The notes below the pieces were generated by a model. The model was not told the DNA's origin and did no database searches. It was given only the letters and a program-made list of their open reading frames with translations. Positions 1 through 46,968 of a DNA stretch of 46,968 bases are shown here, in pieces. Each line of letters opens with the position of its first letter. Positions within the stretch are counted from its first letter, which is position 1. Both the position numbers and the translations under genes were made by a program. The stretch spans positions 1 through 46,968 of the forward strand of contig JAAZZH010000008.1 of assembly GCA_014239265.1 (NCBI GenBank), in the 5' to 3' direction. Source of the stretch: Actinomycetota bacterium. GTDB taxonomy: Bacteria; Actinomycetota; Acidimicrobiia; Actinomarinales; Actinomarinaceae.

Positions 1-676
1 CTGCCATATTATCTGTCATCTCTGCAATTACAGCTATATCGTGAGAAATATAAATTAGACTTAAGCCCAATAGTTCCTGAACTTTTTTTATCTCTTTCAA
101 AATTTGGTCTTGAATAACTACATCAAGTGCTGTTGTCGGTTCATCTGCTATTACAATTTTTGGATCACAAGATAAAGCGAGTGCAATTACAGCCCTCTGT
201 TTCATTCCTCCTGATAATTCATGTGGGAATCTATCCATAATTGAATCCTCAAGACCTACTATTTTAAATAATTCAGATATTTTTTCTGTATTCTCTTTTT
301 TAGTATTCTCAGGATGATGCTCTCTTATAGCTTCTCTAATTTGTTCGCCTATTTTTATTACTGGATTCCACGCATTCATAGCTCCTTGAAATACGATACT
401 TATGTCGTTCCAACGTACCTTACGTAATTCAGATTCGGACATACCTACAAGTTCTTGATTCTCTAGAAGTATGCTTCCTGAGGAAATTACTGCATTGTCT
501 GATTGAAGTTGTAATAAAGTAGAAGCAACAGATGACTTACCACAACCTGACTCACCGACTAAACCAAATGACTCACCCTCTTTTACTGTAAAAGATACAT
601 TATTTACTGCCATCACGTTTCCTTCAAGGGTTTCATAATGCATATTAAGATTATCTACAACTAGAATATCTTTCAT
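1..676 (-). CDS. Peptide/nickel-type ABC transporter ATPase (DppD/OppD family), partial
   Basis: This is the ATP-hydrolysing subunit of a peptide-type ABC importer, acting on the cytoplasmic face with the two permeases encoded just upstream. It runs off the left window edge, so only about 225 N-terminal codons are visible, and it is absent from the ORF track because no stop is present. The reading frame shows Walker A GESGCGKS (about residues 41-48), a Q-loop in IVFQG (Q97), the ABC signature LSGGMKQR (154-161), Walker B VIADEP followed by TTALD, and the switch histidine in ISHD. The start is the ATG 4 nt after the stop of the upstream permease gene. Family is certain. The substrate (dipeptide, oligopeptide or other) cannot be read from the sequence. 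Confidence 0.93.
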   Translation of the reverse strand, partial: MKDILVVDNLNMHYETLEGNVMAVNNVSFTVKEGESFGLVGESGCGKSSVASTLLQLQSDNAVISSGSILLENQELVGMSESELRKVRWNDISIVFQGAMNAWNPVIKIGEQIREAIREHHPENTKKENTEKISELFKIVGLEDSIMDRFPHELSGGMKQRAVIALALSCDPKIVIADEPTTALDVVIQDQILKEIKKVQELLGLSLIYISHDIAVIAEMTDNMA

Positions 677-680
677 CGAA

Positions 681-1760
681 TTACCGCTTCCTTAAACGAG
701 GATTGAAAACGTCATCAAGTCCTCGGCCAACTAAATAAAAGCCACCTGCGAGAAAAGTTACAGAAAGACCAGCTGGAAGTATCAACCACCAGTATTCCAA
801 ACCAGAAAATATAAATCCATCAGTCTGTGAAAGGTATATCATTAATCCCCAACTCATATCTATGTTTAATAATCCTAGAAATGATAGAACTGATTCTGAA
901 GCAATAGCACCAGTAACACTAAAGACCATAAATAGTAAAGCTAGCGGGGCTACGTTTGGTAATACATGTGAGAACATAATTTTTCTTTGTGAGCCACCTG
1001 TTATCCTTGCTGAATCTACAAATGGTTTTACTTTTACCTGAAGTGCTTGTGACTTAATAGTTATAACTGAGCCTCCAAGACCACCAAGTACTCCTAAGAC
1101 AACAGCAAGATGCCAAATCTTCAACTCTGCAAAAGCAGAAATAATAAATAGTAATGGTAAAGTTGGAAGCATGAGGACTAGGTCTGATTGTCTCATTAAA
1201 TATGCATCGATCCTACCACCAAAAAAAGCGGCAATTGTTCCAAGTATTGTTGATATTCCTACACCTAAAGTTGCACTGAGTAAGCCCAAAACAAATGCTA
1301 CTTGACTACCTTCCATTATTTGAGAGAATACATCTCTACCTAGTGAATCTGTTCCAAGTATATGTTTAGTTGATGGAGGTGCTGGCTGTAAATAAACATC
1401 ATACATATCACCAACTTCTACACCTTGGGCAAGATATAGCATTTTTTTCTGGACCTCACCGTCTCCAGGACAATCAAGATAAGTTTCATATTTAGGAGTT
1501 GGATAATCCTTAGGGCATTCAACAACTAATTTGTTTTCAATAATTTGATCATAACCAACTACAGGATGATAAATACTTTCATTCCATAATCCAGTCATGA
1601 AAAGGAAAGGTTGTAACAATGCCAAAACAAGAAAGAATAGTACAATTCCCAATCCAATCATTCCTAATTTGCTTTGTGAAAATAATTTCCAATTTCTTCT
1701 GATAGCTTCTTTTCTGAGCTGTTTTTGTAAATTCTTTTCTTTTAATTCATCAATTTCCAT
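681..1760 (-). CDS. Peptide-type ABC transporter permease, DppC/OppC family
   Basis: This is an inner-membrane permease subunit of a peptide-type ABC importer. After one N-terminal helix (about residues 34-54) comes an unusually long external loop of about 70 residues containing two cysteines. The C-terminal half is the usual DppC domain, beginning with the family signature HILGTDSLGRDVFS and ending near FNPRLRKR. The protein is 359 aa, whereas typical family members are near 300; the extra length is the loop. It lies 3 nt downstream of the DppB-like gene and 4 nt upstream of the ATPase gene, so the three are surely one transcript. The transported compound is not determinable. Confidence 0.93.
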   Translation of the reverse strand: MEIDELKEKNLQKQLRKEAIRRNWKLFSQSKLGMIGLGIVLFFLVLALLQPFLFMTGLWNESIYHPVVGYDQIIENKLVVECPKDYPTPKYETYLDCPGDGEVQKKMLYLAQGVEVGDMYDVYLQPAPPSTKHILGTDSLGRDVFSQIMEGSQVAFVLGLLSATLGVGISTILGTIAAFFGGRIDAYLMRQSDLVLMLPTLPLLFIISAFAELKIWHLAVVLGVLGGLGGSVITIKSQALQVKVKPFVDSARITGGSQRKIMFSHVLPNVAPLALLFMVFSVTGAIASESVLSFLGLLNIDMSWGLMIYLSQTDGFIFSGLEYWWLILPAGLSVTFLAGGFYLVGRGLDDVFNPRLRKR

Positions 1761-1763
1761 ATT

Positions 1764-2936
1764 TTATCCCTGTGATTTAACTCTAATTCTTGGATCTAAA
1801 TATGAATATGAAATATCAGCAATTAAGTGAGCAATTAATGCAAATACGCCTACAAAAGAAAATGCTGCCATTGCAACTGGTATATCCTCTTCCAAAACAG
1901 CTTGAAGAAGTAACTGCCCCATGCCAGGCCATGAAAAGATTTGTTCTGTAAGAACGGAACCATCGATTATTGTAACTATTGTGAAAATGAAAGACGTTAC
2001 GACTGGTAAAAGTGCTGTTCTAGCGGCATGTCTATCCCTAATTCTTTTTTGGCTTATACCCTTTGCTCTTGCCGTGAGTATATAGTCTTCCTTTAAAACT
2101 TCCATCATCGTTGTACGCGTAAGAAGAGCTGTACCGGCAAAAGCTACAATTGTAACTACTAGAACTGGAAGTATCATATGATAAGCGATGTCTGCTGCAT
2201 ATGGCTTTCTAGCTAAGGCTTCTCCTGTATTCCAATAAAAATAACTTCCAATAAATATTGCTATCAAACTTGCAAACCGTACATTCCTTCTAGAGGAGAG
2301 TGCTTCTATACCTCTAGTTGCTGTGTACGCTGCGAATTGTAGCAAAGAAATTATCACTACAAATTTAATCATCATTGAGAATATAACATCACTATCAAAA
2401 GGAGCGTCATACCATTTTTCAGGATATAAGAATTTACCGATTGGAAACCAACCCATTTTATATCCAAAGAACCATAACATCATTAATGCAAACCAGGGAT
2501 AAAAAACAGTGTAAGAAAATACTGAAGTGATAGTAATCCATGTTTCAGACTTTGAACCTCTTCTCCAAGCAAGTACTTTACCAATAAAAAAACCGGTATA
2601 GAAAGCAACGATGTTTACAACAGAAAACAACATAAGAGTACGAGGTAATCTTTCTGCTATTAATTCAATAGGAGTTTTAGGGAAATATTTATATGAGTAT
2701 CCGAAATCACCTTTAAAAAAGTTAACTACATAAAGCTGTACTCTTTCAAAAAGAGGTTTATCTAAGCCATAAGTTTCTAGTACTTTTTGATAGGCATCTG
2801 GAGGAAGATTTGGATTCAGAAGTAAATTAGAAAATGCATTACCAGGAATAGCGTTAAATAAAAGATATGAACTTACTAAAAAAATAAAAAACACAACAAC
2901 CATTTGTAATGTTCTTCTAATTATGTATTCAACCAT
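1764..2936 (-). CDS. Peptide-type ABC transporter permease, DppB/OppB family
   Basis: This is the second permease subunit of the peptide-type importer. The N-terminus MVEYIIRRTLQMVVVFF is the usual first helix of DppB proteins, and the EAA-type coupling region with TARAKGISQKRI and the C-terminal DPRIRVK are typical. At 390 aa it is longer than the usual 310-340. The excess is a central segment (about residues 165-250) that appears to hold additional hydrophobic stretches, including one around LIAIFIGSYFYW. It follows the lipoprotein gene after a strong terminator hairpin and precedes the DppC gene by 3 nt. An AGGG sequence 8 nt before the ATG may serve as a weak ribosome binding site. Confidence 0.93.
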   Translation of the reverse strand: MVEYIIRRTLQMVVVFFIFLVSSYLLFNAIPGNAFSNLLLNPNLPPDAYQKVLETYGLDKPLFERVQLYVVNFFKGDFGYSYKYFPKTPIELIAERLPRTLMLFSVVNIVAFYTGFFIGKVLAWRRGSKSETWITITSVFSYTVFYPWFALMMLWFFGYKMGWFPIGKFLYPEKWYDAPFDSDVIFSMMIKFVVIISLLQFAAYTATRGIEALSSRRNVRFASLIAIFIGSYFYWNTGEALARKPYAADIAYHMILPVLVVTIVAFAGTALLTRTTMMEVLKEDYILTARAKGISQKRIRDRHAARTALLPVVTSFIFTIVTIIDGSVLTEQIFSWPGMGQLLLQAVLEEDIPVAMAAFSFVGVFALIAHLIADISYSYLDPRIRVKSQG

Positions 2937-2960
2937 ATTAGTACCCTATTTTAGACTTTT

Positions 2961-2994
2961 AAAAAACATAGGTAGGCCGAAGCCTACCCATGTT
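2961..2994 (-). terminator. Intrinsic terminator / attenuator inside the ABC transporter operon
   Basis: On the minus strand, 12 nt after the stop codon of the binding-protein gene, GGTAGGC and GCCTACC form a 7-bp stem capped by a TTCG tetraloop. The stem extends beyond one mismatch by AACAT/ATGTT and is followed by a run of six T. This is a textbook Rho-independent terminator and the only convincing one I found in the window. Because the permease gene begins 25 nt further on, without another obvious promoter, it probably acts as a partial terminator giving more binding-protein mRNA than permease mRNA. The role is inference; the structure is read directly. Confidence 0.85.
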
Positions 2995-3006
2995 CAAGTT
3001 ATATTA

Positions 3007-4998
3007 TTAGCTCTGTACTTTTACAAGTGAAGCGTAACCGCCACCTGTTCCAGTTAATCCGTCTAATACGTCTGTGAATGGAAATTCTACAGTATCTTTA
3101 TATACCTCTAGTGTAGGTACGTTGAATAATACCAAATATGGCATTTCTTCAAATAAAATAGCTTCCATTTTTTGCGATAGGACAATAGCATCACTTATTG
3201 TTTTAGCAGCTTGGAATTCAGCATCTAATGCGTCAAATTCTGCGTTGTTAAAACCAGGTGTGTTATAGCCACCTTCGCATGTGTCGTTCTTGGAATTGAA
3301 GAAATCTCCAGGGTGATTAGGGAATGCACTTAAACCCCAACCAAGCATGTAGAAATACCAATCCTCACAAGTTTCTGGTGTGAACACCTTGTCAACGATA
3401 ACGTTGAAACCAGTAGGTCTCGCTGTTACGTCAAGTCCAAGTTGTTGCATCCAATCAGCAATAAATAAGGACATTGTTGATCTCAATGGATCATAACCAG
3501 CACCTGGTGCATAAAGCAACATGTCTGATGGAGGTGTTTCTCCTCCTGGTCCTTTAATTCCTGTTGGAGCGACTGCTCTTTCAGCACCACCAGCATGGGA
3601 ACCCCAGTCTGAAGCTGTCCAACCACCTGCTTGAAGAATTTCAACTGATTTGTTGAATCTTTCTTCTGCATTAAGGCCAGCACAATCAGCAAGGACACCT
3701 GTTACAGGTGCAACCCAGGCTGTTAACGCTTCAGGCATTTGACCATCCATATTTACAGCAACACCTTGAAGAATGTTGTTTAACACGAATTCTTTATCAG
3801 AAATACATGCAACAGCTTGTCTAAAAGATTTGTCGCTTCCAGGGAAAACCCTAGTGTTGAATGCCATGTATCGCATACCGTTACCTAAGTTGGAAACAGT
3901 TTCGACACCTGGAACTCTGGATAATTGGTCAAAAAGATTTCTCTTAACGCCTAGTGGGTTAAGAACGAAATCAACTTCGCCATTTTGGAATGCAAGATAA
4001 GCAGCATCTTGATCACCATATAATGTGAACTCAACAGTTCCTACATAAGGTCCTGCTGTGTATGAGAATGAATCGCCAGTTGTATCACCAAATGAATTGT
4101 TGATTGCTGGAGCTTTTCCATTATCCCATTCGACTGTGGTACCACTCTTATAAATTGTGGTAGTTCCACCATCCCACATTGTATTAGCATCATATGTCCA
4201 TGTGTAAAAAGCACCTTGTTCTACTTTGTTATAGACAAATGCGCTAGCTACTGGAGCGTCTGCTCCCGAGGCTGCTAATAGGGTTTCTCTGTCAGTAGCA
4301 TATTGCGCCCAATAACTTTCTGGAAGTATTGGTGCTTGTGCAATTTGATACTGCCATGAAGCTAACCCGGCATCAAAGTTTAGAGTTATCTCTACAGTGT
4401 AAGCATCACTAGCAACGAGGGTTAAAATACCCTGTGCATATCCCTCAGCAGCTGAGTCTGTTCCACTACCTTGTGGGTAGTTTGTTTCCCAGTTACTTAA
4501 GAGGCCAAGATCTTTAGCGGTATTATATGTAAATACCATATCGTTGGCTGTGATAGCTGAACCATCACTCCACTCATAACCTTCAGTTATAGGAACACTA
4601 TAAGTCCATGTTCCGTCACCGTTATCAGTTGAGGCTTCGACAAGTTCGTCTGCGATTCCTGTAACTAACTGATAGTTAGGATATGAAATAGAGAATAATG
4701 ATACAGCTTGTCCGGACATCACGTATTGTGTCCATACATCTGTTTCTGTATCAAGATAATTCCAGTAATTTTGTGTTTGTGGATCTGAGAAGATCGCCAT
4801 CTTATAAACACCATCAGGTCCTGATGGAGCTGCTTCTTCAGCTGCCGCAGCAGTTGTAGCAGGAGCTTCAGTTGTTTCTGTCTCTTCGACAGCAACTTCT
4901 TCTTCTGCTGTGTCGCCTCCGCAGGCAACAACAACTAATGCAAAAACTGAGAAAAGTAAGATAAGGCGCCAACTTCTGGATCCTTTGAAATTACTCAA
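3007..4998 (-). CDS. ABC transporter substrate-binding lipoprotein, peptide/nickel family (SBP family 5)
   Basis: This is the extracytoplasmic solute-binding protein of the peptide-type ABC system. I start it at a TTG preceded by AAAGGAG with 4 nt spacing, rather than at the ATG ten codons upstream. That gives 663 aa beginning SNFKGSRSW, a hydrophobic signal segment (LILLFSVFALVVV) and the lipobox VVAC with the lipidated cysteine at about residue 25. An acidic, Thr/Ala-rich linker follows, then the SBP_bac_5 domain. The region around YEWSDGSAITANDMVFT is the conserved beta-strand pattern of this family, and GEVDFVLNP fits too. Leading the operon and followed by an attenuating terminator, it should be the most abundant component. 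Ligand unknown. Confidence 0.92.
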   Translation of the reverse strand: MSNFKGSRSWRLILLFSVFALVVVACGGDTAEEEVAVEETETTEAPATTAAAAEEAAPSGPDGVYKMAIFSDPQTQNYWNYLDTETDVWTQYVMSGQAVSLFSISYPNYQLVTGIADELVEASTDNGDGTWTYSVPITEGYEWSDGSAITANDMVFTYNTAKDLGLLSNWETNYPQGSGTDSAAEGYAQGILTLVASDAYTVEITLNFDAGLASWQYQIAQAPILPESYWAQYATDRETLLAASGADAPVASAFVYNKVEQGAFYTWTYDANTMWDGGTTTIYKSGTTVEWDNGKAPAINNSFGDTTGDSFSYTAGPYVGTVEFTLYGDQDAAYLAFQNGEVDFVLNPLGVKRNLFDQLSRVPGVETVSNLGNGMRYMAFNTRVFPGSDKSFRQAVACISDKEFVLNNILQGVAVNMDGQMPEALTAWVAPVTGVLADCAGLNAEERFNKSVEILQAGGWTASDWGSHAGGAERAVAPTGIKGPGGETPPSDMLLYAPGAGYDPLRSTMSLFIADWMQQLGLDVTARPTGFNVIVDKVFTPETCEDWYFYMLGWGLSAFPNHPGDFFNSKNDTCEGGYNTPGFNNAEFDALDAEFQAAKTISDAIVLSQKMEAILFEEMPYLVLFNVPTLEVYKDTVEFPFTDVLDGLTGTGGGYASLVKVQS

Positions 4999-5020
4999 TT
5001 TTTCTCCTTTTGTATACAAA

Positions 5021-5040
5021 ATCCACACGTAAATGTGGAT
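5021..5040 (-). promoter_or_regulatory. Inverted repeat in the 5' leader of the ABC transporter operon
   Basis: ATCCACA and TGTGGAT form a perfect 7-bp inverted repeat around a 6-nt spacer, and outside it TATAC/GTATA can extend the pairing. If the promoter proposed just upstream is right, the repeat begins at the transcription start and ends before the ribosome binding site. It could be a 5' mRNA hairpin that protects the transcript, or an operator for a dimeric repressor. Both are inferences from position. Confidence 0.45.
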
Positions 5041-5046
5041 GTATTA

Positions 5047-5074
5047 ATAGTAGATATATATATTGACATTTCAA
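5047..5074 (-). promoter_or_regulatory. Candidate promoter of the ABC transporter operon
   Basis: On the minus strand TTGAAA (-35) and TACTAT (-10) are separated by 16 nt, placing transcription start near position 5040. The surrounding 180-bp gap between der and the lipoprotein gene is very AT-rich and otherwise holds nothing recognisable. Only partial matches to consensus are present, so this is tentative. Confidence 0.35.
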
Positions 5075-5208
5075 TCTAAAATTTAAATTTTATTAAAAAT
5101 ATGTTGTTTTCATGTTATATGACTAAGTTGATTAAAAACTGAAATAACCGCAATATAAGATAAAAGCCAAACAGGAATACTCCTATTTTGAAGCCAAAAT
5201 TTTCCATT

Positions 5209-6513
5209 TTAATTTTTAAATTTTATATTTAAACATATATTGTCAAAATTATATGTGTCACGAAGTCTATTATCTATAAAGTTCTGATAATTAATTGGGA
5301 CTCTACCACTTAATATAAAACTGAACGAAGGAGGGTAAACATCGTACTGTGTCACATATTTTAGCTTCGCTCTCCTACCTCTAAACGGATGAGGTGGTTT
5401 TTTTGTCCATATTTCTCTGAAAAGTATATTTAATTCATGGGTTGTAATACGAGTTGAAAGCTGTTTCTGTAAATCATAAATCACCGTATTAAGATTTTTT
5501 ACACCTTTGCCATTAAGTGCTGAAATTCTTAAGATCTTTAACCATGAATATTTCTTTAGCAATGAAGTAATGTTTTTGTTTATAAAAAGTTTCTCATCTT
5601 CTTTTAGAAGATCCCACTTATTCATAATTAATATTGGTGTTACTTTATTTTCAATGCATTCACTAATTAACCTCATATCTTCAAAATTAATTCCCTGTTT
5701 TGCATCTACAACGAGAAAAGCTATTACAGAATTCTCTAATTGACCAACGGCTAAAGATGATGCATATCTATCTATCTGGTTTTTTTGTTTTTTACGTGGC
5801 ACCCCAGCGGTATCAATAATGTTATAAGAATCTGAATCGAATTTGATTGTCTCTTCTAATTTATCTCGGGTCGTACCCGAAATATTTGAAACAATTGCTC
5901 TTTCCTCATTCAAGAGCTTATTAAATAATGTAGACTTACCCGAGTTAGGCTTTCCAATAATTGCTATAGACTTATAGGTATTTTTAATTGAATCCGTATT
6001 AGATGACATGCTTTTTGTAATTGACTCCATTAATTCTTCAGTACCCAATTTATGAATAGATGAGACGTAATAGTCTGAATCGTAAATGTATTTATACAGC
6101 TCTGTATTCAATTCAAACTTTTTAAAATTTTCACATTTATTAAATACTGTTATGACTTTTTGTTCTTTATTTATATTTTTTTGCAAAAGACTGTGTATTT
6201 TATCTAATCCAGAATAATTTGTTGTGTGTACGTCAATTACAAACATGATTAACTTTGCATCATTAAGATACGCTTTTAGCTTATTTTGAAACTTTTCATT
6301 TAATTCATCTGGGTCTTCTAGATAACCAGGTAAATCAGAAATATTAAAAACTTTATCATTTCTCTTAATTGTTGAAGAGACTTTATCTCGTGTTGTATTT
6401 GGCGTAGAACCAATTATTGATACTTTTTTTCTGGACAACGCATTTACTAATGAAGACTTACCGGAGTTTGGTAATCCAACTAATAAAACTTCATCAATAT
6501 TGTTTTTAGTCAT
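5209..6513 (-). CDS. der: Ribosome biogenesis GTPase Der (EngA)
   Basis: Der is a double-GTPase needed for assembly of the 50S ribosomal subunit. Two tandem G domains are visible: the first with P-loop GLPNSGKS (13-20) and DLPG (60-63), the second with GKPNSGKST (187-195), DTAG (234-237) and MNKWD. The C-terminal KH-like domain, with HELNILFREIWTKKPPHP, is typical. At 434 aa the length is normal. In the first domain the G4 motif reads NKCE rather than NKxD. The gene is divergent from ispH with only 26 bp between, and the start codon has a TATATT box exactly 6 nt upstream and no ribosome binding site, so the mRNA is probably leaderless. Confidence 0.97.
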   Translation of the reverse strand: MTKNNIDEVLLVGLPNSGKSSLVNALSRKKVSIIGSTPNTTRDKVSSTIKRNDKVFNISDLPGYLEDPDELNEKFQNKLKAYLNDAKLIMFVIDVHTTNYSGLDKIHSLLQKNINKEQKVITVFNKCENFKKFELNTELYKYIYDSDYYVSSIHKLGTEELMESITKSMSSNTDSIKNTYKSIAIIGKPNSGKSTLFNKLLNEERAIVSNISGTTRDKLEETIKFDSDSYNIIDTAGVPRKKQKNQIDRYASSLAVGQLENSVIAFLVVDAKQGINFEDMRLISECIENKVTPILIMNKWDLLKEDEKLFINKNITSLLKKYSWLKILRISALNGKGVKNLNTVIYDLQKQLSTRITTHELNILFREIWTKKPPHPFRGRRAKLKYVTQYDVYPPSFSFILSGRVPINYQNFIDNRLRDTYNFDNICLNIKFKN

Positions 6514-6519
6514 AATTTA

Positions 6520-6525
6520 AATATA
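6520..6525 (-). promoter_or_regulatory. -10 box of der, leaderless-type
   Basis: TATATT is followed by TAAATT (6 nt) and then the der ATG. The spacing places transcription start on the start codon. The box is separated by only 2 bp from the opposite-facing ispH -10 box. Confidence 0.6.
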
Positions 6526-6527
6526 GC

Positions 6528-6533
6528 TATCCT
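6528..6533 (+). promoter_or_regulatory. -10 box of ispH, leaderless-type
   Basis: TATCCT is followed by ACTGAT (6 nt) and then the ispH ATG, with no Shine-Dalgarno sequence possible in that space. The -35 regions of ispH and der must lie inside each other's coding sequence. Confidence 0.6.
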
Positions 6534-6539
6534 ACTGAT

Positions 6540-7571
6540 ATGGTAAACAATCTTTATTTAGTTACTCCAAGGGGCTTTTGTGCTGGTGTTGAGATGGCGA
6601 TTAAAGCATTGACATGGATGTTGAAAATATATGATGAAACTATTTATTGCTATCACGAAATTGTTCATAATGACTGGATTGTAGAAAGATTCAAAACTAA
6701 AAACATTAAATTCATTGAATCACCTGAAGAACTTCCAAAAAACGCCATTGTAATGCTTTCGGCCCATGGAACTTCGCCAAAAATAGAAAATGAATTTAAT
6801 TCTCTCTCATCCATTCAAGTTAATGCGGTATGTCCACTAGTAACTAAGGTACATCATGAGGCAAAGAAATTTAGTGAAGCAGGGCAACAAATTATTTATG
6901 TAGGTCATAAAAATCATGATGAAGCGCTCGGAGCTTTAGGCGTTGCACCAGACTCAATGTTTTTAGTAGAGAAGGAGGATGATTTAGAAGAAATAAACAT
7001 ATCCAGTGATAAAGTAGCATTACTTGCTCAAACAACCTTAGCTATGTCAGAATGGAAACCAATAATGGAATCTGCCCAAAAAAAATATCCCAATTTAAAT
7101 ATGCCAAGAAAGAGCGATCTCTGTTATGCAACAACAAACCGCCAAGAAGCTGTAATCAACGTTTCAAGTATGGTTGATATAGTCTTAGTTGTAGGTTCAG
7201 ATACATCAAGTAATACTAAGGCGCTTGTATCAACAATAAAAAACTTAGGTAAAGAAAGTTACCGAGTGAACACAACTGAAGAAATAGATAATTTAGACTT
7301 AAAAGATAAAAATGTTGCTGTGACAGCTGGAGCTTCTGCACCTGATCATATAGTTCAAGAAATTATCAATAAACTTCAACCAAACGAAACAATATATTTT
7401 GAAAATACGAATGAAACAGAATATTTTCCGCTTCCTAAAGAGCTAAGGTCAAGCATTACAACAGTAAGTAATTTTTTACTGGCATTATTTCCAGAGAATA
7501 AAGTGGAGCCCGTAAGAAGTGTTAATAAAGATAAGCAATGGTCTGCTACAGAAGCTTTAACTTCTCTTTAA
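6540..7571 (+). CDS. ispH: 4-hydroxy-3-methylbut-2-enyl diphosphate reductase IspH
   Basis: IspH is the last enzyme of the MEP isoprenoid pathway, reducing HMBPP to IPP and DMAPP with a [4Fe-4S] cluster. The three conserved cluster cysteines are visible at C14 (RGFCAGV), C98 (NAVCPLV) and C195 (SDLCYATTNRQ), and SAHGT carries an active-site histidine. The length, 343 aa, is slightly longer than E. coli IspH, with a short C-terminal tail. It is the only plus-strand gene between der and cmk, interrupting a neighbourhood where cmk and der are usually adjacent, and its end overlaps the end of the convergent cmk by 26 bp. Start is leaderless (see upstream -10 box). Confidence 0.97.
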   Translation: MVNNLYLVTPRGFCAGVEMAIKALTWMLKIYDETIYCYHEIVHNDWIVERFKTKNIKFIESPEELPKNAIVMLSAHGTSPKIENEFNSLSSIQVNAVCPLVTKVHHEAKKFSEAGQQIIYVGHKNHDEALGALGVAPDSMFLVEKEDDLEEINISSDKVALLAQTTLAMSEWKPIMESAQKKYPNLNMPRKSDLCYATTNRQEAVINVSSMVDIVLVVGSDTSSNTKALVSTIKNLGKESYRVNTTEEIDNLDLKDKNVAVTAGASAPDHIVQEIINKLQPNETIYFENTNETEYFPLPKELRSSITTVSNFLLALFPENKVEPVRSVNKDKQWSATEALTSL

Positions 7572-8160
7572 CCAACTCAAGAACTTCATCCATATTTATA
7601 TCAGAATTATCAATATAAAGTGCATCGTCGGGAATTACTAAGGGTGATTCTGCTCTATTTTTATCATTATCATCCCTTTTCAATAAATCTTCTTTTGTCT
7701 CAGAATCGTTAGATTGCTTTAATCTTCTTTTTGACCTTACTTCAATGTCTGCATCAAGATAGATTTTTAAATCAGCATTTGGAAAGACTATAGATCCCAT
7801 ATCTCTACCTTCAATAATTAAACCATTTGAAAGTTTTTTGGATAAATTAGTTAGGGATTCTGAAACAATTTGTCTGACTTCTTTTATTTTTGCAATTTCA
7901 GAACTTTTAGAATTGATATTTTTTATATACAAATCAGAATCAGAATAAGAATAACTATTTAAAGTAATTTGTAATTCCTCGTTAATTTCTATTTGTAAAT
8001 TGCTAGTGTCAGAAGTTGAGTGATCAATGAAGTATTTAGCTATAATTCTGTATAGTTTTCCACTTGAAAAAAAATTTGAATTATATTCTTGTGCCAAAAG
8101 ACTTCCCAATGATGTCTTACCAACACCTGAGGGTCCATCAATAGTTACGATATAATTCAT
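7546..8160 (-). CDS. cmk: Cytidylate kinase
   Basis: Cmk phosphorylates CMP and dCMP to the diphosphates in the cytoplasm. The P-loop GPSGVGKT (9-16), the CMP-binding region EGRDMGSIVFP and the LID-type stretch SKRRLKQS are typical. Length of 204 aa is slightly short for the family (220-230). It is the last gene of the pyrG-xerD-HD-scpA-scpB-rluB-cmk run, 6 nt downstream of rluB, and its 3' end overlaps convergent ispH by 26 bp. CTP synthase heads the same run, so the operon contains two pyrimidine nucleotide enzymes. Confidence 0.96.
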   Translation of the reverse strand: MNYIVTIDGPSGVGKTSLGSLLAQEYNSNFFSSGKLYRIIAKYFIDHSTSDTSNLQIEINEELQITLNSYSYSDSDLYIKNINSKSSEIAKIKEVRQIVSESLTNLSKKLSNGLIIEGRDMGSIVFPNADLKIYLDADIEVRSKRRLKQSNDSETKEDLLKRDDNDKNRAESPLVIPDDALYIDNSDINMDEVLELVKEKLKLL

Positions 8161-8166
8161 ACGTAA

Positions 8167-8817
8167 CTATGTTAATTTAATTTTTTTTAACTGACCAATT
8201 TTCATTTTACCAATTTTAAATTTGTCAACTTGAATCCTTTTAAGGTTTTTAATTGGAATGTTGTTAACATCAAAAATCCTTCGTATTTCACGATTTTTAC
8301 CAGTTTTAAGAACTATTTCATAAGTTAATTTTTTAATCTCAGTTAGTTTATGAATTTTTAATTGTTCGTCATTATCTTTTATAGATTTTCTAAATGTTTC
8401 AAAATTAATTTCTTTACTTGTAACAACAATGTATTTTTTAGAAATATTACTTTTTGGATGCGAGTATTTATTTAGCCACACGCCATCTGTGCTTAGCAGC
8501 ATTAAGCCTTCTGAGTCCTTATCCAGACGACCACCAAATTTTAATGATTTATTGTGGATCAAGTCGTAGATAATTTTCGACTCCCCTTGTCTTTTGTGAG
8601 ATGATACATATCCATAGGGCTTATAGAAAAGAAAATATTCATGTTCTTTTATGGCTTGGATAACTTGATTCTTATGCATGACTATATCGTCATCATCTAC
8701 AAGGTCACCATGATTAGCTATAACCCCGTTTATCTTGATAGATTTATTCTCTACGAGAATATCACTATCTCTACGTGAAACATTAAGATTCAATGCAAGA
8801 AACCGATTAATTCTCAA
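8167..8817 (-). CDS. rluB: 23S rRNA pseudouridine synthase, RluB/RsuA family
   Basis: This RNA-modifying enzyme has an N-terminal S4 RNA-binding domain (RINRFLALNLNVSRRDSD) and a RsuA/RluB-type catalytic domain with the motif GRLDKDSEGLMLLS, where the aspartate after GRL is the nucleophile. I start it at a TTG that begins MRINRFLA, 4 nt after the scpB stop and preceded by AAGAAGAG, giving 216 aa; the ORF track starts 12 codons earlier inside scpB. The family assignment is firm. Naming it RluB rather than another RsuA-family enzyme rests on the scpA-scpB-rluB context known in Gram-positive bacteria. Confidence 0.93.
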   Translation of the reverse strand: MRINRFLALNLNVSRRDSDILVENKSIKINGVIANHGDLVDDDDIVMHKNQVIQAIKEHEYFLFYKPYGYVSSHKRQGESKIIYDLIHNKSLKFGGRLDKDSEGLMLLSTDGVWLNKYSHPKSNISKKYIVVTSKEINFETFRKSIKDNDEQLKIHKLTEIKKLTYEIVLKTGKNREIRRIFDVNNIPIKNLKRIQVDKFKIGKMKIGQLKKIKLT

Positions 8818-8821
8818 TAAT

Positions 8822-9346
8822 TTACTCTTCTTCTGCTTTATTAAAATACTCACCGATGGTCGGCAGATTATTTATTGAAGATAAATCTAGTTTTTGTAAA
8901 AACAATTCTGTCGTTGTATACAGAATTGGATTACCAGGAACGTCGAGTTCGCCACCTTTTTCTATGAGACCCCTTGATTCTAAAGTTTTAATGGAGGACT
9001 CAGATTCAACCCCTCTAATTTCTGAAATTTTCATTTTTGTAACTGGCTGTTCGTAAGCAATTATTGCAAGAGTCTCTAACGCTGGCGTGGAAAGACCTCT
9101 TAGAATTGCTGGAGGTTTTACATCACCAAGTAGCTCTGAAATTTCTGATTTAGTCACAATGTCAGATTTAAAATCATTATATTTTATAAAAAAACCAATG
9201 TCTGCATTTTCAAAGTTGGCATTAATTTCATCAATTAAGTTTATAAGTTCCGAATTATTTATTGTTAGTAGTTTTTCGAAATATTCGTGTTCTACCGGTC
9301 CATCACTTACAAGTAGTACTGCAGATATAACTTTTTTGCTATTCAT
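8822..9346 (-). CDS. scpB: Segregation and condensation protein B
   Basis: ScpB is the winged-helix partner of ScpA and SMC in the bacterial condensin complex. The motif LSTPALETLAIIAYEQPVTK with IRGVESES is the hallmark of the family. The correct start is most likely the ATG giving MNSKKVISAVLLVSDGP (174 aa), which overlaps the end of scpA by 8 bp; the ORF track extends 25 codons further into scpA. Neighbours are scpA upstream and rluB downstream, the usual arrangement. Confidence 0.95.
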   Translation of the reverse strand: MNSKKVISAVLLVSDGPVEHEYFEKLLTINNSELINLIDEINANFENADIGFFIKYNDFKSDIVTKSEISELLGDVKPPAILRGLSTPALETLAIIAYEQPVTKMKISEIRGVESESSIKTLESRGLIEKGGELDVPGNPILYTTTELFLQKLDLSSINNLPTIGEYFNKAEEE

Positions 9347-10046
9347 AGTTTTTCTCAATAATAATCTCTTTATTAACATTTGTTTGCTCAGCTTTAATAA
9401 AGCCCCATCGAACAGCTTCAAGTAACGCTAGGAAAAATGCTACAGCCTCTTGTGAAGAATTTACTGAGGAGACTAATTCTTCGAATGTTGTATTTAATCT
9501 TTTATCAACAAGTTTTAATAAATCATCTATTGCAACTTGTAAATCAGGGAGTTCTTTGTCAATATGTGAAAATCCCTGTATTGTTTTATATCTACTGAAA
9601 ACTTCATTTGCTGTTTCTGTAAATTTAGTAATGTCAATGTTGTAACGAATTTCGGGCTTTACTGATAATGAACTTGTTTGATAATATTTAAATGCGGGTA
9701 CTTCACGTTCGGTTTGTTTAACTTTTATAGCTAGAGCCAGTCCAACTTCAGTAAAAGCTTTAAATTGGAGCAATCTGGCAAATGCAAGATCTTTGTCTTT
9801 TATTAGTTCAACTTCATCAAGCCAATCTACTTCCTCATCTTGGGGAAGTAATCTTTTTGCTTTTAACTCAAATAGTGATGCACCAAGTAGAACAAACTCG
9901 GCATAATTGTCTATATCTTCTTTTAATGATTTATTTTGGAAACTCTGAAAGATCATTGTGAGATTATTAGCAATTTGTGTTTCTGTATTTGATGTATATT
10001 CAACAAGAAGACTTTTTAAATTTTCTATTACTTGTATATTTTCCAT
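9339..10046 (-). CDS. scpA: Segregation and condensation protein A
   Basis: ScpA is the kleisin subunit that bridges SMC heads. The sequence shows the family's N-terminal helix region (YAEFVLLGASLFELKAKRLLP) and the C-terminal winged helix (AVAFFLALLEAVRWGFIKAEQ). At 235 aa it is near the lower end of normal. The usual opening motif DLLLHLI is not clear, so the N-terminus is divergent. Start ATG shares one base with the stop of the HD-domain gene (TAATG), pointing to translational coupling. Confidence 0.94.
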   Translation of the reverse strand: MENIQVIENLKSLLVEYTSNTETQIANNLTMIFQSFQNKSLKEDIDNYAEFVLLGASLFELKAKRLLPQDEEVDWLDEVELIKDKDLAFARLLQFKAFTEVGLALAIKVKQTEREVPAFKYYQTSSLSVKPEIRYNIDITKFTETANEVFSRYKTIQGFSHIDKELPDLQVAIDDLLKLVDKRLNTTFEELVSSVNSSQEAVAFFLALLEAVRWGFIKAEQTNVNKEIIIEKNYE

Positions 10047-10486
10047 TAGTAATCAGTTTTATCTAGTATTTGATGCTTATTTTGAAGAAGATTTGTTTTA
10101 TATTGATCAACTAAAGAATCTATATCCCCAATTTGAGACAATACTTCAAGTCCTATTAATTCATGATCGAGATATTTCTTAGATTTATATGAAGAAACTA
10201 TTTTTAGGTCAGAAAGTATTCTTAAGAGCCATGAATAATGCCCAGTATTTTTACCAATATCATGGAGTAGGGAAAGTTGTAATAATTCTAAATCATCAGA
10301 GAATCTTAGGGTTCTATTCATAACCTCAATAGAATGATGTCTATCAGCTTTGTTTAATAACCAGTATTGTTTTATTAATTGATTATTTTTAAGTGTATTT
10401 GAGATTACCAATTGTTCATCTATAGAAAGATGCTTATAAAAAAGAAATCTTATGGCTCTTTTTGATTTTAAATAAATTTTATTCAT
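10046..10486 (-). CDS. Small HD-domain protein, predicted metal-dependent phosphohydrolase
   Basis: A 146-aa protein with the HD-superfamily pattern: a histidine pair at residues 50-51, the motif LLHDIGK (HD at 75-76, K79), H83, and a later DHE (107-109). HD proteins bind divalent metals and hydrolyse phosphate esters of nucleotides, but the substrate cannot be deduced. It starts by an ATGA overlap with the xerD stop and ends by a TAATG overlap with scpA, so it is embedded in the chromosome-maintenance operon at the position where many actinobacteria carry a parA-like gene. A role linked to segregation or nucleotide signalling is speculation. Confidence 0.85.
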   Translation of the reverse strand: MNKIYLKSKRAIRFLFYKHLSIDEQLVISNTLKNNQLIKQYWLLNKADRHHSIEVMNRTLRFSDDLELLQLSLLHDIGKNTGHYSWLLRILSDLKIVSSYKSKKYLDHELIGLEVLSQIGDIDSLVDQYKTNLLQNKHQILDKTDY

Positions 10487-11307
10487 GCTCTTGGGTGACT
10501 TTCGTTAAAAACTTCATTAAGAAATTCTTTTGTTAACTTAGTATAGATTTGCGTTGTGGATACAGATGAATGTCCTAAATATTCTTGAAGTGTTCGAAGG
10601 TCACAACCAGCTTCAAGCATATGAGTTGCAGCGCTATGCCTTAATGTATGGGGATGGATATTTAGAGTTGTTGAGGTTTTAAGAGCTGTTGATTTAATTA
10701 TCCTAAAAATAGCGGTACGTTCTAGCGGATTGTCGGTACGGGAAATAAACAAAAAAGGATTATTTGATATATCTTTTACAAGCTTTAGGTCGAGATAAGA
10801 TAGTAAATTAATTTTAAGTTTGGAACCAATCGGGACAATTCGTTGTTTTGAACCTTTTCCGGTTAATTGAATATAATCTTCATCAAAATCAATATCGGCA
10901 ATTTTAACATCACATAATTCACTAACACGACATCCGGTTGAATACATAAAATCGATTATGGCTTTATTTCTCTTACTTATAAAGGTTTCCTGATCATGAA
11001 AATTTATTAATTGTTCAATTTGTGTAATAGAAAGTGTTTCAGGAAGTCTTTGACCAGACTTAATTGTTACATCTTCAAGAATAACTGTTTTAGTATCTTC
11101 CCTAAAGTTATACCATTTTACAAACTGTCTTAATACGGAAACTTTTCTTTTTTTTGTATTAGGACTGTACTCTTTTGTAGAAATTAACTTTATTAATTTG
11201 TTGAGTGCATCACTAGATATATTTGTTACTAAGTTTTCTTTGAATAAGTTTAAAAGATCAGTTCTATATGCTTCAACTGAATTTTTTGATAATCCTTTTG
11301 AGTACAA
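10483..11307 (-). CDS. xerD: Tyrosine recombinase XerD
   Basis: XerD resolves chromosome dimers at dif sites together with XerC. The catalytic residues are present: Arg in TGCRVSEL, Lys in TGKGSKQR, His-x-x-Arg in HTLRHSAATHM, His in LGHSS, and the nucleophilic Tyr in TTQIYTK. The coordinates use the only standard start codon in frame, a TTG, giving 274 aa. Homology-like sequence (IKYLLDDYQDYL) continues 16 codons upstream of it, with only ATT codons available as starts, one of which overlaps the pyrG stop. The true protein is therefore probably about 290 aa, from 11355. Position between pyrG and scpA supports XerD over XerC. Confidence 0.92.
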   Translation of the reverse strand: MYSKGLSKNSVEAYRTDLLNLFKENLVTNISSDALNKLIKLISTKEYSPNTKKRKVSVLRQFVKWYNFREDTKTVILEDVTIKSGQRLPETLSITQIEQLINFHDQETFISKRNKAIIDFMYSTGCRVSELCDVKIADIDFDEDYIQLTGKGSKQRIVPIGSKLKINLLSYLDLKLVKDISNNPFLFISRTDNPLERTAIFRIIKSTALKTSTTLNIHPHTLRHSAATHMLEAGCDLRTLQEYLGHSSVSTTQIYTKLTKEFLNEVFNESHPRA

Positions 11308-11350
11308 TAAATAATCTTGGTAATCGTCAAGTAAGTATTTAATAGAATTA

Positions 11351-12976
11351 TTAATCTTTTACTTTCATTTTAGTAGAAGTTATTTTCTCAGTATTTTGAG
11401 AAAAAGCTGCGCTTTGTATGAATCTATCAAACATTGGAGCCGGTTCCCAAGGACGAGACTTGAACTCAGGATGGAATTGAGAGGCAACGAAGAAAGGATG
11501 GTCTTTTAATTCAATCATTTCTACTAAGTTATTATCTGGAGACAAGCCACTGAAAATTAAACCGTTTTTCTCTAAAACTTCTCTGTATTTGTTATTCACT
11601 TCATATCTATGTCTATGACGCTCGTATATAACTTCCTCTTTATATATTTCAGAGGTAATAGTATTTTTAGTAATTTTACAAGGATATGTTCCTAATCTCA
11701 TAGATGCACCAACATCATCTTTATCTAGGTCTTGATTCGGTAAAAGATCAATAACAAAATCTTTTGTATTTTGTGAAAATTCAGAAGAATTAGCTTCATT
11801 AATTCCACATACATTTCTTGAATACTCTATAACGGCACACTGTAATCCAAGACAAATCCCAAGAAATGGAATTTTATTCTCTCTTAAATACTGTATGGCT
11901 GAAATTTTACCTTCGATCCCCCTCACTCCAAAACCACCTGGAACTACAACCCCATCAAGGTTAGAAATGTCTTCAGCATCATAATTGTCAGCATCAATCC
12001 ACTGAAGGTCTAAATTAACTTTATTTTGAAGACATGCATGTTTTAATGATTCAACAACAGACATGTAGCTATCCGGTAAGCCGAAATATTTACCAAGGAT
12101 CGCAATCTTAACATCTTTAGTCGATTCTTTTTTTAGAGAAAGCATATTTTTCCATTCATTCAACTCCGGCTCTTCTGTGTTGAGGTTTAACCTTTTATTA
12201 ACTGCTACATCTAAGCCCTCGGAGTGCATTTTAAGAGGTACGTCATAGATGTCATCAAGATCTGGAGCGTTAATTACATTCTCATAACTTACATCACAAA
12301 ATAGTGAAACTTTGTTTTTGATATCTTCATCTAGTTTTCTATCTGAACGAAGAACAATTATGTCTGGACTAATTCCATACCCTCGTAACATTGAGACTGA
12401 GTGTTGAGTAGGTTTTGTTTTCAGTTCTGTACTTGGTCCAATAAAAGGAACCAAAGTTACGTGAATAAACATAACATTTTCTTGACCAAGCTCTTTACGC
12501 ATTTGCCTAGCTGCTTCTAGAAATGGAAGTATCTCTATATCACCAACAGTACCTCCTATTTCTGTAATCTGGACATCTACATCATTTGAGATACCTTTAA
12601 TTCTTCTCTTTATTTCATCCGTGATATGAGGAATAACTTGAACCGTTGCTCCTAGGTAGTCACCTTTACGTTCTCTTTCTATTACTTTTCTGTAAATGCT
12701 TCCAGTAGTCACATTTGCATCTTTTCGTAGATTCACCCCAGTAAACCGTTCGTAGTGACCAAGATCTAGATCAGTCGTTGCGCCATCCTCAGTTACAAAT
12801 ACTTCACCATGTTGAAAAGGATTCATGGTATCTGGATCAACATTGATATATGGATCAAGTTTTTGATTAACAATTGTAAGTCCACGTGATTTTAGAAGGT
12901 TACCAAGGGATGCAGAGGTAATCCCTTTACCAAGACCAGAGACTACACCACCAGTTACAAATATGTATTTGGTCAC
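11351..12976 (-). CDS. pyrG: CTP synthase
   Basis: PyrG aminates UTP to CTP using glutamine and ATP. The N-terminal synthetase domain begins with GGVVSGLGKGITSASLG, the class I glutamine amidotransferase domain shows the nucleophile in GICLGLQ, and the catalytic His-Glu in QFHPEFKSRP. Length 541 aa is normal. It starts with GTG, and a TAAAAT -10 box lies exactly 6 nt upstream with no ribosome binding site, so the transcript should be leaderless; that would exclude the leader-attenuation control known for pyrG of Bacillus. It heads the run towards cmk. Confidence 0.98.
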   Translation of the reverse strand: MTKYIFVTGGVVSGLGKGITSASLGNLLKSRGLTIVNQKLDPYINVDPDTMNPFQHGEVFVTEDGATTDLDLGHYERFTGVNLRKDANVTTGSIYRKVIERERKGDYLGATVQVIPHITDEIKRRIKGISNDVDVQITEIGGTVGDIEILPFLEAARQMRKELGQENVMFIHVTLVPFIGPSTELKTKPTQHSVSMLRGYGISPDIIVLRSDRKLDEDIKNKVSLFCDVSYENVINAPDLDDIYDVPLKMHSEGLDVAVNKRLNLNTEEPELNEWKNMLSLKKESTKDVKIAILGKYFGLPDSYMSVVESLKHACLQNKVNLDLQWIDADNYDAEDISNLDGVVVPGGFGVRGIEGKISAIQYLRENKIPFLGICLGLQCAVIEYSRNVCGINEANSSEFSQNTKDFVIDLLPNQDLDKDDVGASMRLGTYPCKITKNTITSEIYKEEVIYERHRHRYEVNNKYREVLEKNGLIFSGLSPDNNLVEMIELKDHPFFVASQFHPEFKSRPWEPAPMFDRFIQSAAFSQNTEKITSTKMKVKD

Positions 12977-12982
12977 TCGAAA

Positions 12983-12988
12983 ATTTTA
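12983..12988 (-). promoter_or_regulatory. -10 box of pyrG, leaderless-type
   Basis: TAAAAT is followed by TTTCGA (6 nt) and the GTG start of pyrG. A short inverted repeat, AATCCTT/AAGGATT with a 5-nt loop at 12997-13015, overlaps the stop codon of nadK and lies over the expected -35 zone; it has no T-run, so it is a poor terminator candidate and might be an operator. Confidence 0.6.
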
Positions 12989-13013
12989 GCATGATAAATC
13001 CTTATTAAAAGGA

Positions 13014-13814
13014 TTATCTAAGAATTTGATTTAGAAATAAATCTAATCTGGGAGAATTATCTGTTCCTATTATGTGTAAAGACTTTTCTGATAACGTATA
13101 GTCAAGTTTGTTATCTTTATCGCTTTCTACTTCCGACTCAACAACACCATCAAATTGAATTGCATAATTTTGCTTTTTTTTGATTTCAATCTGAATTTTC
13201 GACTTTTGATCTAAAACAATTGACCTGGGAAATTTAGAAAATGGTGAGATAGGTGTAATGATAATTGAATTAAGACTATTTTGTACAATTGGTCCACCTG
13301 CTGAATAATTATATGCTGTTGAGCCTAAAGATGTTGAAATAATAATTCCGTCAGCTCTTAGTTTTACTGTTTGGTCATGAGTTTTAAATACAATATCAAG
13401 AATTCTTGTTGGAGAATTTTTAATTAATACGATTTCATTAAAGGCTGGGGATTTTAAATTATTATCTTGTATTATTGCTTTCCTATTGTTGATGTGGCTC
13501 TTGCCTTCAATCCACTCGTCAAGTATTTGCTCTATATTTTCAGATTTGTTTACAAGGTATCCAACTCGTCCAGTTCCTAAGGGCATGAATAATAAATTAT
13601 AGGTCCAAGATATTTTCATAGCCTTAAGTGCAGTACCATCTCCGCCAAAACTGATGACAAGTGTATCTTTGTTTAAATAATTATCATATTGTTCTACATC
13701 TTCAACAAATGAAATATGGAATTCTAATTTTCTTGATTTTATCAAACTAACAAAATCTGTATAATTTTTTAATTTGGTATATTTCTTTGATGAAATAATT
13801 AATATATTCTTCAC
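13014..13814 (-). CDS. nadK: NAD kinase
   Basis: NadK phosphorylates NAD to NADP. The glycine-rich catalytic motif SFGGDGTAL (GGDGT at 57-61), the GTGRVGYL stretch and the second conserved region DGIIISTSLGSTAYNYSAGG are all present. 266 aa is a normal bacterial length. The start is GTG, with a perfect TATAAT ending 8 nt upstream, so the leader is at most 1-2 nt. In actinobacteria recN usually follows nadK; here pyrG follows directly after 37 bp. Confidence 0.96.
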   Translation of the reverse strand: MKNILIISSKKYTKLKNYTDFVSLIKSRKLEFHISFVEDVEQYDNYLNKDTLVISFGGDGTALKAMKISWTYNLLFMPLGTGRVGYLVNKSENIEQILDEWIEGKSHINNRKAIIQDNNLKSPAFNEIVLIKNSPTRILDIVFKTHDQTVKLRADGIIISTSLGSTAYNYSAGGPIVQNSLNSIIITPISPFSKFPRSIVLDQKSKIQIEIKKKQNYAIQFDGVVESEVESDKDNKLDYTLSEKSLHIIGTDNSPRLDLFLNQILR

Positions 13815-13822
13815 TAGGATAT

Positions 13823-13828
13823 ATTATA
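13823..13828 (-). promoter_or_regulatory. -10 box of nadK
   Basis: A consensus TATAAT lies 8 nt before the GTG start of nadK. Read on the other strand the same bases contain TATTAT, which would suit the divergent rhomboid gene, so the two -10 elements overlap. Confidence 0.6.
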
Positions 13829-13850
13829 CGCAACTTGGAGTCAGTACAAC

Positions 13851-14546
13851 ATGATACCTATATCAGATATAAACCCTGCTGAGAACACTCCATATATAAC
13901 ACGGTTTTTTATATTTTTTACCATTGCTGTATATATACTGTTGCAACCAAAAAATAGTACAGATCTATTCAACTTTTTTTATGAATTTTCGGCAATCCCT
14001 TGTGAAATTCAAAAAGGTGTACCATTAAGTGCTAATCAATTTTACTCAAACGACTGCATGGTAACTATTGATAATGTTATATTTGCTAATAAAAACTTAA
14101 TGCTAAGTCTCATAACTGCAAATTTTCTTCATGCTAACTTACTTCATCTTGTTGGCAACCTTTGGAGCTTCTGGATATTTGGTAACAATATTGAGGATAA
14201 GCTAGGAAATTTAAAATTTATTATATTTTTAATGGTTGCCGCTGGAGGTAGTATCGGTACTCATATTTTTTTGAATTACTCAGATTTGAATCCAATAGTT
14301 GGAGCATCAGGAATTGTCTCTGCTTTAATGGGTGCATATTTGTACAGATTTCCAAATGCAAAACTTTTAGTTTTAGTTCCTTTCGGTATTATATTTCCGA
14401 CAACTATAAAAGCTAAATATTTTATGGCATTTTGGTTTGCTTCACAAGTATTAATATCTCTACAAAATAATAATATATCCTGGGAAGCGCATATTGGTGG
14501 ATTTTTTGTTGGCTATCTCACAATGAGATTAATTAATAATAGATGA
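13851..14546 (+). CDS. Rhomboid-family intramembrane serine protease
   Basis: A multi-helix membrane protein with the rhomboid catalytic dyad: Ser153 in GASG (151-154) and His214 in AHIGG, plus the supporting HANLLHLVGN motif (H94, H99, N103) in helix 2. About six or seven membrane helices are evident, interrupted by an external loop (about residues 35-85) with two cysteines (C51, C69). 231 aa is a typical size. Substrates are unknown. A GGAG lies 10 nt before the ATG, so unlike its neighbours this gene may have a short leader with a ribosome binding site. The 3' end overlaps the convergent HAD gene by 18 bp. Confidence 0.93.
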   Translation: MIPISDINPAENTPYITRFFIFFTIAVYILLQPKNSTDLFNFFYEFSAIPCEIQKGVPLSANQFYSNDCMVTIDNVIFANKNLMLSLITANFLHANLLHLVGNLWSFWIFGNNIEDKLGNLKFIIFLMVAAGGSIGTHIFLNYSDLNPIVGASGIVSALMGAYLYRFPNAKLLVLVPFGIIFPTTIKAKYFMAFWFASQVLISLQNNNISWEAHIGGFFVGYLTMRLINNR

Positions 14547-15278
14547 TACAAAAGTAGCAAAATCTGTAAATTTACTATCTGCAAAGTCTTCACTCATAAA
14601 ATTATCAATGCTAGATTCCACTAATATTGAAGTTGCGCCAAGCTTGTTACCAAACATAATATCCGTGTCTACCCTATCACCAATCACATAATCAACTTCA
14701 ATATTCTTATTTAGAAAATACTGACTGTACAACTCACCTTCTTTTCCAAATGATTGAAGTTCTTTTTGTGATTTCGATTCAATATATTTTGCAATTTGTC
14801 CATTTCCAGGTTTAAACTCTGATTCACTTATTGGATAGGTAAGATCTTTATTCAATGTCGCACCCTCTTTTCCAGATTTAATTGATTCTGCAATTAAATC
14901 GAGTTCACTTTCAGATGGTGATTCGACTCTACCCATTATAATAAAATTGCTGTCCTCTAATTTTGTGACAGTATTTGAAATACTGCTAATAAAATCTTTT
15001 ACATCATTGGATCCATAAACAAAGATAGATAGTTTCTTGTTACTTAAATATTCTTTTAAAACTACAAGCGGAGTAACTATTGAAGATAAGTCAATATCGA
15101 CATTTAATAAATTACTTAATTTTTTAGCTAACACATCAGTTGATTGAGAGCTGTTGTTAGTAGTATGAAATATTTTATAATTATCAAGTATTAAAGATTT
15201 ATAAGCAGATTCAACACCCTTTATGAGTACATCATCAAGATACAGTGTTCCGTCAAGGTCTGTAGCGAGAGTTTTCAC
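14529..15278 (-). CDS. HAD superfamily (class IIA, NagD-like) phosphatase
   Basis: This is a haloacid-dehalogenase-type sugar or nucleotide phosphatase. Motif I is DLDGT (residues 7-11), with the downstream HTTNNSS (motif II), KPG (motif III lysine near 156) and GDRVDTDI (motif IV, 200-207). The order and the cap between motifs II and III match the NagD/phosphoglycolate phosphatase group. Length 249 aa is normal; the start is GTG, overlapping the GNAT gene by 26 bp. It is the last gene of the pafB-to-HAD operon. The physiological substrate cannot be read from sequence. Confidence 0.9.
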   Translation of the reverse strand: MKTLATDLDGTLYLDDVLIKGVESAYKSLILDNYKIFHTTNNSSQSTDVLAKKLSNLLNVDIDLSSIVTPLVVLKEYLSNKKLSIFVYGSNDVKDFISSISNTVTKLEDSNFIIMGRVESPSESELDLIAESIKSGKEGATLNKDLTYPISESEFKPGNGQIAKYIESKSQKELQSFGKEGELYSQYFLNKNIEVDYVIGDRVDTDIMFGNKLGATSILVESSIDNFMSEDFADSKFTDFATFVSSIIN

Positions 15279-15705
15279 GCTTTTCCTCCATTATTAAGGC
15301 ACGCGCAGTTATTAGATTACTTTCATAAAAGTTCTTTCCTGTTCTGTCACTTGGTAAAGTGACAGACCTTATTTTAAGATCTAATGACTTTGTATATTTT
15401 CTAATTTCATTAAATATCCTTGTGCCAAAGCCAAGTTCTCTATATTTTGGTGAAACAAATAGTTCATAAATTGTTATAAAACCATTTTCTTCAGTTGCAC
15501 TACCATAACCAATTTCAATATCATCTTGAGAAAGTATAAAATAATTAATTTTTGAGAATTCTAATTCTTTGTAGTGGTTTATTAAGATATTGTCGATGGC
15601 GGACATTTCAGCAATAAACTCTTTATGAAGGATATGTGGCTTTGAACTACTTTTTTTTATCGAAAATTTGTAATTTAAATCATCAAACTCATGCACAGTC
15701 TGCAC
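15253..15705 (-). CDS. GNAT-family N-acetyltransferase
   Basis: A 150-aa protein with the acetyl-CoA-binding GNAT core: a beta strand ending in IYELFVSPKYRELGFGTRIFNEI, where RELGFGT corresponds to the Q/RxxGxG/A pyrophosphate loop, and a following SLDLKIRSVTLPSDRTGKNFYES typical of the C-terminal half. The acceptor substrate is unknown. It starts with GTG inside the last codons of the DUF4193 gene (17-bp overlap) and itself overlaps the HAD gene, so translation is coupled. Confidence 0.85.
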   Translation of the reverse strand: MQTVHEFDDLNYKFSIKKSSSKPHILHKEFIAEMSAIDNILINHYKELEFSKINYFILSQDDIEIGYGSATEENGFITIYELFVSPKYRELGFGTRIFNEIRKYTKSLDLKIRSVTLPSDRTGKNFYESNLITARALIMEEKRENSRYRP

Positions 15706-16051
15706 ACACTTTAGACCTTGGCTTAGCGAGTTGAGTATTCTTGAGAACTAAGAAACAGACAGAACAAGTAAACTCATCATCTTCTTTGTCCGCAGCAGCT
15801 TCATCTAGCTTTAAATCAGATTTTTTAACATTTCTTTTTTCAGCTGCGTCAACACTCATAAATGAGCCCTCTGCATCATCAGGTTCTTCTACTGTTTTCT
15901 TTTCATTTTCAACACGAGCTTCTAAAGATTCGGTTTCAACCTCTTCTTTTTCCTCTTCTTCATCAGTAGGCGTTTCTGAATCTTCTAGATCGTCTTCATC
16001 AAGATCTTCTAAATTAGGTTCTTTAATTTCATCTACTTCTTTTTCTGCCAT
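15689..16051 (-). CDS. DUF4193-like acidic zinc-ribbon protein
   Basis: A 120-aa protein with a very acidic, Glu/Asp/Ser-rich N-terminal two thirds and a C-terminal mini zinc ribbon: EFTCSVCFLVLKNTQLA followed by CADC at the end, that is CxxC-x(about 18)-CxxC. This arrangement matches the DUF4193 family, which is characteristic of actinobacteria, and so is one of the taxonomic clues here. Function unknown. It has one of the few clear ribosome binding sites in the window, AAGGAG 4 nt before the ATG. Upstream gene is the lipid kinase, 30 bp away. Confidence 0.85.
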   Translation of the reverse strand: MAEKEVDEIKEPNLEDLDEDDLEDSETPTDEEEEKEEVETESLEARVENEKKTVEEPDDAEGSFMSVDAAEKRNVKKSDLKLDEAAADKEDDEFTCSVCFLVLKNTQLAKPRSKVCADCA

Positions 16052-16081
16052 GATTCTCCTTAAAGTGCTTTTAAAATCATA

Positions 16082-16957
16082 CTAAATTTTTAGCTGTATG
16101 GAAGCTTTTTTAACAAATATCTCAGCTGGGCCCTTATCGAAATAATCACCATCAATTTCTATTGATTGACGTGATAAAAGCTGTATCTCTCCACTTCTTT
16201 TTAAAAGAACATCTGGTTCTGTTAAATGTAAACCCTTCTTTGCTAGAAAAAATAATTTCATAGCTTTCTTTTTTGTTACTTTAAAAATTTGAATATTAAG
16301 TAGACCGTCTTGAAGACTGGATTTAGGTGATATATTCCAACCACCTCCAAAAAACTGACCATTACATACAGTAATAACGAAGGCATCGGCATTAAATTCA
16401 TAATTGTGTGTTTTAATAGACATCATTCCAGACCTAGCAGGAAGTAGCTTTAGCCAGAAGCTAATCGGATATCTAAATCTTCTAAAAATCTTTGGTAATT
16501 TTTCACTCATTTCAACTGTATCAGCAAGAAAACCAAAGTTTAAAATATTAACAAAATGTCTTTCTTTTTCGGAAGTGGACACAACTGCTGTGTCAATAAG
16601 GTAGGTAGAATCTCCTTTGAGGTGTTCTATTGCAGTTTCTATATTTTGAGGGATTGCAAAAGTTCTTAAAAAATCAGAACCACTACCTGATGGAAGACAT
16701 CCTACAATAGGACGGTCTAGACCTTTTCTTAGAAGACTATCTATCAAAGAATTAATAGTGCCATCTCCCCCAATTGCACAGTAATTATATTTTTTACTGT
16801 CCTTATGTTGTTCTATTATTTGATCAATTTCTGAAACATTAGAAGTCATAAAGATTTTGGATTTCAAATTATGCTTTTCAAAAAGTGTGGTCAAGTAGCT
16901 TTCGGTTAATTTTTTACCTCTAGAATTTAGGTTATAAACTACAACATATTCTTTCAT
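16082..16957 (-). CDS. Diacylglycerol kinase-family lipid kinase (YegS/DgkB-like)
   Basis: This enzyme belongs to the DAGK catalytic family that phosphorylates diacylglycerol or related lipids with ATP. GGDGT at 63-67 binds nucleotide, and the GCLPSGSGSDFLRTF segment is the second conserved motif. The C-terminal beta domain includes GGGWNISPKSSLQDGLLNI, which is typical. 291 aa is the normal size. It overlaps the upstream helicase gene by 4 bp (ATGA). The exact lipid substrate is not determinable. Confidence 0.92.
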   Translation of the reverse strand: MKEYVVVYNLNSRGKKLTESYLTTLFEKHNLKSKIFMTSNVSEIDQIIEQHKDSKKYNYCAIGGDGTINSLIDSLLRKGLDRPIVGCLPSGSGSDFLRTFAIPQNIETAIEHLKGDSTYLIDTAVVSTSEKERHFVNILNFGFLADTVEMSEKLPKIFRRFRYPISFWLKLLPARSGMMSIKTHNYEFNADAFVITVCNGQFFGGGWNISPKSSLQDGLLNIQIFKVTKKKAMKLFFLAKKGLHLTEPDVLLKRSGEIQLLSRQSIEIDGDYFDKGPAEIFVKKASIQLKI

Positions 16958-18825
16958 CGCATAGATTTCTGGATTAACTCATCATTAAAAATATCAGTAA
17001 TCATTTTAAATTCCTTAATACGATATATATTAAAGAGTTTAGTTGAGAGTTCAGAAGCTTCCTTACCAGCACGAATAAAATCACCGATACTGATATTGAA
17101 TTTAGATAATACTGATTCAACGTCTTCAGATTGCAAATATTCATTAAAAATACTGAACCAGCCAATTTCAATTGAAGTTATTTTTTTGACCCCTGCAAAT
17201 GATTCCATCTTATTAATCTTTTCCTCCATAATTTGAAATTTAATGAATGTATCCACATACAACTCATTAAGGGACAAGTCATGCCTGGTTGTGGATAAAC
17301 CAGAGCATACAAGCATCAAGTAGAAATTCATATCTTTATCAAAATCACTCTCTAGTAATTCAAGTCCAACGATTAGATTATCCCTATAGGTTTCGGTTAA
17401 AACCATGGATTTCTTATTGTCATTCTTGAAATTTAACAACTCAAGGACTTCGAGCTTGGATGTAAATGTATTTTGAAGCTTTTTGATATTGAAGTTATTT
17501 TGATAAGAAAAGAAACTTTTTTCAAGGAGTTCTATGGCTTCCTTTAGTGAGTATTTGCTTAACATATTCAATATTGAAGAATACGAGACCGAATATGCAG
17601 AATTTAAATTACTTGATTTGAGGGTAAATAAGTTGTTATACCAAAAATTTTCAATATTTCTGTCATAATTTATAAATGCAAATCCCTTTGTGTCAATGCC
17701 TCTCCTTCCTGCTCTCCCAGTCAATTGTAGAAATTCTGATTGATTGATTAATCGTGTTTTTATTCCATCGTATTTGTAAAGTCTATCGATAACAATAGAT
17801 TTCGCAGGTAGGTTCAGACCAAGTGATAGTGTTTCTGTGGCAAATAAATATTTTATATATCTATTTAGAAATAAAAATTCAATAAATTCTTTTACAATAG
17901 GTGCGAGCCCTGCATGATGATATCCGATTCCTCTTACCCACATCCAGAGTAGTTCATCCAAATTTAAAAGATCATATTGAGTTGAATCTAGAGAACTAAA
18001 AACATCATTAAAAACATCTTTAATCTCATTTGCTTTTTTAATTTTATTTCTATTTGTCGCTGCCTGCCTAGCCTTTGTTTCAACTCTATCTCTTGAAAAA
18101 TAAAAAAATATTGAAGGTGTAAGGTTTTTACTTTCGAGGTAGTCAAGTTGAAAGCCTAGATGAGGTCTCTTGTACTTTCTATATTGTTTTTCAAATTTAA
18201 AGATTTTATTATTACGCTTATCTTTTGAAGATTTAATTATTTTTAATTGCTCACTGTGAGGGTTTAAACCAACTAAGGATATTTCTAGTGGGACGGGCCT
18301 TATATTGGAGTACACCAATGATGTTTTTCCTCTTAATGAAACTATCCAGTTATGGAATTCTTCTTTATTTCTAATAGTGGCTGATAGAAAAAGAAACTTG
18401 ATGTTTTTTGGGGCATGAATAATTATTTCTTCCCAAGTTGTGCCTCGCTCAGAATCAGATAGATAGTGAACTTCATCAAGGACTATGAGTCCAATTTTTT
18501 TTAATCTTTTGTCATCTGAATAAATCATATTTCTTAATATTTCTGTAGTGGCAACAATTAGATTTGAATCTGGGCTGATGGTCCTGTCTCCTGTGAGCAA
18601 TCCAGTATCAATGTTCAAATTTGTGAAATCATTAAATTTTTGATTCGATAATGCTTTAATGGGTGTCGTATAAATTACATTTTGGTTCTGGTTAGTATAT
18701 TTTTCAATAGCTTTTTCGGCTATATAGGTTTTTCCTGATCCCGTAGGTGCAACGACTAATACATTAAAATCTTTATTAATGGAGTCAATTGCCTCAACCT
18801 GAAATTTATCTAAATTAAAATTCAC
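16954..18825 (-). CDS. helY: DEAD/DEAH-box RNA helicase, HelY/Ski2 family, shortened
   Basis: This is an ATP-dependent RNA helicase of the Ski2/Mtr4-like group. Motifs in order: APTGSGKT (26-33), the TPIKALSNQ stretch, DEVH (117-120), SAT in FLSATIRN, and QLTGRAGRRG. Position directly after tatC matches helY of mycobacteria, which supports the symbol. At 623 aa it is much shorter than the roughly 900 aa of mycobacterial HelY; the C-terminus, with IGDFIRAGKEASEL, still resembles the DSHCT domain, so the loss seems to be in the middle insertion region. Start is GTG, overlapping tatC by 11 bp. Confidence 0.9.
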   Translation of the reverse strand: MNFNLDKFQVEAIDSINKDFNVLVVAPTGSGKTYIAEKAIEKYTNQNQNVIYTTPIKALSNQKFNDFTNLNIDTGLLTGDRTISPDSNLIVATTEILRNMIYSDDKRLKKIGLIVLDEVHYLSDSERGTTWEEIIIHAPKNIKFLFLSATIRNKEEFHNWIVSLRGKTSLVYSNIRPVPLEISLVGLNPHSEQLKIIKSSKDKRNNKIFKFEKQYRKYKRPHLGFQLDYLESKNLTPSIFFYFSRDRVETKARQAATNRNKIKKANEIKDVFNDVFSSLDSTQYDLLNLDELLWMWVRGIGYHHAGLAPIVKEFIEFLFLNRYIKYLFATETLSLGLNLPAKSIVIDRLYKYDGIKTRLINQSEFLQLTGRAGRRGIDTKGFAFINYDRNIENFWYNNLFTLKSSNLNSAYSVSYSSILNMLSKYSLKEAIELLEKSFFSYQNNFNIKKLQNTFTSKLEVLELLNFKNDNKKSMVLTETYRDNLIVGLELLESDFDKDMNFYLMLVCSGLSTTRHDLSLNELYVDTFIKFQIMEEKINKMESFAGVKKITSIEIGWFSIFNEYLQSEDVESVLSKFNISIGDFIRAGKEASELSTKLFNIYRIKEFKMITDIFNDELIQKSMR

Positions 18826-19516
18826 GATTACTTTTTTTATGAATAAAAATCATTATTTCTATGAGTAAATACATAGGCAGAGTGAAGATAAAAAGCGAAA
18901 TAGGATCACCCGTTGGTGTTATTACTGCTGAAAAAATAAGTATGACTATAAACATTTCAGCCCGTTTATTGGTTAGGCTCTTTACGTTTATTATTCCTTT
19001 GTTAAGGAGAAAAAGCATGATTAATGGTAATTGAAATGAAACTCCAAATAACAAAGAAATTCTCGTTATGAATTGATAATAGTTTTGAGATCTTAGAATA
19101 ATTTCATTCTCATTAAATGAAAGGAGGAACTCAATACCGACATGAGCAATGCTTAGTGAAGAAAATATACCTGAAAAAAATAAGAGAGTAAAGAAGATGA
19201 AATATAAAGAAAAGCTTAATGTTCTTATCTCTAAAGCTGGTTTAACGAAATAACCTAATATTAAAAGTATTAATGGAAATGTAATAATTATGGATATCCA
19301 AAAAGTATTCTGTAGCTTTACTTGGAAACCTTCATAGATTGTTAATGCGAATATATTAGAGTCATCATATCCAGCATTTATGAGAGGTTCTAATAAAATA
19401 TCACCAAAAAATGAGTACTGGTTATATACAAATATTGCAACTATCCCAACTAAAGTAAAAGAAAATAATATTCTGTTATTTAACTCTTGAAGGTGCTCCA
19501 TGAATGGTTTTTTCAT
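18815..19516 (-). CDS. tatC: Twin-arginine translocase subunit TatC
   Basis: TatC is the six-helix receptor of the Tat pathway that recognises twin-arginine signal peptides. The N-terminus FMEHLQELNNRILFS is the conserved cytoplasmic segment, and hydrophobic segments consistent with six helices follow, including ITPTGDPISLFIFTLP. I start at the ATG giving MKKPFMEHL because GAGGAGG stands 7 nt before it; the ORF track begins seven codons earlier, inside the preceding small gene. 233 aa is a normal length. It is embedded in the pafB-pafC-tatA-tatC-helY arrangement. Confidence 0.95.
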   Translation of the reverse strand: MKKPFMEHLQELNNRILFSFTLVGIVAIFVYNQYSFFGDILLEPLINAGYDDSNIFALTIYEGFQVKLQNTFWISIIITFPLILLILGYFVKPALEIRTLSFSLYFIFFTLLFFSGIFSSLSIAHVGIEFLLSFNENEIILRSQNYYQFITRISLLFGVSFQLPLIMLFLLNKGIINVKSLTNKRAEMFIVILIFSAVITPTGDPISLFIFTLPMYLLIEIMIFIHKKSNREF

Positions 19517-19517
19517 A

Positions 19518-19697
19518 TTATTCCTCCTCATTTTCATCTAGCCAGATCCAATTTTCATCAATTGAATTATCTCCAATTATTTGGCGACTTTGCCCATTTT
19601 GGAATTTAGAAATTTTATTAAAGTAATATAAAATTTTGCTTTTATCAAATATACCAAGAGAGATTAGGACTATAACTAGTAATTCAATAATGCTCAT
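19518..19697 (-). CDS. Small TatA/TatB-like protein, 59 aa, divergent
   Basis: This ORF is too short for the ORF track. It starts by an ATGA overlap with pafC and stops 1 nt before the tatC ATG; its last codons encode the tatC ribosome binding site. The product has one N-terminal hydrophobic helix (ELLVIVLISLGIF) followed by an amphipathic, lysine-containing stretch (KILYYFNKISKFQNG) and an acidic tail, the layout of TatA/TatB. The usual FG hinge reads FD, and the LPELAR-type amphipathic start is not conserved. The position, exactly where tatA lies in actinobacteria, is the main support. Glu at residue 5 is more TatB-like than TatA-like. Confidence 0.7.
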   Translation of the reverse strand: MSIIELLVIVLISLGIFDKSKILYYFNKISKFQNGQSRQIIGDNSIDENWIWLDENEEE

Positions 19698-20515
19698 GAT
19701 AAAAACTCAGCAATCAATTTATTTTTTCTTTTTTCAATTTCAACTCTAACGGAGTTTGGAGCAATAACATTTTGAGAATCTATATTCTTTATGAAATGCT
19801 CTACAGCAATTTCCTCTGAACGGAAATGCTGTTGATGTCTTTTTAATGCTAGGTCTTGATAGGTAACTGAAATCTCATTATCATTTTTTGAAAACCTTTC
19901 TTTAAGATTTTTTTCCTCTGGAATGTTAACAATTCTATCTATTAAAAAACTTTTTATTTTGTCGTCTTCATAGTCATACGCTTCAAGAACATCTCCATCA
20001 TTTGTAATATTGAAAGATAATGGCTTAATTTTATAGATATTTGAAATATTGTGCCCTAATTTAATGTACTCTATATACAGCTCATCGGATACAAACACTC
20101 TATTAAAGTCAAGTTTGGCACTGCTTGCTGCACTTTGGTGAGATTTAAAATAATTATTTAATGTGTTATATAGGTAAATAAGATCTGACTTATTATCAAA
20201 TAACTTTTCAACATTTATCTTAGGATTATTTAGAACCGTATATATTTTAAATAAGTCTAAATCAGTAATTGTAGGGATACTTGATAGAGATTCATTGAAC
20301 TCGAAGGTAATGACATTCTTTTCCAAATTTACTTCAAAGTTTATAAAGCTGTCGCCATCTGAAGAGTACACTTCCGATAAGATTGTTAATGAATACAACA
20401 GTTTGTCGGAGCTTAAATTAACATTTTCTGCTAAGTCTTCTAAGTTAAATGATCTTTCTTTTTTAATGAGTGAAAGAATGTGAATTATATTACCTAGGTT
20501 TATTTTAAATTCCAT
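19694..20515 (-). CDS. pafC: WYL-domain transcriptional regulator PafC
   Basis: PafC forms with PafB the heterodimeric activator of the RecA-independent DNA-damage response known from mycobacteria. The 273-aa protein starts with a helix-turn-helix-like region (LEDLAENVNLSSDKLLYSLTIL) and continues into a WYL-type domain. The WYL motif itself is weak (IYKIKPLSFNI). Identification rests on the tandem arrangement with PafB and the tat genes downstream. It overlaps pafB by 11 bp and the TatA-like gene by 4 bp. Confidence 0.85.
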   Translation of the reverse strand: MEFKINLGNIIHILSLIKKERSFNLEDLAENVNLSSDKLLYSLTILSEVYSSDGDSFINFEVNLEKNVITFEFNESLSSIPTITDLDLFKIYTVLNNPKINVEKLFDNKSDLIYLYNTLNNYFKSHQSAASSAKLDFNRVFVSDELYIEYIKLGHNISNIYKIKPLSFNITNDGDVLEAYDYEDDKIKSFLIDRIVNIPEEKNLKERFSKNDNEISVTYQDLALKRHQQHFRSEEIAVEHFIKNIDSQNVIAPNSVRVEIEKRKNKLIAEFLS

Positions 20516-21338
20516 TTATTACTCTCTTTAGTGCCTCTTTGTCTTGGTTATTTATATTTAGTAATTTTGGGTCAACCAACAATAAATACTTGATTAATCC
20601 ATGATGATCATTCGTTTTTAATTTTATGGTAATATTTTCTTCATTTTCCTCCGAAGAGACTTCAGTAAAATTGAAAATCCTACTGTGCACTCTATGTAAG
20701 TCGTTATCTGAAATTATCTCGACCGTAATAAAAGTTGACATGTTTTCCCATGAAAAGTTAAATTCTGAAATATTTTTAGTGTGAAGATTCTCTTTGTTAC
20801 CTATTTTTAGATTTTCTATAGTGTTTATTTTAAATGTTTTAACAATATTTCCATCATCTGCTCCCAGGTACCATATTCCAGCATGGAACCTCAGGCCTAA
20901 AGGATATACTTTTCTTAGTTTGTCATTGTAAATAAATGAAACTCTTCTCCGCTCCTTTATGGCTGTATTGAGTATTGGTATAACTTTTAAATCTTTATTG
21001 AGTTGTAAATATGGTGATAAGTATTTCTTAATAACAGAATATGTGTTGATAAACCTTTCAATGTCAAATCCAGATTTACTTTGTAGGTCTAAAATTATAT
21101 GTGTTCCTTTAAGCTTATAACCATCCTCAACACTCCATTTGTCATTTTCATATTCTAAATTGAACCCGACCTCTTTTAGGAGTGCTTTATCTCTCTCAAA
21201 AGATCTTTTGTACGCTGCATCATTCAAATTACGATACTCGGGTATATTGTCTTTTATGTAATTACTATCGAGATTGAATGTGTTTGAGCTATCGAAAAGA
21301 GCGATTAACTTTAAACACCTTTTAAATACATTTTTCAT
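20505..21338 (-). CDS. pafB: WYL-domain transcriptional regulator PafB
   Basis: PafB is the partner of PafC in sensing DNA damage, probably through ligands of the WYL domain. The 277-aa sequence has an N-terminal winged-helix region (YKRSFERDKALLKEVGF) and a WYL domain with RRRVSFIYNDKLRKVYPLGLRFHAGIWYLGA, a good match to the family pattern. It is the first gene of a long minus-strand operon ending with the HAD phosphatase. In actinobacteria with proteasomes pafA precedes it; here the next gene is a divergent ferredoxin. No ribosome binding site is seen before the ATG. Confidence 0.88.
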   Translation of the reverse strand: MKNVFKRCLKLIALFDSSNTFNLDSNYIKDNIPEYRNLNDAAYKRSFERDKALLKEVGFNLEYENDKWSVEDGYKLKGTHIILDLQSKSGFDIERFINTYSVIKKYLSPYLQLNKDLKVIPILNTAIKERRRVSFIYNDKLRKVYPLGLRFHAGIWYLGADDGNIVKTFKINTIENLKIGNKENLHTKNISEFNFSWENMSTFITVEIISDNDLHRVHSRIFNFTEVSSEENEENITIKLKTNDHHGLIKYLLLVDPKLLNINNQDKEALKRVINGI

Positions 21339-21425
21339 AAATAATTAGTTTTAGCTTTATAAGTATCTTACAAAATATTAGATATAAATTTTATATTCGA
21401 AGATTTGTGTAAATCTATAACAAGG

Positions 21426-21431
21426 TAAAAT
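21426..21431 (+). promoter_or_regulatory. -10 box of the ferredoxin gene, leaderless-type
   Basis: TAAAAT is followed by ACTACTT (7 nt) and the ATG. A TTGTGT 15 nt upstream of the box is a possible, short-spaced -35 element. The 100-bp gap between pafB and this gene contains nothing else I recognise. Confidence 0.55.
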
Positions 21432-21438
21432 ACTACTT

Positions 21439-21684
21439 ATGAAAGTATGGATTGATCAAGATTTATGTACCGGTGATGGCCTTTGTGAAGAGATCGCACC
21501 AGATGTATTTGTCGGATTAGATGATGGCCTTTTTTATGTTAAAGAGGGTGATAAAGTTTTTTCAGAAGAAAATGGGAATGTCGGTGGTGCTGAAGGCCTA
21601 GCTGTTGTTCCTAAAGGTCAAGAAGATGCAGTTGTTGAATCGGCAGAGGAATGTCCTGGCGAATGCATAATGATTGAACCATAA
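21439..21684 (+). CDS. Ferredoxin with CxxDxxC cluster motif
   Basis: An 81-aa single-cluster ferredoxin. Ligand candidates are C10, D13 and C16 (in CTGDGLC) and C72 (in CPGEC), with an additional C76. An aspartate in place of the second cysteine is known from Pyrococcus furiosus ferredoxin, where the cluster interconverts between [3Fe-4S] and [4Fe-4S]. The sequence around APDVF is typical of actinobacterial ferredoxins, several of which sit beside the proteasome/paf genes. Redox partners are unknown; cytochrome P450s or oxygenases are usual, but none is in this window. Its stop is 1 nt from the stop of convergent trmI. Confidence 0.92.
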   Translation: MKVWIDQDLCTGDGLCEEIAPDVFVGLDDGLFYVKEGDKVFSEENGNVGGAEGLAVVPKGQEDAVVESAEECPGECIMIEP

Positions 21685-21685
21685 A

Positions 21686-22459
21686 TCATAAAATATACCT
21701 ACCACTCACTATAAAACCCGTGTGACCCACCATTGTGTGCTTAGGTCTTGAAATATTACCTCGTATCGTCCACTCTCTCTCCATTGTCTCTTTAATCTCA
21801 ACATCTTTAAAGCTATTGTCTTGCAAAACTTCAGCTAACTTAGACACTTGAGATATTGAGGGTAAATATGAAACCCAGTAAAGATTACTATTTATATGAT
21901 TATTTTCGAAGAATACCCATGGTTCTGGGACATCTGTAATAACAGTATCAAATTTAAAAGGAACAGTATCAATTTTAAAATCAGACAGATCTGTATTAAT
22001 AAATTGAATATCATTTATAAAATCAGATGAATAATTAGATAAATATCTTGATATTGTCTTTTTAGCTCGATATTGATTTTTTTTACTGATATCTAAAGAA
22101 TAAAATTCAGAATTATTACCTAAAATTGAGGCTAAAAAAAGAGTTAATGCTCCAGACCCAGTACCAATCTCCAAAACTTTACTATTTGCATTTATATTCC
22201 CTGAAATGAGTATTGAACCCACATCTTTGGGATATATTATTTGAGGCCCTCTCTTCATAAGAAGAATAAATTCTTTATAAGATGGAACATAAATTGTAAA
22301 TATTTTTCCGGTTGATGATTCAATTTGAGTAGGAAGGGATTTTATTTTATCAAATTCTATTTTGCCATCATTAGTTATGAATTCTTTGCCTTTTGTTATT
22401 ACGCTTAAGTACTTTTTTGATTCAGATGAAATTATTACGAGTCTGTTGTCAATTTCCAC
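21686..22459 (-). CDS. trmI: tRNA (adenine-58-N1)-methyltransferase TrmI
   Basis: TrmI methylates A58 in the T-loop of tRNAs using SAM. The Rossmann motif EIGTGSGALTLFLAS (about 96-110) and the preceding RGPQIIYPKDVGSIL are the hallmarks of this family. 257 aa is slightly shorter than usual. It begins with GTG and has a TAATAT box 6 nt upstream, inside the end of the preceding 29-aa ORF, so it can be transcribed both from the upstream operon and from its own leaderless promoter. In proteasome-bearing actinobacteria trmI lies next to mpa; here it faces the ferredoxin. Confidence 0.93.
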   Translation of the reverse strand: MEIDNRLVIISSESKKYLSVITKGKEFITNDGKIEFDKIKSLPTQIESSTGKIFTIYVPSYKEFILLMKRGPQIIYPKDVGSILISGNINANSKVLEIGTGSGALTLFLASILGNNSEFYSLDISKKNQYRAKKTISRYLSNYSSDFINDIQFINTDLSDFKIDTVPFKFDTVITDVPEPWVFFENNHINSNLYWVSYLPSISQVSKLAEVLQDNSFKDVEIKETMEREWTIRGNISRPKHTMVGHTGFIVSGRYIL

Positions 22460-22463
22460 AGAT

Positions 22464-22553
22464 TTATATTAACAGTAAAAAATAGGCAATCGTAGAAAAT
22501 ACAACACCAGCAGCTAAGACGATTGCTACGAATTTTTGTAGTGACTTATTCAC
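22464..22553 (-). CDS. Tiny single-helix membrane protein, 29 aa
   Basis: A GTG-initiated ORF of 29 codons overlapping the end of the 51-aa ORF by 4 bp (GTGA). The product is almost entirely one hydrophobic helix (FVAIVLAAGVVFSTIAYFLLLI) with a short positively charged N-terminus. The overlap and clean membrane-helix composition suggest a real gene, but with this length chance cannot be excluded. No recognised family. Confidence 0.5.
   Translation of the reverse strand: MNKSLQKFVAIVLAAGVVFSTIAYFLLLI
22466..22471 (-). promoter_or_regulatory. -10 box of trmI, leaderless-type
   Basis: TAATAT followed by AAATCT (6 nt) and the GTG start of trmI. It lies within the final codons of the tiny upstream ORF. 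Confidence 0.5.
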
Positions 22554-22705
22554 GAACGTTTTTTAAGGATTGATTTTTTAATCTTGCGATATTTTTCGTA
22601 AGCTCTACCAACTAGTATTCCAAAAAATAGGAAAGAAATGACTTTTGAATTCTCTGAATTAATATTTTTCTTCAGTTCGTTATATGTTTCTCTATATTCT
22701 GTCAT
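22550..22705 (-). CDS. Small basic membrane-associated protein, 51 aa
   Basis: This ORF is below the ORF-track cutoff. It starts by an ATGA overlap with the holin-like gene and ends overlapping the 29-aa ORF. The product has a charged N-terminus (TEYRETYNELKKN), a central hydrophobic stretch (VISFLFFGILVG) and a strongly basic C-terminus. Next to a holin-like protein this recalls the small DUF3618/YqjD-type proteins that pair with such proteins in other bacteria, but similarity is too low to name it. Function unknown. Confidence 0.6.
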   Translation of the reverse strand: MTEYRETYNELKKNINSENSKVISFLFFGILVGRAYEKYRKIKKSILKKRS

Positions 22706-22995
22706 TTCAATATTCTCCATACAATTAATCCGAAGGCAATCAAGGATAATAGAGCCATAGAAAAATATGTCATAGCTTGTAGGAAATAGTTTCCAATAAA
22801 CATCTGACTTAAAATAGACGCTACACCAATAATGATAAATAATGTCGCAAGAGCTAAATAGTTACCTGCTTTGAAGTTTCTTTTTAATGACTTTATTGAG
22901 TTCTCAACCTCATCAACAGTCTCCTCTTTAAAGTGTTGGAGAAGATTATCAATAGATTTCACAGCATTAACAGGTATATTTATAAAATTATTCAT
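22702..22995 (-). CDS. Holin-superfamily-III / DUF1469-like membrane protein
   Basis: A 97-aa protein with an N-terminal amphipathic helix (SIDNLLQHFKEETVDEVENSI) and two membrane helices separated by a short loop (LALATLFIIIGVASIL and MTYFSMALLSLIAFGLIVW). This layout is that of the actinobacterial holin-X / DUF1469 proteins, which are chromosomal rather than phage genes; no lysis genes are nearby. It overlaps the upstream permease gene by 8 bp. Function unknown, possibly envelope-related. Confidence 0.65.
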   Translation of the reverse strand: MNNFINIPVNAVKSIDNLLQHFKEETVDEVENSIKSLKRNFKAGNYLALATLFIIIGVASILSQMFIGNYFLQAMTYFSMALLSLIAFGLIVWRILK

Positions 22996-24022
22996 TTTTG
23001 CTATTCTCTATAATAGTTCCTACTACACCTTGAATTGTTGCAGCAACTGGCAATGCTAAGATTGCGCCAACAGCACCCACCGTATAAGCTCCAAATATTG
23101 TTGAAAATACTGCAACAGCCGGATGGATCTCCATTGTTGACTGAGTAACTTTTGGACTTATGAAATAGTTTTCAATTAACTGATACACAGATAAAACAAT
23201 CAATGTATATAGAACATAGTTAACACCAAGTGATATAGAGGCTAAAACTGGAACAATTCCACCTAGGAATGTTCCTATCACAGGGATTAGTTGTGAAAGA
23301 ACACCTGCAGCAATACCCAAAGCTACAGCAGATGGTAACCCAATCACAAGAAAAGATACTGTGAACACAATACTTGCAAGTATCCCAAGAATTACTCTTG
23401 CCACAATAAATCCACCAGCTTTAGAAACTCCGATTGTCCATACTTGTTCAATAAGATTTGAGTATTTCGGTGCGATATTTTTCTTTAGATTTTCTCTCCA
23501 ATGTTCACCTTCACTAATCAAATAAAAAGAAAAGAAGAAAATGATAAAGAAATGACCAAGAGCACTTAAGACGCCTTGACCAGCAAAAACTACTGTTTCT
23601 CCGACTGTTCCTCCATAAGTGTTAACAAATGTACTGAATTGTGACTCCAAATCTAGAGACTGGTTGGATATTGTAAAGCCTTCTCTATTGAAATAGTCTA
23701 AAAGGTTATCTAAATATGTTGGTAATTGTGTAGAGATATAGTAAATCTCTTGAACCATTATTGGAATAAGAGAAAAAATAATTCCAAATATTACAAGAAG
23801 TAACAGTGCTACAGAAATGAGTGCAGATATCTTTCGACCGAATTTCTTTGAAAGTCTATAAACAACTGGTTCTGCCAATGCTGCTAAAACTACAGCTACA
23901 AAAAGATCAAAGAGCAGAGGTTTAACTCTTAAAAATATTATTACCGAAATGCCAATAAATAGTACATAAATAAATGCTCTATTTAACAATTCTTGTCTAG
24001 ATTCATTTTTTTTCATATTCAT
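22988..24022 (-). CDS. AI-2E/PerM family transporter
   Basis: A 344-aa integral membrane protein of the PerM/AI-2E exporter family. Paired N-terminal helices are followed by a soluble segment (about residues 85-150) and a C-terminal bundle with the conserved pattern VIGLPSAVALGIAAGVLSQLIPVIGTFLGGIVPVLAS. Members have been linked to autoinducer export, sodium/proton exchange or peptidoglycan precursors, so the cargo remains open. It begins 10 nt after the acyltransferase-like gene. Confidence 0.9.
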   Translation of the reverse strand: MNMKKNESRQELLNRAFIYVLFIGISVIIFLRVKPLLFDLFVAVVLAALAEPVVYRLSKKFGRKISALISVALLLLVIFGIIFSLIPIMVQEIYYISTQLPTYLDNLLDYFNREGFTISNQSLDLESQFSTFVNTYGGTVGETVVFAGQGVLSALGHFFIIFFFSFYLISEGEHWRENLKKNIAPKYSNLIEQVWTIGVSKAGGFIVARVILGILASIVFTVSFLVIGLPSAVALGIAAGVLSQLIPVIGTFLGGIVPVLASISLGVNYVLYTLIVLSVYQLIENYFISPKVTQSTMEIHPAVAVFSTIFGAYTVGAVGAILALPVAATIQGVVGTIIENSKNE

Positions 24023-24032
24023 ATATTATGAC

Positions 24033-25586
24033 TCAAGCTATTGATTTATAGTTACGATTATTAAATATCAGTATCAGAAAAAACCCTATTAAAAAAACAC
24101 TCATATAGAGTTCGAGTGTAGTGACTGAGTTATAAAGTTGATACCTAACAACTAATGTAATAATCTGAGATAGAATACCAATTACAAGTAACTGGTTTTT
24201 TAAATCTTTTCGTCTTATCGTAACATTAAGTAATAACAGGCCAATAATGATCTTAACAAATGCTTCAAATGTATTTCCTGAAAACAAATATAACTGCCTT
24301 AAAGAAAAGAACCCTGATAAACCAATGCCACCAAGAGTTATTTGAAAAATGCCAATCAATATCAACATTGAGGATATCCAGGCAAGAAGAAAATTACTAT
24401 ATGATAACCTTGCTTTTATTGGGGTAGGCCATGGTTGTAGTGGGTTCACTCTCTTGATTAAAGAACGGGAAAGTCTAAAAGTTTGTCGTTCGTAATTACC
24501 AAAACAAAAAATAATTAAAAATATAACTAATGGGTAATAGATTGTAAAAGTCGGGAAATAGCTAATGAAAAAAAATAAAACAACGTGCCAAAGAAACAAA
24601 GTATAGATATTTGCATGTATTGTCGAGAAAATAGACCAAATAATTGACTTATTTAGCAAAATCTCGACTTGATCACGAAATAATAGAAACAGTGAAATTA
24701 GCCCTATAGATGAGATTAAATATACAGTGGTTGGAGGGTCTTCATTTGAAAAAGAAAGTAACCGATAATTCGAAACTGATAAATACTGTTCTGTTGTTGT
24801 GTGCATATAAGCTAGATAGCTATAAGAAAAAAAGGTTATTCCTGCAAACAGCGATTTCCTTAATGCAAAGATTTTTCCATCAGCTAGAAAATAACCAAGC
24901 TGGTGTATTGTTAACCAAAAAATTAGATAATTAAATAGCTTTATATAAGAAAGTGATAAATTGAATTCAATATTATCTATTAAAATCAAGCTAGATATCA
25001 AAAAAGAAAGAGTTAAATATGGATTCTTTTTATGTAGATATATCGTTAGCGGGCAAAACAATACAACTACTAAATAAATTGAGACAAGCCATAGTGGCCA
25101 CATGATAAATTCTGTAACCGTGAGAATACCATCTTGTTGATTTGTTATATATTTAGGAAAATAAATAATTCTGGTTGCTACGTTCAAAGACACTGTAATG
25201 AAGAATATCCAAACAAGAACAGATCCCATCAATCCATCTACCCTATCTGTTAAAAATTTCCACTGACTTCCGTCTCTGCCAACATTTGAATACCAAGCAA
25301 TCTTATTGGTGAAACCTGTAGAAAAGAAAAACAGAGCCATCCCTGCTGTCAACCAAGTAACAGGAGTTAACGAGCCATCTAAAACAGTACGATTGTAAAT
25401 AATAAATTCTCCACTTGATTTCTCAAAATTTAGAAAATAGTTTGTATTAAAAATAATTAGCAACAAACCAGAAACTTTAACAAAATCGATAAACCTAACT
25501 CTAGAATTTGAAGTTTTAGATACTTCGTCAAGAGCTCTTTTGAAGCTTCTCAAAGACGGCAGAAATAAGCCTGTAAATTGTTTCAT
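24033..25586 (-). CDS. Acyltransferase-3-like polytopic membrane protein
   Basis: A 517-aa protein with roughly 12 hydrophobic segments. Near the N-terminus RVRFIDFVKVSGLLLIIFNT resembles the RDxxRxxAxxxVxxxH opening of the acyltransferase-3 family, although the histidine is replaced by Asn. The segment NIYTLFLWHVVLFF matches the typical YLWH motif. These enzymes O-acylate sugars in the envelope. The missing histidine leaves enzymatic activity doubtful. It heads the operon that continues into the PerM-like transporter; its promoter has TAAAAT 7 nt before the ATG. Confidence 0.65.
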   Translation of the reverse strand: MKQFTGLFLPSLRSFKRALDEVSKTSNSRVRFIDFVKVSGLLLIIFNTNYFLNFEKSSGEFIIYNRTVLDGSLTPVTWLTAGMALFFFSTGFTNKIAWYSNVGRDGSQWKFLTDRVDGLMGSVLVWIFFITVSLNVATRIIYFPKYITNQQDGILTVTEFIMWPLWLVSIYLVVVLFCPLTIYLHKKNPYLTLSFLISSLILIDNIEFNLSLSYIKLFNYLIFWLTIHQLGYFLADGKIFALRKSLFAGITFFSYSYLAYMHTTTEQYLSVSNYRLLSFSNEDPPTTVYLISSIGLISLFLLFRDQVEILLNKSIIWSIFSTIHANIYTLFLWHVVLFFFISYFPTFTIYYPLVIFLIIFCFGNYERQTFRLSRSLIKRVNPLQPWPTPIKARLSYSNFLLAWISSMLILIGIFQITLGGIGLSGFFSLRQLYLFSGNTFEAFVKIIIGLLLLNVTIRRKDLKNQLLVIGILSQIITLVVRYQLYNSVTTLELYMSVFLIGFFLILIFNNRNYKSIA

Positions 25587-25593
25587 ACTAAAT

Positions 25594-25599
25594 ATTTTA
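25594..25599 (-). promoter_or_regulatory. -10 box of the acyltransferase-like gene, leaderless-type
   Basis: TAAAAT is followed by ATTTAGT (7 nt) and the ATG start. It is divergent from the trmL box 26 bp away. Confidence 0.55.
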
Positions 25600-25625
25600 C
25601 ATACTATATGGTTCTTGAATAGGAA

Positions 25626-25631
25626 TATAAT
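25626..25631 (+). promoter_or_regulatory. -10 box of trmL, leaderless-type
   Basis: A consensus TATAAT is followed by TACATT (6 nt) and the GTG start of trmL. Confidence 0.6.
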
Positions 25632-25637
25632 TACATT

Positions 25638-26081
25638 GTGGAAATTGTACTTTATCAGCCAGAGATTGCGGGAAATGTTGGAGCTTGCATACGACTCTCG
25701 GCCAATACGGGTGTTCCATTAAATATAATAAAACCCCTTGGTTTTAGCTTTCAGGAGAATAAGATTCGGCGTGCTGGTTTGGATTATCACGATTTAGCTA
25801 CTGTCAGTAGTTATGAAAATTGGGATGAATTTATTCAAAAAAACCAAAACAAATCAATCGCATATCTTTCTGCAAAGGGAAACAAAAACTATTGGGACTG
25901 TAACCTCCTATCATTTGATTACTTAGTTTTTGGTCCGGAATCTGTTGGATTACCACAAGATATTATCTTGGATCAAAAATATCTTTTGACAATACCAATG
26001 GATGATAATTCGCGAAGTATAAATTTAGCTAACTCAGTTGCAATAGTTGGGTATGAATACCTGAGGCAGAAAAATGTATAG
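25638..26081 (+). CDS. trmL: tRNA (cytidine/uridine-34-2'-O)-methyltransferase TrmL
   Basis: TrmL is a small SPOUT methyltransferase that 2'-O-methylates the wobble base of certain tRNA-Leu species. The sequence shows the opening VEIVLYQPEIAGNVGACIRLSANTG, LGFSFQENKIRRAGLDY, and the knot region FGPESVGLP with IPMDDNSRSINLANSVAIVGYE. 147 aa is typical. The GTG start is leaderless. It leads the operon trmL-crcB-small protein-yajQ. That it modifies the tRNA-Leu species found in this window is a plausible but untested link. Confidence 0.95.
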   Translation: MEIVLYQPEIAGNVGACIRLSANTGVPLNIIKPLGFSFQENKIRRAGLDYHDLATVSSYENWDEFIQKNQNKSIAYLSAKGNKNYWDCNLLSFDYLVFGPESVGLPQDIILDQKYLLTIPMDDNSRSINLANSVAIVGYEYLRQKNV

Positions 26082-26436
26082 TAAAGTTTTACTAGTTTTT
26101 CTTGGTGGTGGGATAGGTACAGTCTTAAGGTTTTTGTTAAACACACTAATAAATGTATCTTCGTTACCACAGTTCTCGACATTATTTATAAATGTACTTG
26201 GATCATTCTTATTTGGAATAATATATTCAATAGTTGCAGAAAATAGTTTGGTTAGTATCTTCCTACTTACAGGCATACTTGGAGGTTTTACTACCTATTC
26301 ACAATTTACCTTTGACCTAATAGAATTAAATACCCAATCGCAATTATCTACACTTGGTTATTTTTTTTCAACAGTACTTCTTTCAATCTTTGGTGCATTA
26401 ATAGGTGTATACATAGGTAGTAAAATGGTAAATTAG
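26074..26436 (+). CDS. crcB: Fluoride channel FluC/CrcB
   Basis: CrcB (FluC) is a small dual-topology fluoride channel that protects against cytoplasmic fluoride. Signature positions are GGGIGTVLRF, FINVLGSFLFG and GGFTTYSQFTFD, and four hydrophobic helices fit in 120 aa. The gene overlaps trmL by 8 bp and no fluoride riboswitch can be present upstream inside the trmL coding sequence in any obvious form. A single copy is seen; FluC forms antiparallel dimers, so one gene can be enough. Confidence 0.94.
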   Translation: MYSKVLLVFLGGGIGTVLRFLLNTLINVSSLPQFSTLFINVLGSFLFGIIYSIVAENSLVSIFLLTGILGGFTTYSQFTFDLIELNTQSQLSTLGYFFSTVLLSIFGALIGVYIGSKMVN

Positions 26437-26439
26437 ACT

Positions 26440-26628
26440 ATGGAAAATATATTTTGGGTAGGTCTTTTAATAATAATAGTTTTTTTACTAATCAGGTATA
26501 GGTCGTTAGAAACCAAGATAAAACTCTATGAGAACTTTGATAAAGTTGAAGAAATCAAAGTTTTAAAAAAAAGTATTAATAAGATTGAAAGTGAACTTAA
26601 CTATATTAAAGAAAAATACGGGAGTTGA
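26440..26628 (+). CDS. Small membrane-anchored coiled-coil protein, 62 aa
   Basis: The gene begins 3 nt after the crcB stop and ends 2 nt before the yajQ start. The product has one N-terminal membrane helix (WVGLLIIIVFLLI) followed by a charged helical region with heptad-like leucines and isoleucines (VLKKSINKIESELNYIKEKY), suggesting a coiled coil on the cytoplasmic side. No family recognised. Its tight packing in the operon argues that it is a real gene. Confidence 0.75.
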   Translation: MENIFWVGLLIIIVFLLIRYRSLETKIKLYENFDKVEEIKVLKKSINKIESELNYIKEKYGS

Positions 26629-26630
26629 TT

Positions 26631-27113
26631 ATGCCAAGTTTTGACATTACCTCAGAATTCGACAAACAAGAAGTTTTAAACGCTGTAGACCAAAGCAAAA
26701 GAGAAATTGTTAACAGATATGATTTTAAAAATACGAGTACTTCTATTAATAGTTCAGAGTCAACTGTAAGTATTAATAGTGCCACGAAAGATCGACTTTT
26801 AGCCGCAGATCAAGTATTAAGAGAAAAATTTGCAAAAAGAAATATTTCTATAAAGTTTTTATCTGACTTTTCAGATGAAGAAACACCATCCGAAAACAAA
26901 AGAGTTTACACCCTAAAAACTGGGATTGAGACTGTCGATGCTAAAGAAATAGTTAAATTTATTAAAGAAAAAGATAAGAAAATGCAAGCCGCTATTCAAG
27001 ATGGTTCGATACGTGTAACTTCAAAAAAAAGGGACTCTCTGCAGTCAATTATGAACGAGATTAAAGATAAAAATTATGATATACATCTATCATTTGGAAA
27101 CTTTAGAGATTAA
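26631..27113 (+). CDS. yajQ: YajQ family nucleotide-binding protein
   Basis: YajQ-family proteins bind nucleotides, in some bacteria cyclic di-GMP, and have two ferredoxin-like domains. The sequence MPSFDITSEFDKQEVLNAVDQSKREI with RYDFKNT at the N-terminus and KKMQAAIQDGSIRVTSKKRDSLQ near the C-terminus is highly characteristic. I start at the ATG with GGAG 6 nt upstream, not at the TTG two codons earlier in the ORF track (160 aa). It is the last gene of the trmL operon and overlaps the convergent small membrane ORF by 11 bp. Confidence 0.95.
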   Translation: MPSFDITSEFDKQEVLNAVDQSKREIVNRYDFKNTSTSINSSESTVSINSATKDRLLAADQVLREKFAKRNISIKFLSDFSDEETPSENKRVYTLKTGIETVDAKEIVKFIKEKDKKMQAAIQDGSIRVTSKKRDSLQSIMNEIKDKNYDIHLSFGNFRD

Positions 27114-27312
27114 ACCTTTTTTTTAATCTTTTAAAAATTTGCCTTGATAGAAGAATGGAAACGATTAAATAGAGTATATAAACTTCAAAACCTACATTTG
27201 CTTTATATCCAAAGTAATAAAAGACTATTAGAACAACAACGCCATGTATGGCCCGGAATATAGAAAACAACACAAATGTTTTAAATGTTTTTGTTTGAAT
27301 TAGTTTATTCAG
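27103..27312 (-). CDS. Small two-helix membrane protein, 69 aa, no standard start codon
   Basis: Downstream of the DCC-family gene an open frame of about 70 codons encodes a clean membrane protein: FVLFSIFRAIHGVVVLIVFYYFG, a short polar turn, a second helix (VYILYLIVSILL) and a basic tail. No ATG, GTG or TTG precedes the first helix in frame apart from a GTG inside it; the best candidate is a CTG 1 nt after the DCC stop, giving MNKLIQTKTF. It is not in the ORF track for that reason. It fills what would otherwise be a 200-bp gap. Function unknown. Confidence 0.6.
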   Translation of the reverse strand: MNKLIQTKTFKTFVLFSIFRAIHGVVVLIVFYYFGYKANVGFEVYILYLIVSILLSRQIFKRLKKRFNL

Positions 27313-27313
27313 T

Positions 27314-27622
27314 TTATTTATAAAAAAACCTTTTTCTATTTTTAGAAATTAACTTATAAATTGAGTTTCTAATAAATTTCGGGATTATATATGAAATTTT
27401 AATAATTTTATAAAATGCACCCAGATCGGCGACAGACTCAATAATTGCATCAGAAGCATAAAATTTTTCTTGATTCTTTACATAAACAACTTCATCTCTA
27501 GCTATGTCCTCATTACTAAGATCAAGCTGATTAGACACGCTTACATTTTTATTTTTTTTATTAATAAATTTTCCATAAGCACTACAAACAGTACAGTTTT
27601 GGTCTACAAAAATTTCACTCAT
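27314..27622 (-). CDS. DCC-family (DUF393) thiol-disulfide oxidoreductase-like protein
   Basis: A 102-aa protein of the DCC family. The N-terminal pattern is VDQNCTVCSAYGKFI (CxxC at 9 and 12; the family usually has DGxCxxC). The middle has YASDAIIESVADLG, and the C-terminal IPKFIRNSIYKLISKNRKRFF is typical. These proteins are small thioredoxin-fold relatives of uncertain function. It overlaps msrB by 8 bp, within an operon of other redox proteins (glutaredoxin, MsrB). Confidence 0.85.
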   Translation of the reverse strand: MSEIFVDQNCTVCSAYGKFINKKNKNVSVSNQLDLSNEDIARDEVVYVKNQEKFYASDAIIESVADLGAFYKIIKISYIIPKFIRNSIYKLISKNRKRFFYK

Positions 27623-27986
27623 TTACTTGAAACTCTAAGCTAAGACTGTTGACACAATACCTTTTCCCCGTAGGTTTTGGACCGTCAGGAAATATGTGGC
27701 CAAGATGGGAAGAACAAATTTTACAAAGTATTTCAGTTCGTATCATGCCTAGAGTTGTATCTTCTTTAGTGTCTATTTTTTCTGCAACTGCATCAAAAAA
27801 ACTTGGCCATCCTGAGCCTGATTCATATTTTGTTGAGGAATCAAATAATATTTCTTTGCAAACTGCGCATACATAATTACCAATTCTTTTTTCATTAAGA
27901 AGTTTTCCAGAAAATGGAGGCTCTGTCCCACAAAATTGTGTAACTTGTATTTGTTCTGCGGTTAAATGGTCTTTATTTATTGTCAT
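27615..27986 (-). CDS. msrB: Peptide-methionine (R)-S-oxide reductase MsrB
   Basis: MsrB repairs methionine-R-sulfoxide in oxidised proteins. The zinc-binding cysteines C40/C43 and C88/C91, the substrate-site motif SGSGWPSF, and the catalytic cysteine C111 in KRYCVNSLSL are all present. C19 (FCGTE) is at a position used for resolving in some family members. 123 aa is a normal length for a stand-alone MsrB. It lies between the CDF transporter and the DCC protein. Confidence 0.96.
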   Translation of the reverse strand: MTINKDHLTAEQIQVTQFCGTEPPFSGKLLNEKRIGNYVCAVCKEILFDSSTKYESGSGWPSFFDAVAEKIDTKEDTTLGMIRTEILCKICSSHLGHIFPDGPKPTGKRYCVNSLSLEFQVNE

Positions 27987-28000
27987 AGAATTATTTTATC

Positions 28001-28903
28001 TTATTGAGGATTAAAGTAAATTTCTGTGATTGTAGACTCTGTTTCTACTATTTCATTCTTAAGAGCTGTATTAATTTCAACTATGTCTACATCATCTAGG
28101 GAGTCTTTGTAATCAAGTTTTACTAACGCTAAATATTGCTTACTTCCTATTGGTAATATTTTTAAGTTTGTTAAATTAGATATATTTTTATTTTTATTAA
28201 TTATATTTTCAATTAACTTAAGTTTCTGTTGTGAAATACTTTCTCCAGTAATTAAATGTTTCATTTCATACCCTAAAAATAAACCAGACACCATGAGTAG
28301 AACTCCAATAGAAATTGCAGATATTGAGTCATATATCGAATTTTGGGTAAGTGATGAAAGTATGGTTCCGACTAATGCTATAAAAAGTCCTAAAGTTGCT
28401 GCAAAGTCTTCCACTACAATCGCTATTAAGGGTCCATCTGTTGATTCTTTTAATAGTCCAACAACACTTTTTTTATTATCTTGTCCCTTTTTTAGCTCTG
28501 TAATGGCTTTTTTTAAGACATAAGACTCGAGTATTATCGAAACAATTAATAACGTTATTGAAATTGCTAGGTTTTCAAGCTTTTTAGGATGTGAAAGAGA
28601 TTCTATTCCGTGTTCTAAAGAAACAAGTCCTCCAATAGTGAAGATAAGCACAGCTACGACAAGTGTCCAAAAATATTCTTCTCTGCCTCTCCCTAAGGGA
28701 TATATTCTTGCATCTACCTTTTTTGATTGCTTTATTCCAAACCATAAGAGAAATTGGTTACCAGTATCTACAAATGAATGTATAGCTTCTGAAAACATAG
28801 CACTTGACATAGTTATTGTTGCAATGATTGATTTAGCAATACCTATAGAAAAATTGACAGACATTGCAAGAAAAACTGTTTTAGATGATTCGTTAGTTGC
28901 CAT
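28001..28903 (-). CDS. Cation diffusion facilitator (CDF) family metal transporter
   Basis: A 300-aa inner-membrane transporter of the CDF family, which exports Zn, Fe, Mn or related divalent cations in exchange for protons. The second metal-binding helix pair shows HSFVDTGNQ (helix 2) and VVEDFAATLG (helix 5); the ARIYPLGRGREEYFW loop is typical of one subfamily. I begin at the ATG giving MATNESSKTVF, which overlaps the glutaredoxin stop by 11 bp; the ORF track starts 12 codons earlier. Helix 2 has an HxxxD arrangement, so metal preference cannot be read off. Confidence 0.88.
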   Translation of the reverse strand: MATNESSKTVFLAMSVNFSIGIAKSIIATITMSSAMFSEAIHSFVDTGNQFLLWFGIKQSKKVDARIYPLGRGREEYFWTLVVAVLIFTIGGLVSLEHGIESLSHPKKLENLAISITLLIVSIILESYVLKKAITELKKGQDNKKSVVGLLKESTDGPLIAIVVEDFAATLGLFIALVGTILSSLTQNSIYDSISAISIGVLLMVSGLFLGYEMKHLITGESISQQKLKLIENIINKNKNISNLTNLKILPIGSKQYLALVKLDYKDSLDDVDIVEINTALKNEIVETESTITEIYFNPQ

Positions 28904-29126
28904 CACCAAACCATCTAACAAGTTCCTGAAAACCACCAATACGTTTGTTGTCTATAAAGATCTGTGGAACAGTTTTCACGTCTTCACCTAATTTTGAATA
29001 AAATTCAAATCTAACTAAGTCATCAGATAAATCGATTTCAGTAAAGCTGAGGTTTTTTGACTCCAGCAAGGATTTTGCTCTGTCACACCAAATACAGAAA
29101 TCTTTTGTATATATTTCTATATTCAA
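28893..29126 (-). CDS. Glutaredoxin-like protein
   Basis: A 77-aa glutaredoxin with active-site motif CIWC (C11, C14), the cis-proline stretch VKTVPQIFID, and the GG-containing IGGFQEL. Length is normal for a short glutaredoxin. In an actinobacterium lacking glutathione it would probably work with another thiol such as mycothiol, which is inference. It overlaps guaC by 4 bp (ATGA) and the CDF gene by 11 bp. Confidence 0.92.
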   Translation of the reverse strand: MNIEIYTKDFCIWCDRAKSLLESKNLSFTEIDLSDDLVRFEFYSKLGEDVKTVPQIFIDNKRIGGFQELVRWFGDGN

Positions 29127-30169
29127 TTGTTTTCAGATCCTGTAAATATTTCATTTGTTGTTTGAGTAACTCTTATAAAAGTGGTACTTTTTGGCAAGTC
29201 CTTGAGAGTCTTTGCACCTACATAGGAACATGCTGATCTGATTCCACCGAGGATAGATTGAACAGTAGAATCAATCTCACCTTTGTATTTAAGTCTTACT
29301 TTTTTGCCCTCTGGTGCGCGATGTTCTGCTAGGTCACCATAATATCTCTCTTGAGCTTTTCTTGAAGACATTCCATAAAAATCTTTGTACTGAACACCAT
29401 TCTTGTCGGTGACAAGTTCTCCTCCCGATTCTTTGTGACCAGCAAATATTCCACCAAGCATGACATAATCAGCACCAGCTCCAAAAGCTTTAGAAACATC
29501 ACCTGGGTACTTGCAACCACCATCTGCAATTACATGACCGCCAAGGCCGTGAGCAGCATCAGAGCATTCAGAAATTGAAGAAAGTTGAGGGTAGCCTACC
29601 CCTGCTACTTTTCTAGTAGTACAAACTGATCCCGGACCAATACCTATTTTAACTATATCAGCACCAGCAAGAATTAGTGCTTCTGTCATTTCTCTTGTAG
29701 CTACATTCCCGGCAATAATTATTTTGTTTGGAAATTTTTCTCTATATGTTTTAACTGATTCTACAAAATCTTCGCGATAGCCATTTGCAACATCCAAGCA
29801 TAAAAATTTTATTCTATCATCAAGATTGAAGACATCTACAGCTTTCTGAAAGTCTTCTTTTGAAGTGCCCACAGTCACAGCAAGATAGTCTGGATTTAGA
29901 TTTTTTAGGTTTTCTTCCCATTCATTTAAAGTATAAAATTTATGAACTGCAGTAAGCATGTTGTGACTTTGAAGTACCTTAGCTGTTTCAAAGGTACCTG
30001 TTGTATCCATATTTGCTGAAAAGATAGGTATTCCAGTCCATTTTTCGCTTGAGTGACGAAATTTAAACTCTCTATTTAATTCAACCTCGGCTCTTGATAC
30101 AAGTGTACTTCTTTTTGGTCTTATTAAGACGTCGTCAAAAGTTAACTTTATCTCATCTTCTATTCTCAT
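29123..30169 (-). CDS. guaC: GMP reductase
   Basis: GuaC converts GMP to IMP with NADPH and ammonia release. The enzyme follows the E. coli-type GuaC pattern: N-terminus MRIEDEIKLTFDDVLIRPKRSTL, ANMDTTGTFETA, the catalytic-loop GIGPGSVCTTR containing the active cysteine, IADGGCKYPGD, and no CBS domains. This separates it from IMP dehydrogenase (GuaB). I start at the ATG giving MRIED (348 aa), as in other GuaC proteins, rather than at the GTG five codons upstream in the ORF track. It leads the redox/metal operon that follows. Confidence 0.94.
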   Translation of the reverse strand: MRIEDEIKLTFDDVLIRPKRSTLVSRAEVELNREFKFRHSSEKWTGIPIFSANMDTTGTFETAKVLQSHNMLTAVHKFYTLNEWEENLKNLNPDYLAVTVGTSKEDFQKAVDVFNLDDRIKFLCLDVANGYREDFVESVKTYREKFPNKIIIAGNVATREMTEALILAGADIVKIGIGPGSVCTTRKVAGVGYPQLSSISECSDAAHGLGGHVIADGGCKYPGDVSKAFGAGADYVMLGGIFAGHKESGGELVTDKNGVQYKDFYGMSSRKAQERYYGDLAEHRAPEGKKVRLKYKGEIDSTVQSILGGIRSACSYVGAKTLKDLPKSTTFIRVTQTTNEIFTGSENN

Positions 30170-30205
30170 AATGTTGTATATCACTTATCCTAAATAACAA
30201 AGATT

Positions 30206-30784
30206 ATGATAGTTGAATTTCCTTTTTTTGCCGCTGGTATTAATTATTTTCCAGATGAAATATCAGTTTTACGTATATTTGAACCAAGATATCTTCTTCT
30301 AATAGGTGACAGTATTCAAAATAACAGTACATTTTGTGTTGGTAGATCTTTGGATAAATTAAATGAAGTAGCTTCAGAAGTTAGGATTATTGATCATCAA
30401 GACACATCAAATGCTGAACAAGTAGTAGTTGTAGAGTGTGTCAATCTAGTAGACATTGCAAAGATCAATCTTAAAAATGAATATCCAAAAGTGTCGGGTG
30501 AGTTAGTAATAGATATTGGGCTACCACCAACTGAGGATGAGCTTTTAGTACTTGAAGCAGATATCAAAAGAGGCATTGGAAAATTGATAGAACAAGGTTT
30601 AGATATTGAACTACCAATATTTGAAATAGACTCAGCTAATAGAATTCTTAAACTTTGGGAGCTATCAGCAAAGTTGCCAATGGCTGAGGAAACAAGAAAT
30701 TATCTAATTTCCGAAAGAGAAATTGTAAAAAGATACTCAATATTAAAAAATTATGTTCAGAAAATAAATGATATAAATTTTTAA
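30206..30784 (+). CDS. LON-substrate-binding-domain protein
   Basis: A 192-aa stand-alone Lon N-terminal (LON substrate-binding) domain. The sequence begins MIVEFPFFAAGINYFPDEISVLRIFEPRYLLL, matching the P-L-x-x-V-x-F-P...I-F-E-x-R-Y pattern, with LRI replacing the usual LHI. No ATPase or protease domain is present. Such proteins are common next to core genes in actinobacteria; their role is unknown. It is divergent from guaC (36 bp apart) and its end overlaps the end of the GATase gene by 4 bp. Confidence 0.85.
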   Translation: MIVEFPFFAAGINYFPDEISVLRIFEPRYLLLIGDSIQNNSTFCVGRSLDKLNEVASEVRIIDHQDTSNAEQVVVVECVNLVDIAKINLKNEYPKVSGELVIDIGLPPTEDELLVLEADIKRGIGKLIEQGLDIELPIFEIDSANRILKLWELSAKLPMAEETRNYLISEREIVKRYSILKNYVQKINDINF

Positions 30785-31437
30785 ATACTCTTCCACTTTT
30801 TATATATGGAATTAATTTCATACTTAAGTTGTTCTGTATTAGTAATTAAATAATTCAATGTTGAAGATACATCATAATCTACTAACTCTTTTCTACTTAC
30901 GTCACTGTTATACCAGTCTTGAAAAAGGGTCTCTGTAACCTCTGGATGGAATTGTATGGCGATAGAGTTCCTAATTGTAAAGATTTGAGGATATTTTGTA
31001 GAAGCAATAAGCTCTGCTGATGGAGGAAGAGTGAATGTATCCCTATGCCATAAAAAGACTTTAGAATTTTTTAATCCTGAGAAAATTTCAGAATCTTTGT
31101 GAAAATTTAACTGTTTAAAGCCAAACTCAATCTCTTCAGAAAGAAAAGCCGTGCCCCCCATTGCATCAGCAATGAGTTGTGCGCCTAGGCAAATACCAAA
31201 AACTTTAGTTCCATTATTAATAACTTTATTGAGCCATTCCTTTTCTTCTCGCAAGTATGGATAGGTTTCTATCTCATATGCACCCATGTGTCCACCTAAT
31301 ATAATATATTCATGCTGTTCTGAAAGGGATCCCCAATTAACATCCCATGCATACTTTTCTTCTATGTCAATATTTGATAATGATCCGAGAGTTACTTTCG
31401 GATCATTTATGATTGCAATTGTTTTTGTAGTTTCCAT
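30781..31437 (-). CDS. Type-1 glutamine amidotransferase domain protein
   Basis: A 218-aa class I glutamine amidotransferase domain alone. The catalytic triad is visible as C83 (FGICLGAQLIA), H164 and E166 (IQFHPEVTE). Partner synthetase genes are absent, so it belongs to the stand-alone GATase group (GMP-synthase-like or gamma-glutamyl hydrolase type) and its substrate is unknown. Its ATG lies just 5 nt from the 3' end of tRNA-Leu, without a ribosome binding site, so translation may depend on tRNA processing that exposes the start. Confidence 0.9.
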   Translation of the reverse strand: METTKTIAIINDPKVTLGSLSNIDIEEKYAWDVNWGSLSEQHEYIILGGHMGAYEIETYPYLREEKEWLNKVINNGTKVFGICLGAQLIADAMGGTAFLSEEIEFGFKQLNFHKDSEIFSGLKNSKVFLWHRDTFTLPPSAELIASTKYPQIFTIRNSIAIQFHPEVTETLFQDWYNSDVSRKELVDYDVSSTLNYLITNTEQLKYEINSIYKKWKSI

Positions 31438-31442
31438 ACTTG

Positions 31443-31526
31443 TGCGCGGAAGAGGACTCGAACCTCCACGGGTTTTACCCCACAGGATCCTTAATCCTGC
31501 GCGTCTACCAGTTCCGCCACCCGCGC
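31443..31526 (-). tRNA. tRNA-Leu, anticodon AAG
   Basis: An 84-nt tRNA with class II features: acceptor GCGCGGG paired to TCCGCGC with a G-U at the last pair, GGCGGAACTGGTAGACGC D-arm, long variable arm GGGG-TAAAA-CCC, TTCGAGT T-loop and A73. The anticodon stem CAGGA/TCCTG encloses the loop TTAAGGA, which puts AAG at 34-36 (window 31490-31492); the equivalent E. coli tRNA-Leu has GAG. No CCA is encoded. It sits 4 nt after the secG stop, a linkage also known in E. coli (secG-leuU), and 5 nt before the GATase gene. Confidence 0.92.
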
Positions 31527-31530
31527 TAAA

Positions 31531-31767
31531 TCAGTCAAGAAACCAAAAAAGTAACAACGTTGTTACAGAAAATAAAAGAGCAACAGCTGCGGTGATTCTA
31601 CTCAAATTTCTTTCAGCTAATGTTTGCCCAATATTTCCAGATGCGCCTGGTCCACCCAACATATCCGATAAGCCACCACCTTTTCCACTATTTAATAGTA
31701 CAAGTCCAATAAGTGCTATCGAAATAACTATATGTACTGCAACTAAACTCGCTGTTAATGTATCCAT
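31531..31767 (-). CDS. secG: Preprotein translocase subunit SecG
   Basis: SecG is the small two-helix auxiliary subunit of the SecYEG translocon. The 78-aa product has a first helix (LVAVHIVISIALIGLVLL), the typical glycine-rich cytosolic loop (SGKGGGLSDMLGGPGASG), and a second helix (ITAAVALLFSVTTLLLFW). It lies 5 nt downstream of gpmA and 4 nt upstream of tRNA-Leu, at the end of the pgk-tpiA-gpmA cluster, as usual in actinobacteria apart from gpmA. Confidence 0.95.
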   Translation of the reverse strand: MDTLTASLVAVHIVISIALIGLVLLNSGKGGGLSDMLGGPGASGNIGQTLAERNLSRITAAVALLFSVTTLLLFWFLD

Positions 31768-31772
31768 AAAAA

Positions 31773-32516
31773 TTACTCTTTCAATCTAGATTGTTGTTTA
31801 ACTTCTTCTTCTAGTTCTCGTATCTTTTTTTCATTTCCAAGATACCCAATTCTAGTTATTTTATCATCATTAATGTTAAATGCGAGAGGAATTCCAGTCG
31901 GAATATTTATATCCACAATATCATTGTCAGAAATTTTTTCTAGAATTTTAAGTATTGCTCTAATGCTATTTCCATGAGCAACAACTAATACATTTCCTTT
32001 TTTTGTTTCTGATTTAATTAAATTTAGAGTTTCTTTAACTCTTGCGACCACATCTTCTAATGACTCCCCTAAAGGTAACTTATCATTGATTTCACTATAA
32101 ATCGAATCATTGTTTGGGTTATATTTTGAATCTTCTTCAACTAAAGGTGGTTTTATTTTGTAACCTCTTCTCCATTGTTGAACTTGATTTTCCCCATACT
32201 TATTTGCTGTTTCAATCTTATCAAGTCCCTGAAGAGCTCCATAATGTCTTTCGTTAAGCTGCCATAAATTCTTTATCGGAAATTCAATTGATTCATCAAT
32301 AGATAATTCAGATAAAATATGATTTGCTGTATCTTTAGACCGAGTTAAATATGAGGTGTAGCAAATATTTGGAGCAAAACCAGCGTTTAACAATAATTTA
32401 CCTGCTTCGACTGCTTCATTTGTCCCTTTTTTAGAAAGCCCTACATCTACCCAGCCAGTAAATTTATTTTCTTTATTCCATTCACTTTGACCATGACGAA
32501 CAAATATTAAGTTCAT
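31773..32516 (-). CDS. gpmA: 2,3-bisphosphoglycerate-dependent phosphoglycerate mutase
   Basis: GpmA interconverts 3- and 2-phosphoglycerate. The phosphohistidine motif FVRHGQSEWN (H8), the ERHYGALQGLDK stretch, the second catalytic histidine in VVAHGNSIRA, and the TGIPLAFN region are present. 247 aa is normal for the cofactor-dependent type. It is between tpiA and secG, which is an unusual insertion compared with the common tpiA-secG adjacency in actinobacteria. It overlaps tpiA by 4 bp. Confidence 0.97.
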   Translation of the reverse strand: MNLIFVRHGQSEWNKENKFTGWVDVGLSKKGTNEAVEAGKLLLNAGFAPNICYTSYLTRSKDTANHILSELSIDESIEFPIKNLWQLNERHYGALQGLDKIETANKYGENQVQQWRRGYKIKPPLVEEDSKYNPNNDSIYSEINDKLPLGESLEDVVARVKETLNLIKSETKKGNVLVVAHGNSIRAILKILEKISDNDIVDINIPTGIPLAFNINDDKITRIGYLGNEKKIRELEEEVKQQSRLKE

Positions 32517-33277
32517 AATTTAACTGACTTAATAATTTGTACAAATTTATCTACATCTAAGGAAGCACCCCCAACGAGCGCTCCATCAATAATTTTAGTA
32601 TTAAGTAACTCCGATGCATTTGTGGGTGAAACGCTTCCACCATATATGAATCTTATTTTTTCTTCATCATAGAAAGGCTTTGTAGAAATCTCCTGCTTTA
32701 CAGAGGAGATAACTTCTATTGCATTTTCAACTGAAGCAACTTTACCGGTACCTATTGCCCAAATTGGTTCATAAGCAAAGATAATTTCTTCGACTTTGTC
32801 TTTTCGAAGACCTTTAACAGCAATATTGACTTGATTTAGAATATAAGATAAATATTCATTAGTGTCTCTCTGTTCTTCAGACTCGCCGAAACAAACTATC
32901 GGTATAATGTTGTTATTCACTGCATTATGAACTTTTAGGTTAATTGTTTCATCTGTTTCATTGAAAACTGTTCTTCTCTCTGAGTGTCCAATAATTGAGT
33001 GTGTAATATTTAATTTACTCAATTGAAGAGCAGATACCTCACCAGTGTAAGCCCCTTCTATGAAAGCTGAAACATCCTGAGATGAAATTTTAATTTTTAA
33101 ATTGTCAGCATCAATAATTGTTTGAAGTGATCTTAAAGATGTGTATGAAGGAGCTATAACAATATCGATATTGTCTTCTATATTAACTTCAAGAGAATAA
33201 TTGAGTTTTTGTAAAAGCTGTATGGCTTCTAAATGCTCTAAATTAAGTTTCCAATTCCCAATAATAATCTTTTTCAT
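32513..33277 (-). CDS. tpiA: Triosephosphate isomerase
   Basis: TpiA interconverts dihydroxyacetone phosphate and glyceraldehyde 3-phosphate. Catalytic residues are K10 (GNWKLN), H98 (IGHSERR) and E170 (AYEPIWAIGTG); the C-terminal YGGSVSPTN and VGGASLD phosphate-binding loops follow. 254 aa is normal. It is 4 nt after pgk and overlaps gpmA by 4 bp. Confidence 0.98.
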   Translation of the reverse strand: MKKIIIGNWKLNLEHLEAIQLLQKLNYSLEVNIEDNIDIVIAPSYTSLRSLQTIIDADNLKIKISSQDVSAFIEGAYTGEVSALQLSKLNITHSIIGHSERRTVFNETDETINLKVHNAVNNNIIPIVCFGESEEQRDTNEYLSYILNQVNIAVKGLRKDKVEEIIFAYEPIWAIGTGKVASVENAIEVISSVKQEISTKPFYDEEKIRFIYGGSVSPTNASELLNTKIIDGALVGGASLDVDKFVQIIKSVKL

Positions 33278-33281
33278 ATTT

Positions 33282-34436
33282 TCAAAGTATAAGGGGTTTG
33301 TAGATATTTACACCAGGCAATTCGTTGCCTTGTAAATATTTAAGCGAAGCTCCACCTCCTGTTGAAATATGATTAAATTTTGAAAGCTCGGAAAAAATTC
33401 TTATCGCACTCACGGAATCTCCCCCACCAACAACAGTGTAAGCATCTAAATTAGAAACGATGTCAGTTATCGATTGTGTACCTTTTTTAAAATTATCAAT
33501 TTCAAAAATACCCATTGGACCATTCCAAAATACGGTATTAGAAGTAACTAATACTGATGCAAATTCTTTTATCGTTCTTTCTGATATGTCAACACCTATG
33601 TCATCATCTGAAAATTCAGAAATATCTTTATCAACCCTTATGCCTGATTCTATAGATTTAGTTACTCCAAAATCTGATGGTAAATATATCTTTTTACCAT
33701 TATCTGAATCAAGCAATTCTTTAGCTTTTTGTAAATAATCCTCTTCATACAGTGATTTTCCAATATTGTTACCTAGTGCTTTTAGGAATGTGAAACACAT
33801 GCCGCCACCAATTAGAAGATTGTCAACACTCGGCAATAGTTTGTTTATTAACTGTAATTTATCAGATATCTTTGCTCCACCAAGAATTACTGAGAAAGGC
33901 TTTTTAGGTGAATTTGTGAGTAGCTCTAGGTTCTTAACTTCATTTGTCATTAATTTTCCTTGGTATGCTTCTATAAAATTTCCAAAAGAAACAATAGATG
34001 CATGATTTCTATGTGCTGCCCCAAAAGCATCTAAAATAAAGGAGTCAAAATTTTCTGTTACTTTTTTGGCGAAATCAAAATTATTTTCTGTTTCTTCATT
34101 GTGAAATCTTAGATTCTCAAGAAGAAAAACTTTCCCAGGATTTTCATCAATGTGATTCTTGACCTCTGGGCCATGAAGAGAATTAATAAACAGGACTTCC
34201 TCGTTCAACAATAATGACATTTCCTCTGCCACAGGTTTAAGTGAATAGTCAAGATTTATTCCATCTGGCCTTCCAAGGTGACTGAGAAATGTTACTGATT
34301 TTGAAATTTTACGAAGATCTACTAAATACTCAATAGCCTTAATTATTCTAAAATTATCTTTAACAACCTTTCCATGCATAGGGACATTTAGATCAGCTCG
34401 TATGAGTGTGTTACCAAGTTGTGATCCAGAAGACAA
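33282..34436 (-). CDS. pgk: Phosphoglycerate kinase
   Basis: Pgk transfers phosphate from 1,3-bisphosphoglycerate to ADP. Motifs: RADLNVPM near the N-terminus, SHLGRPDG, LLENLRFHNEE, GGAKISDKL, WNGPMGIFE and the C-terminal GGGDSVSAI...STGGGASL. 384 aa is slightly short. It starts with TTG only 2 nt after the rapZ stop. In related genomes gap (glyceraldehyde-3-phosphate dehydrogenase) stands before pgk, but here rapZ does. Confidence 0.97.
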   Translation of the reverse strand: MSSGSQLGNTLIRADLNVPMHGKVVKDNFRIIKAIEYLVDLRKISKSVTFLSHLGRPDGINLDYSLKPVAEEMSLLLNEEVLFINSLHGPEVKNHIDENPGKVFLLENLRFHNEETENNFDFAKKVTENFDSFILDAFGAAHRNHASIVSFGNFIEAYQGKLMTNEVKNLELLTNSPKKPFSVILGGAKISDKLQLINKLLPSVDNLLIGGGMCFTFLKALGNNIGKSLYEEDYLQKAKELLDSDNGKKIYLPSDFGVTKSIESGIRVDKDISEFSDDDIGVDISERTIKEFASVLVTSNTVFWNGPMGIFEIDNFKKGTQSITDIVSNLDAYTVVGGGDSVSAIRIFSELSKFNHISTGGGASLKYLQGNELPGVNIYKPLIL

Positions 34437-34438
34437 TA

Positions 34439-35302
34439 CTATTCTTTCATATCTCGGTGGAGAATTACTGCATCTTTACCTTCGTTAATCAACCAACCAC
34501 CAACCTCTTCTGTCATCACAACACTTCGATGCTTTCCACCAGTACAACCTATCGCTATACCTACGTAAGATTTTCCCTCAGATGTGAATCTAGGTAATAA
34601 AAAGTCAATTAAGTCTTTTGTCTTCTCAAGAAAGATTTCTGCATCTTCGAATGATAGAACATAATTTCTCACCATTGGAGATTGTCCCGTAGAGGAACGT
34701 AATTCCTCTCTCCAGTGAGGGTTTGGTAAAAACCTTACATCTAATACAATGTCTGCATCTCTGGGTGCACCATTTTTAAAACCAAATGATGTAACGGATA
34801 TCTTTAAATCTTGATTGGTTGCTTCACCCTGGAATCCCTCAATAATTCTTTTTCTTAGCTCATGTACGTTCATATCTGTTGTATCTATAACTAAGTCTGC
34901 AAGTTCTTTTATCGGCTTTAATTGATCTCTTTCATTTTTTACTGATTGAGATAGTGAATCCAGACCCATTGGATGAGGTCTTCTATTCTCCTCATACCGC
35001 TCTATAAGGGTTTCATTATTTGCATCTAAAAATATTACTCTTGTTAATACACCTGATTGACTTAACCTTTCAAGACTTTTGTTAAGTGCTTCTTGTGCTG
35101 TCCCATCTCTAGCATCAATTGTTAGGACAAGTTGTTTATTTGATTCAGCAACATCATTAGATTCAACAACAGACTCAACCAACTCAGGTGGTAAGTTTTC
35201 AATGACGTAATACCCAAGGTCTTCGAAAACATTAGAGCTTGCAGAGCGACCAGCACCAGACATGCCTACCAGTAACAAAACTTCGGGTCTTTTAGAAACC
35301 AT
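34439..35302 (-). CDS. rapZ: RNase adapter / nucleotide-binding protein RapZ (YvcJ)
   Basis: This RapZ/YvcJ-family P-loop protein has VGMSGAGRS (13-20, with Arg in place of the Walker lysine, as is common in actinobacteria), a second nucleotide-binding DTTDM motif near the middle, and the C-terminal domain with SFGFKNGAPRDADIVLDVRFLPNP and the GCTGGKHRSV motif. 287 aa is normal. A clear AAAGG lies 5 nt before the ATG, and a TACAAT in the 68-bp gap after uvrC could be a promoter. In related bacteria yvcK and whiA follow; here pgk does. Confidence 0.95.
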   Translation of the reverse strand: MVSKRPEVLLLVGMSGAGRSASSNVFEDLGYYVIENLPPELVESVVESNDVAESNKQLVLTIDARDGTAQEALNKSLERLSQSGVLTRVIFLDANNETLIERYEENRRPHPMGLDSLSQSVKNERDQLKPIKELADLVIDTTDMNVHELRKRIIEGFQGEATNQDLKISVTSFGFKNGAPRDADIVLDVRFLPNPHWREELRSSTGQSPMVRNYVLSFEDAEIFLEKTKDLIDFLLPRFTSEGKSYVGIAIGCTGGKHRSVVMTEEVGGWLINEGKDAVILHRDMKE

Positions 35303-35370
35303 TTTTACCTTTCATAGATATTGTAGTTGCCATGTAATGAGATGGAAGCCATTTTTAATAGGGTGAATCT

Positions 35371-37179
35371 CTATAAGCCGTTGAAGTGTGTAAAGATTTT
35401 TCTTGCTATGCTAGGGCTTACTATCTCTTCTAAGTCTTGATAGGTAGCCTTAGAAAGTTTTTCAATAGTTTTAAATTTATCTAATACTTTTTTTGAAGAG
35501 ATGGATCCCACCCCTTCAATGGTTAGGAGTGTTTGTTTATCAAAGTTCTTTATTCTTAATCTTCGGTTTTCATTAATTGCAAACCTATGTGCTTCGTCTC
35601 TAATATTTTGCAATGTAAAAAGGGCTTCAGAGTTTTTATTTAACATAATCGACTCTTTTTTAAAAGGTTTAAAAATTTCCTCTTCTCTTTTTGCTAGACC
35701 AACAATATCAATATCCAGCTGGAGATGATCTATTACCCCTTTAGCAGATGATAATTGCCCCTTTCCCCCATCAATTAATATTAAATCTGGCTTTCTCCTG
35801 AAGCTAGGGTCATTTTCTGTATTCTTTGTTAACCTTTTGAGTCTTCTAAAAAGAACTTCCTCCATTGATTTAAAATCATCCTGTCCTTGAAATGATTTGA
35901 TGTGGAATTTTCTATACATTGATGGTTTTGATAAACCGTCCTCCATTACAACCATTGAACCGACTCTGTAATCAGGTCCTAAATTTGAAATATCGTATGC
36001 TTCTATTCGGTAAGGAATGTTGTTCAAACCTAATTTATTTTTTAACTGCTCTAAAGATCTTGATCTAAATTCTAAATCTGTCCTTCTTCTGAAATTAACG
36101 ACTCTTCGTAGCTCTTTTGCGTCAATAATTGCAGTGTCTAAGAGTTCTTTTTTCCACCCTTGCTTGGGAGTTTTTAGTACAATTCTGCGACCCCATTTGT
36201 GTGTCAGTTGTTCTTGAATGAGATCTATATACGGAAAACTGTGGCTAACAAGGATTTCTTCAGACGGTTGATTTTCAGAAAATATGGATAAGATAATCTG
36301 AGGTAAGTATTCGTCATGTTTTTTTGTATCTATAGGTTCAAATGTTTTCTTCACCTCTCCAATAATTCTTCCATTTCGTATCAGCAGACAAGATATAACT
36401 ACATCCAAATTACTTACATCTATACCTATTACATCAACAGATTTAGTATTTGAAACCATTAATGTTTGAGTTGAACGTGCATTTTCTAGATGCTCTATCA
36501 ACTTTTTAGCTTCATTAGCTTTTTCATATTCCTGATTAGAAGAATATTTTTTCATATCTGATATTTTATTGTTCACGTATACATCTGATTTCCCAGAATA
36601 AAAATTTTCAATGTTATTTAACATTTCTTTATATTCATTAGGTGGAACTGCGTCTATACATGGTCCAGCACATTTTTTTATATCATAAAGCAAACATGGT
36701 TTATTAAGTTTTTGATGTCTTTCAAAAACATTTTTAGTACAAGTTCTTACAGGGAATATGTTAATTAAATGATCTAAAGATCTTCTTGCAGCGCCAATAA
36801 ATGGGAATGGCCCAAAGTTAATATTATTTGTATGAATTTTTCTTGATACATATGCTCGTGGCCATTCTTCATTTGTGAGCGTTACATATGGATAAGATTT
36901 ATCATCTTTTAGGCGAACATTATATTTTGGCTTGTATTGCTGAATGAAAGAATACTCAGCCAGTAGCGCATCTGCTTCATTTTTTGAAGTAACGAAGCTT
37001 ATTTGTGTTGCCTCTGAAGTTAATCTTTTTATCTTCCAAGTCGAATTCTCACGAAAGTAGGAGGGAACTCTTTTACGAAGATTTTTAGCTTTTCCTACAT
37101 AAAGTGGATCATTGTATTTATCTTTAAATATATATATTCCAGGATTTTCTGGAATCTCATTTGTTTTTATTTTATCCAT
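35371..37179 (-). CDS. uvrC: Excinuclease ABC subunit C
   Basis: UvrC makes the two incisions of nucleotide excision repair. The N-terminal GIY-YIG nuclease (NPGIYIFKDKYNDPLYVGKAKNLRKRV), the UVR domain (residues near 200), the RNase H-like C-terminal nuclease (AYDISNLGPDYRVGSMVVMEDG, DLILIDGGKGQLSSA), and helix-hairpin-helix repeats (IEGVGSISSKKVLDKF) are all present. 602 aa is typical. It follows uvrA with no gap in the operon uvrB-uvrA-uvrC. Confidence 0.98.
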   Translation of the reverse strand: MDKIKTNEIPENPGIYIFKDKYNDPLYVGKAKNLRKRVPSYFRENSTWKIKRLTSEATQISFVTSKNEADALLAEYSFIQQYKPKYNVRLKDDKSYPYVTLTNEEWPRAYVSRKIHTNNINFGPFPFIGAARRSLDHLINIFPVRTCTKNVFERHQKLNKPCLLYDIKKCAGPCIDAVPPNEYKEMLNNIENFYSGKSDVYVNNKISDMKKYSSNQEYEKANEAKKLIEHLENARSTQTLMVSNTKSVDVIGIDVSNLDVVISCLLIRNGRIIGEVKKTFEPIDTKKHDEYLPQIILSIFSENQPSEEILVSHSFPYIDLIQEQLTHKWGRRIVLKTPKQGWKKELLDTAIIDAKELRRVVNFRRRTDLEFRSRSLEQLKNKLGLNNIPYRIEAYDISNLGPDYRVGSMVVMEDGLSKPSMYRKFHIKSFQGQDDFKSMEEVLFRRLKRLTKNTENDPSFRRKPDLILIDGGKGQLSSAKGVIDHLQLDIDIVGLAKREEEIFKPFKKESIMLNKNSEALFTLQNIRDEAHRFAINENRRLRIKNFDKQTLLTIEGVGSISSKKVLDKFKTIEKLSKATYQDLEEIVSPSIARKIFTHFNGL

Positions 37180-39990
37180 TTAAAGCAAAGATTTTAGATA
37201 TTTGCCAGTAAGTGAATTCTTGTCTCTTACGATACTTTCGGGTGTTCCAGTAGCTACAATTTTACCACCATTCTCGCCCCCCTCTGGACCCAGATCAATT
37301 ACCCAATCAGAGTTTTTCACTACATCAAGGTTGTGCTCAATAACTACTACTGTATTTCCCTTATCAACAAGCATGTGCAACACTTCAAGTAATTTTTGGA
37401 CGTCCGCAAAGTGAAGTCCTGTTGTGGGTTCATCTAGGATATACATTGTTTGACCTGTAGAACGTTTGCTTAATTCCTTAGCAAGCTTAACCCTTTGAGC
37501 TTCTCCCCCAGAAAGTGTTGTAGCTGCTTGCCCTAATGTAATATAAGATAGCCCAACATCATCTAATGTTTTGATTATTTTAAAAATTGAGGGCTGGTTT
37601 TCAAATATCTTCAATGAATTTTCAATAGTTGAGTCCAGAATATCGGCAATGCTGTAGCCTTTCCATTTTATACTCAATGTTTCCGGATTGTATCTTGAAC
37701 CATCACAGTCTTCACATTTAACATAAACATCAGGTAGGAAATACATTTCGACTTTAATTGTGCCATCACCCCTGCATACTTCACACCTACCACCAGGCAC
37801 ATTGAACGAGAATCTTCCAGGTTTATATCCCCTGATTTTAGACTCTTCAGTCATGGAATATAACTTACGAATCATATCGAAGACACCAGAATAAGTGGCT
37901 GGGTTTGAGCGAGGTGTTCGTCCAATGGGTGATTGATCTATTTCAATTAACTTATCCAGGTAATTTAATCCTGAGATACTTTTGTGTATACCAGGAGGTA
38001 TCCAATTCTTTCTTGTAAATTCATTTTGAATAGCTTTAGATAAAATTTCGGTTACAAGTGTCGATTTTCCACTTCCAGAGACTCCTGTAACGGAAATAAA
38101 TTTACCAAGAGGAAACTCAACTGTGAGGTTTTTTAAATTATTTTCTTGAGCTCCTCTTAATACAATTTTTGACTTGTTTCCTTGCCTTCTTACTTTTGGG
38201 TATGGAACTTTAACTTTTCCAGAAAGGTATCTACCTGTTATAGATTTCTTAACTTGAGCAACCTCTTCCCATGTTCCAGATGCAACAATATTTCCACCTT
38301 GTTCACCAGCTCCCCAGCCAATATCGATTAGGTGATCTGATTGCTTCATGGTTTCTTCATCATGCTCTACAACCAGTACAGTGTTTCCTAGATTTCTTAG
38401 CCTTATTAGTGTTTCGATTAATTTGTTATTATCCGATTGGTGTAATCCTATGGAAGGCTCGTCTAGGACATACAAGACTCCAGTTAGACCTGAGCCAATT
38501 TGTGTGGCTAATCTAATTCTTTGAGCTTCTCCACCTGAGAGTGTTGCGGCTCCTCGATTTAATTGAAGATAACCCAGACCTACTTCGTTTAAAAAGTTTA
38601 ATCTTTCTTTTATTTCTCTAAGAATAGCTTCAGCTATCTCTTTAGAGTTTCCTGTAAGTTTTAATTTGTCAATTACATCATGAGCCTTCGTTATTGACAG
38701 TTTATTGAACTGTCCTAATGTTAATGATTTTACTTGCACCATTCTCGATCGTTCATTAAGTCTCTCACCTTCGCAACCACCGCATGGAAGTTCACGCATA
38801 AATTGCATATAGTAGTCACGAGCATGGTCTGATGTAGTTTCTTCGTAAAGTCTTTTAAACATTGGGATTATTCCAGGATATGGTCTCTCCCAAGTTCTTG
38901 AATTACCAAATCTATTTGTATATCTAATAGGAGTCTTAATTCCGTCACTTCCATTTAGTAATATATGCTTATCATTCTCGGAAAGATCTTTATAGGAAAT
39001 ATCCATTGGTATCTCAAAAAATTCACAGACACCATAAATCTGTGCTCTAAAGTATTTTCTAGTAGACATATCTGGAAATACATTTTCACCTATGCTTAAT
39101 TCTCCATTTTTAATCAATAGTTTTTCATCAATTTCATAATTTATACCAAGACCATTACACGTATTACAAGCACCAAAAGGTGAGTTGAATGAAAAGTCTC
39201 GTGGCTCAAGTTTTTCATAAGATGTTCCACATTCTAGGCAGCCTAGATTCTGACTATAATTCTGGATATTTTCATTAAATCTTATATCAAGAGTTCCCCC
39301 AGTAAGCTTTAATGCTGTTTCTATAGATTGAGGTAGTCGTCTTCCTGGTGTTTTTTTAATTTTAACTCTATCTACAAGAACAGATATATCATGATTGAAG
39401 TACTTATCAAGTCTTTTTGCCTCATCAAGTCTTGTGAGTTCACCATCTATATAAACTCTTGTAAATCCATCTTTTAATAAATCCTTAAAAAGTGATTCAA
39501 ACTCACCCTTCCTGGATCTGACCACTGGAGCTAGAATCTCTATGTCTACATTTTCGCCAATAGACATGACTTGATTTACAATAAAGTCAACTGACTGTTT
39601 TTCAATTTTAGAACCACATATTGGACAGTAACTTATACCAATTCTCGCCCATAACAAACGAAGATAGTCGTGCACTTCGGTAACTGTACCTACAGTTGAT
39701 CTTGGACTTCTTGAAGATGTCTTTTGGTCAATCGCTATAGCAGGTGATAATCCCTCAATACTTTCAACATCTGGCTTTTCCATTTGTCCTAAAAATTGTC
39801 GAGCATAAGCTGATAAACTTTCAACATACCTACGCTGTCCTTCTGCATATATGGTATCAAAAGCAAGTGATGATTTACCGGATCCTGACAAACCAGTAAT
39901 TACTACAAATTTATTTTTTGGTATATCAAGTGAAATATTTTTTAAATTATGCTCTTTTGCGCCTTTTACTTTTAAATAATCTTGAGACAT
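37180..39990 (-). CDS. uvrA: Excinuclease ABC subunit A
   Basis: UvrA is the damage-sensing ATPase of nucleotide excision repair. Two ABC modules are present: the first with GLSGSGKSSLAFDT and LSGGEAQRIRLATQ; the second with GVSGSGKSTL and a repeated LSGGEAQRVKLAKEL. Zinc-binding cysteine clusters occur in CPICGSK, the CLECG...CNTCNG pair and the CEVC...CEDCDG pair, the last in the large zinc finger. 936 aa is a normal size. It shares one base with the uvrB stop (TAATG). Confidence 0.99.
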   Translation of the reverse strand: MSQDYLKVKGAKEHNLKNISLDIPKNKFVVITGLSGSGKSSLAFDTIYAEGQRRYVESLSAYARQFLGQMEKPDVESIEGLSPAIAIDQKTSSRSPRSTVGTVTEVHDYLRLLWARIGISYCPICGSKIEKQSVDFIVNQVMSIGENVDIEILAPVVRSRKGEFESLFKDLLKDGFTRVYIDGELTRLDEAKRLDKYFNHDISVLVDRVKIKKTPGRRLPQSIETALKLTGGTLDIRFNENIQNYSQNLGCLECGTSYEKLEPRDFSFNSPFGACNTCNGLGINYEIDEKLLIKNGELSIGENVFPDMSTRKYFRAQIYGVCEFFEIPMDISYKDLSENDKHILLNGSDGIKTPIRYTNRFGNSRTWERPYPGIIPMFKRLYEETTSDHARDYYMQFMRELPCGGCEGERLNERSRMVQVKSLTLGQFNKLSITKAHDVIDKLKLTGNSKEIAEAILREIKERLNFLNEVGLGYLQLNRGAATLSGGEAQRIRLATQIGSGLTGVLYVLDEPSIGLHQSDNNKLIETLIRLRNLGNTVLVVEHDEETMKQSDHLIDIGWGAGEQGGNIVASGTWEEVAQVKKSITGRYLSGKVKVPYPKVRRQGNKSKIVLRGAQENNLKNLTVEFPLGKFISVTGVSGSGKSTLVTEILSKAIQNEFTRKNWIPPGIHKSISGLNYLDKLIEIDQSPIGRTPRSNPATYSGVFDMIRKLYSMTEESKIRGYKPGRFSFNVPGGRCEVCRGDGTIKVEMYFLPDVYVKCEDCDGSRYNPETLSIKWKGYSIADILDSTIENSLKIFENQPSIFKIIKTLDDVGLSYITLGQAATTLSGGEAQRVKLAKELSKRSTGQTMYILDEPTTGLHFADVQKLLEVLHMLVDKGNTVVVIEHNLDVVKNSDWVIDLGPEGGENGGKIVATGTPESIVRDKNSLTGKYLKSLL

Positions 39991-41987
39991 TAGCTTGGTA
40001 ACTCCATAATTTCTTTTTTAATCTCTTTAAGTTCGTCCCTTAATCTAGCAGCTAATTCAAACTCTAATAAATCTGCGGCAACCTTCATTTCTTTTTCAAT
40101 ATTTTTTGAAATTTTGTATAGATCTTGCTTTGAGGCATTGCTCAAATCTATATTTGATTTGAAATCGATATCATCCCTTGATGGTCTATTTTTCTCAACC
40201 ATTTCAAGAATGTCGGTTATCTCTTTTGATATTGTTGTAGGGGTAATGCCATATTTTTTATTGTGGGCAATTTGGATTTCTCTTCTTCGCTCAGTTTCGT
40301 AAACTGACTTTGCAATTGAGTCAGTTTTTCTATCAGCATACATAATTACATAGCCATCCTTATTTCGAGCTGCTCTACCTATTGTTTGTATAAGGCTTGT
40401 CTCTGATCTTAAGAATCCTTCTTTATCTGCATCCATAATTGCTACGAGTTCTACTTCTGGTAAATCTAATCCCTCTCGTAAGAGATTTATACCGACTAAG
40501 ACATCGAATTCACCTTTTCTTAAATCGCGCAGTATTTCAATTCTTTCAAGGGTGTCTATGTCTGAATGTAGATATCTAGTTTTAATTCCCATCTTTAAAA
40601 AATAGTCACTTAAAGCTTCACTCATTTTTTTAGTTAAAGTTGTAACTAAAACTCTATTACCTCTGCCAATAACTTGATTTATCTCTTTTAATAAATCCTC
40701 AATTTGATTTTCAGTAGGCCTAATAATAATATTCGGATCTATTAATCCTGTTGGTCTAATTATTTGCTCAACAAAGTTACTTGAATTTGCATTTTCCCAC
40801 TTACCTGGAGTAGCTGAAACAAGTACGGTATTTTTAATTTTTCCTAGCCATTCTTCAAATTTTAAAGGTCTATTATCTAAAGCAGCTGGGAGTCTAAAAC
40901 CATAATCGACTAATGTTGTTTTTCTAGATTTATCACCTGCAAATTGTCCCCTTATTTGAGGTATCGCAATGTGGCTCTCGTCGACGACCATTAAAAATTC
41001 TTCCTGAAAGAAATCTAGTAATGTGTATGGAGGATCACCTGGATTTCTTCCATCAAAATATCTGGAATAATTCTCTATTCCTGAGCACACCCCTAACTCT
41101 CTCAACATCTCCAAATCAAACATAGTTCTTTGTTTAATTCTTTGAGCCTCTAATAATTTATCTTGTTTTTCAAACTTTTTTATCTGTTTATTCATATCTT
41201 TTTCAATTTGATTTAAAGCATTGTTCATGACATCCTCAGATGTTACGTAATGTGAAGCAGGAAGAATTGCTAGTTCTGTAAGTTTTTCTAATATTTCACC
41301 AGTAACAGGATCTATTCTGAGAATATTCTCGATTTCGTCACCAAAATATTCAACTCTAAAAATTGTTTCCTCATACACGGGAAATATGTCCAGGGTGTCA
41401 CCTTTAAGCCTGAATGTTCCTCTTGTGACTACAAGATCATTTCTTACGTACTGTTGTCGAATGAGTTCTTCTAACAGTTGGTCAAGTTCAAATTCCTCAC
41501 CTTTAAAAAGAGGTATAATTTTATTTTTATACTCTTGTGGAGACCCCAGTCCATATATACAAGACACAGATGAAACTACTATGACGTCTTTTCTTAGTAA
41601 CAATGCACTTGTGGCTGAATGTCTTAATCTGTCAATCTCTTCATTTATATTTGAATCTTTTTCTATAAAAGTATCTGTCCTTGGAACATAAGCTTCAGGT
41701 TGATAGTAGTCGTAATATGATACAAAATATTCAACCCTATTTTCTGGAAAAAATTGCTTAAACTCATTAGCTAGTTGAGCAGCTAATGCTTTATTTGGAG
41801 CAAGTACAAGGGAGGGCATTTGCAACTCTTCGATAAGCCAAGCTATCGTTGCAGACTTTCCAGAACCTGTAATACCCATTAAAGTTTGATAATCTAATCC
41901 ATTTGTAACACCATTTTTTAGATTTTGTATTGCTTTAGGCTGATCTCCTTGTGGTGTAAAATCAGAAATTACTTTAAACTTATTCAT
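39990..41987 (-). CDS. uvrB: Excinuclease ABC subunit B
   Basis: UvrB is the helicase-like subunit that verifies damage and hands it to UvrC. Motifs include GITGSGKS, the beta-hairpin region YYDYYQPEAYVPRTDTFIEKD, VVDESHIAIPQIRGQ, and GRAARN, with the C-terminal UVR domain (LEFELAARLRDELKEIKKE) that contacts UvrC. I start at the ATG giving MNKFKVISDFTP (665 aa), overlapping coaE by 8 bp; the ORF track starts eight codons further upstream. Confidence 0.98.
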   Translation of the reverse strand: MNKFKVISDFTPQGDQPKAIQNLKNGVTNGLDYQTLMGITGSGKSATIAWLIEELQMPSLVLAPNKALAAQLANEFKQFFPENRVEYFVSYYDYYQPEAYVPRTDTFIEKDSNINEEIDRLRHSATSALLLRKDVIVVSSVSCIYGLGSPQEYKNKIIPLFKGEEFELDQLLEELIRQQYVRNDLVVTRGTFRLKGDTLDIFPVYEETIFRVEYFGDEIENILRIDPVTGEILEKLTELAILPASHYVTSEDVMNNALNQIEKDMNKQIKKFEKQDKLLEAQRIKQRTMFDLEMLRELGVCSGIENYSRYFDGRNPGDPPYTLLDFFQEEFLMVVDESHIAIPQIRGQFAGDKSRKTTLVDYGFRLPAALDNRPLKFEEWLGKIKNTVLVSATPGKWENANSSNFVEQIIRPTGLIDPNIIIRPTENQIEDLLKEINQVIGRGNRVLVTTLTKKMSEALSDYFLKMGIKTRYLHSDIDTLERIEILRDLRKGEFDVLVGINLLREGLDLPEVELVAIMDADKEGFLRSETSLIQTIGRAARNKDGYVIMYADRKTDSIAKSVYETERRREIQIAHNKKYGITPTTISKEITDILEMVEKNRPSRDDIDFKSNIDLSNASKQDLYKISKNIEKEMKVAADLLEFELAARLRDELKEIKKEIMELPS

Positions 41988-42540
41988 TTTTCGAATCAAG
42001 GAAATTATCAAGTTGCTCTTGTAATTCTTTAAATGAAATATTTTCTACAACCAACCCAAGTGATTTCCACCAAGACTCATCTTGTTGAGTTTTAATTCGA
42101 TTATCTATATCAGTTAATGACATACCTCTTTTTTTAAGTCTGGTTCTACGTGTTTGTTCGTCAGCAAAAATAACCACAGTAGGATAAAGTTTAGAAATAT
42201 TTTTAGGGGCTGAAGCTTCTATGAATAAATGTTCTTTGGTGTCCTGTATTACTTCTAATACTCGTTCTGTTACTAAAGGATGTAGATAGTTTTCAAGTAA
42301 TCTAAGTTTTTCAGAATTTGTAAAAACATTATCTGCTAACAACTGTCTATCAATAACATTTCCTTTTAAACAATTGCTGAACTCTTCTTTTAAAAACGGT
42401 AAAGAATCATGACTTTGTAAAATTTCATTTGAAATCTGATCTAAATCAATTGTTTTAAAGTTTTTGGTTGCTAAATATTCACAAGCAGTGGATTTCCCGC
42501 TTCCTATTGGGCCTGTAATAATTGTTACTCTTGAATCCAT
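41980..42540 (-). CDS. coaE: Dephospho-CoA kinase
   Basis: CoaE performs the last step of coenzyme A synthesis. It has the P-loop GPIGSGKS (10-17), the DxDQISNEI region, and the LID segment (RRTRLKKRGMSLTDIDNRIKTQ). At 186 aa it is a normal single-domain CoaE. TATCCT lies 7 nt before the ATG, so the coaE-uvrB-uvrA-uvrC genes can be transcribed as a separate leaderless message in addition to read-through from rpsA, 30 bp upstream. Confidence 0.96.
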   Translation of the reverse strand: MDSRVTIITGPIGSGKSTACEYLATKNFKTIDLDQISNEILQSHDSLPFLKEEFSNCLKGNVIDRQLLADNVFTNSEKLRLLENYLHPLVTERVLEVIQDTKEHLFIEASAPKNISKLYPTVVIFADEQTRRTRLKKRGMSLTDIDNRIKTQQDESWWKSLGLVVENISFKELQEQLDNFLDSKNE

Positions 42541-42547
42541 ATGCTTA

Positions 42548-42553
42548 AGGATA
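42548..42553 (-). promoter_or_regulatory. -10 box of coaE, leaderless-type
   Basis: TATCCT followed by TAAGCAT (7 nt) and the ATG of coaE. A short direct repeat of TATTAGGAA lies just upstream in the 30-bp gap. Confidence 0.5.
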
Positions 42554-42570
42554 AAGAATATTAGGAACTA

Positions 42571-43848
42571 TTAGGAATTTCCTATTCCTCTTTCTTTGAG
42601 TTCTTGAAGAATATTTTCTAAAGACTCATCTACACCTTCAACAGTTTGACGTTCTTGTTTTTGTTCCTGTTTTTCTTCAGATTGTGACGAGTGAGTTTTA
42701 GGAGCATTTTTCTTTTCTGCTACATCTTTCCAATTTGGGTCAGCTTGTTTGATTGAAAGATTAACTCTCCTTTTAGGTATATCAAGTTCAGTAATTTTAA
42801 TTTTGACTTTTTGACCTATAGCAAGTGCTAATTCTGGAGAATCAACTTTATCAACTGAAATCTCTGAGACGTGAACTAAGCCCTCTACACCGTTTCCAAT
42901 AGTAACAAATGCACCGAATGGAACTACTTTGGTAACTTCGCCGTCCACAATGTCATCTTGTTTGTACTGTAGTTCAAAATCTGACCATGGATCTTCTGTT
43001 ACTTGTTTAATAGATAAAGATATTCTCTCTTTGTCGTTATCTATTTCAAGAACTTTTACAGTAACGGTATCTCCAACTTTTACTACTTCATTTGGATTCT
43101 CTACGTGCCTCCATGATAATTCTGAAACATGAACTAGGCCATCCATACCACCAATATCAACGAATGCACCAAAATTAACAATTGAAGATATCTTACCTTC
43201 TTTGATATTTCCAACCTCTAAATTTTCTAAGAAACTCTTTCTTTCTCCTGATTGTTCTTGTTCTAAGTGAGCTTTTCTTGAAAGTACGATGTTATTTCTT
43301 TGACGATCTAATTCTAAAATTTTAGCTTCTATCTCTTCTCCAATATAAGAAGTTAATTCCTTTACTCTCCTTACATCAATTAAGGAAGCGGGAAGGAAAC
43401 CTCTTACACCAATGTCTACAATTAACCCACCTTTTACACTTTCAATTACTGTTCCTTTGACAGATTTGTCATTATCTGAGATCTCTTGAATATCCCCCCA
43501 GGCTTTTTCATAAATAGCTCTTTTAACAGAAAGAATAAGTCTTCCTTCATCATCCTCTTTATCTAATACAAGGGCTTGAATCCTGTCACCTTCATTTACA
43601 AGATCTTTAGGGTTTACTGATTTTCGAACTGATAATTCTCTGGATGGTATTACTCCTTCTGATTTGTAACCCACATCTACCATAACTTCGTTTCGGTCGA
43701 TACGGACAATAGTCCCCTCAATAACGTCACCATCATTAAATGTTATGAGTGTTTTTTCTAGTAAATCTGGGAAATCTTCAGGCTTGATGTCGTCTGGGAG
43801 TTCAACAACGTTTGAAGGTTCAATTACCTTCTCTTGATTATCTGTCAT
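42571..43848 (-). CDS. rpsA: 30S ribosomal protein S1
   Basis: S1 is an mRNA-binding ribosomal protein. Four S1 domains can be traced, beginning at about GDVIEGTIVRID (39), VKGTVIESVKGGLIVDIG, EGKISSIVNFGAFVDIG and DGEVTKVVPFGAFVTIG, followed by a low-complexity Gln/Glu/Lys tail. The four-domain form (425 aa) is normal for actinobacteria. The 73-nt gap from polA contains a candidate -10 (TATGCT, near 43890), so the transcript would have a real leader of about 30-40 nt but no evident ribosome binding site. Confidence 0.97.
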   Translation of the reverse strand: MTDNQEKVIEPSNVVELPDDIKPEDFPDLLEKTLITFNDGDVIEGTIVRIDRNEVMVDVGYKSEGVIPSRELSVRKSVNPKDLVNEGDRIQALVLDKEDDEGRLILSVKRAIYEKAWGDIQEISDNDKSVKGTVIESVKGGLIVDIGVRGFLPASLIDVRRVKELTSYIGEEIEAKILELDRQRNNIVLSRKAHLEQEQSGERKSFLENLEVGNIKEGKISSIVNFGAFVDIGGMDGLVHVSELSWRHVENPNEVVKVGDTVTVKVLEIDNDKERISLSIKQVTEDPWSDFELQYKQDDIVDGEVTKVVPFGAFVTIGNGVEGLVHVSEISVDKVDSPELALAIGQKVKIKITELDIPKRRVNLSIKQADPNWKDVAEKKNAPKTHSSQSEEKQEQKQERQTVEGVDESLENILQELKERGIGNS

Positions 43849-43921
43849 ATAGGTTAATTTTTTCCAATCATATTATTTTCGACTTTTAGCATAACATATC
43901 TACAGTTTTTACAAACGAATA

Positions 43922-46423
43922 TTAATTATTTGCTAAATTTTTATTATTTTTAATATTAACAAATAATGGTACTTTAAGTTGGGTTGCACTTTCCATTTCG
44001 GTGCTTATGATGTTTGTGACCTCTTCAATGTTTGCAATAGGTGTCTGAACAATAATCTCATCATGGATCTGTAGCAATAAATCTGTAGACTCTAAATCTG
44101 ATATTTTACTTTGCACCTTGAGCATTGCTATTTTCATAATATCTGCCGCTGTTCCTTGGATGGGAGCATTCATTGCAATTCTTTTTCCCATGGCTTTTAG
44201 TTGAAAGTTAGAAGAACCTAACTCTTTTATAATTCGTTTTCTTCCATAAAGTGTTTTTGTAAATCCATTTTTTTCAGCATCCGATACTATTGTGTCCAAA
44301 AAACCTTTTATTTTTGGAAACTGAGAAAAATATGCATCTATAAGTTCTTGAGCTTCATTTTTTGTAATATCAAGACTTTTGGAAAGTCCAAACGATTCCA
44401 TTCCATAAATAAGACCGAAGTTAACTTCTTTAGCCTTTCTTCTCATATCTTTTGTTACTGAATCTAAATTGATGTTAAAAATTCTAGATGCAGTTTCAGT
44501 ATGAATATCAGAATCAATAGAACTTAGGATTTCAATCATATTTTTATCAGAACTTAAATGGGCAAGTACTCGTAATTCAATTTGTGAATAGTCAGAAATA
44601 ATAAAAGTATGATTGGTGTCAGCAATAAAGAATTCGCGTATTTTTTGGCCAATATCTGTTTTATTAGGAATATTTTGGAGATTTGGTTTTTCTGAAGATA
44701 ACCGACCTGTTGTGGTTCCAAAAAGATTGTAAGTTGTATGAATTCTATTTTTAGCTGTAATTTCTGTTTTTAAACCATCAATATAGGTTGATCTTATTTT
44801 TTCATATTCTCGATATTTCAATATATATTTAGGAAGTTCGTAATCTTTTGAGAGTTCTTCAAGAACTGAACCATCCGTTGACGGGGCTCCTTTTGGAGTT
44901 TTTTTAATCACAGGAAGGTTCATGTCTTCAAATAGAACCTTAGCTAATTGTTTCGGAGAATTTAAATTAAACTCTTGCTTGGTTATCTCGATTATTTTTT
45001 TTCTATAATCAGAGATTTCTTGATTGATAATTTTTGAAAGAGTATCAATTTTTTTATTTGAAACTTTAACTCCTTTAATCTGCATAGAGTTAAGTACAGA
45101 TACAATTGGGAAATCTAATTCTTCATAAAGTTTTATTAAAGTTTTATCAGATTTGAAATTCTTTAAATCATTTATTATTTGGTTGTAATTTAAATTAAAG
45201 AATTTAATAAAGTCTTCAATTGTAGATTTTTTATTAAGAAGATTAGCTTGTTCTATATGTTTACAAACATTTAAGAGATTATCGGGTCTTTTATTGGGAT
45301 CATGTAAAAATAAGAGACAATCGTAAGCCGTAACATACTTAGTATCCAATTTAGGTAATGAAGTAAACAGTTTTTGAGTTGTTAGCGAAATGAAATCTTT
45401 ATCAATGACTACATCATCAACTAATCTTCCTGCTATTTCTTTATTAACAACATAAATATTATTCTCAAATTTAAAAAGTAATGAATTTAATGGAAAGTTT
45501 TTTGAGCTAATTTCATTTATAGTTAGGTCTGTAGTGTCAACATCAGTAGTCTCTTGTTGAGATTTATACTTTCTTATATATTTATTAAGTTCGAGCTTTG
45601 TAACTTGATCTTGTGAATCTTTCAGAACATTATCAGAGTAAAATATAGTATCTTCAATTTTGATATCAGGTATCTTAAGTTTTAAATCAGTACGAATTGT
45701 TGCTAGGTCTTTACTCATCAATAATATTTCTTTATTATCTTCAAATGAACCCTTTATTTTGGGAGTTAATTCATCTAAATTTTCATAAATAGTTTTAATA
45801 TCTTTATGTTTTTGTAATAAATTAATAGCCGTTTTTTCACCAACACCTGGTAAACCTGGGATGTTATCAGAAGGATCACCCTTTAAGGCAAGATATTCAA
45901 CATATTGCTTAGTGTTTATTCCAAATTTATTTACAAAGAATTTTTCATCGACCAAATCAACATCTGAGATACCACGTTTTGTATATAGTATTTTTGTCTT
46001 ATTAGAAATCAATTGATATGTATCTCTATCACCTGTAACAATAAGAACTTCTTTATTTTTCTGATTTAGCATCACAGAGAGAGATCCTAAAACATCATCA
46101 GCTTCATAACCTTCTTTTGAAACTTGTGGAATGTTAAACGTATCTAACAGATTGTGTAATAGAGGTACTTGAATGTTAAAATTATCAGGTGCCGACGTTC
46201 GGTTGGCTTTGTAATCTGTATATATATCATTTCTAAAAGTATTTCCTGGTAGATCCCAAGTTACGATTAATTGTTCTAATTTATAGTCTGATGTTATTTT
46301 ATTGAGCATTGATAAAAAACCATGGATAACATTTGTTGGAGTACCCTTGGAAGTCATCAGAGTTTCAGGCAAAGCATAGAAGGCCCTGAAAGCAATGCTA
46401 AAACCATCAATGAGAACAATCAT
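43922..46423 (-). CDS. polA: DNA polymerase I
   Basis: PolA has an N-terminal 5'-3' exonuclease domain (MIVLIDGFSIAFRAFYA...VTGDRDTYQLI, GVGEKTAINLL) and a C-terminal family A polymerase domain with motif A DYSQIELRVLAHLS, motif B RRKAKEVNFGLIYGMESFG and motif C LQIHDEIIVQ. The middle region lacks the DxE and other acidic residues of a proofreading exonuclease, so 3'-5' activity is probably missing, as in several other bacteria. 833 aa is a little short. TACAAT lies 6 nt before the ATG, consistent with a leaderless transcript. It is divergent from tRNA-Leu(CAA). Confidence 0.97.
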   Translation of the reverse strand: MIVLIDGFSIAFRAFYALPETLMTSKGTPTNVIHGFLSMLNKITSDYKLEQLIVTWDLPGNTFRNDIYTDYKANRTSAPDNFNIQVPLLHNLLDTFNIPQVSKEGYEADDVLGSLSVMLNQKNKEVLIVTGDRDTYQLISNKTKILYTKRGISDVDLVDEKFFVNKFGINTKQYVEYLALKGDPSDNIPGLPGVGEKTAINLLQKHKDIKTIYENLDELTPKIKGSFEDNKEILLMSKDLATIRTDLKLKIPDIKIEDTIFYSDNVLKDSQDQVTKLELNKYIRKYKSQQETTDVDTTDLTINEISSKNFPLNSLLFKFENNIYVVNKEIAGRLVDDVVIDKDFISLTTQKLFTSLPKLDTKYVTAYDCLLFLHDPNKRPDNLLNVCKHIEQANLLNKKSTIEDFIKFFNLNYNQIINDLKNFKSDKTLIKLYEELDFPIVSVLNSMQIKGVKVSNKKIDTLSKIINQEISDYRKKIIEITKQEFNLNSPKQLAKVLFEDMNLPVIKKTPKGAPSTDGSVLEELSKDYELPKYILKYREYEKIRSTYIDGLKTEITAKNRIHTTYNLFGTTTGRLSSEKPNLQNIPNKTDIGQKIREFFIADTNHTFIISDYSQIELRVLAHLSSDKNMIEILSSIDSDIHTETASRIFNINLDSVTKDMRRKAKEVNFGLIYGMESFGLSKSLDITKNEAQELIDAYFSQFPKIKGFLDTIVSDAEKNGFTKTLYGRKRIIKELGSSNFQLKAMGKRIAMNAPIQGTAADIMKIAMLKVQSKISDLESTDLLLQIHDEIIVQTPIANIEEVTNIISTEMESATQLKVPLFVNIKNNKNLANN

Positions 46424-46429
46424 CCTTTC

Positions 46430-46435
46430 ATTGTA
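46430..46435 (-). promoter_or_regulatory. -10 box of polA, leaderless-type
   Basis: TACAAT followed by GAAAGG (6 nt) and the polA ATG. The GAAAGG abuts the ATG, so it is too close to act as a ribosome binding site. Confidence 0.55.
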
Positions 46436-46474
46436 AACTTAAATTATTTTTCTCTCTTTGGATTAAATATGAAA

Positions 46475-46480
46475 TATAAT
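46475..46480 (+). promoter_or_regulatory. -10 box of tRNA-Leu(CAA)
   Basis: A consensus TATAAT ends 12 nt before the first base of the tRNA, predicting transcription start near 46487 and a short 5' leader for RNase P. No good -35 was seen. Confidence 0.6.
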
Positions 46481-46492
46481 CATAGAAGTAAA

Positions 46493-46574
46493 GCCCGGAT
46501 GGCGGAATTGGCAGACGCGCTGGATTCAAAATCCAGTATCTTCGGATGTGGGGGTTCGACTCCCCCTCCGGGTA
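46493..46574 (+). tRNA. tRNA-Leu, anticodon CAA
   Basis: A class II tRNA of 82 nt with acceptor GCCCGGA/TCCGGGT (first pair G-U), D-arm GGCGGAATTGGCAGACGC, anticodon stem CTGGA/TCCAG with loop TTCAAAA (CAA at 46527-46529), variable arm around TATC-TTCG-GATG, T-arm GGGGGTTCGACTCCCCC and A73. CCA is not encoded; the 3' end is followed by CTTTTT, which could help termination. It decodes UUG. Confidence 0.95.
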
Positions 46575-46602
46575 CTTTTTATATACAAAAAAACTCTTTG
46601 TC

Positions 46603-46608
46603 TAGAAT
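46603..46608 (+). promoter_or_regulatory. -10 box of the right-edge gene, leaderless-type
   Basis: TAGAAT followed by GGTTAC (6 nt) and a TTG start codon. The spacing is the same as for other leaderless genes here and decides the start of the downstream ORF. Confidence 0.45.
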
Positions 46609-46614
46609 GGTTAC

Positions 46615-46968
46615 TTGAAGAAGATACCTACTTTTAGTTTTACAGTTTTTATTGTATTGATTATTTCTTTTATTATTGTTTTCATAAATAGCGATGATAC
46701 TTTTGGTCAGACTTTTATAGAACAGATCAGGGTTGCTGATAGTGATGACACATTAGATACTCTATCCGATGAACAACTTGTTTCATTAGGAAAAGCAGTA
46801 TGTCAATCAAGCGCTGAATGGAAAGATGAAAATAACTCCTTGATAGTAATAAATAATATTGTTTCAGATGTTAGCTTCGACCAAACCTTAAATATTTTCT
46901 TGTCTGATCTAGTAACGTTGAAAACAGGATGGGAATACAAAGTATTGTATATGGATTATATCTGTCTC
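46615..46968 (+). CDS. Membrane-anchored or secreted protein of unknown function, partial
   Basis: An open frame begins at TTG, 40 nt after tRNA-Leu, and runs off the right edge (118 codons visible). The product opens with KKIPTFSFTV and a hydrophobic segment (FIVLIISFIIVFI) that is a signal anchor or signal peptide, then a soluble part. The piece LSDEQLVSLGKAVCQS resembles the LG..VC pattern of actinobacterial DUF732 proteins, but this is weak. It is absent from the ORF track because the frame has no stop in the window. Confidence 0.65.
   Translation, partial: MKKIPTFSFTVFIVLIISFIIVFINSDDTFGQTFIEQIRVADSDDTLDTLSDEQLVSLGKAVCQSSAEWKDENNSLIVINNIVSDVSFDQTLNIFLSDLVTLKTGWEYKVLYMDYICL

Follow-up and report, generated by a model that had tools for sequence, protein, structure and literature searches.

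The pafBC locus of the window (the whole stretch of 46,968 nucleotides that was analyzed) is very probably an ancestral actinobacterial Pup-proteasome locus from which the module was lost stepwise and in which PafBC was retained under selection. The window belongs to Candidatus Actinomarina, class Acidimicrobiia, and represents contig C88 (GC 32%) of the MAG G000, which comprises 1.05 Mb in 96 contigs and is 84% complete. Judged by PafB, the window comes closest, among named records, to uncultured Candidatus Actinomarinales PACB-20200310-m3 (97% identical) and Candidatus Actinomarina AG-313-L19 (95% identical). The genomes used for comparison were MAGs and SAGs, 42 of them from the order and 24 from elsewhere in the class; 1.0975 Mb were read of the near-complete congener G064. 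Loci of the Actinomarina type also occur under the record names Bacteroidetes bacterium (L131) and Euryarchaeota archaeon (L139), which are misbinned or mislabelled contigs.

On the minus strand the window encodes, in this order, an AI-2E-family transporter, a 97-aa protein, trmI, a ferredoxin on the opposite strand, pafB, pafC, a TatA-shaped ORF, tatC, helY and a lipid kinase. The left anchor of the ancestral locus is trmI (21686-22459, minus strand), a tRNA methyltransferase gene of the GCD14 family (Pfam GCD14, E 4e-16). It is followed by the 4Fe-4S ferredoxin gene (21439-21684, plus strand; Fer4_15, E 5e-15), oriented against its neighbors. The remaining genes are all located on the minus strand: pafB with its wHTH and WYL domains (20505-21338; Pfam WYL, E 3e-10), pafC (19694-20515), which overlaps pafB by 11 bp, the 59-codon ORF (19518-19697), which overlaps the ends of both pafC and tatC, tatC itself (18815-19537; Pfam TatC, E 2e-38) and a gene for a helY-like superfamily 2 helicase (16954-18825; Pfam DEAD, E 2e-28), whose place is conserved in the order and the class. 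Gene calls and Pfam thus confirmed the original prediction that these genes lie side by side, although pafC and the tatA-like gene had no Pfam match; the designation of the latter is based on its TatA-like shape. The divergent intergenic junction between pafB and the ferredoxin gene (21339-21438) measures exactly 100 bp, as had been stated, and harbors none of mpa, dop, pup, prcB, prcA and pafA, for which it would be the former site. Another 29 loci of the order show the same neighbors in identical arrangement, which rules out an assembly artefact as the source of the short junction. In the order loci measured this gap spans 86-113 bp, and only G001 carries an insert there, consisting of prcBA. 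The flanking genes are therefore found in ancestral order and place around a site without the six genes of a functional locus, as expected of a derived remnant.

The ancestral state can be read from the rest of the class, where two or three copies of Pup ligases and both 20S subunits were found in 23 of 24 genomes. In locus L015 of G053 (reverse complement), trmI (2142-2948) and a ferredoxin gene on the other strand (2976-3275) are followed by mpa (3376-5094, C-terminal TTGQYL), dop (5091-6581), pup (6585-6779, C-terminal GGQ), prcB (6776-7561), prcA (7558-8226) and pafA (8552-9907), and pafB starts at 9955. The full order is also present in the named records L161, L180 and L185, and in nearly all of the more distant named loci (L151-L194) Pup-proteasome genes are located upstream of pafB. 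The ancestor of the Acidimicrobiia would thus have possessed trmI, a ferredoxin gene on the opposite strand, mpa, dop, pup, prcB, prcA, pafA, pafB, pafC, tatA, tatC and helY. The gene order originally assumed has the same flanks, but it placed the ferredoxin between prcA and pafA, whereas in Acidimicrobiia the gene is found on the opposite strand, with trmI on one side and mpa on the other (L014, L015, L161, L180 and L185). The comparison with proteasome-bearing relatives that had been proposed with it locates the module between the same ferredoxin gene and pafB in the sampled class loci.

As bacterial proteasomes are generally of horizontal origin (PMC8223512), the lineage might never have had the module, with class relatives or G001 having acquired it instead. 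This would, however, require independent insertions at identical sites, which are far less likely than loss: the class relatives, and G001 in the case of prcBA, share the site, the order and the neighbors, and bpa has disappeared from a separate co-linear site. Such an origin is extremely improbable, and the presence of PafA/Dop and PrcBA in 23 of 24 class relatives and of prcBA at the junction in G001 argues against it.

Several loci outside the order deviate from the common arrangement. In G044 (L014, 12664-14757) pafB and pafC are apparently fused into one ORF of 697 codons, as in Arthrobacter. The class relative G051, which is rated 100% complete, harbors Bpa, and neither Pup ligase nor 20S subunits were found in it; it was set aside as a second natural loss, as the retention of Bpa makes an assembly gap likelier. 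In Acidipropionibacterium timonense (L195; NZ_LR027558.1, about 7758-11346) an ABC permease replaces the Pup-proteasome genes upstream of pafB-pafC-tatC-helY, possibly representing a second, independent lineage with pafBC apart from the module.

Within the order, profile searches detected neither Pup nor the Mpa OB domain in any of the 42 genomes. The Pup ligase (PafA/Dop) profile had no match in the 35 order genomes covered by this search; G064 and a 585-kb contig of G065 were checked with phmmer. Subunits of the 20S proteasome family were found in one of 42 order genomes, G001, and prcBA is missing from every other assembled order locus. In the near-complete G064 none of Dop, PafA, Pup, PrcA, PrcB and Bpa was found, and the Mpa query retrieved only two AAA proteins resembling FtsH and ClpX. 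Bpa was likewise not found in the four congeners tested (G000, G064, G006 and G061). Thus the 20S core and Bpa, encoded at two sites, are both missing in every congener tested for both, G001 has both, and the tagging system is missing in all. The incompleteness and fragmentation of the window's own MAG would allow for a module that is present but was missed or relocated in the genome. However, the window's locus is intact and nevertheless devoid of module genes, the order-wide searches were negative even in a near-complete congener, and identical searches succeeded in nearly all class relatives. A missed module is already refuted by the congener set and deserves practically no credence. A search for the module elsewhere in the genome, suggested as a check of the prediction, accordingly gave no result in the window's genome or its congeners (profile searches, 35 order genomes for the Pup ligase and 42 for the other profiles).

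The exception, G001 (MAG casp15-mb.97, 87% complete), whose name suggests an origin in the Caspian Sea, harbors prcB-prcA between the ferredoxin gene and pafB, at the position of the window's 100-bp junction. The gene order trmI-ferredoxin-prcB-prcA-pafB-pafC-tatC-helY is located on a 104-kb contig, of which about 50 kb are co-linear with G064. From Thr40 onward its PrcB aligns with the mature PrcB chains of Rhodococcus and Mycobacterium, and the counterparts of the catalytic residues Thr1, Asp17 and Lys33 are intact. A second contig, also co-linear with G064, encodes a Bpa of 142 aa that ends in RPGQYL and thus carries the GQYL motif; in G064 the gene is cleanly missing from this site, with a gap of about 94 bp in its place. 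Contamination as the source of prcBA and bpa was rejected on the basis of the co-linearity of both contigs. Pup, PafA, Dop and Mpa were not found in G001 at its 87% completeness, and the ancestral site, which is contiguous, carries none of their genes. With PrcA, a PrcB of intact active site and a Bpa with GQYL, but no pupylation genes or Mpa found, G001 presumably has an active proteasome. It is rather probable that this represents a natural 20S core for which the ATP-independent Bpa ring is the sole opener, and a stage preceding the loss in the window's lineage, where prcBA and bpa would have been lost as one functional unit. This half-way stage is known from one MAG.

Based on these data, mpa, dop, pup and pafA would have been lost first, on the Actinomarina stem, leaving the 20S core and Bpa in the state kept by G001. 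In a second step prcBA and the unlinked bpa would both have been lost, at least twice on the inferred tree and once in the window's lineage. The clean loss of the whole module that had been proposed is thereby supported as a loss, but G001 indicates that it proceeded stepwise, Pup, PafA, Dop and Mpa going before the 20S core and Bpa. The number of losses is derived from a tree that was built from eight flanking proteins and rooted on nine genomes of the class, in which G001 is sister to one sub-clade (support 95) and the window belongs to the other. A position of G001 as the first branch was rejected (AU p = 0.02), in a tree whose outgroup branch is long. Taken at face value, the tree implies that the 20S core was lost at least twice; given the long outgroup branch at the root, a single 20S loss is possible.

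The similar short junction in all other order genomes would also agree with the removal of the whole module by one deletion in the common ancestor of these genomes, followed by a regain of prcBA and bpa in G001 by transfer. This would require two homologous insertions at ancestral sites in G001, and it does not account for the alignment between the prcB promoter region of G001 and the sequence that precedes pafB in the sister clade of G001. A single deletion with later regain is therefore very improbable, and stepwise loss is preferred. The alignment was obtained with the ferredoxin-pafB region of the clade-A congeners G064 and G005 (scores 72 and 81, maxima of shuffled sequences 60 and 62), whereas the window's own 100-bp junction did not align significantly with the G001 prcB promoter. 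The region upstream of pafB in G064 and G005 is thus possibly a deletion scar. In both genomes a short ORF begins at the former prcB start position.

In contrast to the module, pafB is present in all 30 intact order loci examined. Twelve congeners lack a full pafB; eleven of these also lack the adjoining helY, of which just the 3' part is present in the twelfth (G029), pointing to assembly gaps. In the PDB a PafB profile matched no chains other than those of PafBC (7p5x, 9fnd and 6sj9), and the printed alignment shows that the recognition helix R.FERDK and the residues W195 and Y196 are conserved in Actinomarina. PafC was not identified by sequence searches against Pfam, NCBIfam and the PDB. 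The assignment of the ORF at 19694-20515 as a putative PafC is based on synteny, a weak co-linear hhalign profile match between the window's protein and class PafC (E 0.009) and Foldseek, which returned the PafC chain of M. smegmatis PafBC (9fnd_Y, E 2.9e-8) as best match to a low-confidence model (pLDDT 64). The pair therefore has the features of PafBC, namely a wHTH helix and a WYL domain in PafB and, directly downstream, a diverged second protein whose fold is taken from that model.

In M. smegmatis PafB, mutants have shown that R211/R214, R181, R204, R208 and Y196 matter for ssDNA binding (PMC11804915). The Sm-loop arginines R211 and R214 are replaced in every Actinomarina PafB aligned, including that of G001, and kept in class relatives, and therefore damage sensing may differ in Actinomarina. 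At the other positions R181 is kept (lysine in G001), R208 is changed to lysine and Y196 is kept, while in PafC the arginine equivalent to R204 is invariant. From the sequences it looks as if promoter reading was conserved, whereas the binding of the signal changed on the genus stem.

The promoters predicted to be read by PafBC were conserved as well. In 29 of 29 genomes the region upstream of recA contains an SOS box (GAACAnnTGTTC) followed by [AT]TGTCN-N11-T[AT]4T, whereas permuted boxes were found in 0-3 of 29. This element, given as TGTC-N12-TTTAAT, is of the PafBC (RecA-NDp) type, and the layout resembles that of mycobacterial recA, which is under dual control of LexA and PafBC via an SOS box and the RecA-NDp promoter (PMC5656591, PMC8223512). 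In a strict scan, diverged genomes were found to have kept the motif at recA, at umuC and at an operon of unknown proteins (three genes in each of two comparisons), against one match across 22 permuted-box comparisons. A looser scan added a LysM gene divergent from lexA. In mycobacteria, a damage-induced gene is reportedly located beside lexA in such a divergent position. The wider, genome-wide regulon scan is small, and with a lenient -10 threshold it yielded as many matches for permuted boxes as for TGTC; since it fails to separate the two, the main promoter evidence is limited to the strict scan and recA. LexA and RecA were each found in 39 of 42 order genomes. The operon of unknown proteins (G000:C11 99545-100800; G064:C1 99944-101100) has a short leaderless ORF in front in addition to its conserved TGTC-type promoter and lies near a PD-(D/E)XK nuclease gene; its genes are candidates for damage induction.

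As PafBC is kept in 30 intact loci and PafBC-type elements are present at recA, umuC and the LysM gene, it is probably still the damage activator in Actinomarina and would be functional and bind the predicted promoters. The loss of two Sm-loop arginines and the extreme divergence of PafC could instead reflect a PafBC that was kept but is no longer a DNA-damage regulator, having drifted or adopted a new signal. This is unlikely in view of the conserved promoter-reading helix, the invariant R204 equivalent in PafC and the ubiquitous recA element. A retained damage activator remains the favored interpretation: PafBC would have stayed under selection because its task, the activation of recA and repair genes upon DNA damage via the housekeeping RNA polymerase at TGTC-type promoters, needs no proteasome. 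The proposed selection of PafBC independently of the proteasome agrees with its presence in every assembled locus and with the retained recA element, and is to be understood as an argument from conservation.

Compared with known systems, the window shares flanking genes, gene order and pafBC with the Pup-proteasome loci of Mycobacterium and Acidimicrobiia, but differs in the absence of mpa, dop, pup, prcB, prcA and pafA. Like Corynebacterium glutamicum, a pupylating actinobacterium without a proteasome, it lacks prcBA; however, actinobacteria of this type retain pup, pafA, dop and the ATPase (PMC6466877, PMC8223512), which the window has also lost. G001 retains the opposite half and would therefore be the mirror image of actinobacteria with pupylation but no proteasome. 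With the Bpa/PafE-20S pathway of M. tuberculosis it shares PrcA, a PrcB with intact active site and a Bpa with GQYL, but it differs in that searches for Pup, PafA, Dop and Mpa gave nothing and Bpa is the only recognized activator, Cpa lying outside the search. With PafBC of M. smegmatis and Arthrobacter (7p5x, 9fnd, 6sj9) the window has in common the adjacent wHTH-WYL pair and the recognition helix, and Actinomarina the TGTC-type recA promoter beside an SOS box. Differences are the lack of R211/R214 equivalents, a PafC that Pfam does not recognize and the absence of a proteasome to clear induced proteins. In the literature searched no paper on the Actinomarina proteasome was found; those that name both are surveys unrelated to the question, and papers on Actinomarinales genomes and on the sister order UBA5794 are silent on it in the passages searched.

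These abundant tiny marine bacteria, in which the whole module is gone and PafBC is kept, separate two functions that go together in mycobacteria. There, degradation of RecA and other proteins by the proteasome reportedly shuts off the PafBC response. Actinomarina must end this response by another route, and G001 makes the use of a Bpa-only proteasome a directly testable question.
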